This document shows, one piece after another, positions 1-64,000 of a stretch of 64,000 nt of DNA. Where the stretch lies: contig NC_092672.1 of NCBI RefSeq assembly GCF_964355755.1, positions 18,162,501 through 18,226,500 on the forward strand, written 5' to 3'. Under the pieces are notes generated by a model. The model saw only the letters and a program-made list of their open reading frames with translations. It searched no databases and had not been told where the DNA came from. How positions within the stretch are numbered: position 1 is the stretch's first letter; the number at the start of each line of letters is the position of its first letter. The translations under genes were made by a program, and so were the position numbers. The stretch comes from Antedon mediterranea (taxonomy: Eukaryota > Echinodermata > Crinoidea > Comatulida > Antedonidae).

Positions 1-127
1 TCACACGATCGGCACGCTCCCCCCCCCCCCCCCCCATCATCAGAGAGGACGACAGTCAATCCGCGGTTGCACTAACGTGCTAGCTCACAAGAGGGAAACC
101 CCCGTAATTACTCCGCCGTTGTCGCAC
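1..127. other. Left-edge non-coding sequence with a poly-C run
   Basis: No gene is visible. A homopolymer of about 17 C lies near positions 20-36. The last five bases before the next element (CGCAC, 123-127) are the left target-site duplicate of that element. Confidence 0.6.
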
Positions 128-926
128 TAAAGCCGGTGTTTTCCTGTCGACGTTATTCGACGCTATCGTTAACAAAAATCGGCGATCTTCTACGTAAACA
201 TTAACATTTTAACGATTTACAGGAAAAGGTACTTTTTTAACTAACGACGACGATACAAAATGTCGGCGATTTACAGGAAAAGGTGTAATAATCGACGGTA
301 ATCGACGCTACAAGTCGCGATCGTTGACAATCGCAAGAGTTGAATCCAGTTCAACTCTAGCGATATCGCAACGCTAAAACGTAAGAACTGACCAATCATC
401 ATGGCGATACAGCACATGACGTCACATAATTGATGGCAAATTCTGCTTTTCAATTCACATTTATTTACTCATCGTTACTTACTACATTTATTTTTGTTGC
501 ATCGCGGCGCGGTCAAAGCTAGGCCTAGCCTTACCAAAGTTACTATAAAATGATGTTCCGGAAAGTAAGTGCGGGAATATTAGGTAGGTCAAAGTCTTCA
601 GCCTAGTCCAAAATGCTATTTGGACTAGGATAGGCCTACTGAAAACGAAGAACCATCTGTATAGAGATATTAGTATGCCTAGGCCCACGTGTCCTACACT
701 GTGAGCCTACTGCTAGAGGCAGGGGAGTCCTCTATTCATTTTTGCGCGTTACGACGACGTCGAGAAAGAAGACCGGAGTTTCAACTCTAACGTTCAACGC
801 TAGAAATTAAATGTTCGCGCGATCGTTAACATTTCAACTTGATCGTTTTCAAACGATCGTCGTTGAACTTTTAACGATTAACGATGATAGCGTCGACTAC
901 TAACGTCGACAGGAAAACAGGCTTTA
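128..926. mobile_element. Non-autonomous DNA transposon (MITE) with 5-bp target duplication
   Basis: The element begins TAAAGCC and ends GGCTTTA. The inverted ends continue inward: GTTTTCCTGTCGACG is followed by TCGACGCTATC-type sequence on both sides, with small indels between the arms. CGCAC occurs directly outside both ends (123-127 and 927-931), as expected of a 5-bp target-site duplication. The interior is rich in AACGATCG-type motifs and has no convincing coding sequence, so mobility would depend on a transposase elsewhere. The superfamily is not assigned. Confidence 0.75.
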
Positions 927-959
927 CGCACCATCTGAAGATTGGGAAACCACGCCGGA

Positions 960-1765
960 GTTTTACGATATCAGTCGCGTTTGAAATCGGTCGCGTTTAA
1001 TCTTGGTCGCGTTTAATTTTGGTCGCGATAAAAATAATGATGTTACGATCTAGGATTATTTTTACTTTGGTCGATGAATATTTATTATTATATTATTAGG
1101 CCTATATTAATAATTGATTTTTTTTATTTTACAGGTCTATGATGAGAAAGATGTGTGCCTTAAAAAATGACAATTTGTAAACATAGTTTAAGATTATTTT
1201 TATAGTATTATTCGGCATAATGTCATTTAACAGTACATAATATTTAAATGTGAAATATTTTATAGGAAACGCTACGTCAGTGTCTTTTATTTTATATGCA
1301 ACAAATTACGTAAAACAATTTATTTATAAAGATTCAGTTTACTATTAGTATTACAATGAACATTGATTATAAGCCTGGAAAGGCAACTGTCTTGTTTGAT
1401 TTCAAATTAAATAAACACCCGATATGAGGATATATTTATAAGGCATGATAATTAGAATGTTCTATAACCAAAAGGGTTGAAAAGAATGTCTTACAGTAAA
1501 ATGATAATTGTGCTGTTGAATAAAAGGCGACTCCAATCTGAAACAAACCGGAGCAGCTGCGCCTTCTGGCATCTGTTACGTCTTTCTGCTGACCGTCTGT
1601 TTTAAAAACACCGAAACAACGATACTGTACGATGGTTTTTCCAACTATTTTTTTAATGATTAATTATGTATTATAATAGGATAAACATTATAATGTATAC
1701 GACATTTAGCGCGACCAAAGTAACAACGTGATCGATACCAAACGCAACCGATATGATTAAAATAG
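960..1765. mobile_element. Probable MITE with subterminal TTGGTCGCG repeats
   Basis: The left end holds several spaced copies of a GGTCGCG motif (about 968-1025). The right end holds the complementary GCGACC/GCAACC motifs (about 1710-1755), giving inverted, multi-copy subterminal repeats of the kind seen in hAT- and P-like non-autonomous elements. The interior is AT-rich and non-coding. Exact ends and a target duplication were not resolved. Confidence 0.45.
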
Positions 1766-1817
1766 CGTAGGCCTACTAGTAGCGGCGGCGCTTCATAGTC
1801 ATACCGAAATAAAACCG

Positions 1818-1955
1818 TGGGCGACTTTGCGATGGGGCGACTTTGCGATGGGGCGACTTTGCGATGGGGCGACTTTGCGATGGGGCGACTTTGCGTTGGG
1901 GCGACTTTGCGATCGGGCGACTTTGTATGGGGCGACTTTGCGATTGGGCGACTTG
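1818..1955. repeat. 16-bp minisatellite (GGGGCGACTTTGCGAT)n, about 9 copies
   Basis: A 16-bp unit reading GGCGACTTTGCGATGG repeats about nine times with occasional substitutions and one or two short units. It is followed by GACTTGACTGGATCCC. The same unit in the opposite orientation, beside the complementary GGGATCCAGTCAAGT, occurs at 11,808-11,970. The 69-codon open frame across it is a product of the repeat and not a gene. Confidence 0.9.
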
Positions 1956-2035
1956 ACTGGATCCCTTTAGTAATTGGTCAGTTGTTTTGCCCTACTCTGC
2001 TTTCTATATATTATCTATGTAACTAAAAATCATAG

Positions 2036-2903
2036 AGGTGTCACGATGAATATGGTCCGGGGCCAAAATCGGTCCGGCCGGACCAGTTTTGGCTCTAAAA
2101 TTGTGGTCAAAAACAGTCCGCCACTGCCAAAATCGGTCCGGGCTTTTCTTCTGTCGATTTTAATTGAATTACTAGGCCTATGATGCTGTTTTAAGTTGTT
2201 TATGGCTAGAAAAATATCCCATGATATATATTAGTAAGTTATCTTGTCGGATAAATACTATAAATAAATGTATTTTATCTAAAAACATAACTTAGGTGTT
2301 CACTCATATTTGGACCTGCCACACACTCACATGAACGGGTATGAGACGCTGATATTGCCAGCTATATTTTATTTATGATTGAGGCCTTTTCCTTCCTCCT
2401 CAGCCTAATCAATATTGGATAATTGTTTTATAATAATTGTATTGAATTGATATATTGAGTGATAAATAAATGATTTAAAATTAAATTGTTTTTAACATCA
2501 TGGGGAAACGAAGATGTTAAAAAAGAACAAAATGGATTAAAAACAGGCAGAGATACATATTGTATACAAAAAGCCTAACAATTAGTACTTATTATTGATG
2601 AGTTAATACTAATAATGATAAAAAAAAACAGGCTTAATTTATAATATTAAAATAACAAATAAAACCCCATAGTTTTCAATATAATGACTAATCATGGCCT
2701 TTTTTTAATGATATATGCATTGTGAATCATTTTGCGCACCATATTTGTAAGACCGGACCATATTTGGCGGCCAAAAACAGTCCTACTACCAGTTTTGGTC
2801 CGGCCGGACAGGTTTTGGCAGCCATAAATGGTCCCCCAGACTGATTTTGGCAGCCAAAACTGGTCCGCCGGACTTTGGCCCGGACTGATTTTGGTGTGAC
2901 AGA
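2036..2903. mobile_element. DNA element with GGTCCGGCCGGACC-rich inverted ends
   Basis: The left end (2036-2145) reads GGTGTCAC, then several copies of GGTCCGG separated by CCAAAATC and GGCCAAAA. The right end (2745-2903) has the complementary GACCGGACC and CCAGTTTTGG motifs and closes with TTGGTGTGAC. The ends are therefore inverted and built of reiterated short motifs. A left-end-only relative lies at 46,759-46,890. The interior is AT-rich with no domain, and open frames over the ends arise from the motifs. Confidence 0.6.
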
Positions 2904-4359
2904 GCCTTGATATAATTGGTGTCAAAATTGATCAGAACAGACATATTTATACTATTTTGGAAAACGCAAGGTTTTTCCTTTGACACGATGTCTATGCAGA
3001 CCCTGTAATATAGGCTACAGATAGGCCTACAGGATCTTGAAGAAGACAAATGACAAAACAATGGCCATAGGCTACTGAATCTAGCATATGAGCGGGACAA
3101 AATTGTAGGCAAAGGTTTTTTAATTTTAAATGAATGTACTCCTGATCACGTACAACAAATCAACCCCTCCGTCATCCATCGCCTTCATATGCAAATGAGC
3201 ATATATCGGGGCATATTATGTAAATTATATATAAAACCCATATTTTCACGATATCTCCAAAACTAATAATCACTTTATTACATTTTTTGTAGCACACCCT
3301 ATGTTTTCATATCCAATGAACACATTCAAAGCATTTTCAGATACCATATAATACCGTAACAATTACCGATAATGATAATAATACCATTTCGCTGACAACC
3401 ATTAAACGTCGCGCGCACAACTGAAATAGAAACGCGCGATAGACACCTTACAAATACACGCCTAGTGAAACAAGGCCATATAGATGGCTGTAGTCGCGTG
3501 CTCATTAGTGTTTACCGACCAACCAACCAACCTACCAACTGACCGAAATTACTGAACATGTTTAAAAATGTTGAAATGTTTAAAAACATTTATATTTTTT
3601 TAATTTACACGTGCGTAGCCTGTCACTTTTGACGTGCGTAATTTCGAGTTGAAAAGTAAGTCAAGAAAACAGAAATCGGGCAAAAAGAGTGCGCAATAGC
3701 ATTTAACGCGCAGTGCGCGCGCAAAGATCTGCGCACTCATGGCAATTTTGTAAACGCTTAAAATTGCCTGAAATGTACTCTTATTTCATCGAAAATAAAT
3801 GTTGAAAATGTTAAGCGCGCGTACGCATGCGTTACATGTGCTACGCACGTAATTGTATTGCCATATGATGATTTATGCCCTGAAATTTATGAGTACCAAA
3901 TTTTATTTAATTGTGATTCATGGTTGTGAAGATATGATTACAAACGTGATTTCGTTAAATCGTGCGTAGACCGCGTAATTTTTTATTGCGCACCGTGAAA
4001 ACATAACCACATCGATTCCTGGCCATAAGGAATATACTGTGAAAAATTGACTTAGCTAGATTAAACTGATATCAAGATAAGGTCAGAAAGCGATAAAACG
4101 CATAGTGATACCGGACTGACAGACCAACCGACATAGTGAACTATAGAGTCACGTCCACGCGATTAAAAATCAATAACGACGTAAACGGTACCGGAGCAAT
4201 CCATAAAGGTATCGCGTCCGGCAAGAGTACTGTGAATCAGCAGCATAGGCCTTGTCGACAACATATTACTGCTGAACAACGTCAGAAGTGATTAGGATGG
4301 TCAAAACATTAACGAAAAGCTTAATAATGTAAGTGAACAGAGATTAGCTGATCAAGTAC
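2904..4359. other. Intergenic region with dispersed-repeat remnants
   Basis: No gene is seen. The stretch 3465-3545 (ACAAGGCCATATAGATGGCT, then GTAGTCGCGTG and GTTTACCGACC) recurs with changes at 11,128-11,205, so it belongs to a dispersed repeat. GACCAACCGACATAGTGA at about 4128 resembles the same family. The remainder is AT-rich, with scattered GCGCGC. Confidence 0.55.
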
Positions 4360-6245
4360 GTAAGATTAAAATGAAAAAGTATCTAGAGAATGTGGAACAA
4401 CAAGAAATAGCACTCAAAATAAAAAATGAAAACCAACAGTTAAATCAAACTGTTATAGTAGCGTCAAATAGAGAAACATCATCTAAAAGCCCAAGTAACA
4501 TATTAGGCGAAGATCAACATTATACATTACTTGAACCTTATAGAAACGAAAGCAATATTATTACCAATAATGAAGTCGTATAATAGAGCAAAGTTAATAT
4601 CAGAGGTTAAAAATGAAGCCGTGGAAATGATTGAAACTCGAAATATCACAGATCTAAATTCATTAATGTACGCAGCTGCTTATGTCACAACTGAAAACAT
4701 GGGAATGTTAACAAAACGAAGGGAAAGAAAAGTATATGAACCATTCTTGAAACCATTCTTGAAACGGAGAATAAAACAAAGTATTGAAACATGAAGAAAA
4801 GCTCTCAGCAAGATCAAGGAAAGCCGAAAAGGAAACATGAGATTAAAACACAAAGAAAGAAAAAGATCGATTGAATAGAAAATACAGCCTCGAAGAGAAA
4901 GGCACTTTGCAAGTTTCAGACATATTAAAGCAGAAAATCAAGGCAGGAGATATGATGAAAGATGTCAACAGTTTAAACAGAACCGCCAATTTAAAACAAA
5001 CCAGAAATGGTTTTATCAAACTCTGGATGGAAGGGAAAAAAAGAGGCATAACAACCTGACCCAATTGAGGTAGGTTCATTTTGGAGAAAAATTTGGTCGG
5101 AAGATATTAAGCACAATGAGTGTGCTTATTGGCTAGAAGAAGAAGGGTTCAGTACAATTGAAATACAAGATGATATCAAATCACTATGGTAGATATCAAA
5201 ATAGCAGTTAATAAAATAGCAAATTGGAAGGCAGTTCGACCTGAACTAGTCCAGGGACACTGGTTTAAAAGGGAAGAACAGTATTAATTCAGAAAAATAA
5301 TTATCGCCATATTGCCTGTCTGCCAATAATGTGGAAACTACTCACTGGAATCTTGGGAGAAAAGTAGTACTAGCACCTTGATAGGAACAACATTCTACCT
5401 GATGAGCAAAAAGGTTGCAGAAAGAGAAGACGAGGAACAAAGGACCATTTATTGGTAGACAAGGCGATTCTAAAAAATTCCCGAATAAGACTGACTAACT
5501 TGTCAATGGCGTGGGTAGATTATAAAAAAGCGTACGACATGGTACCACATTCGTGGATTCTCAAATGCTTAGAGATATGAGCAAGTTGACATCAAAAGAG
5601 GAATTTTCCAAAGAGACTCGCTATCACCGTTACTGTTTGTCTTAATCATGCTGCCACTGACCTTTGTATTACGGAAGGTGAGAGCTGGTTATAAATTTGA
5701 AAAGGGCATGAAACATGTTAACCATCTTTTGTTCATAGATGATCTAAAATTGTATGGATCTAATAACGACCAACTAGACTCACTTGTACAGGCTGTAAGG
5801 GTATTTTCACGAGATATTAGAATGTCGTTTGGTCTTGACAAGTGTGCGGTTCCAGAATTAAAGAGAGGTAGACAGGTTGGCTGTAATGGGTTAGATTTGT
5901 TAGATGGTGAACATATCAGAGAGGTTGGAGAAGACGGCTACAAATACCTTGGTATATTGCAGCTGGATAAGATTCTGAATGCTAAGATGAAAGACAAGAT
6001 CACATCTGAGATATAAAGAGAGTTAAAAACTATGTAAATCTAAACTAAATGGGGGAAACATGATAAGTGGCGTCAACGCATGGGCTGTTAGTGTGTTACG
6101 CTACAGTGCAGGGATAATTGATTGGTCTTTGGAAGAGCTGGGCAACATCGGCAGACGAACTAGAAAAGTTATGGCAATGAACGGAAGTATGCATACCAGA
6201 AGTAATGTCATGAGACTATATTTACCGCGGAAGGTCTTTTTTTAG
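4360..6245 (+). mobile_element. Decayed LINE of the R2/NeSL-like type (linker plus RT fragments)
   Basis: Fragments in successive frames read like the 5' linker and reverse transcriptase of an R2/NeSL-like LINE. About 4610-4790 gives SLMYAAAYVTTENMG, followed by a basic stretch. About 5075-5280 gives FWRKIWSE, then NWKAVRPELVQGHWFK, the family's WKAPGPD...QG..K block. About 5640-6016 is a 122-residue frame with NHLLFIDDLKLYG, where IDD replaces the usual catalytic (F/Y)xDD, and later YKYLGIL. 6060-6245 continues the thumb region. Stops and frameshifts interrupt every block, so it is dead. Clade assignment is from memory of motifs only. Confidence 0.75.
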
Positions 6246-7176
6246 TCTCAGCAGCCGGTCAACCATATCGAATGATTGCGTTAGTTTTAATTAATTACAC
6301 ATATTCTTTGAACAGAATGGTCAATATTGACCCATCAATGTTTATCATTCTGTTAAGACATCAATCAATCATACACAATCAAAAGAGCACATTCATCATT
6401 ACACCAGTTGACATAGGTCAAAGGTCAACACTTTTACAAGTGATATGCTAAATAATTCAAAGATACTCAAATTATAAGATCGATGGTCATAAAGATAATC
6501 ACGTTATTTGTGAAGTTATGTTATTTTGATATTTTTTCTAGTGCGCATTATTTTTAATGTATTATAATACTGTAAAATAAATAATAACATTAATATTATG
6601 ACTGTTAAATTTAAAGTGTTATGATGTCAAATGTGACGCTGACCTTCAATGATTTACCACTACACAGTTGCATTTATTAGAGCTACAATATTCGTAAACT
6701 ACTATTCATCAGAATCAGGGAATACCAGTTTATCCACAGGATAGGGCATAGGCAGATCCAGGTGGCCCAGCCCACCCTCATCCTCCCACCTTTAATTTTA
6801 ATTCACATTCTAAGACTCTGGCAATTCACTGATCCCCATCTTTTTCTATTTAATAATCTTGGATTCGTCACTATGTGTTTGTCTTTTCATTGTCAAGTTC
6901 TGAAAATACTGTATGTTTCAAATATGTCAATGATTACCTTTCATAAGGGACCATCTGGATCCATTTTGAAAATATTAAGAGAATATTGCCTGTTTCCCTA
7001 GTTGACGACACATTTACTCAGATCTATAATCTTGGTCAATAATGCTATATATTTTACTTTTATTGGCTAATAAAAACTGGAATCCACAACTCACTACACA
7101 GACGGATCACAATTTTTATATGAGTCTCGATATGGTTGCTAGCCACAGATAGTTTTCCTGTGCATGGTGTAGTACA
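6246..7176. other. Non-coding spacer
   Basis: Sequence downstream of the LINE remnant is AT-rich. The 79-codon frame at 6762-7001 shows no domain, splice context or codon pattern suggestive of a gene. Nothing else was recognised. Confidence 0.5.
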
Positions 7177-7445
7177 CATTTTTACTCGGGGTACCCGAGT
7201 CTAGGACTTACTCATTTTCTCCTCCACCATCTGGACACTATTGAGTAAAAAGTGCGATTTTTAAAGTACTACTCCTCCATTATTAGTTGTAGTATTGAGC
7301 TGGGATTTGGCATGAATATACTACAGGGACATGTCCTCAAAGCTATAGAGCCGGATTTTTAATTTTTTGTTAATTAATTTGTTTAATTAAGAAGCCACAA
7401 TGTGTGACACACACCACAGCGTTATGTAGTTATATGGTTATATGC

Positions 7446-7517
7446 GGCTTCTTGGCGTAGTGGTTATCATGTTTGCTTAACACGCAGAAGGTACCTGGTT
7501 CGAGCCCGGACGAAACC
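7446..7517 (+). tRNA. tRNA-Val(AAC)-like, copy 1, probably pseudo
   Basis: A 72-nt cloverleaf-like sequence has anticodon stem TTTGC/GCAGA around a CTTAACA-type loop (anticodon AAC), T loop GGTTCGAGCCC and 3' stem CGAAACC followed by a T-run. The 5' strand is GGCTTCT in place of GGTTTCG, so the acceptor stem is mispaired. The internal promoter boxes look intact. It could still be transcribed by Pol III, but a functional tRNA is doubtful. Confidence 0.6.
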
Positions 7518-7734
7518 TTTTTTTTTTAAACTTTATGGTGAAAAGTACTGTATACGCAATATGATAATTATACACAGTATATCTTATTTTTATTATTTTT
7601 TTAAATACTTATTTTGTGTAATCGGTAATTATCACTTTTACACATGTTTATTTTTCTTTGTGCTTATTACCATATTTATTTGTAATTTAAATGGATTAAA
7701 AAACTTTCTGTAACCCACATTTTTAGTGTAAGTG

Positions 7735-7805
7735 GGTTTCGTAGTGTAGTGATTGTCAAGTCTGCTTAACACGCAGAAGGTCCCGGTTAGAGCCCTGGCG
7801 AAACC
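7735..7805 (+). tRNA. tRNA-Val(AAC)-like, copy 2, probably pseudo
   Basis: The acceptor stem GGTTTCG/CGAAACC pairs perfectly and the anticodon arm CTGC-TTAACAC-GCAG gives AAC. The B box is damaged (GGTTAGAGCCC in place of GGTTCGAGCCC), one base is missing in the variable/T-stem region, and the D arm reads GTGATTGTC. This is the second gene of the first tandem unit. Confidence 0.6.
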
Positions 7806-7956
7806 TATTTTTCTTTAACTTTAACTGTATACGTCTGTATACAGCTTTTTTCTCTGTACCCCGAGTATTGCACATTCGTGCTTTTTTGTTAATTAATTTG
7901 TTTAATTAAGAAGCCACAATGTGTGACACACACCACAGCGTTATGTAGTTATATGC

Positions 7957-8028
7957 GGATTCTTGGCGTAGTGGTTATCACGTTTGCTTAACACGCAGAA
8001 GGTACCTGGTTCGAGCCCGGGCTAAACC
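7957..8028 (+). tRNA. tRNA-Val(AAC)-like, copy 3, probably pseudo
   Basis: This is the first gene of the second tandem unit and is nearly identical to copy 1. Box B GGTTCGAGCCC is intact, the anticodon is AAC and a T-run follows. The 5' strand is GGATTCT against 3' TAAACC, so the acceptor stem is largely unpaired. Confidence 0.55.
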
Positions 8029-8241
8029 TTTTTTTTTAAACTTTACGGTGAAAAGTACTGTATACGCAATATGATAATTATACAGAGTATATCTTATTTT
8101 TATTATTTTTTAAAATACTTATTTTGTGTAATCGGTAATTATCACTTTTACACATGTTTATTTTGCTTTGTGCTTATTACCATTTATTTGTAATTTAAAT
8201 GGATTAAAAAACTTTCTGTAACCCACATTTTTAATGTAAGA

Positions 8242-8312
8242 GGATTCGTAGTGTAGTGGTTGTCAAGTCTGCTTAACACGCAGAAGGTCCCGGTTCGAGC
8301 CCTGGCGAAACC
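8242..8312 (+). tRNA. tRNA-Val(AAC)-like, copy 4, probably pseudo
   Basis: This is the second gene of the second unit. The B box is intact (GGTTCGAGCCC), the anticodon AAC and the acceptor 3' strand CGAAACC. The 5' strand is GGATTCG (one mismatch) and the T stem is one base short (GGTCCCGGTTC). It is the second-best preserved of the six tRNA-like copies in the window. Confidence 0.6.
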
Positions 8313-8395
8313 TATTTTTCTTTAACTTTCTAACTGTATACGTCTGTATACAGCTTCTTTCGCGGTACCCCGAGTATCGCACATTCGTGCTTGTT

Positions 8396-11335
8396 GTAAT
8401 AAGGTCCATCTTTCCCAAGGTTGCAAAATATACCGTTCAAAGTTAGCAGTATGATATCAGGAGAGATTAAACTCATCTGATTCTCTTCTTTAAGATATTT
8501 TCATTTCAATTTAAGCTTATTGATCATAAAACATTACATAGTATTGGAAAACAATATACTATTAGAATAAAATGAATGGAACGAACATTATTGGCAGTGG
8601 CAAAGGTTCGGAGACAAATAGAACCAAGTCAATGTCTATGTCATCTAATATATAAAAAAAAAACAATGCTTGGAATGATTGTGTTCATTGTAAATGATTC
8701 TTCCTTTTTTCGAAAGAGAAATCAATCATGGTGGTCAAATCCTGGTGGTCACGTATAGAGATAATTAAAGTTTTTTGAAGAACTAGACCAAACGACCAAA
8801 ATCTTCACAGAATAGTGTCTGGAAGTTGTGAAACATGTGCGCTCTACAACAAAAGTCAGAGTTAATCATCTCTTTTAGAATTTTCTTTTGATGCACCGGC
8901 TAGTGTTTGGATAGTAAAAATGTAAAATCATTACATGTACAAGGGTTCCAGATATATCTATTCAGTGAGGTTGGTATGTACATATTCTGGACGTACTAGT
9001 TGAACTATGAATTATCTTCTGATAATGGGGATGATAAAAGTGATAACCAATAATATAGTAAGATTTGTTGGACGGTTATCCACCAAGGTGTTCAAGGCGC
9101 CTGTGAAAAACAAATGGAAACTAATAATCCGTAAATTTTACAAACCTACCAAATCTAGACAAAAACTACATAATTGTATTTTGTTTACCAGCACCTAAAC
9201 AAATAAAAACCAAAATGATATATTGCCAACGTAAAGAAGCAGATCAAATCAGATAGTTTATTGCCTCAACATAAAAATTGCAGGTCTGCAACCATGTTCT
9301 GACCAATCTCTACAAAATGAATTTTGAAAAATTTTATAAGTTGCTTTAACTATTAATTTTATTCAAGGTCAGTGTAACATTTTATGTCTAATTTGATTAA
9401 TAACAGTATTATAATTATATTGATTACAATTATAATGAAATAACATAACTTTACTGATCAGCTAATTTGATTACTTGTAAAACTATCGATATCATAGTTT
9501 GGACAAATAATGAAATTGACCTGATGTCCACTGATGGAATTATGTATTCGCTCTTTAGTCTAGGACCTGGGTCAGATTATGGATTAAGGAATAGAAAGAT
9601 ATGCATCGACGGTGACATCAAACGATTTTCGAACGCGCATGCCTATACTAAAGCACTGCTGTCAATCAAACAAACACGCTCATTGAACTCCGTGTCTCTA
9701 ACCGCGGCCCTCTATAGAACGCTGCGAATCAACTGTTACATTTTTTTAGAACAAATCGTATGCGCAGTCTGATTGTTTTATTGACATGTCTGCATCGATG
9801 ATTAATTGACAACAACAATATATTGCTGAACAATTCTGTTTTAATTTCATCACAATCGGACTACGAAAAGTTCACTTTCTTACGACCGGTAATTTTAAGT
9901 AGTTGGTAATATTAATAAAATACGCAATTTTTATATTTGAATTATCATATTGGCCTTCCACCTGCTGCCATTAAAAATTGCGGTAATCTATAGAATATTA
10001 AATTATGCATTTGACTATGTATGTTGTTACCGTGTCCTGTGGTCTCACGTACAGCAAACGTGTTTTTAATATATGGCTAAGCAGAGGTTTCTTCATAAAT
10101 CTCCTTAATTATCGATGTGATTATATTTAAATTGTAGTGCCTGGTGATTGGCTAGTGGTTATGTCATCCAAATCACATCCAATCACCGGACCTAATTGAA
10201 TGAAAAATATATAATACAACATAATTAATATCTAAAAGTAATAAAACAGTAAAAAGTGGTTCAAAATGCTTGGTAAATTTACCAAGATCTTCCAAACACT
10301 TGAATCATTTAATATTATAAATAAACCAAAATAAATTTACACTATTTAATATACTCATTTTTTTTTTTAAATAATAAAATATGCACATTTTCCACAAAAT
10401 TAGCATCATAATTGCAGATTTTTAATAAACAATGGATAGAATATTTTATGGGCTTTCATTTGATACCAAATAGTTTTTCAAAAACTTAATTAATATTATA
10501 TAAATAAACACAACAATTACGCTGCAAAATATTCATTTTTTGTATAAAAGTAAACAAATTATGCACATTTCCCATAAAATTAGCTTCATAATTAAAAATT
10601 GTCAATACAAGTTGGGTAGCAATGGGTATAGTATATTGTATATGCTTTCATTTGATACCATATACAGTGTGTCCATTGACATTTTAAAGAATAATTTAAC
10701 CCGAAAATGTGGTTTTTGGTCACTTTTGGGTCAAAGGCCGGCCAGTAAAAGCATTTCTGGTCATTTTTTCGCTAAAAGTTGTTAGACCGAATATATAAAT
10801 ATGTATATTCTGAACAATTTGTCACCAAAATCAAATCTGTACGACAAGTGTTTGTCGAGATATAAGAACCACACATTTTTAACCTATGACCCCGATTTTG
10901 GGCATGTTCGCTTAGGATAGTGAATTTGGCACACATCCCAATCATGTTGTTCTTTGGGGTCAAATTATGCTATAACAGTTGAGATATTCTCTTCTAAATT
11001 AAATGCATACAAATCTTACCCAGGTCGTAGACTACTGTAAAATTAATTCGTTTTTAAAGTTTAGCTGTGCCATTTTGATATAGGCCCTAATTATCTTTCA
11101 TAAAAATTTATGTTTAACGACGTTTAACAAGGCCATATACATGTCTGCAGTCGCGTGTTTAAGTTAGTGTTTACCGACCGACCGACCGACATAGTGACTA
11201 AAAATCGTTTTTAAATTGTTTTGCACAAAACGATTACATTCATCATTAGAATTGAAGAAAATGTAGTTTTATACCGTTACGCATGGACAAAGATACTTTT
11301 GTCCAAGGTTTAACTGTTTTGGTTTCGAGTACAGT
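8396..11335. other. Long non-coding stretch upstream of INO80B
   Basis: No gene recognised. The 101-codon frame at 9467-9772 lacks a domain or splice support. A hairpin of GGTGATTGG (10,143-10,151) with CCAATCACC (10,179-10,187) is present. 10,780-11,010, with ATATTCTGAACAATTTGTCA and a CACCAAAATC context, resembles non-coding sequence at 27,590-27,960, so it is a dispersed repeat. 11,128-11,205 is a second copy of the GTTTACCGACC repeat seen at 3465. Confidence 0.5.
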
Positions 11336-11545
11336 AATAATTAGGGAGTTTTCGCAACCTTACGAATACGATAACGAAAACGCGTGTGGCGATAGCAAAA
11401 ATAGAGGCTTTATGATTAATGCCGCCCTCTATTTTTTTGAAAACTTTTGACTGAGGAGTGACGTAGGCTAATTTCGTTATTTTCGTCAAAAAAAGATTGT
11501 AATTCAGTAACAGTACACCATTCGGCATTATATTAAACAATATCA
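11336..11545. promoter_or_regulatory. Presumed INO80B promoter containing a lone MITE end
   Basis: The 210 bp before the proposed INO80B start contain TTTTCGCAACCTTACGAATA (from about 11,349) followed by CGATAACGAAAAC. This matches the terminal inverted repeat of the MITE at 18,513-18,994. The partner end is not visible nearby, so it is a solo end or a truncated copy. No TATA box is obvious. Promoter function is inferred only from position. Confidence 0.3.
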
Positions 11546-14500
11546 ATGGGGAAGAAAAACGAAGCTAGTATGTATAAATTATGATTAGTTTAATTTCATC
11601 TGGTTTCTTTCACGGTTTCTACTTTTTTACAAGGCTAGGCCTAGGCCTAGGCCCTAGGCCTAGCCTACTCTAGCTACTAGGCCGGCAATCGCCCACCAGT
11701 ACCAAGCTAGGCCTAGGTAGGCTAGGCCGGCTAGGCTAGTAGTAGTAGGCCTAGCCTCTACTAGACTAGGGCTTAGCAATGCTTAGGCCTAGCTAGCTAT
11801 GGCCCGGGATCCAGTCAAGTTGCCCCATCCAAAGTCGCCCAATACAAAGTCGCCCCATCGCAAAGTCGCCCCAAAACAAAGTCGCCCCAAAACAAAGTCG
11901 CCCCATCGCAAAGTCGCCCCATCACAAAGTCACCCCATTCCAAAGTCGCCCCATTGCAAAGTCGCCCCATATTAGTTTCCAATGGTTTTTCTTTATTTTT
12001 TTAGGTGAATCTTCAAGCAGTCCTCACAAAAAACACAAGAAACATAAACATAAAAAACATAAAAAGAAACGAAGCCACCATCCAAGTGAAGATGAGAGTG
12101 CTGTCATTATGCCTTCAGTTACAAGCATTGGGGAATCAGGCAAACCTCAACTCAAACTTAAAATCAAACTGGGAGGATATATGATTAACACTAAAGAGTA
12201 TGTATTTATTTTGCCTCCTTTCATGGTAAACCCTACACTGAAGGCTTCTGCTTTAACTTGTAATACTTTGTGAAAATGAGCTGTATGAAAATTGCTGAAA
12301 TGTATGATCACAATTTAAAAACTCTTAATAGAGGGCATACATAAATATTAACTTATAAACAATAATAATACTTCATTCTTATATACGGTAATCAATTTAT
12401 ATAGTGCAAAATGCCCTGGTCATTTGTTAAACATACTTCTATAATTGTGCGGTTTGTGCAGTATTAAGCATGCTTTTCACAAATTTGTTAGGGCGAATCA
12501 AGGCTTTAAATCAAAGCTTATATGTATGCATACTGTATTTATGTTTCCATCTTCCAAATCCCTCTCTGCAATTAATTCTTGTTAAACCTCAAGTTTTACG
12601 CTTCAGGGAATTATTTCTACTTTTTGCAAAGCATAACATTGCACAACTAATCAGAGCTTAGGAAACAAGCTATGATGCGTACATGAGCGAATCGAAAAGT
12701 TCAGGAGACATGCAATGAACAAGACAATCACAGCTATTGCTCTTGTAGTGGAAAGGGTGGTGTGATTTTTTTCTCATACCAGTTTATTAATTTATCTCTT
12801 GCAATTCCAGTTTTCTTTCAGAATGTCTATTTTATATTAAACAATTTCATTTTCCTCCTAAATATTTAGGGTCTCAAGATCATCAGTTACTGATCTTGAT
12901 GATGAAAGCCTTGAATATTCTGGTAAGAATTCACAGCAGCAAATTAGTATCAAATTAAAAATTTAAAGTAAAAATCTACAATTATTCTAAAGAAAGCTTT
13001 TCGTTTTGTCTAGTCAATAGGAAGCATACGTTGGCAATGACAAGATCTAGAACTTATGGGAATTATACATTAATGATGTCATTTGTTACAAGATCATCAC
13101 CTGGACTGTATCTAGAATCTATGAATTGGGTGGGTCATTCCATATCAAATCAACTACAACAAACGGTTTGCACGCTATGACATTTACATTTAAACGTGTC
13201 AACTGATTTTTGTTGATACAGATGTCATTAGAAAGGTTATGTTTTAAGCTATTTAAATATCACATTTACTTTTTATTCATATCTATTTTAAAGATGTTTA
13301 AACTATTCTATTCACTTTGACCTTGGATTTGACCTTGTTGGACATGTGATATGAAGACAACATTTTGTGAAATTTATCCCTTACAATTTACATGTTTGAT
13401 AACATAAGTTTGGTATTTTGGAAACTACATAGAATTCAATGACCACCTATTTAACCAGGGAGGTATCTTCCTGATTTAACTGTGTCCAGTTGTAATTACA
13501 GTACTACAGTATATTTGTATTTCAAAACCTTAATTGGTCACGGTACAGTATTTTATGGAAGAAGATAAAAATACATTGGTATCAGTGGCTACATTTCATT
13601 GATTGAATGGTCTAATAATGAATGCAAGTCGATATATAGTAGTCACAGAATTTCTTTCACCATCCCAATCCATCCATATTATATATATCCATTTTATTTA
13701 ATTAAATCTTTCTATTCAATTTCTTTACTTAATTAATTGTATATTTTGTGGTCTATATAGATCATTCTGAAGATGTCCACCATAACACCAAATCAAAAGA
13801 CACGGAAGAAGAGGCCTGGCTTAGTGCCCTTGAAAAAGGAGAGTTAGATGATATTGGTGAATTGAAGAAGATTAGAGATCCTGCAAACTTAACTGCCAGA
13901 CAGGTTAGAATCAGTCACTGTATAAAGTAATGTAGGTCTCAGGTCCTCTATGATCCACACCAAACTGTAGCTGCACATCAAAAGACCATAAACTGTTTTT
14001 GTAGACCTAAAAATTGGAATTTTGATTAGGGTATTACTCAAAACAGCACATGCACAAGGTCCTCAACACTTCAAAGATGTTACAACATTACACTACTGTA
14101 CAGTGCCTGTGTGTTAACTACCAGGGTAACCCCCAACTTGCTCATGACACTACAGTGGCTGTGTGTGAACTACCAGGGTAACCCCCAACTTGCTTATGAC
14201 ACTACAGTGGCTGTGTGTGAACTACCAGGGTAACCCCCAACTTGCTCATGACACTACAGTGGCTGTGTGTGAACTACCAGGGTAACCCCCAACTTGCTCA
14301 TGACACTACAGTGGCTGTGTGTGAACTACCAGGGTAACCCCCAACTTGCTTATGACACTACAGTGGCTGTGTGTGAACTACCAGGGTAACCCCCAACTCA
14401 TCTCTGAAGATGTACTATAGTAGGTTGCACACAAGCATTTTGTGTACACTGGATGGTTTATAGTTCATATCCGAAAAAACTCCAAAACCATGGATCAAGT

Positions 14501-16242
14501 GAGCCTCGAACCCTTGATGATTGTATGGCCATGTATTATGGTTCCACTGTCTTAATCATTTGGCCACAACAACAATCATTTTTTTAAACTTCTTTATAAA
14601 AAATTGTTTGATGTTTTTCAAAATGTTTGTTGTTACTATTGATAATTGTCTTTTATTTATTCATTTAAGAAAGCAATGTTGCATGGGTTAAGCGCAGAAG
14701 AGGAGAAAAAATTAATGAAATTGCCAACTGGTCAAAAATCCGCAGAAGTAACAGAAGAAATGCTTGAAAAGAGAGCAGAAAGAGCATTAAAGCGACGTCA
14801 ACAGGCAAAGAAAAAAGCAGAAGAAAATAAAGTATGTTGTTGTTGTAATATTTACAGTAGACAAAGGTGTACATCACCAACTTCTTGCCATCAGCAAAAC
14901 TATTTTGATATGATACACTTTTAATTTAACTTGAACTTATGCTGCTTTGAAATAATGAATTGTTCAGCATTGTTTATCACCATTTCAGACTTCCCAACTC
15001 TCCCGATAATTGCAGGGGTTTCCCGATTGTTTTTTTAATGTACAAACAAAAATATCCCAGTGTATTACAGTATTTATTTAGGCTCTACTAATACAGTAGT
15101 ACTACTACTACTACTACTATTTCAACATGGTATTATTTTGTTTTTCATTTTTCCAGGGACCTCTGCCATTTGTATGAACTACCTCTGTGCTAGTTAAATT
15201 AAAGTTTAATTGCTTAAGTATTTTAATTGTATTTATTTTATTGAATTCTCAAACAGAAGCTAACACTTGAACGTCTTTTGAGAAAACAAGCAATGAAATC
15301 AAAACTTGAAAAGGTAAACTTTAAATTTGATTATTTTGGTTGTACTATTTGCAGTCAGCATAATAAAACAGAGTATGTTGCTGTTATCTATTGCTATCTA
15401 TTTAAATATTTTTTTAAATTAAATTTAAATTATTATTCTTATTTGAAATACAAATATTATGACATCACAACAGTCTTTCAGACGTTGAAGACAGATGTCC
15501 TCATATTATGTGATTTCAAAAATAAAAATAGGCATTTTTTAATTTACCAAGAAAGATGTAAAGATTTTTTTAAACTAATACGTTCAACACAATCAAATGT
15601 AAGATACTTTAGAATTATTAATTTTTATTCTTTTTTTTTAAAGTCTAATACAATACACTAAGTAAAATTGTGTTGTTATGTTTAATACTTGAAATTTTTA
15701 CACAATTGTGCTAGTTTTGTATTTTTTATTTATTTTTTTTTAGGCAAAGCATAAAAAAAAAGGAAACATTCCATTTGTCCGGTACATTAATAGTAGTACT
15801 AAAGGGATTTCTCTGAACTATCCAGAAGGCTTAGGATTCCCTTTGGAACCAAAATTATCAGTGTAAGTACAAAAAATATGAACCATACCATTAACAATAC
15901 AATGAATATTTATGAGATGAATGGAGACAATAGTTTCATGATTTGATTATATTGTTTATAACACACATTTATTTGATAAATTAGCCTGGCATTCATTTAG
16001 ACCACTAAATTTGCACAGATGACTAGGATATATACACTCAAGTTCAAGGATGTACAATGCACCAACATGATTAATTTAACTATTACATTGTTCTTGTTCT
16101 TCACAGGCCAATTCCATTACCCAAAAATTGTGGAGTAGAAGGTTGTAACAACATAAAGCGATATACATGTTCCAAAACTGCTGTTCCTCTTTGCAGCTTA
16201 CAGTGTTATCAAAAGAACTTAATTATTATGAACAAATCATGA
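11546..16242 (+). CDS. INO80B: INO80 complex subunit B, eight exons, complete
   Basis: Subunit of the INO80 ATP-dependent chromatin remodeller (nuclear). Proposed exons: 11546-11567, 12005-12197, 12870-12922, 13761-13903, 14670-14831, 15257-15313, 15744-15862, 16107-16242. All have GT/AG borders and compatible phases, giving 294 aa (human about 356). Exon 2 encodes a Lys/His-rich stretch then KPQLKLKIKLGG, a family hallmark. Exon 4 has EEAWLSALEKGELDD and LTARQ. Exons 5-6 encode the basic coiled PAPA-1 region (EEMLEKRAERALKRRQQAKK). Exon 8 carries the zf-HIT finger, CGVEGC...YTC...CSLQC, close to the stop. Exon 1 (MGKKNEA) was chosen because ATG GGG sits just before a GTATGT donor whose phase completes the Ser codon with exon 2; it is the least certain exon. 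Convergent with RPAIN. Confidence 0.9.
11640..11807. repeat. TAGGCCTA-rich low-complexity block
   Basis: Overlapping copies of AGGCCTAGG and CTAGGCCTA fill this stretch of INO80B intron 1. The same palindromic words recur through the window (for example 23,890-24,060, 38,230-38,280, 39,140-39,300, 46,090-46,160). Confidence 0.8.
11808..11970. repeat. 16-bp minisatellite, inverted copy of the array at 1818
   Basis: GGGATCCAGTCAAGT is followed by about nine copies of CCCCATCGCAAAGTCG-type units. Unit and flank are the reverse complement of 1818-1975. It lies inside INO80B intron 1, 35 bp before the acceptor of exon 2. Confidence 0.9.
14102..14397. repeat. 52-bp tandem repeat in INO80B intron 4
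   Basis: The unit GACACTACAGTGGCTGTGTG, then TGAACTACCAGGGTAACCCC and CAACTTGCTCAT, occurs about six times with very few differences (CTCATG or CTTATG). The copies look recently amplified. The array is non-coding. Confidence 0.9.
14486..14572 (-). repeat. tRNA-derived SINE-like remnant
   Basis: Read on the minus strand, GGCCAAATGATTAAGACAGT looks like a tRNA 5' half with an A box. About 45 bases later, AAGGGTTCGAGGCTCAC is a B box. The folded stems are poor, so this is a SINE head or tRNA pseudogene in INO80B intron 4. Confidence 0.5.
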
Positions 16243-18512
16243 TGTGCTAAAGCTAAATACTACATAATTTATGATTTCGAATTAGTGCTATAACATGGTG
16301 ACAGAAGAAAGATGGAACAGATTTACAGTTCAAACATGCTGAGAAAAGATATTTTCAGTGTTTCATTTAGGTGGCTGATTAATTATGGTTTTCACTTGCA
16401 TGGCTAGCAACAACTAAATAATGTGTGTACATTGGGAAACGAGTGAATTGCATTTGTATGTGTGGATAATGAAATCATGTACATTCGTTATGTGTGCATG
16501 GTCAAAGTTTTTACTTAGTACATATTTATTAATACTAAAGAGACTAAATGAATGCTGGAAGAGCAACAATTTCAATACACAAATTCACATAAACCATGAG
16601 TTGTAGCTTTAGTGCTGGTTATGATCCTTTCCTACAAATCCAATAATTTGCAAAACAACTCTAATGTGTGTATTGAAAATTAATAATATTAACATAGCAT
16701 CAGAATAATTGTACTTACTAGATGGTACGCGAGTGAAGCAAACATACCATCTAGGTCGTGCCCACAGATGGTTCTCGAATACATAGTAATTTCTGCGTTA
16801 AAAAAATGGCGATTTTAAATGACAATAATACATGTCGTTTACAGGAACTAAAATTAGGTTTTGTATGGGATTGAGGGATGGGGAAGAGGATAGGTGCAAA
16901 GAGAAACAATTTTCAAATATATTCTTTATCCATCCAGTAACGAAATATTAATTGTTTTCATGTTTTACAAATAATTTAATGTAAAACATTGCGATTTAAT
17001 ACTTTGTTGAAACTGTCACTGTCATAGACGATTGAAATAGTAAAGTACATGTAACGATACATCACTACAACGTTTACATTTTTTTTGTAATTACAGTATT
17101 AATTATAAACGTTGAGAAGCAACTGTCAGTAATAAAGTTTATTTGTATATGTGTTTTTTATATAATGTAAAACAGTTTCTGTAAAACACCTATTCGGGGC
17201 AAATCGTAAATTCACTTTAATCGGTAATAAATAACTATCTAATTTAATTTAATTAGTAGGCCTAATGGTTTTCAGTTGTTTCTTGGAGCCAATTCATACT
17301 TAAGTTGCAGTAACTGTGCAAACAACTATGCCTAAACGGGCCCTTAGAAAGTTATGTGATGGTAAAATGAGAATTTTAAAATGAGAATTTTAAAATGAAA
17401 AATAAACTAGACTTGAATTGCATGGAATCGGCCTGCCACATTCCTGTCTTACTATCTTATGATTTTAACTGTCTGATCAATTGAAATAAGAAGTACATTC
17501 AGGGGGGTGGATGGTGGTTGAACTGCAAAAATAATGTTGATTGTACAGATATCCCACCTCTGCAGTCACATATTTTTTTTAATGGATCGAATTTCTGTTA
17601 TGAGTGCACTTGTCATTGTGTTATTACGCTTGAGGGAGAAGAGAGACTGGAATGTTCCATTCATTGCCAAGCAATACGTTTGTATAAACGTATATTAAAT
17701 CTATTAAAATAGTAGTAGTAAAGCCTGTCTACAACATTATGATGCTGTACTCGAGCTGTTTAAACAATTTTCAGCTATTAAAAACAATTATCGTAGAAGA
17801 AGATAGGCAAATGCGAAGCATCCTCGTATTATTTTTCGGCATTGACATCCATTAGACAGTGTATACCACGATCCAAAAACACCCCTATTTGGGGCAGATT
17901 GTTGAACCTAAATTCAGTTTAATTGTCAATAACGAATTATCTGAATCAATTTAATAAGAAAACAGGGTTACATCAGGTGGTTGAAATCAGTACCGAAAGT
18001 ACGAACCAACTTTATATTACCATCGAGTAAACATTCTAGAAATAACGCTCAAAATTGTAAGTGGGTACAGGAAATAATTTTAACAAAATGTTACCAATAT
18101 TCAATTACATTTTTTAGGATCATAAATAAAATCTAAGATTCCAATGAGTTTACCTTCGCCGTGGCATTCTGTTTCATTTTTTAATTGCCGTGGGTTTTTA
18201 AATTGCCGTGATATTTTGTGAAAATTGCTGTGACACTTACAGGCCACTGTACCAAAATGAATCTGTCAAATTAACAAAAATTATTTGTTTGTTTTTCTAG
18301 TTAATGCACTATCGTGAATTGTCTTAAAAAAGGATCCAATTAAAAATTAACTTGTAGTGTGTACCATCTATATTTGTTTTAAAAAATTATTTTCATTTAT
18401 GTCTTGGCCTAGACTCTCGTCTTGCAGAAAAAAAGTAAATATTGTAAAGTAAAAAAAGTAAAAGTAAATTTGTTATACTCATAAAATGGAACAAATACTT
18501 TCTTGTGTTATT
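16243..18512. other. INO80B 3' UTR and convergent intergenic region
   Basis: No further coding exon is seen after the INO80B stop. AATAAA at 17,131-17,136 is followed by T/G-rich sequence and is a possible poly(A) signal. 17,190-17,250 and 17,890-17,960 share a degenerate GGGGCA(A/G)AT(C/T)GT(A/T) plus TTTAATxGxxAATAA pattern, probably an old repeat. A 10-bp-stem hairpin lies at 16,718-16,754. Confidence 0.45.
16718..16754. repeat. Hairpin CTAGATGGTA...TACCATCTAG
   Basis: Two exact 10-bp complementary arms (16,718-16,727 and 16,745-16,754) flank a 17-base loop. TTACTAG at the left resembles the left edge of the element at about 50,488, so this may be the end of a related element rather than an RNA gene. 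Confidence 0.6.
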
Positions 18513-18994
18513 AGGGAGGTTTCGCAACCTTAAGAATACGATAACGAAAACGGATACGTCATACATTTGTGAAACTTTTGAGCTGATCCCCATTTCATAT
18601 TCGTAAAGCGTATTCGTGTTGACGAATATCACCAGTCATATTCGTAACTACAAAACGAGTATAGTTTTTGATCTATTTTTGCACATTTTGCATTTGAATT
18701 AGGAATGATTCATGATTATAATATAATTATAGATTTATTGAAAGTAATTTACTAAAATGCCAAGTCAATTTTGATAAATAGCAGTTTTTAAAGTCCTCAC
18801 TCGCTTTGATGTTACGCTAGGCCTAGGCAACCAAGCAACACGTACCTGCGCTTCGTTCAAATTTACCGCAGTCATATTTTGGACGCGCCTCAATATTTTG
18901 TTGCCATGCGAAACAGATTTTTACTGGCTTACGAAAACGAATACGTGTGCGTGACGTATCCGTTTTCGTATTCGTAAGATTGCGAAACCTCTCT
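18513..18994. mobile_element. 482-bp MITE with about 40-bp inverted ends
   Basis: The left end is AGGGAGGTTTCGCAACCTTA followed by AGAATACGATAACGAAAACG and GATACG. The right end is the near-exact inverse, CGTATCCGTTTTCGTATTCG, then TAAGATTGCGAAACCTCTCT. ATT borders both ends (18,510-18,512 and 18,995-18,997), suggesting a 3-bp target duplication as in PIF/Harbinger-type elements. The interior holds further GTATTCGT copies and no ORF of note. A lone end of this family sits before INO80B. Confidence 0.75.
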
Positions 18995-19819
18995 ATTGCT
19001 ATTATTTTTACAAGGTGAAATAGAATATTTCACCTCATAAAATTATTTGTACCATTGCACTCATAAACATTCATTATTTGTATTATTTGTGTACAATTGT
19101 TCAATCAAAACACTCTAATCTGGGACTAGTATGAAATTAATGATAAATTGTCTTTCTATATTGTATTGCAATTCTCAAATTTAATAGCATGATTAGCAAT
19201 GAAATACACAAATGTTTCACAAAACAATAACTATACTAAATAAAGGGCTAATATTAATGTTCATTTTTAGCACCAAATCAAACTTTGAATAACAAATTTT
19301 TATATAAACATACCTACACAATAAAGTCATAACATTTAAAATAAATAATGATACTGTTTTTCAAACTACAATATAGGCATATACAACTTTTTCTTAATTA
19401 GATACACAATTATATATATCAATTAAAAGATCAATTGTTCCATGAGAAATGTAAGGCTTGCATAGAAACATTGCTTTTACAGATAATCTCTCTTATCACT
19501 GATGCAAAATAACTAATCATGGAATTTCTTTTCATATCCTACATATGATTATTTTCATTATTATAAATCACAAGTTTACACATACACAAAATATATTTGG
19601 TTTTAACATGCTAAAAACATACAAAAGATACAGCGAAATCACATCATATACAACTTTAGAACAAACATCAGCAACAATAATTGAATTGAAACTTAGATAC
19701 TGACATTTCATTGAGCACACTTATAATCAATATACATACACAAAATACACAGAGGTATAACTTGTAAATAAACTTTTAAAATACTTTGAAGTATACACAA
19801 AGTAGTTGATTGTTGATAT
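18995..19819. other. RPAIN 3' flank
   Basis: AT-rich, with no recognisable gene. Any RPAIN 3' UTR would lie here. No single poly(A) signal stands out on the minus strand. Confidence 0.4.
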
Positions 19820-22800
19820 TTAGATAACAACATGAAGAAAATCACAGTCCTGAAAGATACAAAAATAATAATTAATTGTATTACAGTATGTTTGTTTTGC
19901 AGCTAAATTGTAAGCTATACTGGGATTGGGTGCAGGTGAATCTAGATAGCAACTACAGCCTGACAAGGAGATCCTTGAATATTCACCTATTTTTTGACTA
20001 CAGGTTGCAGTGCTCATTTGTACATTGTATTTTGTGTATATACTTTTTTGTAAATCAAAGTAGCTGTAGTTAGTATGTTATTGCTTAAATTTTCAATATA
20101 AATACAAATATAGGATACAAAACACTTCCGTCCGTTTCATGCTAAAGGCTATTGTGACAAAATGGCAAAATACAAAACAAAATTCATGTTTTTTTTTCAT
20201 ATCCATATTATACATGCTTACCTCACATGACATCAATAAATTCTGACTGCCAATCATATCCAGTGAATTAACAGAAAATACAGGCTGACCAAGACACATA
20301 CTGTTTGTATGCAGATCTACTCCATCACCTAACTGTTGCCTTACATTACTAAGCGTTAAACAGTCTTGCTGTAAAAATAAAAAAACGAATGATGTCAATT
20401 TATTAATATTATTTGGTTTTTAAAGATATAGTGTCCTCCAAAAACATGAAAAATCAAGATTAATTAAATCAGAGTTTGAATAGGTTATTTTGTAGTTTTA
20501 ATAAAGTTCATCACTTCCATAGAAAAAAAAAAATGTTTTCACTTATAAAATGACAAAATTAATTGTTAAATTCAATCAAACCCCACTGGCTGGTAGCCAA
20601 TTTTCCTATTTTTTCCTTTAAATTACATTTTTTTTCAAAAAAATTTTTTCAATCCAATTTTTGGTCAAAGTGGAGTGTCTTATATGACATTAAAATAGCA
20701 TAATTCAACAAAAATGTTTTTAAGAATTATTAGTCATCCACACCTTGATGGATAACGCCTTGTGATTGTATGAGGTCATCAACTTTTTTTCTATATTATT
20801 AGTTATCCGCAATATGCGGTTAACTCCTTGTGATTGTATGAGGTCATCAACTTTTTTTCTATATTATTAGTTATCCGCAATATGCGGTGAACTCCTTGTT
20901 ATTGTATTGGATCATCACTATTGTTTTCTGCATTATTCTTTCTCCCTTCCTTTTTTGTGAGTTACGTTTCTCTAAAACGTGTAAACATAACATTTCATAA
21001 CTTTGACAACATGTGGACATTTACGTGAAGTTGTGCACCTCCTATTTTCGACGTCAGAGTTGGGCAACGCGCGATTTTATGAATTGAACGAGCACAAATG
21101 TGCGATACTCGGGGCACAGTGATTTTCTTTTCAAAGATACCAAACATGTCTATAATGCGAAGATTTTCGTAAACCGGAAGTGACGTCACATAACCCGAAA
21201 TGACTTTATGACAAAAATTATGAATCTCCAAGTAATTTCCTTTTTAAATAATATGAAACACGGCTTAATTTTTTAAAACCGGAAGTGATGACGTGATAAT
21301 TATACATCCGGTTATGTTTTTTTATTCAGCCACAATAACCTATATTTTCCAGGATTAAGTTCATTGCATGATACGGATTTTTTAGGGTGGATTTAGACGA
21401 TAAGGATTTTGCCAGGGTGGGTTCATTCTACGTTTTTGCAAGGGTGGGTTCATTCTATGACTCTGATTTCATCAGGATGGGTTTATAGACGATACGGATT
21501 TTGCCAGGGTGGGTTTATAGACGATACGGATTTCATCAGGATGGGTTCACGAAGTACGAAAATTCTCTCTCTACAGCTTTGTTCACCTATTACCCTAGTA
21601 TATGCATGCCATGTTTCAGAGCCGTCAGACGACGTGTAAAGAACTAGTAGGGCTTGAAAGTTGGTTTAATAGTGTCAAGATGGAAGAGGACAAGATGAGA
21701 GAGTCCTACCCTGAGTAAAAACCAAAATTCATTTTGTATTGACACTTGTCGAGATTTAAGGACATATTGGTGTTTGGTATTATAACCTTTCACCCTGACC
21801 TTTTGACCTTTCGCCACATTTTCAAAATGTGTAACCAAGCCAAAAATTATTGTTTGACCATCCTAAGCCAATTTCTGAAATTAAATTCTCTGGACCTATA
21901 TGAAAGTTGATCTAGCTACCAGAGTATCTATAAATGATGTTGACAGAGCTTATAATTTATTTCATACTAAGCTCAATGAACATTCGTAAATAAAACAAAC
22001 CTTGGATTACAGACGGTATAATTAAATCCATTAATAAACGCAATAAACTCTACAAATTGACCAATCTAACCTGTGTTATATCTAGAAACTATTTCAGAAA
22101 CAAATTTAATACCTATGGGAATGATAAAGAAAACATGGCAAACTATTAAATTGATCCTCGGTAAAAATAATAATCGCCGACTTCCGTCTTTTATCAAAAA
22201 CAATAACATTAAAATCACCGATCCGCAAAATATTACTAACGAATAATGTGTGTGTATTCTATTTTTTAATGTTTGTTTAAATTTATATATATATCATGTT
22301 TTTAATTGTACTAATATATACTTGCCAATCTTTAAGAAGAATTTCTTATTTTATATGATAATGGAAAAATTAAGCTATTCAGTATCAGTATTCAGAAAGT
22401 ATGTGGGATCCTGAAACTATAGCTGAAAAGCTACCAAAACAAGAATGAGTTTGTGACAAAACCGATTTACTCACTAATTACTGTGCCATATATATTTTAT
22501 CAAGCCTTCATGTCTTTAATATACAAATACTGAATATTTACAAAGTATAATAAAATAATTGTATTTGTTTTATAACACACCTGCTGTGAATTATTATTAT
22601 TATCATTTTTTGTGTGGAAGTCTAGCAATATGAAAAAATTTAAGCGAAAATGATATATAGACTCGCATTTATAGCCATCAAGATAGAGCTGATATGCGAT
22701 TTTTGTTTGCTGTTAAAACCATTAAAGGCACCTATGTTTTTTCAATTTAAAGTCACAAACTTCATTTTATGTAAAATTAAATACTCTATGGGCCTATTGC

Positions 22801-25800
22801 AATAATTTGTTCACCTTTAAATGGTAACAAATGTGAAAAATAAGTAGATTCTAACAATGTTAGCGCCCTGCTATAAATATTGCATATTGCATTGAACGCA
22901 CAAAACAAATGGAATAATCATAACTTTTCAACAAAAATACTGGGTCTATTTTGTCATAAAAAGAAAGATAATTAATGCAGCAACTAGACAGTACCAGGCT
23001 ATAGCTAGCGTACAGCAACTAGACAATACCAGGCTATATCTAGCGTACAGCAACTAGACAATACCAGGCTATAGCTAGCGTACAATGTTTGTAACAATAC
23101 TAGCAGGTGGGTGGGTTATAATACTATCTAATAGAGGATATTTAAATCCTGTATAATTGTTTCCTTGATCTGGAAAAACCTCTGATTTTCTTGCCAACAC
23201 AAGATGCCATGGGTACTCTATGATTTTTACCAACGCACCCTCAACACCATCGAATAAATTGCCGGTAGGCTGTGTAACGGTATCGTCTGATAAGAGAAAC
23301 AAAAATGTATAAACAAATCAATGTATAATTGTGTCCATTTAAAAACTACTGTATACAATGTATGTGTTTACAATACATGCCTACTCACTGTTGTCATAGT
23401 CATTGTATGACAAAGTATATACAGTACTTTATTGATTTAACAATGTCAGTATCATTCATATTGTCTATTCTTTTAATTGTGTAGAGTACCTTTCTATTCC
23501 ACCCTCTACCATTTGCTCCGGATCGCGACACATACTGCCATTAAGAGATTTGTAACATGGATTTAATATCACGGGCTCAAACCATAGGTGAATTGTAATG
23601 CAATTTTAAAAAAGACTATTATATAGCATTTCCTTAATATGTTTAATGCTTAAAATGTAAACATGTTACTACATAAATGAACTAGAAAGCCACTACGAGA
23701 GTGCATACCTCCGCCTACTGTAAAATTCTCCTACATAAGATTTCTCCGGTAAAATAAACACCTGTGAGTTGTACTAGTACTACTAGCCAGTTGGTTAAAT
23801 TACTGGTAAATGGAATGCAGTTTATGTCGGTATTAATTATTATTAGTATTATTATTACCCTAATTTTTTTTAAATCTATATAGTCTAGTAATAGTAGGCC
23901 TAGTAATGCACTGCAAGGTCTTGCTAGCCTAGGTTGGGAACAATTTAATTGTAGTCTGGTAGGCCTAGTTAGGGCACTCACCTTACTAATAATAGGTCTC
24001 TAGTCTAGCCTAGTACTACTCTACAGTACTACTCTACTACTAGTTAAGTAGGCTAGGCCTAATGTAAATCAACTACCAAGTACCATTACAAACCTAACTT
24101 ACCATTCTCTTCCATGCCTTGTATGCAGGTTTGCAGGTGATCCAAACCGTTCTAGGTCCCTTGCCCGGCGAGTCTTTAGAAAGCTCTCTGTCCCCAGAGG
24201 GTAATCCCGGTCTTTCCTCTGGACTTTGTGAATTATTCTCAAAAGGTCTTGCGCCTACTACTACTAAACTAGTAGATTTTACTCTAACTCGTCATCCACA
24301 TCACACATCACATCACATCAATGGGCTTTCATCTCCACTAATATCCATGCCTAACTAACGCGATTTACACAGTAAAGATTAGATACCTCTGTCGCATGAA
24401 CGAAAATTAAAATGTCGTCATTCAAAAATAAATACTGATTAAGCTAACTTACTTATCCAAGAATAAAAATTCAAAGGCATAAGTAATTAATTCCATAGTT
24501 TGTGTCAATGATTTACTTTAAAATTCCTATCTCTGTAACACAAAAGTTTCTTTTAGTGATGTCACAAAAAGGTTTTCACACGTTCCGATCCCAAGGGGCA
24601 TTTTGAGGGGGTTGTCGTCGTCCAAAACATTTAGTATGACAAGCTTAAAACAGATTGATCTACACGTTGAGCCAATAAAATGATATTGCGAGCTCAGTAT
24701 GTAATGTGGTCTTTACATACACATTTTTATTTATAATCATTTAAGACTAAAATAAACATGTGTGTGGGCCATGGTATTAAAGAAAAAAAAATGTAACCTC
24801 CGTCTGAATCCTAAGTCCACATGCACAAAATATTACACCTTTATTTTCCATAAGTCCATTTCTAAAAAAAAATTTAAAAAATGAATGTTGCATATTCAAA
24901 TAATTTCATTGCTTGTCAGATTCAAAAGTTAATTTTTTGACTGCAAAACATTGGCCCAAGACGACTATGATTTTCACTCTTTGAAATAAACTATTGCAGG
25001 CAACGACTGTACAGTGTGCATAGTCTAAGAGGTCTTTTGTTATCCCGTTATCCAATGCGTTCTAATAGAGACATGCGCAGCACTTGTACTTTGCAATTTC
25101 TAGTATAGGCTAATGTATAATTTATATTGCTAACTGAACATATAATAAAATAGAATAAAATAATTAGATTATTGGTAATGTTTCATTATAATAGATTTAC
25201 ACTAACCTCTTACAGATAGGACAGGTGACTACTTCTTTAGTATGCATATTAGCAACTGATGCACACAGCACTTCTTCCTCATGCTTTAAATGTGCCTCAT
25301 ATTCTCCAAGTAAAGTTTGCTCTAAATCAAGTAAAATTATTTAAAATAAATATTATCAGGCAGCCTAAACAACATTACAATATTAGTTATAATGCAATTA
25401 GAAAAGCTCTGCAAACTTATATTTGTGTGTGTTTGAAGTATAGTACAAGGTACTGTAAATAGATTACATTATTCCATTGTCTCCAAAGACGGACACATAC
25501 TGTACATATATCCGACAAAATAAATTTTAAGACTGTTTTTCTTTTCTTTAAATTTTAAAAGTTTGTTCAGATAAATGAACATGTATTACATGTCAAGCGT
25601 ATGTTTGGCGCAATCTTTATTATATATTTTGTATTCTATTCATGGTTCCATGTTGCTGTCATATCCATCACATTTATGGAATATACAAAGATAGAAAAAA
25701 ACGGGTTACGAATTATAAAATTATTAATTCTTTGATACTATACAGTATTTTTTTCTCGATTAATAAAAAAAATGATTGTTTTAACATATTAGTATGATGT

Positions 25801-28800
25801 TATAAATGTCTTCTTTAAGATTTGATTTGAGTATGTTTACAAAAAAAAAAAACCCAGATAATAACAAAAAGTCATATCTGTCACTGGCCGTCATCCCCGT
25901 CACAACAACAAAAATGGGAAATGTGACGGAGATGAGCGTGATGGAGATGATGTATTTAGCCTGGACAGCCCAGCAGACATACTGCTAGATACCGTGAATA
26001 TATTGTACTTCCAGTTAAAAAAAGACCAGACATTATAATTATTTAATGAGTTTTATACTGTTCAGATATGACGTTCAATAAAGGTACGCAACTGTAATTT
26101 GTCTAAAACCTCATTTTCTTTTTTTTTATCTTTTAATTTTATTGAAAATAATGTGCGGCTAGTTTTATTTCCATATCTTCGCACGTTTACAACACACAAT
26201 CAATTTTTCCCCACCTTTCCTTAAACTATAGACGGGACATTTAAAATGTGTGACAATTATATGACACAAAACTGCGGGAAATTTTCATGAACAAAAGTCC
26301 TGTTATAAAATATATGCAGCGATCATAAAATTGAAGATGTACGATTGGCACATGAGGTTTTAGGGGGTTGCCCAAAACATTTTTATAAAAATTAACAATA
26401 TCAATGTTATTATCTTTGGTTTATGTAAATAATTATTAAGTTAAGACTTTGTGTAACTTGGTAACTACTGGGTGTATTGGAATATTTTTTGTGCCAAACT
26501 ACTCAGAAGACCCATATTTCTATCCACTCTAATGGGCAACTTTTGCAAAAGTGGACGGAAACCCCTTTTCTGACCACTGGTCAAGAAATTGGCCATATGA
26601 ATATCTGATTCTCAGCAACCACTGTCAGAAAGTGATAATTGTGGTCTCAAATTACTCGCAAAGTATATGTTTCTATTTCTTCTAATGTAATAAAAATCAT
26701 AAACTGTCAATAAACCCCTAATTTTGACCTTTGACATATAGCTGGCACAAACATTTTGGCTTGGAGAACACTTTTCATATCTCAGAAATTGTTGGGCGGA
26801 TATGGTTGTAGTTGGTGTCAAAATACTCAGATACACATTTCTATTCACTTTAATGGACAACTTTCGCCAAAAACGTAAGACTTTATTTTTTATCATTGGT
26901 CAAGAAAATAGTTCATATCAATATCATTCTCAGCAACTATTTTTGCGCGTAGCACACTTTTTTAACAACTAGCGAATGTTGTCTTGCTTAATATCAAGAT
27001 TTAAAATGCTGAAAAAAATATCTTGATACCATGTTTACTTCCAGAGATATCTCAGTCTAAAGTTTTGGTTGTTACAATCAGTTTTTTGAGAAATGCTTTT
27101 AAAGGAAAGTAACAGGAAATGACAAATACAAACAAATAAATAGGGCAATAAGGGTATTCTAATTGTTTTATTTCAATGAAACTTCGCACCTTTGTTAATT
27201 AACTATTGTTCTATTATGAACAATTTTCATTAAAATCAACAAGTGTTCAATTTAAGCATAAACATGATAGGTTTTATAAAAATCATAATTTACACCATCT
27301 TTTTATCCAACATGCCACACAGATGTTAAATTGTATTTATTTATTTGTCTCAAAATATAAAAACACCAAGGTAATGTAAATAAATATTGTTTCAGCTATC
27401 ATTTTCTGTAAAAATAAATTTGTTTTTTATTGTTTTTGGCTATTTCTACAAATCTACACATGCGACTTATGTCCAATTTCGCTTGCTTGTGCCACATATG
27501 TTACCAAACAACCACCGCACATAACTCCCTCCATCCCCAACACCTCTTTGAATTATAATCCATCCCGATAGGCTCCTATGTACAGGATTTTAAAGCAATG
27601 ATCACAAATATAAACATATACATTGTGAACAATTGGACACCAACATTGGCTCCCTACGACAACTATTTATCAATTTATATTATTACAATATTAAGAAACT
27701 TATAAATTTATGTCAATAACCACACTTCCAGTCATTTTCAAGCAAGCTCAGAACTGTTAAACTGAATATAAATATACATCTTGGGAACAATTTGCTCCTA
27801 CTGTAGTTTTAATTCTGTCAGACATTAGATATGGCGAACAGAGGTCAAAATTGTTGAAAATGGGTTTTCCAGTAAATTTTTAAACAAATATTCTATTACT
27901 ATTAGAGCTAATATAACCACATACATTGTGAACAATTTGACACCAAAATTAACTCAATACAATATTCATGTTTGTATGAAAATAGTGGCCATTTTGTTTA
28001 CGTGATAAACAGCACAGTAAAATACATGATAAACATGATATTTCTCAGTTTTAATCTCAATAACTTCAATCTACACCAATGTCCACAATCAACTATCAAA
28101 TGATTCAAAAGTGCATTTCACCAATAAATGCATTAAAAGTAGACGCATTCCACTCTCCATTACTGATGCTCTTTTGGCGCTCCATAGAAACGAAAATATT
28201 GAACATTGAGTATGCGAAATTTGTGAATAGTGTGCGAGAAACACATCTGTAAACCAATGTTTATTTATAAATAATACCAAGTATTTATTTGTTCCTTTTT
28301 GTGTTAATCTCTTTCATAAAAGTATGAGGCCTAATTCTAAGGTGTGGTATTCAGGTTAAAGTTAGTTGAATTTGGAGTCAAAATACAAGGCAGGTGTGAA
28401 AAGGAAACACCCCTGAAACCAATGCAATAAATATATAACAAACAAACCGTCAAGTTTGTTTGTTGTGAAACAAAGGTTTATATTTACTCTTATACCACGC
28501 CTTTGAAACAGGTGAAAATATTGTGAGTTTATTTCTGTTTGTAATAAATATTTAATTAAATTTATAGTAAAAAGCATTAATAAATGAAACCTACTATGTT
28601 TAAAATTATGTATAGATCAGCTATTATTGTTTTTAAGCTGTCGTAGAATTTGTAATCTAAGGTCTTGGGTCTTACTGTACATTTTGTGATCTTAGGTCTT
28701 AGGGGGTTTTAGGTTTTGTGGTCTTAGGTTTAGTGGTCTTAGGGGGTCTTAGGTTTAGTGGTCTTAGGTTTAGTGGTCTTAGGTCTTAGGGGGTCTTAGG

Positions 28801-31800
28801 TTTAGTGGTCTTAGGTCTTAGGTTTAGTGATCTTAGATCTTAGGGGGTCTTAGGTTTAGTGGTCTTAGGTCTTAGGGAGTCTTAGGTTTAGTGGTCTTAG
28901 GCCTTGGGGTGTCTTAGGTTTAGTGGTCTTAGGTTTTGTGACACCCTTAATGATACAATCTTTTAAGTTGAACTCTAGCTGCTGTAGTATCCACCTATTA
29001 CTGTACCTAGAAGGCCAAAGAGAAAAACCAGGCATAGTATAATAAGAGCTGGGCGTGAAAAACATACTAAAAATAATCATATCAATAATCAATCTCTAAT
29101 CAATAATCATTTCTGGATTTATCAAACTCTCTCTTATCTAAAAACAATATCAAATTTTGCAGTATTAATATAAGATCATTTAGGAAAAAAAACAACAGAA
29201 TTTGTAGATTTCGTTTCGGAAATGTGGTTTAAACCAGAAGAAACATCAGTTATAGGAGATATTACGACCAACAGATACTCTCTATGTAGGTACTAAAAGA
29301 GGTGGTGGAGTTGCACTTCTTTAAAGTGAAAGCATAGTGGTTAAATGTTATGAAACAGGATTATTATTACCAAAATCAGTTAAACTGCTAAATATCATCC
29401 TCAAAGCGAAAACGGGTTGCAGTCTAAATGTTTTCACTGAAGAATTCTCAACTTTGGTTGATCACTATTTATTGAAGCTCCCATACGTTGGAGACTTTAT
29501 CATCCATGTGGATATGCCAAATGATGCAGATCACTTTCAGAATCTACTTGTGGCAAGCATCTTCAACAGCATGTGTCTACACCTACACACCAACATGGTC
29601 ATACATTAGACTTGGTGATAACTCGTTCATCTGATCCTCCTGTTTTCTCAAACCTTAATGTCATTGATGGTATATCAGATCACTATGCAATCACATGTAA
29701 GAAGCCACCAGTAATCACCAAATCCATCGCAACTCTGGAATGCTATAAATTTTAAACATTGTGTAAGGATATCACACAGTCTGATCTTGGAACCTCGCTC
29801 TCAAAGCTTGATTTATCAAGTAAAGTATGACTATATATCACCACTTTGAGTGAACTTCTTGACAAACAAAAAAAAGAACAGTAAAGGTCCGACCAAAGAC
29901 GAGTTGGTATAACAGTGATATTTATGCTGAGAAAAGAACAAAGCGTAAACTTGAAAAGAAATGGAGAATCTGTCATCTTGAAATAGATCGTCAAGCTTAC
30001 ATTGCACAAAAGAGGAACGTAAATTCCATGTTAAGAAAGGCAATAAGCCAACTACTAGATTGGCTTGTGTGAAGAACATGCAGCAGATCAGAAAAGACTG
30101 TGTAGGCGCAGTCATTCCAATAATAACAGAAATCATTACCATTCTCTTAATACCGGCATAGTCAAGTTGTTGTTGTTTTAAGAAAAAAAACATAGAAATT
30201 CTGTTTGCTCTGTTGGCAGGACACAATATCCAACGGACACAACATGCACTAAAAAAATAAACATTACAAAAAGTGTCTACATTATGTCTACGGCTCTAAT
30301 AGCTCCTGGAAAGAAACTGTTTGTAAATCGTGCCTTATTGGCCTTAATAGAACAAAATCGCTGACCGCTGCGCATCGACTGGAACATACTAAAGGCCGGA
30401 TGAAATTGATCATCTTTGATAGCCACTGCCTTTTTCAGAAGACGATCCGAAAATATGTTCTCCAAAGGCAATTGTGCAGATCCAATTATATGCGATGCAG
30501 TCTTGACTATTCTATTTAGGTCATGTGTTTCATTTTCGGTAGCGTTATAGAACCATACCGATATGACAGTTACTGTAGTAGGTAACAGTCATAGGTAAAT
30601 AAAGAAAAAGAAAGGGCGACACTACACAGCCCTGTGGTACACCTGTATATAATAGTGCTAGATGAACTGAAAATTGCTCATGCTCGTCCTTCAATAAAAA
30701 ATCAAAACAAAAATTACCGCCCGGTGTCGAACCTTTCTTTTCTTGGAAAGACCTCACTCATTACTCCATATCTTCTATTAGAGCATTATATAAATGAGAA
30801 TAACCAGTCAGCATATCGTGCATGTCATAGCATAAAGAGTTCCCTTTTAAAGGTACAGAATGATTTGTTACAAGGAAAATAATGCTATTAGTGTTGTTGG
30901 ATTTGTCAGTCGATACAGACGGACATAACCCGTCTGAAAAATTGCATTGGCATAAATGGTGTTGCTCTTACTGGTTCCAGTCATATCTTACAGAAAGACG
31001 TCAACTTGTCTGTATCAATAATGCATTCTCAGATGAAGTTTGTCTGGAATATGGTGTACCACAGGGGTCAGTTACACAAACACAGTATACATAGGAATAT
31101 GGTGTACCACAGGGGTCAGTTACACAAACACAGTATACATTTCCATTTCTATGCAGATGATAAACAGATTTATGTGTCAGTAAATCCAGTTCAGAGGGAT
31201 GTTGCTGCAGCAATCAGTAAGTTGGAAGCCTGTATAAAAGATGTTCATAATTAGATGACAACAAATTAACTAAAGTTGAATGATGGAAAGACCAAGTTTA
31301 TCATCGTCGAGTCCAAATGTAACATATCCAAAATCAACATCACACATATCAGAATCGGAAACTCTAATATTGCTCCCTCATTGGTGGTCCAGAATTTGGG
31401 AATCATGCTGAATAGTAATCTGACTATGGAAGCACAAATAACAACTGTATCTAAAGCAGCATGTATATTGATCAGGAACCTTGGTCGTATTCGCAGTAAT
31501 CTTAATCTTAACAGCTGAATTGATTGTACACTCATTTTTCACTTCTAAAATTGACATTGGTAATGCCTTGTTGTATGGCATACCAAAATCTCCAATACAA
31601 CGTATGCAGCGCTTGCAAAATATGGAAGCTAGAATTGTGACTTACATATGATCATATAACTCCTGTTCTGATAGATTTTCATTGGTTGGCTGTTCAACAA
31701 CGTATTAAGTATAAACTGGCGTTGTTCATTTTTAAGATCCTAAATGACAGCACTTCAGCTTACTTATCTGACCTTGTGGATCGTTATGAATCATCCCGCA

Positions 31801-34800
31801 GAGGCCTACGATTATTGTCACAAAACCTTTTTCAAGAGCATAGAGTCAAAAATCAGTGAGGCCACAGATCTTTTTACGTTGTAGCCTCAAGTGTATGGAA
31901 CAGTTTACCAGCAACAGTTAAATGCTTCACTAGTTTCAAGACCAACCTGAAGACGTCGCTATTTGCTGATGTACTCATACGTTGCTAATGCACAAATCGC
32001 CATGAGCTCCACATGGGTGGGGCACACCGGCGCTATACAAGTTTTCATTTATTATTATTATTATTGCAGTTTCGCACCTAAGAGAGATTTCACGGTCACC
32101 GCAGCGCTGCAGGTGAATGAGAGATTGTGGGCGGAAAGTGCAGTTAGCACCGGGCCGCCATTGACGATTGAGCACAGAAGAGGAATGTAAATTCCATGGT
32201 AAGAAAGGCAAAGGCCAACTACTACATTGGCTTGTGTGAAGAACATGCAGCAGATCAGAAAGGACTTTTTAAAATTGTTAACCAACTCCTTCATCATCGC
32301 CAGGTATCACCTCTCCCAGATAGTCTTTCTGACTTAGATCTTGCGAACAGGTTCTGTCAGTTTTTCACAGACAAGATCAAGATCATCAGAGATGACTTCA
32401 AGATTGATGACATGTCATTTAATGAGCCTGTGACAGCTGTTCATCAGCATCTCACAACATTTACACCAGCATCTCAAGATGAGATCCGCAACATTCTGAT
32501 GAAATCACCAACAAAATCATGCAGGTTAGATCCAGTTCCTACTTCTATACTGAAGAAGTGTATAGACGCAGTCGTTCCAATAATAACGGAAATCATTAAC
32601 CATTCTCTTAATACCGGCATAGTGCCAGATGAACTGAAAATTGCTCACGTTCGTCCTTTAATAAAAAAGCAAAACTTGGATCATAACACGCTGAAAAATT
32701 ACCGCCCGGTGTCGAATCTTTCTTTTCTTGGAAAGACTCTGGAGCGTGTAGTGACATCACGCATTACTCCATATCTTCAAAAGCATAATTTAAATGAGAA
32801 TTACCAGTCGGCATATCGTGCATGTCATAGCACGGAGAGTTCCCTTTTAAAGGTACAGAATGATTTGTTACAAGGAATGAATGATGGGAAAATAACGCTA
32901 TTGGTGTTGTTGGATTTGTCAGCAGCGTTTGATACAGTTGATCACCAAAGACTGATAACCCGTCTGAGAAATCGCATTGGCATAAATGGTGTTGCTCTTA
33001 ACTGGTTCCAGTCATATCTTACAGGAAGACGTCAGCTAGTCTGTATCAATGATGCATTCTCAGATGAAGCTTGCCTGGAATATGGTGTACCACAGGGGTC
33101 AGTAATTGGGCCTGGCCAGTTTTCCATTTATACGCTTCCCCTTGGTGACATTATTCGCAAACACAGTCTACATTTCCATTTCTATGCAGATGATACACAG
33201 ATTTATGTGTCAGTAAATCCAGTGCAAAGGGATGTTGCTGCAGCAATCAGTAAGATGGAAGCCTGTATAGAAGATGTTCGCAATTGGATGACAACAAATT
33301 ACCTAAAGTTGAATGATGGAAAGACAGAGTTTATTATCGTCGGGTCTAAATGTAACATCTCCAAAATCAACATCACACATATCAGAATCGGAAACTCTAA
33401 CATCGCTCCCTCATCGGTGGTCCGGAATCTGGGAATCATGCTGGATAGTAATCTCACTATGGAAGCACAAATAACAACTGTATCCAAAGCAGCATGCATA
33501 TCGATTAGGAACCTTGGTCGTATTCGCGGTAATCTTAACAAGAAAACAGCTGAATTGATTGTACACTCATTTGTCACTTCTAAAATTGACATTGGTAATG
33601 CCTTGTTGTTTGGCATACCAAAATCTCAAATACAACGTTTGCAGCGCTTGCAAAATATGGCAGCTAGAATTGTAACTTATACAAAATCAAACGCTCACAT
33701 AACTCCTGTCCTGATGGATTTGCATTGGTTGCCTGTTCAACAACGTATTAAGTACAAACTTGCGTTGTTTGTATTCAAGATCCTAAATGACAGTGCTCCT
33801 GCTTATTTATCTGACCTTGTGGATCGTTACGAATCATCCCGCAGAGGCCTACGATCATTGTCACAAAACCTTCTTCAAGAGCGTAGAGCGAAAAATCAGT
33901 GGGGTCAGAGATCTTTTTACGTTGCGGCCGCAAGTGTATGGAACAGCTTACCAGCAACAGTTAAATGCTCAACTAGTCTAAACAGTTTCAAGACCAACCT
34001 AAAGACGTCGCTATTCGCTGATGTTCTCGCACGTTGTTAATGCACAAAGCGCCATGAGCGCCACATGGGTGGAGGATACCGGCGCTATATAAGTTTTCAT
34101 TTATTATTATTATTACATGGACGATTTAATTGTTGATCGTACGTGGGATCCAGTGAACTGTGCATCCTGTGTAGCATGTCATGGTACGTGGGACCCACTG
34201 AACTGTGCATCCTGTGTAGCATGTCATGGTACGTGGGACCCAGTGAACTTTGCATCCTGTGTAGCATGTCATGGTTGCTGTGCTTTTATTTTATTCATAT
34301 GTTCTTTTTTGATACCAAAAATATACTGTTTAGCATTTTTATGGTGGACAATTATAAATCCTAATCATTTTCGTGGACCGATCGGCTTCCCTTTATTTTT
34401 AGAATGGGTCCGATCGTCCACACAGTTGGGTATTTCCCCTCGCCTAATGTTTTTTAATGAATTTAAATAATAAATTAAAATTTGTAAATAGTAATAGTAG
34501 TTAGTAATAATAAATTGTTTACCTTCTTTCATAAGCTCCAGTTGAATTTCTTCCATAATGCTTAGAACTGTGTCAATATCATCTATCTCTTCTACAAGCT
34601 GCAAAAAAAAAGTCATACAGTAAGTCCCACGCAACTGGTGCGAGACCCAATCTTATGATCCCGCGCCATGCACCTAAAATGTTATTGTTTTAAACAAATC
34701 TCAATTTTTTTTTTATTACTGCCACAATAACATAAAAATCAACAACTTTATTGGGAGTAGGCATACTGTATGTTATGGATTATGCATGTTTCAGGCCTGG

Positions 34801-37800
34801 ACATATTAACCAACGTTTCTTCCAAATTTAGGCAAAAAAAGATTTTTTGAAAACTTTGTAAAACTGTGTACAGGAAAGCCTAAATAAGTTTTTAATAAGC
34901 AGAAAACTTTACGACTACCGTATATTTCGGTGTATAAGTCGCACTTTTGACATGCAAATTTGACCTCTAAATTAAGGATGCGTCTTATACACCGAACATA
35001 AATGCCTCACCACACAGATTGTACATATCGATACCTTGAAGGTAAGGCCTAGGCACCTAGTACTAAGAGTAGGCCTAGGACAGTGTACTAAACGTAACGG
35101 CAACCAGCTTCTGTCTAGTTTTCAAGGCATTTTAGCGTGATGTTATACTAAATATGATGAAAAGATTTGTTCATTATGGAGCTGTTTTAGGTGCTCAGAT
35201 AAAATTTCATTTGTAAACGTTTACGATTGCAAGTATTATAGTTATACGCACGATCGCCGTACCTCCAGCGCAAGCCCTTCTTGGCGGCCATATGAATACG
35301 ATGAAAACGTTCGCCCTATCAAATGATCGCGCGAGGCTAGCCCACACACATGGTCATGCACTCGATGTTGCGGGTGCGAAAACTCATGAATAACAAGTTA
35401 GAAAGAACTGACTTCCCTTCTTGTTGAGGCTGAGCGCGGCCGAGCCTAGGTAAGAAAAAACCTAAATAAAGGACGCCGTTGTAGATATAACAAAATATCT
35501 TATTACAATAATATTGATTACAATTTTAAAAAACATTGTTTTGATGAAATATAAAGTGCGTCTTCTACATCGACGATATAAAAAATACCGATATTTTACT
35601 CTCAGTTAGGGGGTGCGTCTTATACACAGGTGCGACTTATACACCGAAATATACGGTAGGCTTCCAGAGATAAACAAAGTGACAATGGTTGGGCACTGAA
35701 AAACACTATTAAAAAGTTAAACACACGGTCTAAAAAAATGTGGATTTGCAACAAAACAATTGAATTAATAGTCCAGTCAAAAATCACCCTCACCGGGGCA
35801 TAAGCTCATACATTTATGAAACTTACACAGTAGGTTCAGAATATATTGTAAAGATTGCATCGTTCAAAATTTGGGATTTAAGGAGAAAATTAGACTTATA
35901 TAGCAAATTTTAACCGCCTAATGTCATAAATTGCGCACAAATGCGATGAAGCACGACTGAAATAAGGAGAAGCAAGATATACGCTAATTAACGGTTTATA
36001 CAATCATTTAAGTATACAATATACAATACATTATATAATAAAATACATATATGAACCCAAATAAAACCTAAAATATTTAGTGTTTAAAAATGTTCAAATG
36101 AAAAAGCCTCTTTTTTTAGTGGCAGAATATGTTTTTCTAATTACATTTTTTTTATATATTTATACACATTACAACCTCTAGTATACTGTACACCATCATG
36201 ATGGATTATATAGTGCATATTGTACTGACAAGTAATGATCTCCTAGTTATCTGGCTTTATTCTGGATATTGTAAATATTTTAGGTTTTATTTGGGTTTCT
36301 TTATATGTTACATTTTATTATATTACATAGCCTATGTAAATACGTAAACGTGATTGGTTGAAACTGCATCACATGACAACCGCTGCAAGGATCGTAAATC
36401 GTATATATCCTCAAGTACGATGATATTGACTGTGTAATTTTAGCGTAATTATCGTGTCCCTGTCATTAAACAGATAAAATCCAGCAAATTCTCGAGTACG
36501 ATGATATTGACTGTGTGGCAACACTCGCGTTTGGCGATAAATAAACAAAAGTCATCTACTGGGTCTTGAACTCGCGATGAAATTGTCACTCCATCATAAG
36601 ACAACGCTTCATGCGTTGCGCCACGGAACTTGCTTGAAGAAATTAATCAACTAAACTATTTAAACTATGTATACATAGCGCCCTCATTTGTTATTAGTCC
36701 TCCCTAGATGTGATGAAAGACTGTTTGTGATTGGTTAATACTCACAGTAGTAACCGGTACACGCACGACGCTGCGAACATCCGGTTATTCGGCTCGCGAA
36801 GAAGACAAATTATTATTTATTTGGCCTACCTGATAATAATATTATTATTAATGTAAGCTTATTGATGGAAATTCTTCTGTTATTATTTAAACGACCTACA
36901 GTAGGCTAGTGAATATTTTATTGCCAAAGAATCATTAATTAGTAATTATCTGTACAGTATATTATTCTTAGCAAGGTAAGGTGTCTAGGCAGCTTGTTTA
37001 CTGTACATACAATACAAAAAGGAGGCCTAGCCTAGCTACCCGCCGACCCAGCAGATATTCTACTTGTTGTTGGCTATGTAATATAACAGATATCGCCTTT
37101 TACTGTATATTGGTAAAATATAAGATTTGACATCCCCTCAGGATGATATTATGTTCTAGGGGAATTATATATTTCCCTCAAACATAACATTATTTTCTTG
37201 GGGATGTCAAATCTTATATTTCACCTCTAAGCAGGCAATATCTGTATAATAATTAATATAATGTATTGTAAAAAACTATACTTAAATTATTGTATAAACA
37301 GGTAATTAACTTAGGTTTTATAGCTTTGTTGATCTATTTTTCAACATCTCAGGATTTCAGTCACATTCTCCCAGTAAACAATTTACGACATGGTGGTTAA
37401 AAATTGGGTATAGATGTCCAATTTTCTAGTTAAATCCTAAATTGGAATGACACAATATCAAGAAATGATCTTTACAATATATTCTGAACATACTGTGTAA
37501 GTTTCATTAAATTACGAGCTTATGCTCCAGTAAGGGTGATTTTTGAATAAGTATAACTGTTAATTTCTGTTTATAGAAGGAAAAAAAAAAATCCATTTAC
37601 AGTATTATTTGTACTAAACTAAAAAAATTATTGAGACTAGACCTAATTCCAGACTAGGGCCTCTAAACAAAAATATATTGCTTTCATCAAGCATTTAAAC
37701 CAGAAATGAACCATTACATCAGGAACATCAGTACATCTTCGTTCTGCTCTTAATACCCTCCACTCCTTTTCCATTACATCAGTGACAACTGAAGGCAGCT

Positions 37801-39521
37801 TTCCATCCTGAATTATTGATCCTGAACATCGTATACGTTCCAGTAAATTATCACGACTTTTTCGAAGTCTCTGCAAACACCGCTGAAAGGTAATGAAAAT
37901 AATTTTAAAATCTAGGCCTAGGACTATATGTAAATTTTAATTCCATTCACAATTGATTTCTCAGTTTTTAAGTCAACAGTCATGTCCCGACAAATGTGGT
38001 CAACTAATTACTGATGAGTTGCTACTAATAATGATTTTAAAAAACAGGTTTTTAACTTTATATTAATATTATTTGTGACATTTTGTAAAAATTATACATA
38101 TATATTACTTTAAAAACATTAAACCAGGTCATTCCTTGTCTTAAATGTACGTTTATAAATTATGATAAAAAGTGAGAAACAATTCACTACCTAAGTAGCT
38201 TCCGGCAAATGACCTCTTGTGGGCGGTCTTTAGGCCTAGCCTAGCTAGGCTTAGTTTTGTAGGCCTAGCTGGTAAACATCGGTAACGTACGAACATCGTA
38301 CGCTAGCTATATACCTACCCCGACATTGTATAGTTACTGCATTAATTGTCTTTCTATTTTTGCCAAAAATTTGGGAAAACTCAGTATATTCACTGAAAAG
38401 TTAGGAGTAATTATCTTTCTGTTTTTGCCAGACTGCGTTGATACAAATTGGGAGAAACCTAGTATTTTCGCATTTGTTTTGGCCTCATGATCGATCGAAA
38501 AGTAGGTGAATTACAGAAGAAAAACAAAAATATCGATATTTTGGGATTTATAGCGGGCTGCTAAAATTACATAGAATTTACTTATTTTTCGCATTTTTAA
38601 CCGTCTAAAGACAAAAAAGTTATCTCAATAGGACCACATATTATGTGGTCACAGTGCGTCATAGTCATCTAAAGGTAAGTAACATTTTTGACGCATGGGT
38701 ATGTCATGGTATTCATAAGGTACGACGCACCTCTCCCAGGGTCGTATAGTGGGTCATACAATTGACAAGTGCATAATACTTGGGATAAAGATGAAATAAA
38801 GCAAACATTTTGAAAACATAGTCGAAAATGATGTTTTTTTTAGTAACGCTAACGATGTAAACAAGTTACGCCCTCTGTTGGCCGCTTGGCGAATGGACGA
38901 AATAAACAAAGTTTTCGAAGTAATAAATTGAATATAAAATTACGTTTTTTAGTAATTTACTTTATATTAGGCCTAGCTAGGCCTATATAAAAATTATCAA
39001 TATAAGTAAAATACGGATTGTTAAACACCTTCAAAACGTGATAAATATCAACAAAAATGATTATGAATTTGGTCTAAAAAGTGAAACATTTCTCATCGTC
39101 CCAGCCAGATTCATTTTGTCATTGGTCTTATCATCCATAGGCCTACTACTAGGGCTAGCCTAGGCCTAGGCCTAGTTCCTAATATGAGGCAGTTAAACCT
39201 AGAAATTGACATAGCTTAGCCTCCTATCTAAACCTAGGCCCGGCGCACTTACTAGGGCCTAGGCTATGCCTAGCTAGACTCTAGTAGGCTAGCTAGGGTC
39301 CCGTTTAGGGTTCCGTTTAGAGTAGTAGGCCTCACTTCCTGAATTTTGACTGAGTGGGGCTGAATGGAAAGATAACGAATTGAAAGTACCTTGCGGTATG
39401 TTTCTTTCCAAGAAGGAGGAGTAGTGGCTTTATAGAGTGCCCTATGGTCACGTTCCCATTTAGCAGATGTTGGGCTAGAAAATTTGGAAGAACCACCGTC
39501 AATTTCCATCGGAGCTGCCAT
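19820..39521 (-). CDS. RPAIN: RPA-interacting protein, seven exons over 19.7 kb, complete
   Basis: RPAIN (RIP-alpha) carries the single-strand-binding complex RPA into the nucleus. Exons on the minus strand, 5' to 3': 39521-39390, 37882-37718, 34598-34523, 25321-25207, 24861-24798, 20368-20222, 19849-19820. All borders are GT/AG with matching phases, giving 242 aa (human 219). Exon 1 begins MAAPMEIDGG and has PPSWKETYRK. Exon 2 has RCLQRLRKSRDNLLERIR, the RPA/importin-binding head. Exon 3 has IMEEIQLELMKE. Exon 4 ends CPICKR and the 64-nt exon 5 supplies VIFCACGL, so the CPxC...CxCG zinc ribbon is split between them. Exons 6-7 end LLMSCEDCDFLHVVI, matching the human LLMSCLACDTWAVIL terminus. 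The ATG lies in AAAAATGG. Introns host many repeats and a P2X7-C relic. Confidence 0.93.
20700..20905. repeat. About 65-bp direct duplication with a decayed third copy
   Basis: TGTGATTGTATGAGGTCATC, then AACTTTTTTTCTATATTATT and AGTTATCCGCAATATGCGGT, is repeated at about 20,761 and 20,829. A diverged copy precedes it (TTAGTCATCCACACC). It is non-coding and lies in RPAIN intron 6. Confidence 0.75.
21088..21118 (-). repeat. Lone end of the tRNA-Val element family
   Basis: GAGCACAAATGTGCGATACT followed by CGGGGCAC is the reverse complement, with changes, of the right end of the 7177-8395 element. No tRNA follows, so only a terminus remains. Confidence 0.55.
21380..21550. repeat. Degenerate 30-37-bp repeat (GATACGGATTTTGCCAGGGT)
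   Basis: Four to five imperfect copies of CAGGGTGGGTTxATxxACGA followed by TACGGATTT occur in succession. The open frame at 21,409-21,639 comes from the repeat. Confidence 0.75.
21928..22246 (+). mobile_element. LINE fragment, endonuclease-RT linker region
   Basis: Broken frames read DVDRAYNLFHTKLNEH, PWITDGIIKSINKRNKLYK, YFRNKFNTY, then TWQTIKLILGKNNNRRLPSF and IKITDPQNITNE. This is the typical linker between endonuclease and RT in jockey-superfamily LINEs. No catalytic block is present. It is a short dead fragment in RPAIN intron 6. Confidence 0.7.
22978..23083. repeat. 35-bp tandem repeat, three copies
   Basis: CAGCAACTAGACAATACCAG followed by GCTATAGCTAGCGTA occurs three times with two or three substitutions. 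It overlaps the 3' end of the neighbouring pseudogene. Confidence 0.9.
23075..23600 (-). pseudogene. Broken P2X7 C-terminal-domain (P2RX7_C) gene fragment
   Basis: Two apparent exons on the minus strand. The upstream one (about 23,598-23,490) reads VILNPCYKSLNGSMC then MVEGGIE and ends AAAG|GTACTC. The downstream one starts after TTATCAG at 23,286. Joined in phase they give RYRYTAYRQFIRWC, then a TGA stop, then GCVGKNHRVPMASCVGKKIR. A frame change by net +1 (or -2) follows, and the last part reads VFPDQGNNYTGFKYP. Blocks of this type (CLNP, YRYxAYRQF, PSCxxxxIRxxFP, YTGFK) mark the cysteine-rich cytoplasmic domain of P2X7 receptors, which also occurs alone in many invertebrate proteins. The stop and the frameshift argue for a dead copy. 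A possible 5' exon ends at 24,103 (ATG|GTAAGT), but no frame there is convincing. It lies inside RPAIN intron 5, same strand. Confidence 0.7.
23601..24797. other. RPAIN intron 5, mostly without recognisable content
   Basis: Contains TAGGCCTA-rich sequence (23,890-24,060). On the minus strand an open stretch from about 24,340 ends at a strong GTAAGT donor at 24,103; it may be a leader exon of the P2X7-C relic. The plus-strand frame at 24,119-24,358 overlaps this and has no other support. Confidence 0.35.
25322..28670. other. RPAIN intron 3, proximal part, old dispersed repeats
   Basis: No gene seen. 26,560-26,900 and 27,590-27,960 show recurring phrases such as TTGTGAACAATTTGACACCA and GTTGTAGTTGGTGTCAAAAT, also present near 10,800, so an old non-coding repeat family is likely. 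The remainder is AT-rich. Short frames here (26,612-26,896, 28,089-28,577) show no domain. Confidence 0.45.
28671..28945. repeat. Degenerate GGTCTTAGGTTTAGT minisatellite
   Basis: About 270 bp is built of GGTCTTAGGTTTAGTGGTCT and GGTCTTAGGGGGTCTTAGGT variants. The higher-order pattern is irregular. The minus-strand frame over it is repeat-derived. Confidence 0.85.
29105..32066 (+). mobile_element. L2-like LINE, copy 1, nearly full EN-RT but inactivated
   Basis: The 5' part shows endonuclease remnants: ETSVIGDITTNRYSLC, RGGGVALL, then HGHTLDLVITRSSDPPVFSN and ISDHYAITC. The RT part parallels copy 2 (NYRPVSNLSFLGKT, YGVPQGSV, HFHFYADD) but has stops, deletions and a 48-bp tandem duplication (31,046-31,093 and 31,094-31,141) that repeats the VPQGS block. 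The end is CGGCGCTATACAAGTTTTCA followed by (TTA)n, the short-tandem 3' tail typical of L2/CR1 elements. A foreign insertion interrupts it at about 30,163-30,640. It lies in RPAIN intron 3, antisense to the gene. Confidence 0.85.
30163..30640 (-). mobile_element. 5'-truncated LINE inserted in the L2 copy
   Basis: Relative to copy 2, copy 1 is interrupted between GGCATAGT and GTGCTAGATGAACTG. The insert, read on the minus strand, encodes LYTGVPQGCVVSPFL, a break, NATENETHDLNRIVKTASHI, then LPLENIFSDRLLKKAVAI and the usual SIKANKARFTNSFFPGAIR tail of a different (Rex1/Babar-like) LINE. Its minus-strand 3' end is an A/C-rich AACAACAACTTG. AATAGT/ATAGT flanks both sides, a likely short target duplication. 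Most of the RT is missing, so it was truncated on insertion. Confidence 0.7.
32067..32166. other. GC-rich 100-bp spacer between the two L2 copies
   Basis: The segment beginning GCAGTTTCGCACCTAAGAGA and ending ACCGGGCCGCCATTGACGAT is clearly richer in G+C than both LINE copies and matches neither. No RNA or protein family was recognised. Confidence 0.4.
32167..34115 (+). mobile_element. L2-like LINE, copy 2, 5'-truncated, well preserved
   Basis: Copy 2 begins inside the linker (AAGAGGAATGTAAATTCCAT, matching copy 1 near 30,010) and runs to the same 3' end, GGCGCTATATAAGTTTTCAT followed by (TTA)n. It therefore lacks the endonuclease and has a complete RT region. It is head-to-tail with copy 1, on the strand opposite to RPAIN, in intron 3. 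Confidence 0.88.
32196..34040 (+). CDS. L2-like reverse transcriptase ORF, 614 codons, N-terminally truncated
   Basis: Reverse transcriptase of a non-LTR retrotransposon, which copies element RNA at a nicked target. The frame is uninterrupted. Near residues 165-185 is KNYRPVSNLSFLGKTLE, near 238 LDLSAAFDTVDH (first catalytic Asp), near 297 GVPQGSVIGP and near 329 FYADDTQIY (the catalytic pair). A thumb and C-terminal block follow, with LHWLPVQQRIKYKLALFVFK and WNSLPATVK near the end. The upstream endonuclease is missing, so the chosen ATG is only the first in frame after truncation and is probably not the natural start. Intact catalytic residues suggest a young copy, or one whose RT has escaped decay. 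This is not a host gene. Confidence 0.9.
   Translation: MVRKAKANYYIGLCEEHAADQKGLFKIVNQLLHHRQVSPLPDSLSDLDLANRFCQFFTDKIKIIRDDFKIDDMSFNEPVTAVHQHLTTFTPASQDEIRNILMKSPTKSCRLDPVPTSILKKCIDAVVPIITEIINHSLNTGIVPDELKIAHVRPLIKKQNLDHNTLKNYRPVSNLSFLGKTLERVVTSRITPYLQKHNLNENYQSAYRACHSTESSLLKVQNDLLQGMNDGKITLLVLLDLSAAFDTVDHQRLITRLRNRIGINGVALNWFQSYLTGRRQLVCINDAFSDEACLEYGVPQGSVIGPGQFSIYTLPLGDIIRKHSLHFHFYADDTQIYVSVNPVQRDVAAAISKMEACIEDVRNWMTTNYLKLNDGKTEFIIVGSKCNISKINITHIRIGNSNIAPSSVVRNLGIMLDSNLTMEAQITTVSKAACISIRNLGRIRGNLNKKTAELIVHSFVTSKIDIGNALLFGIPKSQIQRLQRLQNMAARIVTYTKSNAHITPVLMDLHWLPVQQRIKYKLALFVFKILNDSAPAYLSDLVDRYESSRRGLRSLSQNLLQERRAKNQWGQRSFYVAAASVWNSLPATVKCSTSLNSFKTNLKTSLFADVLARC
34138..34275. repeat. 45-bp tandem repeat, three copies
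   Basis: ACGTGGGACCCAGTGAACTG then TGCATCCTGTGTAGCATGTC and ATGGT repeats three times right after the LINE tail. The 45-bp period keeps two frames open (34,117-34,470 and 34,143-34,364), which explains those frames. Confidence 0.9.
34918..35656. mobile_element. 739-bp mariner-type MITE with TA duplication
   Basis: The ends CCGTATATTTCGGTGTATAA then GTCGCAC, and the exact inverse GTGCGACTTATACACCGAAA then TATACGG, form about 27-bp terminal inverted repeats. Both ends are flanked by TA (34,916-34,917 and 35,657-35,658), the target duplication of the Tc1/mariner group. A second TGCGTCTTATACACCGA motif lies just inside each arm. The interior is non-coding, with a GC-richer core. It is in RPAIN intron 2. 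Confidence 0.85.
35659..36324. other. RPAIN intron 2, no recognised feature
   Basis: AT-rich. Phrases such as CTTACACAGTAGGTTCAGAA followed by TATATTGTA (about 35,822) recur in inverted form at about 37,470-37,510, so an old repeat may be present. No gene. Confidence 0.4.
36325..37225 (+). repeat. Large dispersed repeat, copy A (inverted partner at 54,545-55,720)
   Basis: Matching words include GATTGGTTGAAACTGCATCA, CGAGTACGATGATATTGACT, a tRNA-like stretch (36,550-36,640) with GCGCAACGC-type and GAGTTCAAGACCC-type boxes on the minus strand, AACCGGTACACGCACGACG-like sequence, and the terminal AAGATTTGACATCCCC hairpin. All recur in reverse order and complement at 54,545-55,720. It is in RPAIN intron 2. 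Confidence 0.75.
37116..37221. repeat. 106-bp foldback hairpin
   Basis: AAATATAAGATTTGACATCC + CC (37,116-37,137) is perfectly complementary to 37,200-37,221. Partly paired GGATGATATTATGTT and AACATAACATTATTTTC lie inside. A diverged version with the same outer arms is at 54,549-54,690. Confidence 0.85.
38077..38660. repeat. Dispersed repeat R in RPAIN intron 1
   Basis: Two blocks recur elsewhere. ACATTAAACCAGGTCATTCC, then TTGTCTTAAATGTACG and GATAAAAAGTGAGAAACAAT, is also at 45,070 and 52,570. AATTACAGAAGAAAAACAAA, then AATATCGAT, GGGATTTATAGCGGGC and TTATCTCAATAGGACCA, is also at 48,465 and 53,095. The three loci are diverged copies of a larger repeat. No coding content. Confidence 0.75.
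38661..39389. other. RPAIN intron 1, proximal part
   Basis: No gene. AGGCCTAG-type palindromes are concentrated at 38,975-38,990 and 39,138-39,295. Confidence 0.5.
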
Positions 39522-39640
39522 TTTTGTTTTGTCTTGTCGGTGGCGTGGTTGGCGTGAGTGTGGTGGCTGCTGGCCGTGGCTGTTTTTGCTGCTGCTCCTG
39601 CCGCGGAAGCTACTGTGTGTAAAGTATGGCGTGCAAAAAA
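39522..39640 (-). promoter_or_regulatory. Presumed RPAIN promoter and 5' UTR
   Basis: The 120 bp upstream of the RPAIN ATG are GC-rich and hold several CG dinucleotides in an otherwise AT-rich area, as for a TATA-less housekeeping promoter. The plus-strand frame at 39,484-39,675 is a by-product of this composition. Inferred only from position and composition. Confidence 0.35.
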
Positions 39641-39699
39641 ATATACATTCAGCAGAATCTACGAAAGCCCATTAGGGCCAAACCAAATTTATATTAATT

Positions 39700-39910
39700 T
39701 CAGAAATTCGAAATAACGAATTGAATTTGAAATTCCGAATTTTATAATTCGAATTTTCAAATTAATACGAAGGCCTATTTAGGCGCGGCTAGTGCTGTTC
39801 TAACGGAAATAGTAATTCGAAATTTTGAATTAGGCCTTAATTTAATTATTTGAAATTTCGAATTAGGCAGAATAATTCGAAATTTCAGCTTTTGTTTCAA
39901 ATTAAAAGTC
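39700..39910. repeat. AATTCGAAATTTCGAATT-type palindromic repeat
   Basis: Reiterated AATTCGAA/TTCGAATT words in both orientations fill 200 bp just upstream of RPAIN, interrupted by a GC-rich core near 39,775-39,800. This looks like a hAT-type MITE with reiterated termini, but no target duplication was defined. Confidence 0.5.
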
Positions 39911-40009
39911 AACATTTCAAATAATTATTAATCAAAATTAAATTGTTTATTTATAACTGAATAATTAATTATTTTTGTTTTGAAGTGGTTAAGCCATAGT
40001 TAAGGGACG

Positions 40010-40140
40010 CACGAAAATAACGATCGATGATAAATAGATAAACATACTTTTTTGTTTGTTAAATTTTTTGTTTTCATGCATGCCTTTGGTGAAAATGATA
40101 TTTTCACACGTTAAATGATGCCATGATTAGTAAGAAGAAT
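40010..40140. repeat. Fragment of a MITE family also at 48,940 and 58,650
   Basis: GATAAATAGATAAACA, a TGCATGCCTTTGGTGAAAAT core and GATATTTTCACACG correspond, in opposite orientation, to GTGAAAATATTATTTTCATC followed by AAAGGCA at 49,040 and 58,750. Confidence 0.5.
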
Positions 40141-40364
40141 ATCGATTTTATTGCTCTAATTGACCGTGACGTCATTTGATTGGAATTTTCTACCGAAATT
40201 CAATTAAATTGCAGTTTCTGAGTCATTAATGTTTATCCTTTATCCTATACATTAATGACATGCCTGAGTTTTAAAGTACTTTGACAAATTAATTATTCAA
40301 ATAAAAACAAATTGTATCAAGAATAAAAATCGGAACTGTATTTATGCCAGCCTCACATAGGCCT

Positions 40365-41452
40365 ACTTATAAATAAATTGTATAAATTAAATGTCAACAC
40401 TAAAATGTTGTTATGGCTTATCAATTACCTTAGGGAACGAGTACCACAGTATGTTATCGGAGATGCACAATAAAAGTATGCAAAGTTAGCACAGGCGCCC
40501 CACAAGGCTATGTATTATCCCCCATTATTATTTACACTCTATAATATAGTGACTATGTATGTGAAAGACCCTAAATGCTCCATCATCAAGTATGCAGATG
40601 ATACTACTGTAATAACAGATTTCATGTCAGACAAGCCTAACGGTTACTTCGATGAAGTAGGCCTAAATAGATTTGTAAAATGGTGTGGCGATAGATACTT
40701 CGAGCTCAATATTAAAAAAACTAAAGAATTAATTATTGATTGATCATTTCAGAATTTAAAAACGTCAAATTGAACCACTTATAATCGACGGAGCTGTTGT
40801 GGACAAATATAACTATTTAGGAACCATGATTGATGAAAAAATTACCTGGACAGACCAGGCTGCAGCAACTGTTCGCAAAGCTAATCAACGTTTGTATTTC
40901 CTTTCTTTGGAAACTCAAAAACTTTAGGGTAAATGAAGAAATACTTTACTATTCTAAAAGCCGAATATACAAAGTGTTCTAATGTTTAACTTGTTACTGT
41001 GGTAACACGTATGAATACAATAAAAAGCAATTTGAACGCATACCGTAGTTAAAAGAGCTAAGGAATGCATAAATGGAGATAATAATGTTATGAAAATGTA
41101 TGATAATCGAATGGAACAGAAAAGAAATGCATATGTCTCACAATGCATATTTAAATATAATGACAACACACAAATAGGCCTACAGTCGGAGAGCCGTGTG
41201 CGATAATTTGCCAATAACGGTCGAAAAGTTGAACGCGGCTGCTCTCCGACTGAATAGTTGTATTTCGAACACCTGGGAATGCCTTATTGCATTTATCCTC
41301 TGTACATATTATGTTATTGTTCTGTGTATTTTACTTCATGTTTTAACTTTTTACTGATTTTATTCTATTTTATATTATGTTGCCATGAGAAAAACCAATT
41401 TCAAATCTTTCGTTGACGAACTATTTGACAAATAAAGTTATCCTGTATCTTG
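40365..41452 (+). mobile_element. Decayed LINE, RT C-terminal half and 3' UTR
   Basis: Frames read LWLINYLRERVPQYV, then CAPHK-type remnants of GAPQG, then PPLLFTLYN, IIKYADDTTVIT, DEVGLNRFVKWCGDRYFELN and IKKTKELIID, and after a frameshift IDGAVVDKYNYLGTMIDEKITW. The catalytic YADD is retained, but frameshifts make it non-functional. The 3' UTR contains a hairpin with 12-bp arms (41,183-41,194 and 41,241-41,252) and ends with AATAAAGTTATCCTGTATC. It resembles Rex1/RTE-like families. It lies upstream of RPAIN. Confidence 0.75.
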
Positions 41453-42600
41453 TATGGCCAATGATTTTGTTATACACTATCCATTCACTATGAAATATAT
41501 TATGTAGACTAAAAATGAAAGCAATACTGGATATGGAACTTTACTTTTGACTTCACAGACTGTGCGAGTGCGAAGATAAAAGACACTAACGAAAAATGGC
41601 GATGTGTGAATTACGGTAATGCACGCAAACACCAACGAAGTATAAAATGCCAAACTATTTATTTTGGGTGTTTTTCGTGTATTTGATACATAATTATATA
41701 AAATAAAAAAGGTTATAGCATAAATTGATTAAAAAATACATTGCTGCGGAAACATGAATTGTTGAGTTGTTTTCATGTTCAACAATTTATAAAAACCATT
41801 TGGAATCGTTTTCTTTGTATGTGTTCATTTTTATTCATTTACATTTTCTTTTTATTTCAATGGTTTTGATATTTTGCAATTTTTTTGTGTGGGAGATTTG
41901 TTAGCTATTCTGTAATTAAATTGTGGTCTATTATAGCAGCAGTAACCCGTGCTCCGCACTATCTTGTTTGCCTTAATAATGATGATTAAATAGGGTAAAA
42001 GCGCAATACTGGATACTGAAATATGAAAGTGACAACGTGCATGACAGGTTCACGTTGAAGTATGTCAATCAGTCGGCAGATTAAAACATTTTAATTATAA
42101 AATATGAATATGAATTAAGTTATAGAATAATAAAACTACAGCTGCTTACGGACACAAAAAGTGCACAACTCGAAATTAAATGATGCGCTCAGGCACAACC
42201 TTTTAAATTGTGGGTGTATTTTTTGTTGATATTATGTGGAAACACGACACCAATTTGGATTCGTGTTATTTAAATTGTTATTTGTTATTTTATTACATTT
42301 CATGGTTTTTGATATTTTGCAATTTTGTTGTTTGTGAGGTTTCGTATCTTTTTTTCTAGTTTTGTAATTACATCGTAGTCTAGTTTGATTTTAATTACAT
42401 ATGATTCGAACTCGAACTTATTGATATCAGTGGCCACTCGCTGAGACCAATTGTGATTTACGAAGAAATTAAAACAACGACGCGATCATTGGATACGGTC
42501 TTCAGAGTGGTTCCCAGTAGGCTTATCATCAGGTTGCGTAGTTTATACAGTGACGTAACATGGTCAAATTACTGCTATTTGTTGCCCTTTTTTTAGAGTT
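41453..42600. repeat. Two diverged tandem units of about 490 bp
   Basis: AAAGCAATACTGGATATGGA (41,518) matches AAGCGCAATACTGGATACTG (41,999). TTTTGATATTTTGCAATTTT at 41,865 matches the same phrase at 42,308, each followed by GTAATTA...TGGTCTA/TAGTCTA. This appears to be an old duplication. No coding signal. Confidence 0.5.
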
Positions 42601-43919
42601 TATCCTTAAAATTTAAGTGACATAGACTATTATATGCGCCCCATCAATAAACATCAGTGTGCTAAATGTGGCACGTAACCGCTCAGTGGTTTTGGAGGAG
42701 ATACGTAAAATTACGCGAACACTTTAGTAGCATTGTCTCATGATTCTTGAAACTTCCCAAGAACGAGGTCTCTTAAATCAGAGGAAAGACACATTACAGA
42801 ACTTGAAAGAGTGAGGATTGAAAACAATCCGAGATCAAAAGATGGCATGATATTGAAAAGAAGATTAAAATGATTTTGGAGAGAAAAAAAGAAAGAAAAA
42901 CAATAATACGTTTTACATTAACATAAAGAAAATAGTTTGGAAGTCAATCCATCAATATTAAATTGTTCATTTTCGTTTAAATCATGTTGATAATAAATAG
43001 GCTTATAAATAAAAATATAATTTCATCTAAAAACAACTACTACTGAAAATGCCATGATTTAAATTCATTATCGCTTTACCAATGTTGCGTCTAAAAGGTT
43101 TTTAATTAATTTATCGTTAGGCCTATTTATTGTTAACATTATCGTTATCAATTTTGCGTCAAAAAAAATGAGAGAGCCTTGTGATAAAATGTGATACTGT
43201 TATAATATTTAGATTATTTTAAATTATGAGACCAGTGGAAATAGCTTTTGTTTTTGTTGATCCAGGACTTTTGGTTTAGATTTTTCAAATTGCCATAATG
43301 ATCAGTTACATAAGCCTACGACGTGTTACTTTAGCCTACTTTTATTTAAAAGTAATCTTACTATGACTATTGTCATTATGCATTAAACAACTTTATGTTG
43401 ACAAAAAAAAAATCCGCATGCAAAGATGTCAGTTATAATAATAACATTTATTTGGAACAACACTTTTTAACAGTGGCACACATGCGTAGATGGTGCGTCC
43501 ATACAAATTACAAAATTTAATACAAAAACACTGGAAAATAAAAAAACTGAAGCTAAAACATTTTTCATATTTGATTAAGAACTAAAAACATAAATTTGAC
43601 TCAACGCTATTACAAAACTTATTTTAAAACTAAAACTACACTAATACAACTACTAGTTTTCCAAGAGCAATGGAAAAGAAAACACACATTTTTAAAATAA
43701 AACAGTTCAAAGTTGTGATACAATTTCATTTCATAGTTTCCAAGCACGGCTTGTGTACATTTTGCAATAACTGTCAAACACAGCATAAATCTCATGAGAG
43801 TTATTTTTTTTTTAAATTACGTGCTTCCTATGACATATTTAACCTTAATAGATTAACCCAAGTATTTACCATTGCAATAAGATTATGTTAAAGTGTTTGC
43901 AATTCTTCAATTCTAATAC
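42601..43919. other. Intergenic, no recognised feature
   Basis: AT-rich, with no gene. The 73-codon frame at 43,670-43,891 has no domain. The right part may be the 3' region of the minus-strand LINE fragment that follows. Confidence 0.4.
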
Positions 43920-44120
43920 AATGTATTACTTACTACAAATAAACAGGATGTTTAACATCTTCTTCACCTGACCCACAAACCCTACACTTATCATTTAGAT
44001 TATCAATGTTCCACTTATTTGTAATTTTTCCAAGTGGTAAAGTGTTTGAACGAAGTTTAAATTTTAAACTTGAGCCATAAAAATCTGTTTTATCCAATAG
44101 GTAAGGTTCTAGCCCAGGGG
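43920..44120 (-). mobile_element. LINE C-terminal zinc-knuckle fragment
   Basis: The minus strand reads LLDKTDFYGSSLKFKLRSNT, then PLGKITNKWNIDNLNDKCRV and CGSGEEDVKHPVYL, then stops. K-L-R-xx-LP followed by Cx2C...H is the C-terminal knuckle of many LINE ORF2 proteins. Only this tip is preserved. Confidence 0.6.
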
Positions 44121-44776
44121 ACTCTTTTATAAAGAGTAATCAAGCAAAGATGTTATCAGTGTGTGTTTGCGCCCTCTTTTGTCTTTGTCTAATTAATCTT
44201 AAGTACAATACTGTACTACGAGTCTCGTATTCGGTATTGAAATCCGGTAGTTAGTGCGATCAGGAGCCAGTTTTCAGTCAAACAAAAGTCCATCAAAAAT
44301 TGGTTTTATATTGGAAAACCCATAACAGACAGAAAGGTAATATTGTTACAATTATTTTGTTTGTACTAAAGTAGACATTATGTTTAGTAATATTTTTTTA
44401 ATGAATAATATAGGCCTAGAATCCAATACGTTTTTATAGCAGCTGTTTTTGCTGGTGTGATGTGGTTGTTTGTTCATGACATGGATGGATTAAGATGAGC
44501 AGTCTGTTGTTTGTTTATTAATAAATGCTAATTTTGTACAATGTAATTATTGTGGTTCAGTGGAGGTGAAATATGTTCTGAAATCTTGGATACTACTAGA
44601 TACCACACTAAATGTAATTTTGGAAAAATAATTTTTTATATTTAATAATATACAAATAATGAATGTTTATAAGTCGACATGTATTGTAATGAAACAAATA
44701 ATGGCATGAGGTGAATGATGAAAGGTTATATATCAACGAGGCAACACGAATATAAAACATTCATTATTTGTTCGCC
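44121..44776. other. Intergenic, possible 5' non-coding exon of the Rab-effector gene
   Basis: No coding sequence. A GACAGAAAG|GTAATATT site at about 44,336, preceded by 120 bp that is less AT-rich, would suit a non-coding first exon and donor for the gene starting at 47,814. This is speculative. 44,690-44,770 recurs at 52,165-52,340. Confidence 0.25.
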
Positions 44777-45906
44777 GTGGCTAAAGATACGGTATCATAT
44801 CCTAACTTCCGTTTGCTAAAGGTACGGTAAAATTGCATTACGACATAATCAGCCAATGGGGTGCTGGGACGTGTGTGATGTCATCGTATAAGGACTTTGG
44901 ATTTGCGACTAGAGAATGCCTATTGACGGCGCCAGCATGCATGGATGTGTGCGCTGATTCTGTGACTCAGCCCTGGGGTTAGACCTAGCAATGTTGAATC
45001 CAGAAGTTTAAAGACCCCTTCCCTACAATTTGTGACGTTTTGTAAAAATAATACAAATATATTACTTTAAAACATTAAACCAGGTCATTCCTTGTCTTAA
45101 ATGTACGTTTTATGGTAAATTACGATAAAAAGTGAGAAACAATGCACTACCTAAGTAGCTCGCGGCGAATGACCTCTCATTGACAGTCTTTAAGCCTAGC
45201 CTAGCTAGACTGGAAAACCCGGTGTTTTCGCTGAAAAGTTAGTCTTCCATTTGTTTTGGCCTCACTATCGATACAGTTTAGTAATGTAATAGCAAAATTA
45301 GAAGTAATGGGATTATAATTCAATGTTGGAAATTGTGTTGCATCTAGTTCATTCGTCCCTAGTTACTATGAGGGTTTTATTTTTATTCCAAATGGCCTTA
45401 TTTTTTATTAAACTTTGTTTACAAATGGTGACCATAAACAACAAGCAAATGCGGACAATAAAGAGGTCCTCAAATACTATGATTTAGACAGAGCCCCAGG
45501 GCTGAGTCACAGAAATCAGCGCATACATGCAGCTGGCACCGCTTTCCCTACACAAACAAACTCATATAATGAAGCTATAGGTTATAGTACGTAGTTTGGC
45601 TTCTTATGCAACGGTTTTCTGTATTGTAGAATTAAAATCAACATGTTTTGGCTTTTCAATAATAACAGACATAGGCTACATTTAGTTTGTTTTCACACAC
45701 GACGGCGATAATATCGATAAATGAAGCATAAGAAAATGTTAAGCGTTTGATCAATGTTTTCGCGATATGAAAACAAATCCAAAGGCCTTACACGATGACG
45801 TCACACATATACCACATCCCCACTGACTGACTGATTATAACGTAATGCAATTTTACCGTACCTTTAGCAAACGGAAGTTAGGATACGGTACCGTATCTTT
45901 AGCCAC
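44777..45906. mobile_element. 1.13-kb foldback DNA element with long inverted arms
   Basis: GTGGCTAAAGATACGGTATC, then CTAACTTCCGTTTGCTAAAG and GTACGGTAAAATTGCATTAC, at the left is matched by its inverse at 45,840-45,906. Complementarity resumes inward (ATCAGCCAATGGGG and GTGATGTCATCGTATAAGG) and ends with CTGTGACTCAGCCCTGGGG at 44,962-44,980 and its inverse near 45,492-45,510. The core carries a copy of repeat R. CATTATTT occurs outside both ends (44,762-44,769 and 45,909-45,916), a likely 8-bp target duplication. A related locus at 52,325-52,345 lacks the element. Confidence 0.75.
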
Positions 45907-47813
45907 AGCATTATTTTAGATTCCTGTCATTTTAAATGGTAGCCCCTAGCCAAGGCCTACATTTTATTCACATTGGTTAAAACAGTAACATTTGGTTTTT
46001 TAATAATATTATATTAAATGTTATATTTATATGTTTTTATAAACACACCTACTTTAGTGTTAATTATGTCAACAAATTACCAAACAATCCTAGGCCTAGC
46101 AAGGCTCAAACGCTTAGGCTAGGCCTAGCCTATACTAACAGGCCTAGGCTAGACCGTACTAGCTTGGCTGAAAGGCAAAACTTCGACAGACAATTGGAAC
46201 TTATCTAGGCTAATTATGGTTTTTCCAACGATTCCATGTCTTGTAGAGATGTTCCCATTAATTAATCAAAATCCTACACATGATCTAAAGCTATTGTAAA
46301 TTAAATGCCTTTTTGATCTAAATTAGTAAATATATCTTTCCAGAAATGTACTTCCATCGCAAAAAACCAGTCATCATAACATTTAAATCGCCACCATAGT
46401 CCAAAATAGGTGGCGTTGTTGTATTTAAAAATCAATAGTATAAAACAAAATATTTATACTGTATATTATAAACACAAAAAGATTTTTTTTTTCATACGCC
46501 AAAAAAAGTACTACCGGTATTAAACAATCGTATAATTGTGCGTACTATTGCACACCATGTGACCCACATTTGTCCAATCAAATGACAGGAATTTATTTAG
46601 GTGTTATTATATATATTAATTATAATTCATTAATTTATTCTCATAATTCCCATTAATCAGGCCCGTAGCCAGGCTTATGTTTCGGGCGTACAACAAACCA
46701 TATAACAGCGAACCGCATTTAATCCACTCAAACCCCCATCCCCAAAATGCCCAATACCCGCTGTTATGACAAATATGGTCCGGGGCCAAAATCGGGCAGC
46801 CGGACTAGTTTTGGCTCTAAATTTAAGGCCAAAAGGAGTCCGCCACTGCCAAAATCGGTCTTGGTTTTTCTTCTGTAGATTTTAATTAAAATACCAGGCT
46901 TTGTTATCTTTTTTTGTAGGTTATCACATTCAACAGAGGGCATCTCGGTTATTCGAGCCCCATTTTAGTTCAAATTTTAGTGCTTGTTCAATTAATTATC
47001 TTTCTCATGAGTTGCGACCATTTCATTTTGATTACGTTATCATGTGAAAAAACTTGAATAACGTAGCTGGTCGTGTAATTTTAACTTTGAACAGTATATA
47101 TTTGAATATCTTACAGCTCTTCAGAATTAAGGGTGACCTTGATGAATATAATTTGTTATGAAAGCTGATGAAATGTAGATAGGAATTTATATAAAAATTA
47201 TGTTATGATGTATGATAATATGGTCAGTTGAAGTTAAAAAGTTTTTTCATCTCTTTCGTCAAATTCATAACAATTTCAAAGAGCACATAGTGCTTTTCTA
47301 CGTGCCAAATTTTCATGTCATAGGATGGCGTAGATCAACATTTTACGACTACTGTACTATATTATTGTACAGTACCTGCATGATTAAATGATGCATGATA
47401 TAATTCGTCAAAGTGACGAATTAAATTTTAGTTTTACTTTAGAGTTAATAAAATATAATGAATAACTCGAATTTTAAAAAGTGAACTGTGACATTTATGT
47501 ATTCAACTTTGCCATTTATATTTTCTATTTTTTATGTAGGTTTACAGAAGATGATTATGCAAAATGTACATAGTAGAAATGTATGGCGGTATCTGACAAA
47601 TCCTGTGTGAGATCATCGCTGTATAAATTTACTTCTACACCTCTACTGCTTAATGGTGCTCTATGATTGGTCTCTATTTCAACATAATTATATCATCCAA
47701 TAATTGGTGTTTTGAGTCTCAGTACGCTCATTTTTTGTTTGCACATAAGGAGACAGAAATCAGTTGTTTCAAGAATTCTTTTTCTCTATCTCCAAGAAGT
47801 ATAATCTGCAGGG
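45907..47813. other. Upstream region of the Rab-effector gene, repeats only
   Basis: 45,925-46,160 corresponds to 52,365-53,400 in patches (GCCAAGGCCTACATTT, AAAACAGTAACA, CCTAGCAAGGCTCAAACGC). 46,759-46,890 is a left end of the GGTCCGG element family. CAGGCCCGTAGCCAGGCTT at 46,660 is a common transposon-end phrase. From about 46,900 to 47,800 nothing is recognised. A TCTGCAG acceptor-like site ends at 47,810, just before the first ATG. Confidence 0.45.
46759..46890 (+). mobile_element. Left end of the GGTCCGG element family
   Basis: GACAAATATGGTCCGGGGCC, then AAAATCGG, AGTTTTGGCTCTAAA and GTCCGCCACTGCCAAAATCG, matches 2045-2175 closely. The matching right end was not found downstream, so it is truncated. 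Confidence 0.7.
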
Positions 47814-50800
47814 ATGGGTGAAATATCTATGGGAGGCTCTATGGATCGTTGGACATGTCCAAATGATAGACAACTGGCGTTGAGGGCAAAGTATGTAATT
47901 ATGTACAAAAGTTAAACACATTTTCAAGATTTTTTTTAAAAAGCACACAATTTCAATATTTTTAAATTGGTGTTGGTAGCAGGTTTGTTACTATTTAAAG
48001 TGAATGAAAATAAATAAATAAAACTGTACATTAGGCCTACATGTCTCCCATTCACTAAATCCTCTTTTCTACATTCAGTCACTTAAAATTATGAAGATTC
48101 TTTGAATTTCATTTTGTTAATGTTATACAATTTTAAAATTTGAACCGCATGTTTATTTAGTGATAGTTAACCTCTTTTCCATGTATGAATATGAAACTTC
48201 TTTATTTGCTTGCTCGCTTTATTTACTGTACATATTAATATCCATAGTGATCGTAGTGAATAATATTCCAGGATACAAAACTATAACATTATAACCCATT
48301 CCAACTTGTTTAAACAGTGTTTGTTTTATCCAGGTTTATGGCAGGAAAAATATACATAGTATAGACTTACTGGTACATTATATAATAGTTTGTGAAACAG
48401 GCAACAATAAAATTAAAAATTTACTTAAACATTTATATAGGCCTATTATCTGTTAAATGAGTGAATTACAAAAGAAAAACAAAAATATCAATCCGTGCGC
48501 AATGCATTTTGGGATTTATAGCGGGCCGCTAAAATTACTAGAATCGGCTTATTTTTCACATTTTTAACCGTTTAAAGACAAACAAGTTATCTCAATAGGA
48601 CCATTTCACCTTATTATATCTAAAAAACGTATGGAAGGTCTTTATTGTTTTTAAAGTTATATATACAGTATGCATTATTTTCTACTCATATTTTGATGTC
48701 TGTCACAAATGGGCATGCTCTGTTGCTGTGAAACAAAAACTTTGATTTAAATTGGGCCTAGGCATACATCAGACAAACTGCTATCATATCAACTTTTTGG
48801 TTGATTACAATTAACATGTACATAAAAAGCCAGATGCAATCGTTGTGCAACTTTTATGAATATGATTCACTATTTATCATATAGAAATATTTAATTAGTA
48901 TTAAAGACATTTTTCTTACATAAAACAAGTTTTTATGGATAACGATTTATGCTTTCTTGTGATGTCATGATCAATAAGAACAATGAAATTGTTGTATTGC
49001 CATGATATTGTTGCTAATTAGACGTCATTGATTGCATATGTGAAAATATTATTTTCATCAAAGGCAACAAAAATAATTATCCTATAGTTCTAGGATGACA
49101 ACTGTTTATCTAGTTATTGTCGATTATTATCGTCCTAGTATAAACAGGTCTTTATCCTGTAGTAGGATAATTTATCCAAATGAATAATTCATTGAAAGCA
49201 GCATGTATGATTACTGTTATTAGTGGCATTCTGAAAGCAGAATGACAATCAAATTAAAGTTAATTAAATAGTGAAAATGATGAACAGATTTATCCGAAAT
49301 ACCAGTGCGAATCATCCTGCCATTCAAAGACCAGAAATCTGCGAACTCCGTCAAGCGACAACTATGCCAACTAAGTCACAAGATAAACAAAAACATTGTC
49401 CCTGTATTCATAAGTAAAAAAGTTAAAGATAACATTAGGAAAGTCGAAAAGAAACCTACTATTATAAGTCAACAATGTGTTGTGTATAAATTTAAATGTG
49501 ACTTGTGCGATGCAAGTTATGTTGGATATACATGCCGACACCTCTACCAACGCATTGTTGAACATAGTAGATGCTTATTATAGGACAGCATTTGAAGGAT
49601 CATAACGTGATTGTTAATCCCAGTAAAATTAATTCATGTTTTAGTATACTTAGGAAATGCAAAAACAAATTTGACTGTCTTATCTATGAAATGTTGTATA
49701 TCAGACAATTAAAATCTAGTCTGAATAAACAAAGTGACTCTGTAAAAGCTAAGCTTTTCATTTGACAGGATGTTAGACAATAGGTCTTTTGTTATTTAAA
49801 CTTTGACCCTTGGCTTGTGCTACTTAATTAGTTGTTGTTTTATATTTTATTCATTGGACTTGATAATGACCCCATGATGGAGTCGAAACGTCGTTCTCTT
49901 TTAAGCGTTATTTTTATAATATGTATTCAAAATGATGAACATTAGATTTTTACCGTTTTTTTTTTTTTTTTACAGACTGAACACAGGTTGGTCATTTCAT
50001 ACTAAGGCTTCACAGAGGTACAAGAAAGGAGATTCTCTGTCTCATGAAGAACATGAAAGAATACTTCATGTCATCCAGAAAGCTGATAAGCTAGAGATTT
50101 TGGAACAAGAGAGAATTGGGTTTGTATTTTCATAATTCTACAGATTAGACAATATGCGTATTTAGGGTGAGGTGGAGTGTTTAGATTATCAACCCTAAAT
50201 ATCTAATTTGTAGGCCAGTCATCCTTCCAATTATTTTAACTTTCACCTGGGACAAAAGTTTCCTATTTTTGGATTTAATATTTTACTCAGCCTTAGTCAC
50301 GAGGAGTCTTTTCAACAAATTACAATATGCTGAGCCTAAGAAGGTGGAGAGTACAAACGTTCCAACCCTGCCAATTTCTCCGGGAGATTTCCATTCATTT
50401 TGATTCCAGTTACATATTAATTAATTTTTAACAGTATGTTTGAAATCTTTTTCTTGAAGGTAGATTTCTTTAAATCCTCATTTATTATTTACTAGCAATT
50501 ATACCCGCCCCAGGGCGGGTTTCAAAATTAGTTTAAAGGCTACTCAGTACATAACACCCGACGCCAGTATCTGTCTATATCTCACCAACTGCCACTCCTC
50601 TTCAATAAACACCCCATACTCTTCCTTAAAAACAAATTCTTCCCAGTGATGGACAAATTCAATTCAACCTAAGCTTCAAATTGAGAGGAGTATACATAGC
50701 TATGATGGGTCTAATAATGGTTGAAGTACGTTGTAAATTGTGTAAATGAATATGTGTCATATTGGCTGATAATTAAAATATCTAATTTAGATACTGCGGT

Positions 50801-53800
50801 CCCCCAGCCTTCTTTCTCCTTTCACCACCCCAGCCACCATCAACAAACCTTAACTCCGCCCCTAGACATTTCAATAGTAACTTTTCCAATCATATAGGGT
50901 ACTTCATTACGGTAGTATTTTGGCTCCTCCTCCTCCACCCTACAAACACACCCCAGATCACTGGGTGATGTGTTCCAAATACAGTTTCGGTCATGGTGAT
51001 AGGCCTACATCCCCACCCCAAACTCTCAGCCTCTTCCCAGGGATAATTAAATACTTTAACATTTTCCAACCACAATTTTGGTGTAAGCTAAATCCCCTAT
51101 CCCCTGAACCCCAACTCCCAAACCCTATCTCCCAAACCCTATCTCCCAACCCCACTCTCCCACAATTGACGTTTTTTCCTTGGAGGCATGGTGATGTAGT
51201 TGAACACAGTAACAGTAAACAACGTGTGTATGTTCACACAGGAATGGATTTCTGTAATGAGACAATCCAGGAGGCCAATACATAGCTGGATATGGTTAAA
51301 GTACTTTGCTAAATGTGTAATTGAATAGGTGTCATATTGGTTAATGAATAAAATATGTATATCTATATACGCCTTGCTGAGGATAATTAAAATACTGTCA
51401 AACTTTTGTAGTATAATTTTACAATTCGATAGCCTACAACCCCGAGCCCTAGCAAAAAATGACATCACAAACGACCACACCACCCCCCGCCCCCACCCCT
51501 CCCACAAAAACCCCAGGAGTCGGGGGAATTTTTTTAAATGTAGTTTAAAACCTTCCGGGTACAATTGCCATCATTTTGATACCCCATACGTATGGTTACG
51601 TGCAGAAACGGAAATTTGTATAACGAACAAACATCGAAAGTGGGGGGTTTGACCACATTTTGGTCCCTAACATGGATCCTAGGTGGCGGATGATGTTGAA
51701 ATATAGCTTAGAACATTCCCGGTACAATTGCGATCATTTTGATACCCCATATGTAAGATTACGTGCAGTAACAAAAATTTGTATAACGAACAAACAGACA
51801 AACAAACAAACAAACAGACAAACTCTCTCACTTATAATATAGATAATATAGATAGTACAATGAATGAATGATTATTTATAAAATGTGTATCTTGAATATT
51901 TCAAAAACACAATAATGTGTATTTGGAAAAGCATTGCTTTATTATCAATAGAGTTTGAAAAATGCAATTGGGCTATATTATGCAACTGCATGATCACTCT
52001 TGCAAAAAATGATAATCAGCATTGATATGTTTCTAAGTATTGTATATTTAACATTTCATCATCATACACTATCATACAAATAAATTATGAGTTGAATGGG
52101 GAGGATATTTTATGTGTTGACAGACTTTTATAAACAACTGATGAATGCTTATGAGTGTAATGGTACAAATAATGGCATGAGGTGAAGGATGAAAGGTTAT
52201 ATTTCAATGAGGCGAAGCCGAGTTGATATTCATTCCAGACAATGGTGCCTGCCTTTATTTTATATATAACCTTTTATCATTTACCAAATGCCATTATTTG
52301 TACAATTACACGAATATAAAACATTCATTATTTGTTTTATATTACATCTAAATATATTCCTGTCATTTGAATCAATTAAATGGTGGCCTTGCCAAGGCCT
52401 ACATTTGATTCACATTGATTAAAACAGTAACAGTTGGTTTTTAATAATATTAATAATTATATTAAATATTATATGGATTTTATAAACACATCTACTGTAC
52501 TGTAGTGTTAAAGACCTGTTCCCTAGAATTTGTGACGTTTTAGAAAAATAATTCATATTTATTACTTTAAAAATATTAAACTAGGTCATTCCTTGTCTTA
52601 AATATATGTTTTATGGTAAATTATTTTAAGAGGACGATTATGTGTTCACTTCTTGAACAGCCTGCATAACCTGTTTTGATTGAAATTGTTTATGGCTTGC
52701 CGATCTATGTTTTATATATATATATATATTTTATCTGTATCTTATTGTTAACCGTTTTTGATGTTGTATTGTTTTATGTTTCAAACCTGTTAGTGGCGGT
52801 ATTTATCGCTGTTGGTTTTGATTGAATAAAATAAAATAAAATAAAATAAAATTATGATAAAAAGAGAGAAACAATGCACTACCTATAACTTAAGTAGCTC
52901 ACAGTGAATGTCCTCTCGTTGGCCAAGCTGGTAAACATCGGTAACGTACGAACATCTGACGCTAGCTATAGCCTGACACTGTATAGTTGCTGCAATAATT
53001 ATCTTTCTGTTTTTGCCAGAATGCGTTGATACAAATTGGGGGAAACCTAGTATTTTCGTTTGTTTTGACCTCATGATCAATCGAAAAGTGGGTGAATTAC
53101 AGAAGAAAAACAAAAATATCAATCCGCACGCAATGCATGTTAGGATTTATAGCGGGCTGCTAAAATGATTAGAAACGCCTTATTTTTCATATTTGTAATC
53201 ATTTAAAGACGAAAAAAGTTATCTCAATAGGACTATATAGTATTTATTTTTACATTAAAATGTAGTTTGTGAACGTAAATTAGATCTAAAAAACGTAGGG
53301 AATGGTAGTCAATTATGTCAACAAACGACCAAACAATCCTAGACCTAGCAAGCCTAAAACGCCTAGGCCTAATACTAACAGGCCTAGACCTAGCTAAATA
53401 TGAAATATCTAGGTTAATTATGTTTTTTCCAACGATTCCATTCTAGTATTGAATAGCATGTGACCCACAATCCACCAATCAAATGACCACAATCTACTCT
53501 GTTATAATACTAATCTAATTATTATTTTATTCAATATATTTTAATTAATAAGTCAATTCAAAATTTTGGAAATTATAAATTAATTATAAATATTAAACTT
53601 GAAGTAGTCATTATAAATGATCACATCATCATACAATTTATATTGTGATCAGATATTCATTCTGATCATATCATTATAAATTACTAATTGCATGTAAAAT
53701 AATTATCATAATTATTGATAAGTTTGTTAAAATTAAAGGTAATAATAAATGTGTATTTTACGAAATCGTAAAGTAATTGAATCAATATCTAGTTAATAAT

Positions 53801-56800
53801 AAGTTAAGACAATAGTAAATTGATTTTTACGGTACAAAATATTTTAACTTTTTTACACTAGATTGTATCAGAATGCAGATTGTAGGAATATTAGTATCAA
53901 TAAATAGTGTATTCTAAATCCCTAGTTAAATTGAAATGACAAACCTGTTTCTAAATTACGTATTCAGTACTAGAGTAATATTTAGATACAATCGACCATT
54001 TTAATTCCATCTTCAGCATGTAGTTATTATTTACAAGTAATAATGCGTTCTTCTAATATTTCATCCTATTATATACAGTTTAATAATTTAACTGACCTTC
54101 TAATATTTCATCTTATTTTACAAGCATATTGTAGATATTTTAGCCAACGTAGCTGAATGGTAACAGCAAGCTCTTCGTTGATCAATTATTGATTACTGTT
54201 TCAGGTCACCTTGGTAATTCTACAGTCCATGTCTGTTATTCATGAATATATAATAATTTACTGCGTTCTTGTTAACATGGTTTGCAAACCATGATGAAGG
54301 TTCAAAACAGGATTTTTAAATTGCATTTAGTATGTTCTCTATATTTGTTGTGCAACTGAAATTTTGACTTTTACAGTTTATTTGAATATGCCGATTTTAT
54401 ACTAAATATTAATTCGTCATTTAAGATAATTCATAATGATGTATTAAATGATAACTTTAAATATTTTAAAATAAATTTTTAATTAAAAACATTCATGACA
54501 GTATGTCAGACAAAGATTATAAGATAGTGCCTGCTTAGAGATAAAATACAAGATTTGATATCCCCGACAGAATGATATTTTGCTCAAGAATCAATCAAAA
54601 ATATATATTTCCCGAAGCACTAGCTGATGGAAATATAATTCTCGAGAGCATAATATCATTCCCGAGTGGATGTCAAATCTTATATTTTACTGATATAAAA
54701 GGTGATATCTGTTATATTATTTTTTTTTTTTTAAATTTTATTTCATACTCATCCAACAGCGAGTAGCCCGCCAATTACAGGATGGATAAACTATTTAATA
54801 ATTTCACAAGACAAACATATACACAAGATGCTCTACATAAACAAAGACTTACTATTAAGTCTTTGGGAGTGGAGTTGTAAATTGTCATGAGAAAAAAACC
54901 CTGACATATGACAGGACTTGAACCCAGGACCCTTAGATTGGTAGCAAAGCATCATAACCACCAAGCCACAGCTCCACTTATATAGCCAACAACAAGTAGA
55001 ATATCTACTGGGTCGGGTAGCTAGGCCTCCTTTATGTAATAAGCCTGCCTATAGTTAGGCGTTGCATTCACCTAATATACAGATAATTACTAATTAATGA
55101 TTCCTTGGTAATAAAATATTCACTTATGCCTAGGTCGTTTAAATAATAACAGAAGAATTTCCATCAATAAGCCTACATTAATAATAATAATTATTATCAG
55201 GTAGGTTGAATAAATAATAATTGTCTTCTTCGATCCGAATCACCGGAAGTTCAGCGTGCCGCACGTACTAGGTTACTACCGTGAGTATCGACCAACCACA
55301 AAACGTCTTTCCTCACGTCCATAGAGGGTGGATAACAAATGAGGGCGCTATGTATGCATAGTTTAAATAGTTTAGTTGATTAATTTCTTCAAGTAAGTTA
55401 CGTGGCGCAGCGAGTAAAACTTTGTATCGTGATGATGTCAACTAATCTTTGCGAGTTCAAGTCTCAGTAGATGACTTTTGTTTATTAGTGTTCCCACACG
55501 AAAATGACACAGTCAATATCATTGTACTCGAGAATTTACTGGATTTTAAATGTTTAATGACAGGGACACGATAGTCACGCAGTCATGGGAAAATTACTCT
55601 GTCAATATCATCGTACTCGAGGAAATTTACGATTTAGGATTCTCGCAGCAGTAGTCATGTGATGCAGTTTCAACCAATCATGTTCACGTATTTACCTAGG
55701 CTATGTAATATAATCATTTATCACATATTTTGCTGTTCTTCTAAATACTATAAACATGAAAAAATTGTATCATAATAATCAACAATCATTTTTTAGATAT
55801 TTATAAGTTTATAAAAGGATTTCTTATACAAAATTACAAGAATGTATTAATTTATTCTAAGATTTAAATTAGTTTAATATAAATATTAGACAAAGGTCTT
55901 AAAAACATTTTAAATATAAAGAAACACCAATAGCCAATATAAAAAAGGAAAAAATACAATGGGATCAGGCATTAAGCAGGCGGATGAAATAGGGGATATT
56001 TGGTACATTGGACTGATTTAATGGAGTTGCTAAGCGCCTTGGTTAAGCCAGAGTGCCATACGACATTGGCATATTCGAGCAAGGGCCTAATATACCCACA
56101 ATAGACAGAGCATAGCTCTTTTTACTCGGGGTACCTGAGTCTAGAACTCGCTCATTTTCTCCTCCATCTGGACACTATTGAGTAAAAAGTGCGATTTATA
56201 AAGTACCACTCCTCCCTTATTCGTTGTAGTATTGAGCAGGGATTTGGCATGAAAATACTAAAGGCACATATCCTCAAAGCTATAGAGCCGTATATTTGAA
56301 TTTGCCTTTTTTGTTAATTAATTTGTTTAATTAAGACGCCACAATGTGTGACACACCACAGCGTTATGTTGTTATATGTGGCTTCTTGGCGTAGGGGTTA
56401 TCACGTCTGCTTAACACGCAGAAGGTCCCCGGTTTGAGCCCGGGCAAAACCTTTTTTTTAAAAACTTTATGGTGAAAAGTACTGTATGCGCAATATGATA
56501 TAGAGTATAATACACTACAGTGTATCTTGTTTTTATTATTGTTTTAAATACTTATTTTGTGTAATCGGTATTAATTATCAATTTTACACATGTTTATTTT
56601 GCTTTGTGCTTTTTACCATTATTTATTTGTAATTTAAATGGATTAAAAAACTTTACGTAACCCACATTTTTGGTGTAAGAGGTTTCGTAGTGTAGTGGTT
56701 ATCAAGTCTGCTTAACACGCAGAAGGTCCTCGGTTCGAGCCCTGGCGAAACCCATTTTTCTTAAACTTTATGGTGAAATATACTGTATAAATAATATGAT

Positions 56801-59800
56801 ATAGAGTATATCTCGTTTTATTACTCGGGGTACCTGAGTCTAGGATTCTCTCATCTTTTCCTCTTCTTCTTCGATCTGGACACTATTGAGTAAAAGTGCG
56901 ATTTATAAAGTACTACTCCTCCCTTATTCGTTGTAGTATTGAGCTGGGATTTGGCATGAATATACTACAGGGACAGGGATATTTTAATTTCAAACCTTAT
57001 CACGTCTCGAAGATGGTACCATATAGCCGTATTTGGTAGCGAGGTTATTGATATGTGACGTTACATCCGGTCTTACGACGTCTATACAGCTTCTTTTGCT
57101 GTACCCCGAGTATCGCACATTCGTGCTTGTTTAGACTCCTTAAGAAAAGAGTTTTTAGGATGTTATCGCAAATATGCCTATCCGATTTAAAATCGTTTTT
57201 TAGCATGACTCCAAGTATGTTAGCATGGTTGACAAATGTTAATTCATTGCCACCAAGATAAATTTTATTTTCATGAATATTCTTATTAATACTAAAACAT
57301 ATTTGTAGAGCCTGGCATTTAGAAGGGTTAAGATCCATCGCATTGTTTACGATTTTCATATACTGATAAGTATAATTGGTTAATTGGTGCCATTAACAGC
57401 ATCATTAATAATTTGAATGGCAATAGGACTAAACTTGGTTCCTTGGAGGAAACCAGCATCTAACATGATAACAAAGGGAATTATTATACTTTACACATTG
57501 TTGATTTCCTGGATATGGAGGGGACGATAAATAAATAAGTAGTATTCAATATTAGTAAAAGATATATGGAACGATGGCATTATGTACACTGAGTATGCAT
57601 AATACATCTTGTGCATTAATCGATTGGTGCTGACGTAGTCTACCTGACGGTATTGCTCTTATACAACGACAGACTTGAGATCAAGTACAAGATCATGTTT
57701 AAATTCGATTATGTTGAACAGATTTTATATTGCATTTCTTTTTGGAAATTATCACTGATATTCCAGAATATTGACTAAAATATAATTTTCATGTATGTAT
57801 TGTAATGACCCATCTGTGTACTACAGAGCATGTGTATTTTACATGATAGAATTAAGGTTATTATATAACATTATTAACCATTATTTCGAGGATAAAGACT
57901 ACTGTAAGTGCCCTGTTGTGTTGATGCCCCACTGGTTCACTTTCTTATCTAACTCCAACACTCTTGCACTCTTACCACTTTAATTCTTATGGCTATAACC
58001 CTCTTGCATACACATACTGTACATTTGGTATTCACCAAAATATGATTTTAAAAGAAACCTTTAGAATCATGCTCAAAATGACATGTTTTTTTTTTATTGG
58101 ATTGCAAATTTATTATTTTATTTAAGTAAATATTATTCGTATATAAATCTTCTTATTAAATTCTCTAATTGCCAAATAAATATAGCTATTTGAACAAGGA
58201 TAACAATAGCATATGCCACTGCATATTGATTAATTTGCAGTTCTTTGCCTACCTACTACACAACCACTCATAAGCACTCCTCATTAACATTAGCATTATG
58301 CTTGACTGATCCATGTGCATGCATGATAACTCTTCTATTTGGCCTGCTGTAGTATTGTCAAATATTTTACGGATCATTTATAGTATAAAGAAACAAAATT
58401 ATATATATGCTACATAAAATGTGTACAGTTTATTTAAAAAATTAAAATAAAAGATCATTATATTTGTATATTTTTTATTAGAAGCATAACTTCATTAGCT
58501 AGTTTGCACTGGCATATTAATTGTTTTACTGTTATTATTAAGAACCAATTGTCATCATATGCAGAATTTGATGATGGTGGTTTGCGGTGATGGGTGTAGT
58601 GGCCTACAGTTGTTGTGTAGCTGTAGCGCGTATATCTAAAGGCTGCTACACACTAGGGCGATAACAATCGATTATAAAAGAATAAACAGTTTTCCTTGTA
58701 GAACTATAATAGGATAACCAAATTTGATAAAAATCATTTCATTGGACGTGTGAAAATATTATTTTCATCAAAGGCAGCATATTTAAATGTTTATCCTATA
58801 GTTCTATGGTAAAAACTTTTTAGATTTCATTGGTTTTATGTAGGAAAAATGTACTGTATGTATGTATCTGTTTATCGTTATCATCCTAGTGTAAGCGTGA
58901 AGCGTTTATATTAAAATAGTTAAAAAACAAAAATTTGTATTGTTCACTGGAGACACTTACGAAATAAACAGGGGTGCAGCCAGCGATGAAATCAAGGGGG
59001 GAGGGGCATCAACAGCTAATTGGAGTATTTTGCGAGCTAAGCGAAGCCCCCTGTATGCTTTGGCGAACTAGGGCAATCTAGATCATTTGAATCAGTTTAC
59101 GCGTGCATAAATATGACAATGTTAACACTAATACACTTTAACAAAAAACCAATCTGAATAAAAATAGGGGGGAGTCAGGACCCCTGTGACCCCCACTGGC
59201 CTCACCCCTGATAAACAACAACAGTTTGATAGGGGGAGTCAGGGCCCCTGTGACCCCCACTGGCTGCACCCCTGATAAACAACAACAGTTTGATAGGGGG
59301 GAGTCAGGGCCCCTGTGACCCCCACTGGCTGCACCCCTGATAAACAACAACAGTTTGATAGGGGGGAGTCAGGGCCCCTGTGACCCCCACTGGCTGCACC
59401 CCTGATAAACAACAACAGTTTGATAGGTTCTACCCAAACCAAAAAAAACCTCCCTGCTTCAATCCTATTTATAGTTCCTATTTACCTTTTTTGGATTATA
59501 ACCAATTGGCTACAGTGGAACATGTTGGGCGTGTCGGATGCAAAGAGCTTTCAATAATGAGTTTTGTAAATTTTTATTTTGGAATTTTATCTGAAAGCAG
59601 TTTTGAAAAAATTTGGTGCCAAAACATAAAGATAATTACATTTTTAATGATTTCTTAAACTGAAATCCTAAATCTTCTGTGACTTAAAGGACAACTTGAC
59701 CGAGGAACATATTTTTACAATGTATTAGGGATGTACATATGATTTTAGAACAATCGCGAGATTAAGGATATCGCCGCACTCGCTCGCCGTACAGCCGTCG

Positions 59801-62800
59801 CCATAAATTGGTGTGATGTCACAGGTGCATCACAAAATCTACTTAATGAGTCCAGATAAGCAAAAATCAACATTTATATTTTGTACAATTTTGCGAATTA
59901 CCTGTGACGTCATGGGAGTCGCATGGCATATAGAATATTTTACTGTTTCAGAGCTTAATTTATAATTTAATAATATTAATGGCATGTTATTGCATCACTG
60001 AATCATGAAATTAATATTGATTTGTGAATATTTATCAAATTGTTTGTTCATTTGGTTTTCAAGTTTAGTGTAACCATAGATTCTGTATCAAAGAAAAGTG
60101 AGTCTAGCGCAAAAACAATGATACGTTGGTCAGTTTTTAACATAATGTGGACTGAATAGCAACTAACGATGCATGTTAATTAAATCCTTGCTGTATATAA
60201 AACAAAAAAACATCCACCAGAAATCAGCAAATTTCCATAAAAACTATATTGTTTTTAATACTGAACAGGTCTCCAGCAATATGTCATTTCAATGTCAGTA
60301 TTCACTTTGATAAAAATTGTCTTAATTAAAAAAAATATATATATATATATATATATTTACCTTAAAAAAATGAAATTTCAAGAAAAAGTAGCCAAACAGA
60401 AGCCCATTATCTGTCAGACAACTTATTTTTGGTTAAATCAGTTTAATATTTGTCTTTTTATGAAGTGAACAAAAAGTTATTGTTGTTTGTTTTTCTGCGG
60501 AAGTGACTTTAAATCTACATAATGACTTATGCAAAGTTTGATTTTATTCATCTTTTTTTTCTTCATTTTTTGTGGAAAATACACCTTTAATAAATGTGAT
60601 ATAGTAACAACACATCAGTTTGTTGCACTTTTTCGTACAAACTTTCAATCAACATCTTTATATTTTTATCTACCCACAGACGTTTGGTAGAAAGATTGGA
60701 TAACATGAAGAAGAATGCTTTGGGTAATGGAACGACCCAATGTATTTTGTGCGGAGATGAGTTTGGTTTGCTAGGAGCCTCTCCATTAACATGTTTTGAT
60801 TGCAAACGGGTAAGAAACATTTTTTGTGTGATAGAGAAAAGAACATTTTTGTTAAGGTTGAATTTCCTCTACTATACTCTCACAAAAAGAAATCCACCCA
60901 GAAGAAAATTCCAATCGATACCTATAAATACCAGTAACCAAATTGAACTAGTAACCAAATTGAACTAGTAACCAAATTGAACTAGTAACCAAATTGAACT
61001 AGTAACCAAATTGAACTAGTAACCAAATTGAACTAGTAACCAAATTGAACTAGTAACCAAATTGAACTAGTAACCAAATTGAACTAGTAACCAAATTGAA
61101 CTAGTAACCAAATTGAACTAGTAACCAAATTGAACTAGTAACCAAATTGAACTAGTAACCAAATTGAACTAGTAACCAAATTGAACTAGTAACCAAATTG
61201 AACTAGTAACCAAATTGAACTAGTAACCAAATTGAACTAGTAACCAAATTGAACTAGTAACCAAATTGAACTAGTAACCAAATTGAACTAGTAACCAAAT
61301 TGAACTAGTAACCAAATTGAACTAGTAACCAAATTGAACTAGTAACCAAATTGAACTAGTAACCAAATTGAACTAGTAACCAAATTGAACTAGTAACCAA
61401 ATTGAACTAGTAACCAAATTGAACTAGTAACCAAATTGAACTAGTAACCAAATTGAACTAGTAACCAAATTGAACTAGTAACCAAATTGAACTAGTAACC
61501 AAATTGAACTAGTAACCAAATTGAACTAGTAACCAAATTGAACTAGTAACCAAATTGAACTAGTAACCAAATTGAACTAGTAACCAAATTGAACTAGTAA
61601 CCAAATTGAACTAGTAACCAAATTGAACTAGTAACCAAATTGAACTAGTAACCAAATTGAACTAGTAACCAAATTGAACTAGTTACCTGCTGGAACTAGT
61701 ACCTGCTGGAACTAGTTCCTGCTGGAACTAGTACCTGCTGGAACTAGTACCTGCTGGAACTAGTACCTGCTGGAACTAGTACCTGCTGGAACTAGTACCT
61801 GCTGGAACTAGTACCTGCTGGAACTAGTACCTGCTGGAACTAGTACCTGCTGGAACTAGTACCTGCTGGAACTAGTACCTGCTGGAACTAGTACCTGCTG
61901 GAGCAGAGATTCAACTTTAAATACTTATTAAACAAGTACTTAAAGCCTCTCATTTTCTCCTGGTGAGTATGGTAACAAATTTATAAATTGATAAGGACTA
62001 AGGAACGAGAGGAATATCTTTTTACAATACAGTATTGCAAACTCCTAAATCTCTGTCTGGACTGGAATTTATGTTAACAAAGAATTTGATGTGCCCATAT
62101 AGACACGATGACATTATATCCATACCATATTTGATTACATCACATTTTTTGTCACATAAAGTTTGATAGGGATGTCCCAAAGAAGGGTTCTTAATGTACT
62201 TCAAATTAATGACAGTTTAAAAAATGTTAAATCCATAGTTATCTTTTGAAAAAAAATTTAAAATGTTTTTAATTTCTAATTACTAATAAAACATTAAAAT
62301 AAATTTGAAGCAATTTTTCTGAAATGTTTTTTGTTGCTTTGTAGTTGTTGTTGTTATCTTTTTCTTTAGGATCCTGTATGGGACAAGAGACTTCTCTTCT
62401 TGTCTTCATCTAATACAGGATACCCAATAATAGGTCTTTAAAAGTTTAAAAATTATATCATATGTAAATTGTTATTTTTTTATTATTGAAATTAATAATA
62501 AATGTTCTTGAAATGAAATTAAATCAATTTAACCAGAGAAAAATGCTCATTATTTTTTGTTTATATTTTCACCTTTATTTTTTAATATGGAAAATATTAT
62601 TTTGTGTTTCTATGCCTATTATTTTCACATGTTTTGTTTGAAGTTGTGGTTTTTGCCTACATAAACTGTCAGTTACTGTACATTCAATTTTAATATTTTT
62701 CAAATTATAATGGCAGCATACAATTAAGTAAAAAAGATGGTAAGATATTGTTGGTTGGGTATACTTCCTTTTATTACTAAGGGGTTTTTTAGTTGCATGA

Positions 62801-63624
62801 ATTATGTTTATTTTTATGGTGTTTGCTATCCATGACAAGACACTTTTTAAGCCACTATGTGGCTGATGTTGTTGGTATGTTTTAAGGGCAGAGTCTAGGA
62901 TTTCTTCTATAACTTTAATCATCAAATAACAATGTGATATAGAACTGCAAATTTGTTGTCAGCTGGTTGATAACAAAACCTATTTCTAAAGCCATTTGGC
63001 TTACATTTTTGGTGCTTTAATTTAATTAATTAATTTGACACAATAAATATGGGAAATCTGTAAGAATGAGAAAAAGTCACCCAATCGAGATTCGAACCTG
63101 GAAACTTCTGCTTGATATGCAGATGTTCTAACCATTAAACCACTGGAGCTTTCATGGTATTGTTGAAAGTCGATTGGATAGCGATTCTTTAATACTCTCG
63201 GCGTGGTACGCCGGAACAGCACTAGTCCCTTTAATTGTATGCATGCGCACCAGAGATCAAATACGTATATATATATTTGCTTAAAATACTTGTTAATGTT
63301 TTACATTTTCCTATTCTACAGTGGCATACAATATGGCTGTGTGCTTTCTTGTCCCAGCCAAAATATCCCCGATTATCTAATTTATAGTAACTTGGTATTA
63401 TCTGATATTTTATCACATATTTATTTATCCTTTAAAAATATATAGTATTTACAAAAGAAAATTCAATTCTTTGGTTTAAGATTTTGTTGTTGAATGTATG
63501 TAGTTAATAATGCTTTTAATGTGTTTATTTTCTCCAGTCTGTGTGCACAAAATGCGGCGTTGATACCCTTAATTGCCAGAAACAACCTATACTACTTTGC
63601 AAGATTTGTAGTGAAAACAGAGAA
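47814..63624 (+). CDS. RPH3A/RPH3AL: Rabphilin/Noc2-type Rab effector, 5' half (runs off the window)
   Basis: Rab3/Rab27 effector of secretory-vesicle exocytosis. Exons: 47814-47890, 49976-50119, 60680-60809, 63538-63624, all with GT/AG borders and compatible phases. Exon 1 (MGEISMGGSMDRW, then CPNDRQLALRA) matches the Noc2 N-terminus. Exon 2 has LNTGWSFHT and a charged helix ending EQERIG. Exon 3 has RLVERLDNMKKNALGNG, then CILCG and CFDCKR. Exon 4 has SVCTKCG and LLCKICSENRE. Together these form the Rab-binding helix and a four-pair Cys FYVE-type zinc finger. The usual RSGAWF motif and anything beyond it (two C2 domains in rabphilin, none in Noc2) lie outside the window, so orthology to RPH3A or RPH3AL is open. 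Introns are 2.1, 10.6 and 2.7 kb and full of repeats. Confidence 0.9.
48440..48612. repeat. Dispersed repeat R fragment
   Basis: AATTACAAAAGAAAAACAAA, AATATCAATCCG, GGGATTTATAGCGGGCCGC and TTATCTCAATAGGACCA match 38,508-38,636 and 53,095-53,236. It lies in intron 1 of the Rab-effector gene. Confidence 0.75.
48613..49279. other. Intron 1 sequence with a MITE fragment
   Basis: 48,930-49,155 contains GTGAAAATATTATTTTCATC + AAAGGCA and TATCCTATAGTTCTAGGAT, shared with 58,680-58,810. Nothing else recognised. Confidence 0.45.
49290..49900 (+). mobile_element. Penelope-like element, GIY-YIG endonuclease fragment and 3' UTR
   Basis: 49,305-49,583 encodes VPVFISKKVKDNIRK, then CVVYKFKCDLCDASYVGYTC and RHLYQRIVEH, the zinc-knuckle plus GIY-YIG-like endonuclease of Penelope-like retroelements. 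A frameshift near 49,580 moves the rest (IGQHLKDHNVIVN, YEMLYIRQLKSSLNKQ) to another frame. The RT is absent, so this is a truncated, dead copy. It sits in intron 1 of the Rab-effector gene, about 75 bp before exon 2, sense orientation. Confidence 0.8.
49854..49895 (+). ncRNA. Degenerate hammerhead-ribozyme-like motif of the Penelope element
   Basis: TTGATAATGACCCCATGATG followed by GAGTCGAAACGTCG can be laid out as a hammerhead core. TTGATAAT stands for CTGATGA, a stem GACxCCA/TGGxGTC follows, then GAAAC and GTC. Hammerhead motifs are known in Penelope-like elements. Two conserved core bases differ (C to T, G to A), so cleavage is unlikely in this copy. Confidence 0.35.
50488..51845. mobile_element. 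Unclassified element: TTTACTAG...CCCGCC hairpin start, TTATAATATAGAT end
   Basis: Starts TTTACTAGCAATTATACCCG, with a near-palindrome ACCCGCCCCAGGGCGGGT at 50,503-50,520. Ends with (ACAAACAG)-type tracts, CTCTCTCACTTATAATATAG and ATAATATAGAT. Internal duplications: 51,545-51,635 against 51,695-51,800 (GGTACAATTGCxATCATTTT + GATACCCCATA), and 50,690-50,785 against 51,275-51,360. Similar starts and ends occur in repeats of many invertebrates. The C-rich open frames are not genes. Confidence 0.55.
51846..52160. other. Intron 2 sequence, nothing recognised
   Basis: AT-rich, with no repeat boundary or coding signal seen. Confidence 0.4.
52161..53410. repeat. Large repeat related to 44,690-46,160, containing repeat R
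   Basis: AATAATGGCATGAGGTGAAG, ACGAATATAAAACATTCATT + ATTTGTT, ATTCCTGTCATTTG, GCCAAGGCCTACATTTGATT, AAAACAGTAACA, TGTGACGTTTTAGAAAAATA, AACAATGCACTACCT, GGATTTATAGCGGGCTGC and CCTAGCAAGCCTAAAACGCC recur in the same order at 44,690-46,160. That locus differs by carrying the foldback element. This locus differs by a LINE-tail insertion at 52,625. Confidence 0.75.
52625..52848 (+). mobile_element. LINE 3'-end insertion with (AAAAT)n tail and 7-bp target duplication
   Basis: The insert ends with TTGATTG(AATAAAATAAAATAAA). AAATTAT flanks both sides (52,618-52,624 and 52,849-52,855). The related loci near 45,117 and 38,155 read straight through (AAATTACGATAAAAAG, AAATTATGATAAAAAG) and act as empty sites. 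No coding sequence remains; it is a 5'-truncated LINE tail. Confidence 0.8.
53411..54544. other. Intron 2, AT-rich, nothing recognised
   Basis: Very AT-rich. No coding frame, RNA gene or clear repeat boundary was seen. Confidence 0.45.
54719..54980 (-). mobile_element. tRNA-derived SINE with an empty site in copy A
   Basis: On the minus strand it begins AGTGGAGCTGTGGCTTGGTG, then GTTATGATGCTTTGC (A-box region), and has CCTGGGTTCAAGTCCTGTC (B box). It ends in an A-rich tail (plus-strand T-run at 54,720-54,732). Copy A at 37,070-37,085 reads TCTGTTATATTACATAGCC (as reverse complement) without it. The right side here (CTTATATAGCC) suggests a short TTATAT duplication. Confidence 0.75.
55380..55475 (+). 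repeat. tRNA-like segment within copy B
   Basis: GTGGCGCAGCGAGTAAAAC and, about 45 bases on, GCGAGTTCAAGTCTCAGTAG resemble A- and B-box halves of a tRNA. The counterpart in copy A is at 36,550-36,640 on the minus strand. The cloverleaf is not intact. Confidence 0.45.
55721..55959. other. Spacer, nothing recognised
   Basis: AT-rich sequence between repeat copy B and the split LINE. Confidence 0.4.
56380..56451 (+). tRNA. tRNA-Val(AAC)-like, copy 5, probably pseudo
   Basis: The anticodon arm TCTGC-TTAACAC-GCAGA and the T stem CCCGG/CCGGG are intact and the T-run terminator is present. The 5' strand GGCTTCT does not pair with 3' CAAAACC, and the B box is GGTTTGAGCCC. Confidence 0.6.
56681..56752 (+). 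tRNA. tRNA-Val(AAC), copy 6, best preserved
   Basis: The acceptor stem GGTTTCG/CGAAACC is perfect, the D arm is GTGTAGTGGTTATCA, the anticodon stem TCTGC/GCAGA carries AAC, and the B box GGTTCGAGCCC is intact. The T stem CTCGG/CCTGG has one non-pair and one wobble. The 3' side continues CATTTTTC, a possible Pol III terminator. If any copy is functional, it is this one. Confidence 0.7.
57481..58649. other. Intron 2, nothing recognised
   Basis: AT-rich. The 62-codon frame at 57,795-57,983 has no domain. No other signal. Confidence 0.4.
58650..58893. mobile_element. Short MITE with ACTAGGxxGATAAC inverted ends
   Basis: The left end CACACTAGGGCGATAACAAT and the right end GTTATCATCCTAGTGT are inverted. 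AACTATAATAGGATAACC and TATCCTATAGTTCTA pair further inside. The central GTGAAAATATTATTTTCATC + AAAGGCA word is shared with 49,045 and, inverted, 40,090. Confidence 0.65.
58894..59159. other. Spacer with a transposon-end phrase
   Basis: AGGGGTGCAGCCAGCGATGA then an A/G-rich GGGGGGAGGGGC resembles the repeat unit that follows and many animal transposon ends. Confidence 0.35.
59162..59430. repeat. About 65-bp tandem repeat, four copies
   Basis: GGGGGGAGTCAGGGCCCCTG, then TGACCCCCACTGGCTGCACC and CCTGATAAACAACAACAGTT + TGATA, repeats four times with few changes. Open minus-strand frames over it are repeat-derived. Confidence 0.9.
59431..60679. other. Intron 2, distal part
   Basis: No gene. (AT)n at about 60,334-60,357. 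An exon 3 acceptor with the run CTACCCACAG closes the interval. Confidence 0.45.
60933..61683. repeat. 17-bp satellite (AGTAACCAAATTGAACT)n, about 44 copies
   Basis: A strikingly homogeneous array of AGTAACCAAATTGAACT begins 123 bp after exon 3 of the Rab-effector gene. Almost no substitutions are visible over 750 bp, implying recent amplification or homogenisation. Confidence 0.95.
61684..61902. repeat. 16-bp satellite (AGTACCTGCTGGAACT)n, about 14 copies
   Basis: Continues directly from the 17-bp array. Both units share GAACTAGTA; only the insert changes (ACCAAATT against CCTGCTG). The first units are mixed (AGTTACCTGCTGG, AGTTCCTGCTGG). Confidence 0.95.
61903..63082. other. Intron 3, nothing recognised
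   Basis: AT-rich. The 116-codon minus-strand frame at 62,575-62,925 shows no domain, and its composition matches the surroundings. Confidence 0.45.
63083..63165 (-). repeat. tRNA pseudogene or SINE head
   Basis: The minus strand reads AGCTCCAGTGGTTTAATGGT, then TAGAACATCTGCATATCAAG, CAGAAG and CAGGTTCGAATCTCG. D arm, anticodon arm (CTGC-ATATCAA-GCAG) and B box are recognisable. The acceptor ends do not pair, so a pseudo-tRNA or SINE promoter is likely. Confidence 0.55.
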
Positions 63625-64000
63625 GTATGTTTTAGTTGTATGAAATGTATACCGTATTAAACACAAATCTCAATTGTAGAATTGTTTAATGCAGACCTGT
63701 ATTTAGAAATATATATTGTCATTGTACTATAATCTTTATCACAATAAAAATGTGTAAGCAAAATTGCAGTACAGTAGTATTTTCTTGTAGCGACCAACAG
63801 TAGGGTACAGTAGTTTAGTTGGCCAACCGCTACAAAGTCATGCAGCAGTTTTACAAAATTATATGCAGAATAAATCATGTTTTTTGGGGGATAAAATAAC
63901 ACATGTAAATCATATGAGTAATCTTGGCTGATATGTGTTCTGCCCTGCCTGCTTTGGGAAGGTTTGGATGAGATCTGTCCAAGATGACCTATTTTGTGCA
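63625..64000. other. Intron after exon 4 of the Rab-effector gene
   Basis: Begins with the donor GTATGT. No further exon appears before the window ends. Confidence 0.6.

Follow-up and report, generated by a model that had tools for sequence, protein, structure and literature searches.

The feature at positions 7179-8395 of the analysed window is very probably a HINE-like, non-autonomous rolling-circle element of Helentron type whose cargo was captured from the host tRNA-Val array. The window is the whole stretch of 64,000 nucleotides that was analysed, C3:18162501-18226500 of the 354-Mb genome. The original prediction had described two loci with common ends around tRNA-Val(AAC) genes and had suggested a non-autonomous DNA element that spreads such genes; the Helentron class, the host tRNA-Val array as source of the tRNAs and the many members without tRNAs go beyond that interpretation. 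The features of the window are listed below.

7179-8395, + strand: copy 1 (locus 1), with left end, two tandem tRNA blocks and right end
7179-7194, + strand: left end of copy 1, a T-run followed by ACTCGGGGTAC, the 5′ subterminal inverted repeat; the palindrome ACTCGGGGTACCCGAGT runs on to 7200
7180-7366, + strand: LE module, 187 bp, common to family members without tRNA
7367-7445, + strand: T5 block (TTAATTAATTTG...), homologous to the 5′ flank of host-array tRNA genes
7446-7518, + strand: tRNA-A, tRNA-Val(AAC)-derived, called by ARAGORN, below the Rfam gathering score
7519-7733, + strand: spacer, homologous to the intergenic spacer of the host array
7734-7807, + strand: tRNA-B, tRNA-Val(AAC)-derived, called by ARAGORN, Rfam 42.2 bits
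7856-7881, + strand: internal right end (inverted repeat and hairpin) between the two tRNA blocks
7886-8314, + strand: second tRNA block, with T5, degenerate tRNA-A (7957-8029), spacer and tRNA-B (8241-8314, Rfam 42.4 bits)
8365-8395, + strand: right end of copy 1, with the GTACCCCGAGT inverted repeat, the GCACATTCGTGC hairpin and TTGTT
56119-57131, + strand: copy 2 (locus 2), with left end, tRNA block, second left end at 56823, MID remnant and right end at 57101-57131
56380-56452 and 56681-56753, + strand: tRNA-A and tRNA-B of copy 2, both tRNA-Val(AAC), called by ARAGORN
21087-21721, − strand: related Helentron-type element without tRNA, right end at 21107 and left end TTTTTACTCAGGGTAGG at about 21707-21721

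With up to 1 mismatch, ACTCGGGGTAC was found 7 times in the window against 0.23 expected, and none of 100 shuffles reached 7. ARAGORN called five tRNA-Val(AAC) genes in the window, three in copy 1 (7446, 7734 and 8241) and two in copy 2 (56380 and 56681), and the degenerate fourth tRNA of copy 1 (7957-8029) was recovered with blastn at 95% identity. These results bear out the ends, internal order and tRNAs originally described for both loci. The boundaries first proposed for locus 1, 7177-8395, lay within 2 bases of the true end on the left and were exact on the right. Locus 2 had been taken as one unit with two tRNAs; both tRNAs are present, and the second left end at 56823, before the right end, had gone unseparated. 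An end at about 21,100 that had been regarded as lone is in fact the right end of the related minus-strand element. The Rfam tRNA model gave five matches in the window at the gathering score, four of them in copies 1 and 2 and one elsewhere; in copy 2 tRNA-B scored 47.6 bits and tRNA-A 30.8 bits. A weak tRNA match on the minus strand at 63078-63149, outside both copies (Rfam 33.6 bits), is perhaps a SINE or a tRNA pseudogene, and a 614-aa open frame at 32196-34040 resembles, by eye, a LINE reverse transcriptase.

The left end of the family consists of a T-run and ACTCGGGGTACCCGAGT, and the right end reads GTACCCCGAGTAT[C/T]GCACATTCGTGCTTGTT. ACTCGGGGTAC stands directly after the 5′ T-run and GTACCCCGAGT ends 20 bp before the 3′ end. 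The left-end hairpin of copy 1 has a z score of −3.28. Most copies listed have GCAC-ATTC-GTGC as 3′ hairpin, a short structure that taken by itself is unremarkable (z −1.94, with 14 of 200 shuffles folding as well).

Genome-wide, a search with 7177-8395 returned 110 matches among the best 40 of 675 candidates scored, and copy number from this query is a lower bound because only those 40 were scored. Beyond the window itself at least 18 copies, on nine contigs, span the query from base 1-3 to base 1219 at 93-97% identity, and the remainder are partial. The copies are thus dispersed, full-length and constant in their ends, as expected of a mobile element under the original proposal; simple local duplication was rejected on the same nine-contig distribution. 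The right-end pattern, with the GCAC/GTGC arms required, had 474 exact matches in the genome and its reversed control none. Right ends with A, C or G before GTACC number 6, including the copy in the window, and none of the 6 lies close to a Helitron_like_N match.

The AAC anticodon arm (up to 1 mismatch) occurs 667 times in the genome (control 0) and the TTAATTAATTTG block (up to 2 mismatches) 350 times, some inside the host array. Since that array holds 120 genes, at least 547 of the 667 tRNA-Val-like arms lie outside it, a figure in which the arms are not each tied to an element. C1 has 34 exact AAC arms, of which 26 are followed within 1.5 kb by an exact right end on the same strand; the chance expectation is about 0.1% per arm. 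The other eight have no exact right end nearby; two of these belong to L063, whose right end is mutated.

Anatomy was analysed in 40 of the 58 listed C1 right ends, chosen by hand with close tandem neighbours mostly dropped. Sequence of the tRNA block was present in 23 of the 40 loci (in L016 and L030 just after the right end) and absent from 17. The minimal tRNA-less form consists of LE (∼187 bp), MID (∼111 bp) and RE (∼47 bp). A 709-bp form has the order LE-T5-tRNA-A-spacer-tRNA-B-tail-RE, and a 1.2-kb form is the two-block form of window copy 1. The composite form, LE-MID-RE′-T5-tRNA-A-spacer-tRNA-B-tail-LE′-MID-RE, is seen for example in L012, L009 and L033; in composites such as L012 the host block lies directly against RE′, and its tail is followed by a second LE. 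Direct head-to-tail RE-LE junctions were found in L008 and L033. Mean identity was 99.3% among seven copies of 708-709 bp, 98.5% among five two-block copies and 93.5% among four minimal copies, and the first of these values points to recent activity of the tRNA forms compared.

Some copies occur in tandem settings. At C10:9783338-9791542 three element matches of equal score stand at an exact spacing of 3,573 bp, so the element seemingly became part of a tandem array there. L019 (C1:14712885-14715010) is built of tandem 500-bp units of tRNA-B, tail, LE′, MID and RE, a satellite-like form of the element, and ARAGORN calls the tRNAs of two units tRNA-Asp(atc). In L002, positions 519-639 on the minus strand hold a divergent 5S rRNA-like sequence (67.3 bits) ∼0.9 kb from the element copy, perhaps a 5S-derived SINE.

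The mode of insertion was analysed in the 37 of 48 loci that passed a two-end filter. Some of the 37 are not clean genomic flank pairs: L003, L019 and L035 were scored with an internal LE′ as left end, and the right flank of L016 and L030 consists of tRNA block. A T precedes TTTTACTC in 36 of the 37, the exception being L017, in which the pattern cut inside a duplicated left end, and among the 37 no pair of flanks repeats more than 3 bases. L025 lies within repeated sequence, and its flanks, joined after trimming of the T-runs, gave 42 matches among the 40 of 1787 candidates scored; all 40 long matches cross the join, as an empty site does. Three aligned loci carry 5-6 bases beyond the trimmed join. 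The empty site of L066 has a run of 7 T, equal to the 5 on the left and 2 on the right of the element in L025, and this arithmetic indicates insertion within the T-run with no duplication. Insertion in TT or T-runs without target-site duplication, a mark of Helentrons and HINEs, was thus found, with one empty site aligned. A search with the flanks of locus 2 for an empty site in a LINE-like sequence was unusable because the best non-self matches (81-82%) start 35 bp from the insertion.

Other marks of Helentrons and HINEs are also present: short, asymmetrical subterminal inverted repeats near both ends, a stem loop close to the 3′ end and, by way of one broken copy, a coding partner with the same ends that has Rep, a PIF1-type helicase and a C-terminal endonuclease. 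That copy is located as follows.

C2:21060506-21075760, − strand: frameshifted coding copy, with left end, RE′, tRNA block, Helitron_like_N, PIF1, Exo_endo_phos and right end

Its domains are in Helentron order, with E values of 6.6e-9 for Helitron_like_N, 3.4e-16 for PIF1 and 2e-5, just over the cut-off, for Exo_endo_phos. The frames are broken and parts are interrupted, and among coding copies the 5′ left end was seen in this one alone. A piece reading CLDYYAVITYITHYYMKDDTG may be the Y2 region of Rep; no HUH part was recognised. With the C2 endonuclease piece as query 18 matches were obtained, the weaker ones mostly about 30-38% identical, and a right end lies downstream in all five endonuclease loci that were cut out, the C2 copy included. 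The C7 locus has a long open helicase-endonuclease frame. L076 has the endonuclease side of a coding region followed by a MID remnant, the tRNA block, LE′, MID and RE, with RE′ lost at the junction. Relative to the coding region the block is upstream in C2 and downstream in L074 and L076, and this varying order implies that the capture history is not unique. A comparison of the helicase piece with viral contigs gave no relative. A TIR transposon or MITE was rejected on the unequal distances of the inverted repeats from the two ends, the lack of a target duplication and the Rep/helicase type of the coding relative.

In the genome as a whole 87 matches to Helitron_like_N were found. None of four sampled Helitron-gene stretches (L049+L050, L051, L052 and L053), which may not reach the element ends, has the ends of the family, so much of the Helitron content of the genome is not a partner. 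Fifty of the 87 matches lie in open frames of about 1,600-3,180 aa (C1, C3, C4, C6 and C8). Several of these long frames form same-strand clusters at a spacing of roughly 20-48 kb, for example C8:799805-936734 and C1:14509036-14555074, which suggests a young, locally clustering family of giant Helitrons; one such stretch, L049+L050, is among those sampled that lack the ends of the tRNA-carrying family. Downstream of its giant Helitron gene the hairpins GGTTATCCGC-CAAGT-GCGGATAACC repeat, and they are similar to palindromes (GTTATCC...GCGGATAAC) in a 68-bp tandem repeat at 20726-20937 of the window. Palindromes of this GTTATCC type may be the end of another family.

The host array was reached with a pattern for a metazoan tRNA-Val 5′ half. 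It lies at C10:15239346-15284749 and comprises 120 tRNA-Val genes called by ARAGORN on one strand, 49 AAC, 43 CAC and 28 TAC. Within 47,001 bp (C10:15239000-15286000) no match to LE, MID, RE or TAIL was found. Across the first 10 kb Rfam reports 20 of 22 genes, at 52.4-62.4 bits, and leaves two unreported. Part of the array consists of higher-order repeats, 4,341 bp long, in which AAC, CAC and TAC anticodons are mixed.

The tRNA block of the element is 83-86% identical to the array, tRNAs and spacers alike. The best contiguous match, C10:15255001-15255454, takes in the 5′ flank, tRNA, spacer, tRNA and start of the tail, with 401 of 469 columns matching in a wider alignment. Homology to the host starts inside RE′ with 13 nt, TTCGTGCTTTTTT, that occur both in the right end of the element and ahead of a host tRNA-Val(AAC) gene. 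On its other side the block has a tail that corresponds to the DNA following a different host AAC gene as far as CTCGTTTTATT; LE′ starts there. At 15 of 17 RE/T5 junctions the usual TTGTT terminus is missing, and at 2 it is kept. Because the block matches a contiguous stretch of the array, spacers included, and the array is free of Helentron sequence, we infer that a Helentron captured host tRNA genes. Host to element is the probable direction, given that the array is clean, holds three isoacceptors and has tRNAs with the better scores.

A fossil right end that adjoins the host block and is followed by a second left end suggests bypass of a terminator. In the proposed course of events a Helentron would have become joined to the array at its right end, at the 13-nt match, through insertion in a T-run or template switching. 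A later transposition would have started at the left end, failed to stop at the right end, left behind as the fossil RE′, continued across two tRNA genes and terminated at the right end of a second element a short way further downstream. The 709-bp and 1.2-kb forms would then have arisen by deletion and tandem joining, and Helentron proteins acting in trans would have copied them to hundreds of sites, the tRNAs thereafter mostly decaying as passengers. We give roughly even chances to the full reading of the feature as a composite rolling-circle transposon, in which two Helentron insertions of the same orientation mobilised the host DNA between them, a functional tRNA-Val pair. On that reading the first terminator, bypassed, is visible at the junction; the family would provide the first clear example of a Helitron-class element that captured a non-coding RNA gene and amplified it, to several hundred copies; L063, the least decayed, would record the tRNAs near the time of capture; and some copies would possibly be transcribed by Pol III.

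The 13-nt match is compatible with template switching or recombination as well as with insertion and read-through, and capture by template switching or microhomology-mediated repair during replicative transposition, of the filler-DNA type, is a tentative alternative to insertion and terminator bypass that we hold possible at somewhat less than even chances. It draws on the identity at the RE′/host junction and on the missing TTGTT terminus at most RE/T5 junctions. The identity may be partly coincidence because T-runs are also the insertion target, and the sandwich of RE′, host DNA and LE′ is the expected product of bypass between two neighbouring insertions, a process shown experimentally for Helraiser (PMC4778049). 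That the order of events was the reverse, with Helentron copies bringing in tRNA-Val genes and the array expanding later, is very unlikely: some element copies are themselves tandem (L019 and L033), but the 47 kb of array carry no element module, and its three isoacceptors and high-scoring genes stand against element copies that are nearly all AAC, score at most 53.7 bits and often fall below threshold. SINEs are the commonest source of dispersed tRNA-like sequence, and the two tRNA-like parts with downstream T-runs would suit a tRNA-derived SINE, alone or nested in a DNA element, in which the tRNA is the Pol III head of an RNA-copied retroposon. This is the least probable of the readings considered and hardly credible, since copies start and stop at constant DNA ends outside the tRNAs, no tail or target duplication was seen, DNA of the host array matches both the 5′ flank and the inter-tRNA spacer, and the right end is common to copies that code for helicase and endonuclease.

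Under capture from the array the state of the tRNAs in the copies can be compared with that of the host genes. In the 40 C1 loci Rfam gave 24 tRNA matches at the gathering score, assigned by position as 21 tRNA-B and 3 tRNA-A; tRNA-B scored 34.3-53.7 bits, most often 47.4, and tRNA-A 33.1, 33.1 and 39.1 bits. At a looser threshold, in other loci, tRNA-B went down to 30.5 bits and tRNA-A was mostly at 28-33 bits. The C2 coding copy scored 38.2 bits for tRNA-A and 36.1 for tRNA-B. With 42.3 bits the tRNA-A of L063 comes nearest to the host genes, and the best element tRNA, tRNA-B of L031 (53.7 bits), overlaps the low end of the host range. By eye, stem pairs have been lost in tRNA-A, and a single base is deleted from the T-stem in the tRNA-B consensus. 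Divergence was compared in 38 complete tRNA-A/spacer/tRNA-B units, excluding L001 (the window locus) and dropping incomplete units (the C2 coding copy, L063 and others). The mean pairwise difference per site was 0.055 for tRNA-A, 0.039 for the spacer and 0.026 for tRNA-B, and by site permutation over the 38 units neither tRNA differed significantly from the spacer (0.13 for tRNA-A, 0.14 for tRNA-B), a test that is rough because the units are related copies and not independent. A second count gave 0.020 for tRNA-B vs 0.039 for the spacer, and differences from one host unit of 0.127 (tRNA-A), 0.135 (spacer) and 0.091 (tRNA-B).

On these sequence comparisons tRNA-B may be under mild constraint. 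Retention of the tRNAs as useful, either as tRNA-Val supply for the host or as a Pol III promoter for the element, is nevertheless unlikely. Sequences resembling, by eye, the A and B boxes, the anticodon loop and the T-runs persist, the L031 tRNA-B lies inside the host range and tRNA-B is on average less divergent than the spacer. Against this, the difference for tRNA-B is not significant, tRNA-A is not slower than the spacer, both tRNAs show damage to their stems and the host array already supplies 120 genes. The scores and stem changes fit element-borne tRNAs that are mostly decaying passengers. The proposal of a non-autonomous DNA element is upheld by dispersed constant ends, an empty site and coding relatives that share the right end; that it spreads tRNA genes needs a caveat, since the copies are mostly decaying.

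Among systems with similar behaviour, Vojvoda Zeljko et al. in 2020 reportedly described oyster satellite repeats carried by non-autonomous Helentron elements. Judged by title, tandem-repeated cargo dispersed by a Helentron-type element is common to both cases, and the cargo there is satellite-like, not tRNA genes. The bacterial rolling-circle elements IS91 and ISCR undergo one-ended transposition, in which a missed terminator lets neighbouring genes be carried along. This resembles the present case, and IS91 is mentioned in PMC10701932. In anatomy the family corresponds to the non-autonomous Helentrons HINE and DINE-1 (INE-1) described by Thomas, Vadnagara and Pritham in 2014 (PMC4067079). 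These likewise have subterminal inverted repeats that form a palindrome at the 5′ end, carry a stem loop close to the 3′ end, insert within TT in T-rich DNA with T-runs at the borders, have a Rep/helicase/endonuclease partner and, in some copies, contain tandem repeats. The present family differs in its cargo, a tRNA gene pair with native spacers, and in an inverted repeat of 11 bp that ends 20 bp from the 3′ end, compared with 12-15 bp and 38-60 bp in mite families.

For Helraiser, PMC4778049 reports terminator bypass with flanking DNA carried in about 11.7% of events. Helraiser and Helibat share with the present family a terminator hairpin that can be bypassed, with downstream flank carried to a downstream terminator; they belong to another Helitron class (CTAG 3′ end), and the captured parts named for them are promoters and gene sequences, whereas here the bypassed end survives inside the element as a fossil beside host DNA. 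In Arabidopsis a tRNA-Cys cluster overlaps annotated Helitrons, and three Helitron-finding programs gave no reliable element there (PMC10701932). That 2023 paper noted that capture of a tRNA, if it had taken place, would provide the first cargo of non-coding RNA, and confirmed none. The association of tRNA genes with Helitron-like repeats is common to both cases, and relative to the Arabidopsis case the ends, empty site, coding relatives and source array are all seen here. A catfish paper deals with satellites that contain tRNA-derived parts and with one satellite related to Helitrons, and it does not describe a Helentron carrying tRNA genes. In the open-access literature, mostly judged by title and with subscription papers and Repbase outside the scope, no confirmed tRNA-carrying Helentron was found.

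Gene fragments and promoters are already known as cargo of Helitron-class elements. That such an element can also capture a non-coding RNA gene was suspected before and is not clearly shown in the open-access literature searched. The family described here is real, dispersed and recently active, of Helentron type and with captured host tRNA-Val genes, and the tRNA pair has been copied to several hundred places in the genome, where it is now mostly decaying. The model of capture by read-through becomes testable on natural DNA, since this genome provides the element ends, an empty site, relatives with coding sequence, the array of origin and a junction in which the bypassed terminator survives. 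For tRNA annotation the family is a warning, as many tRNA-Val-like arms, 26 of 34 on C1, are transposon cargo and ARAGORN calls many of them as genes.
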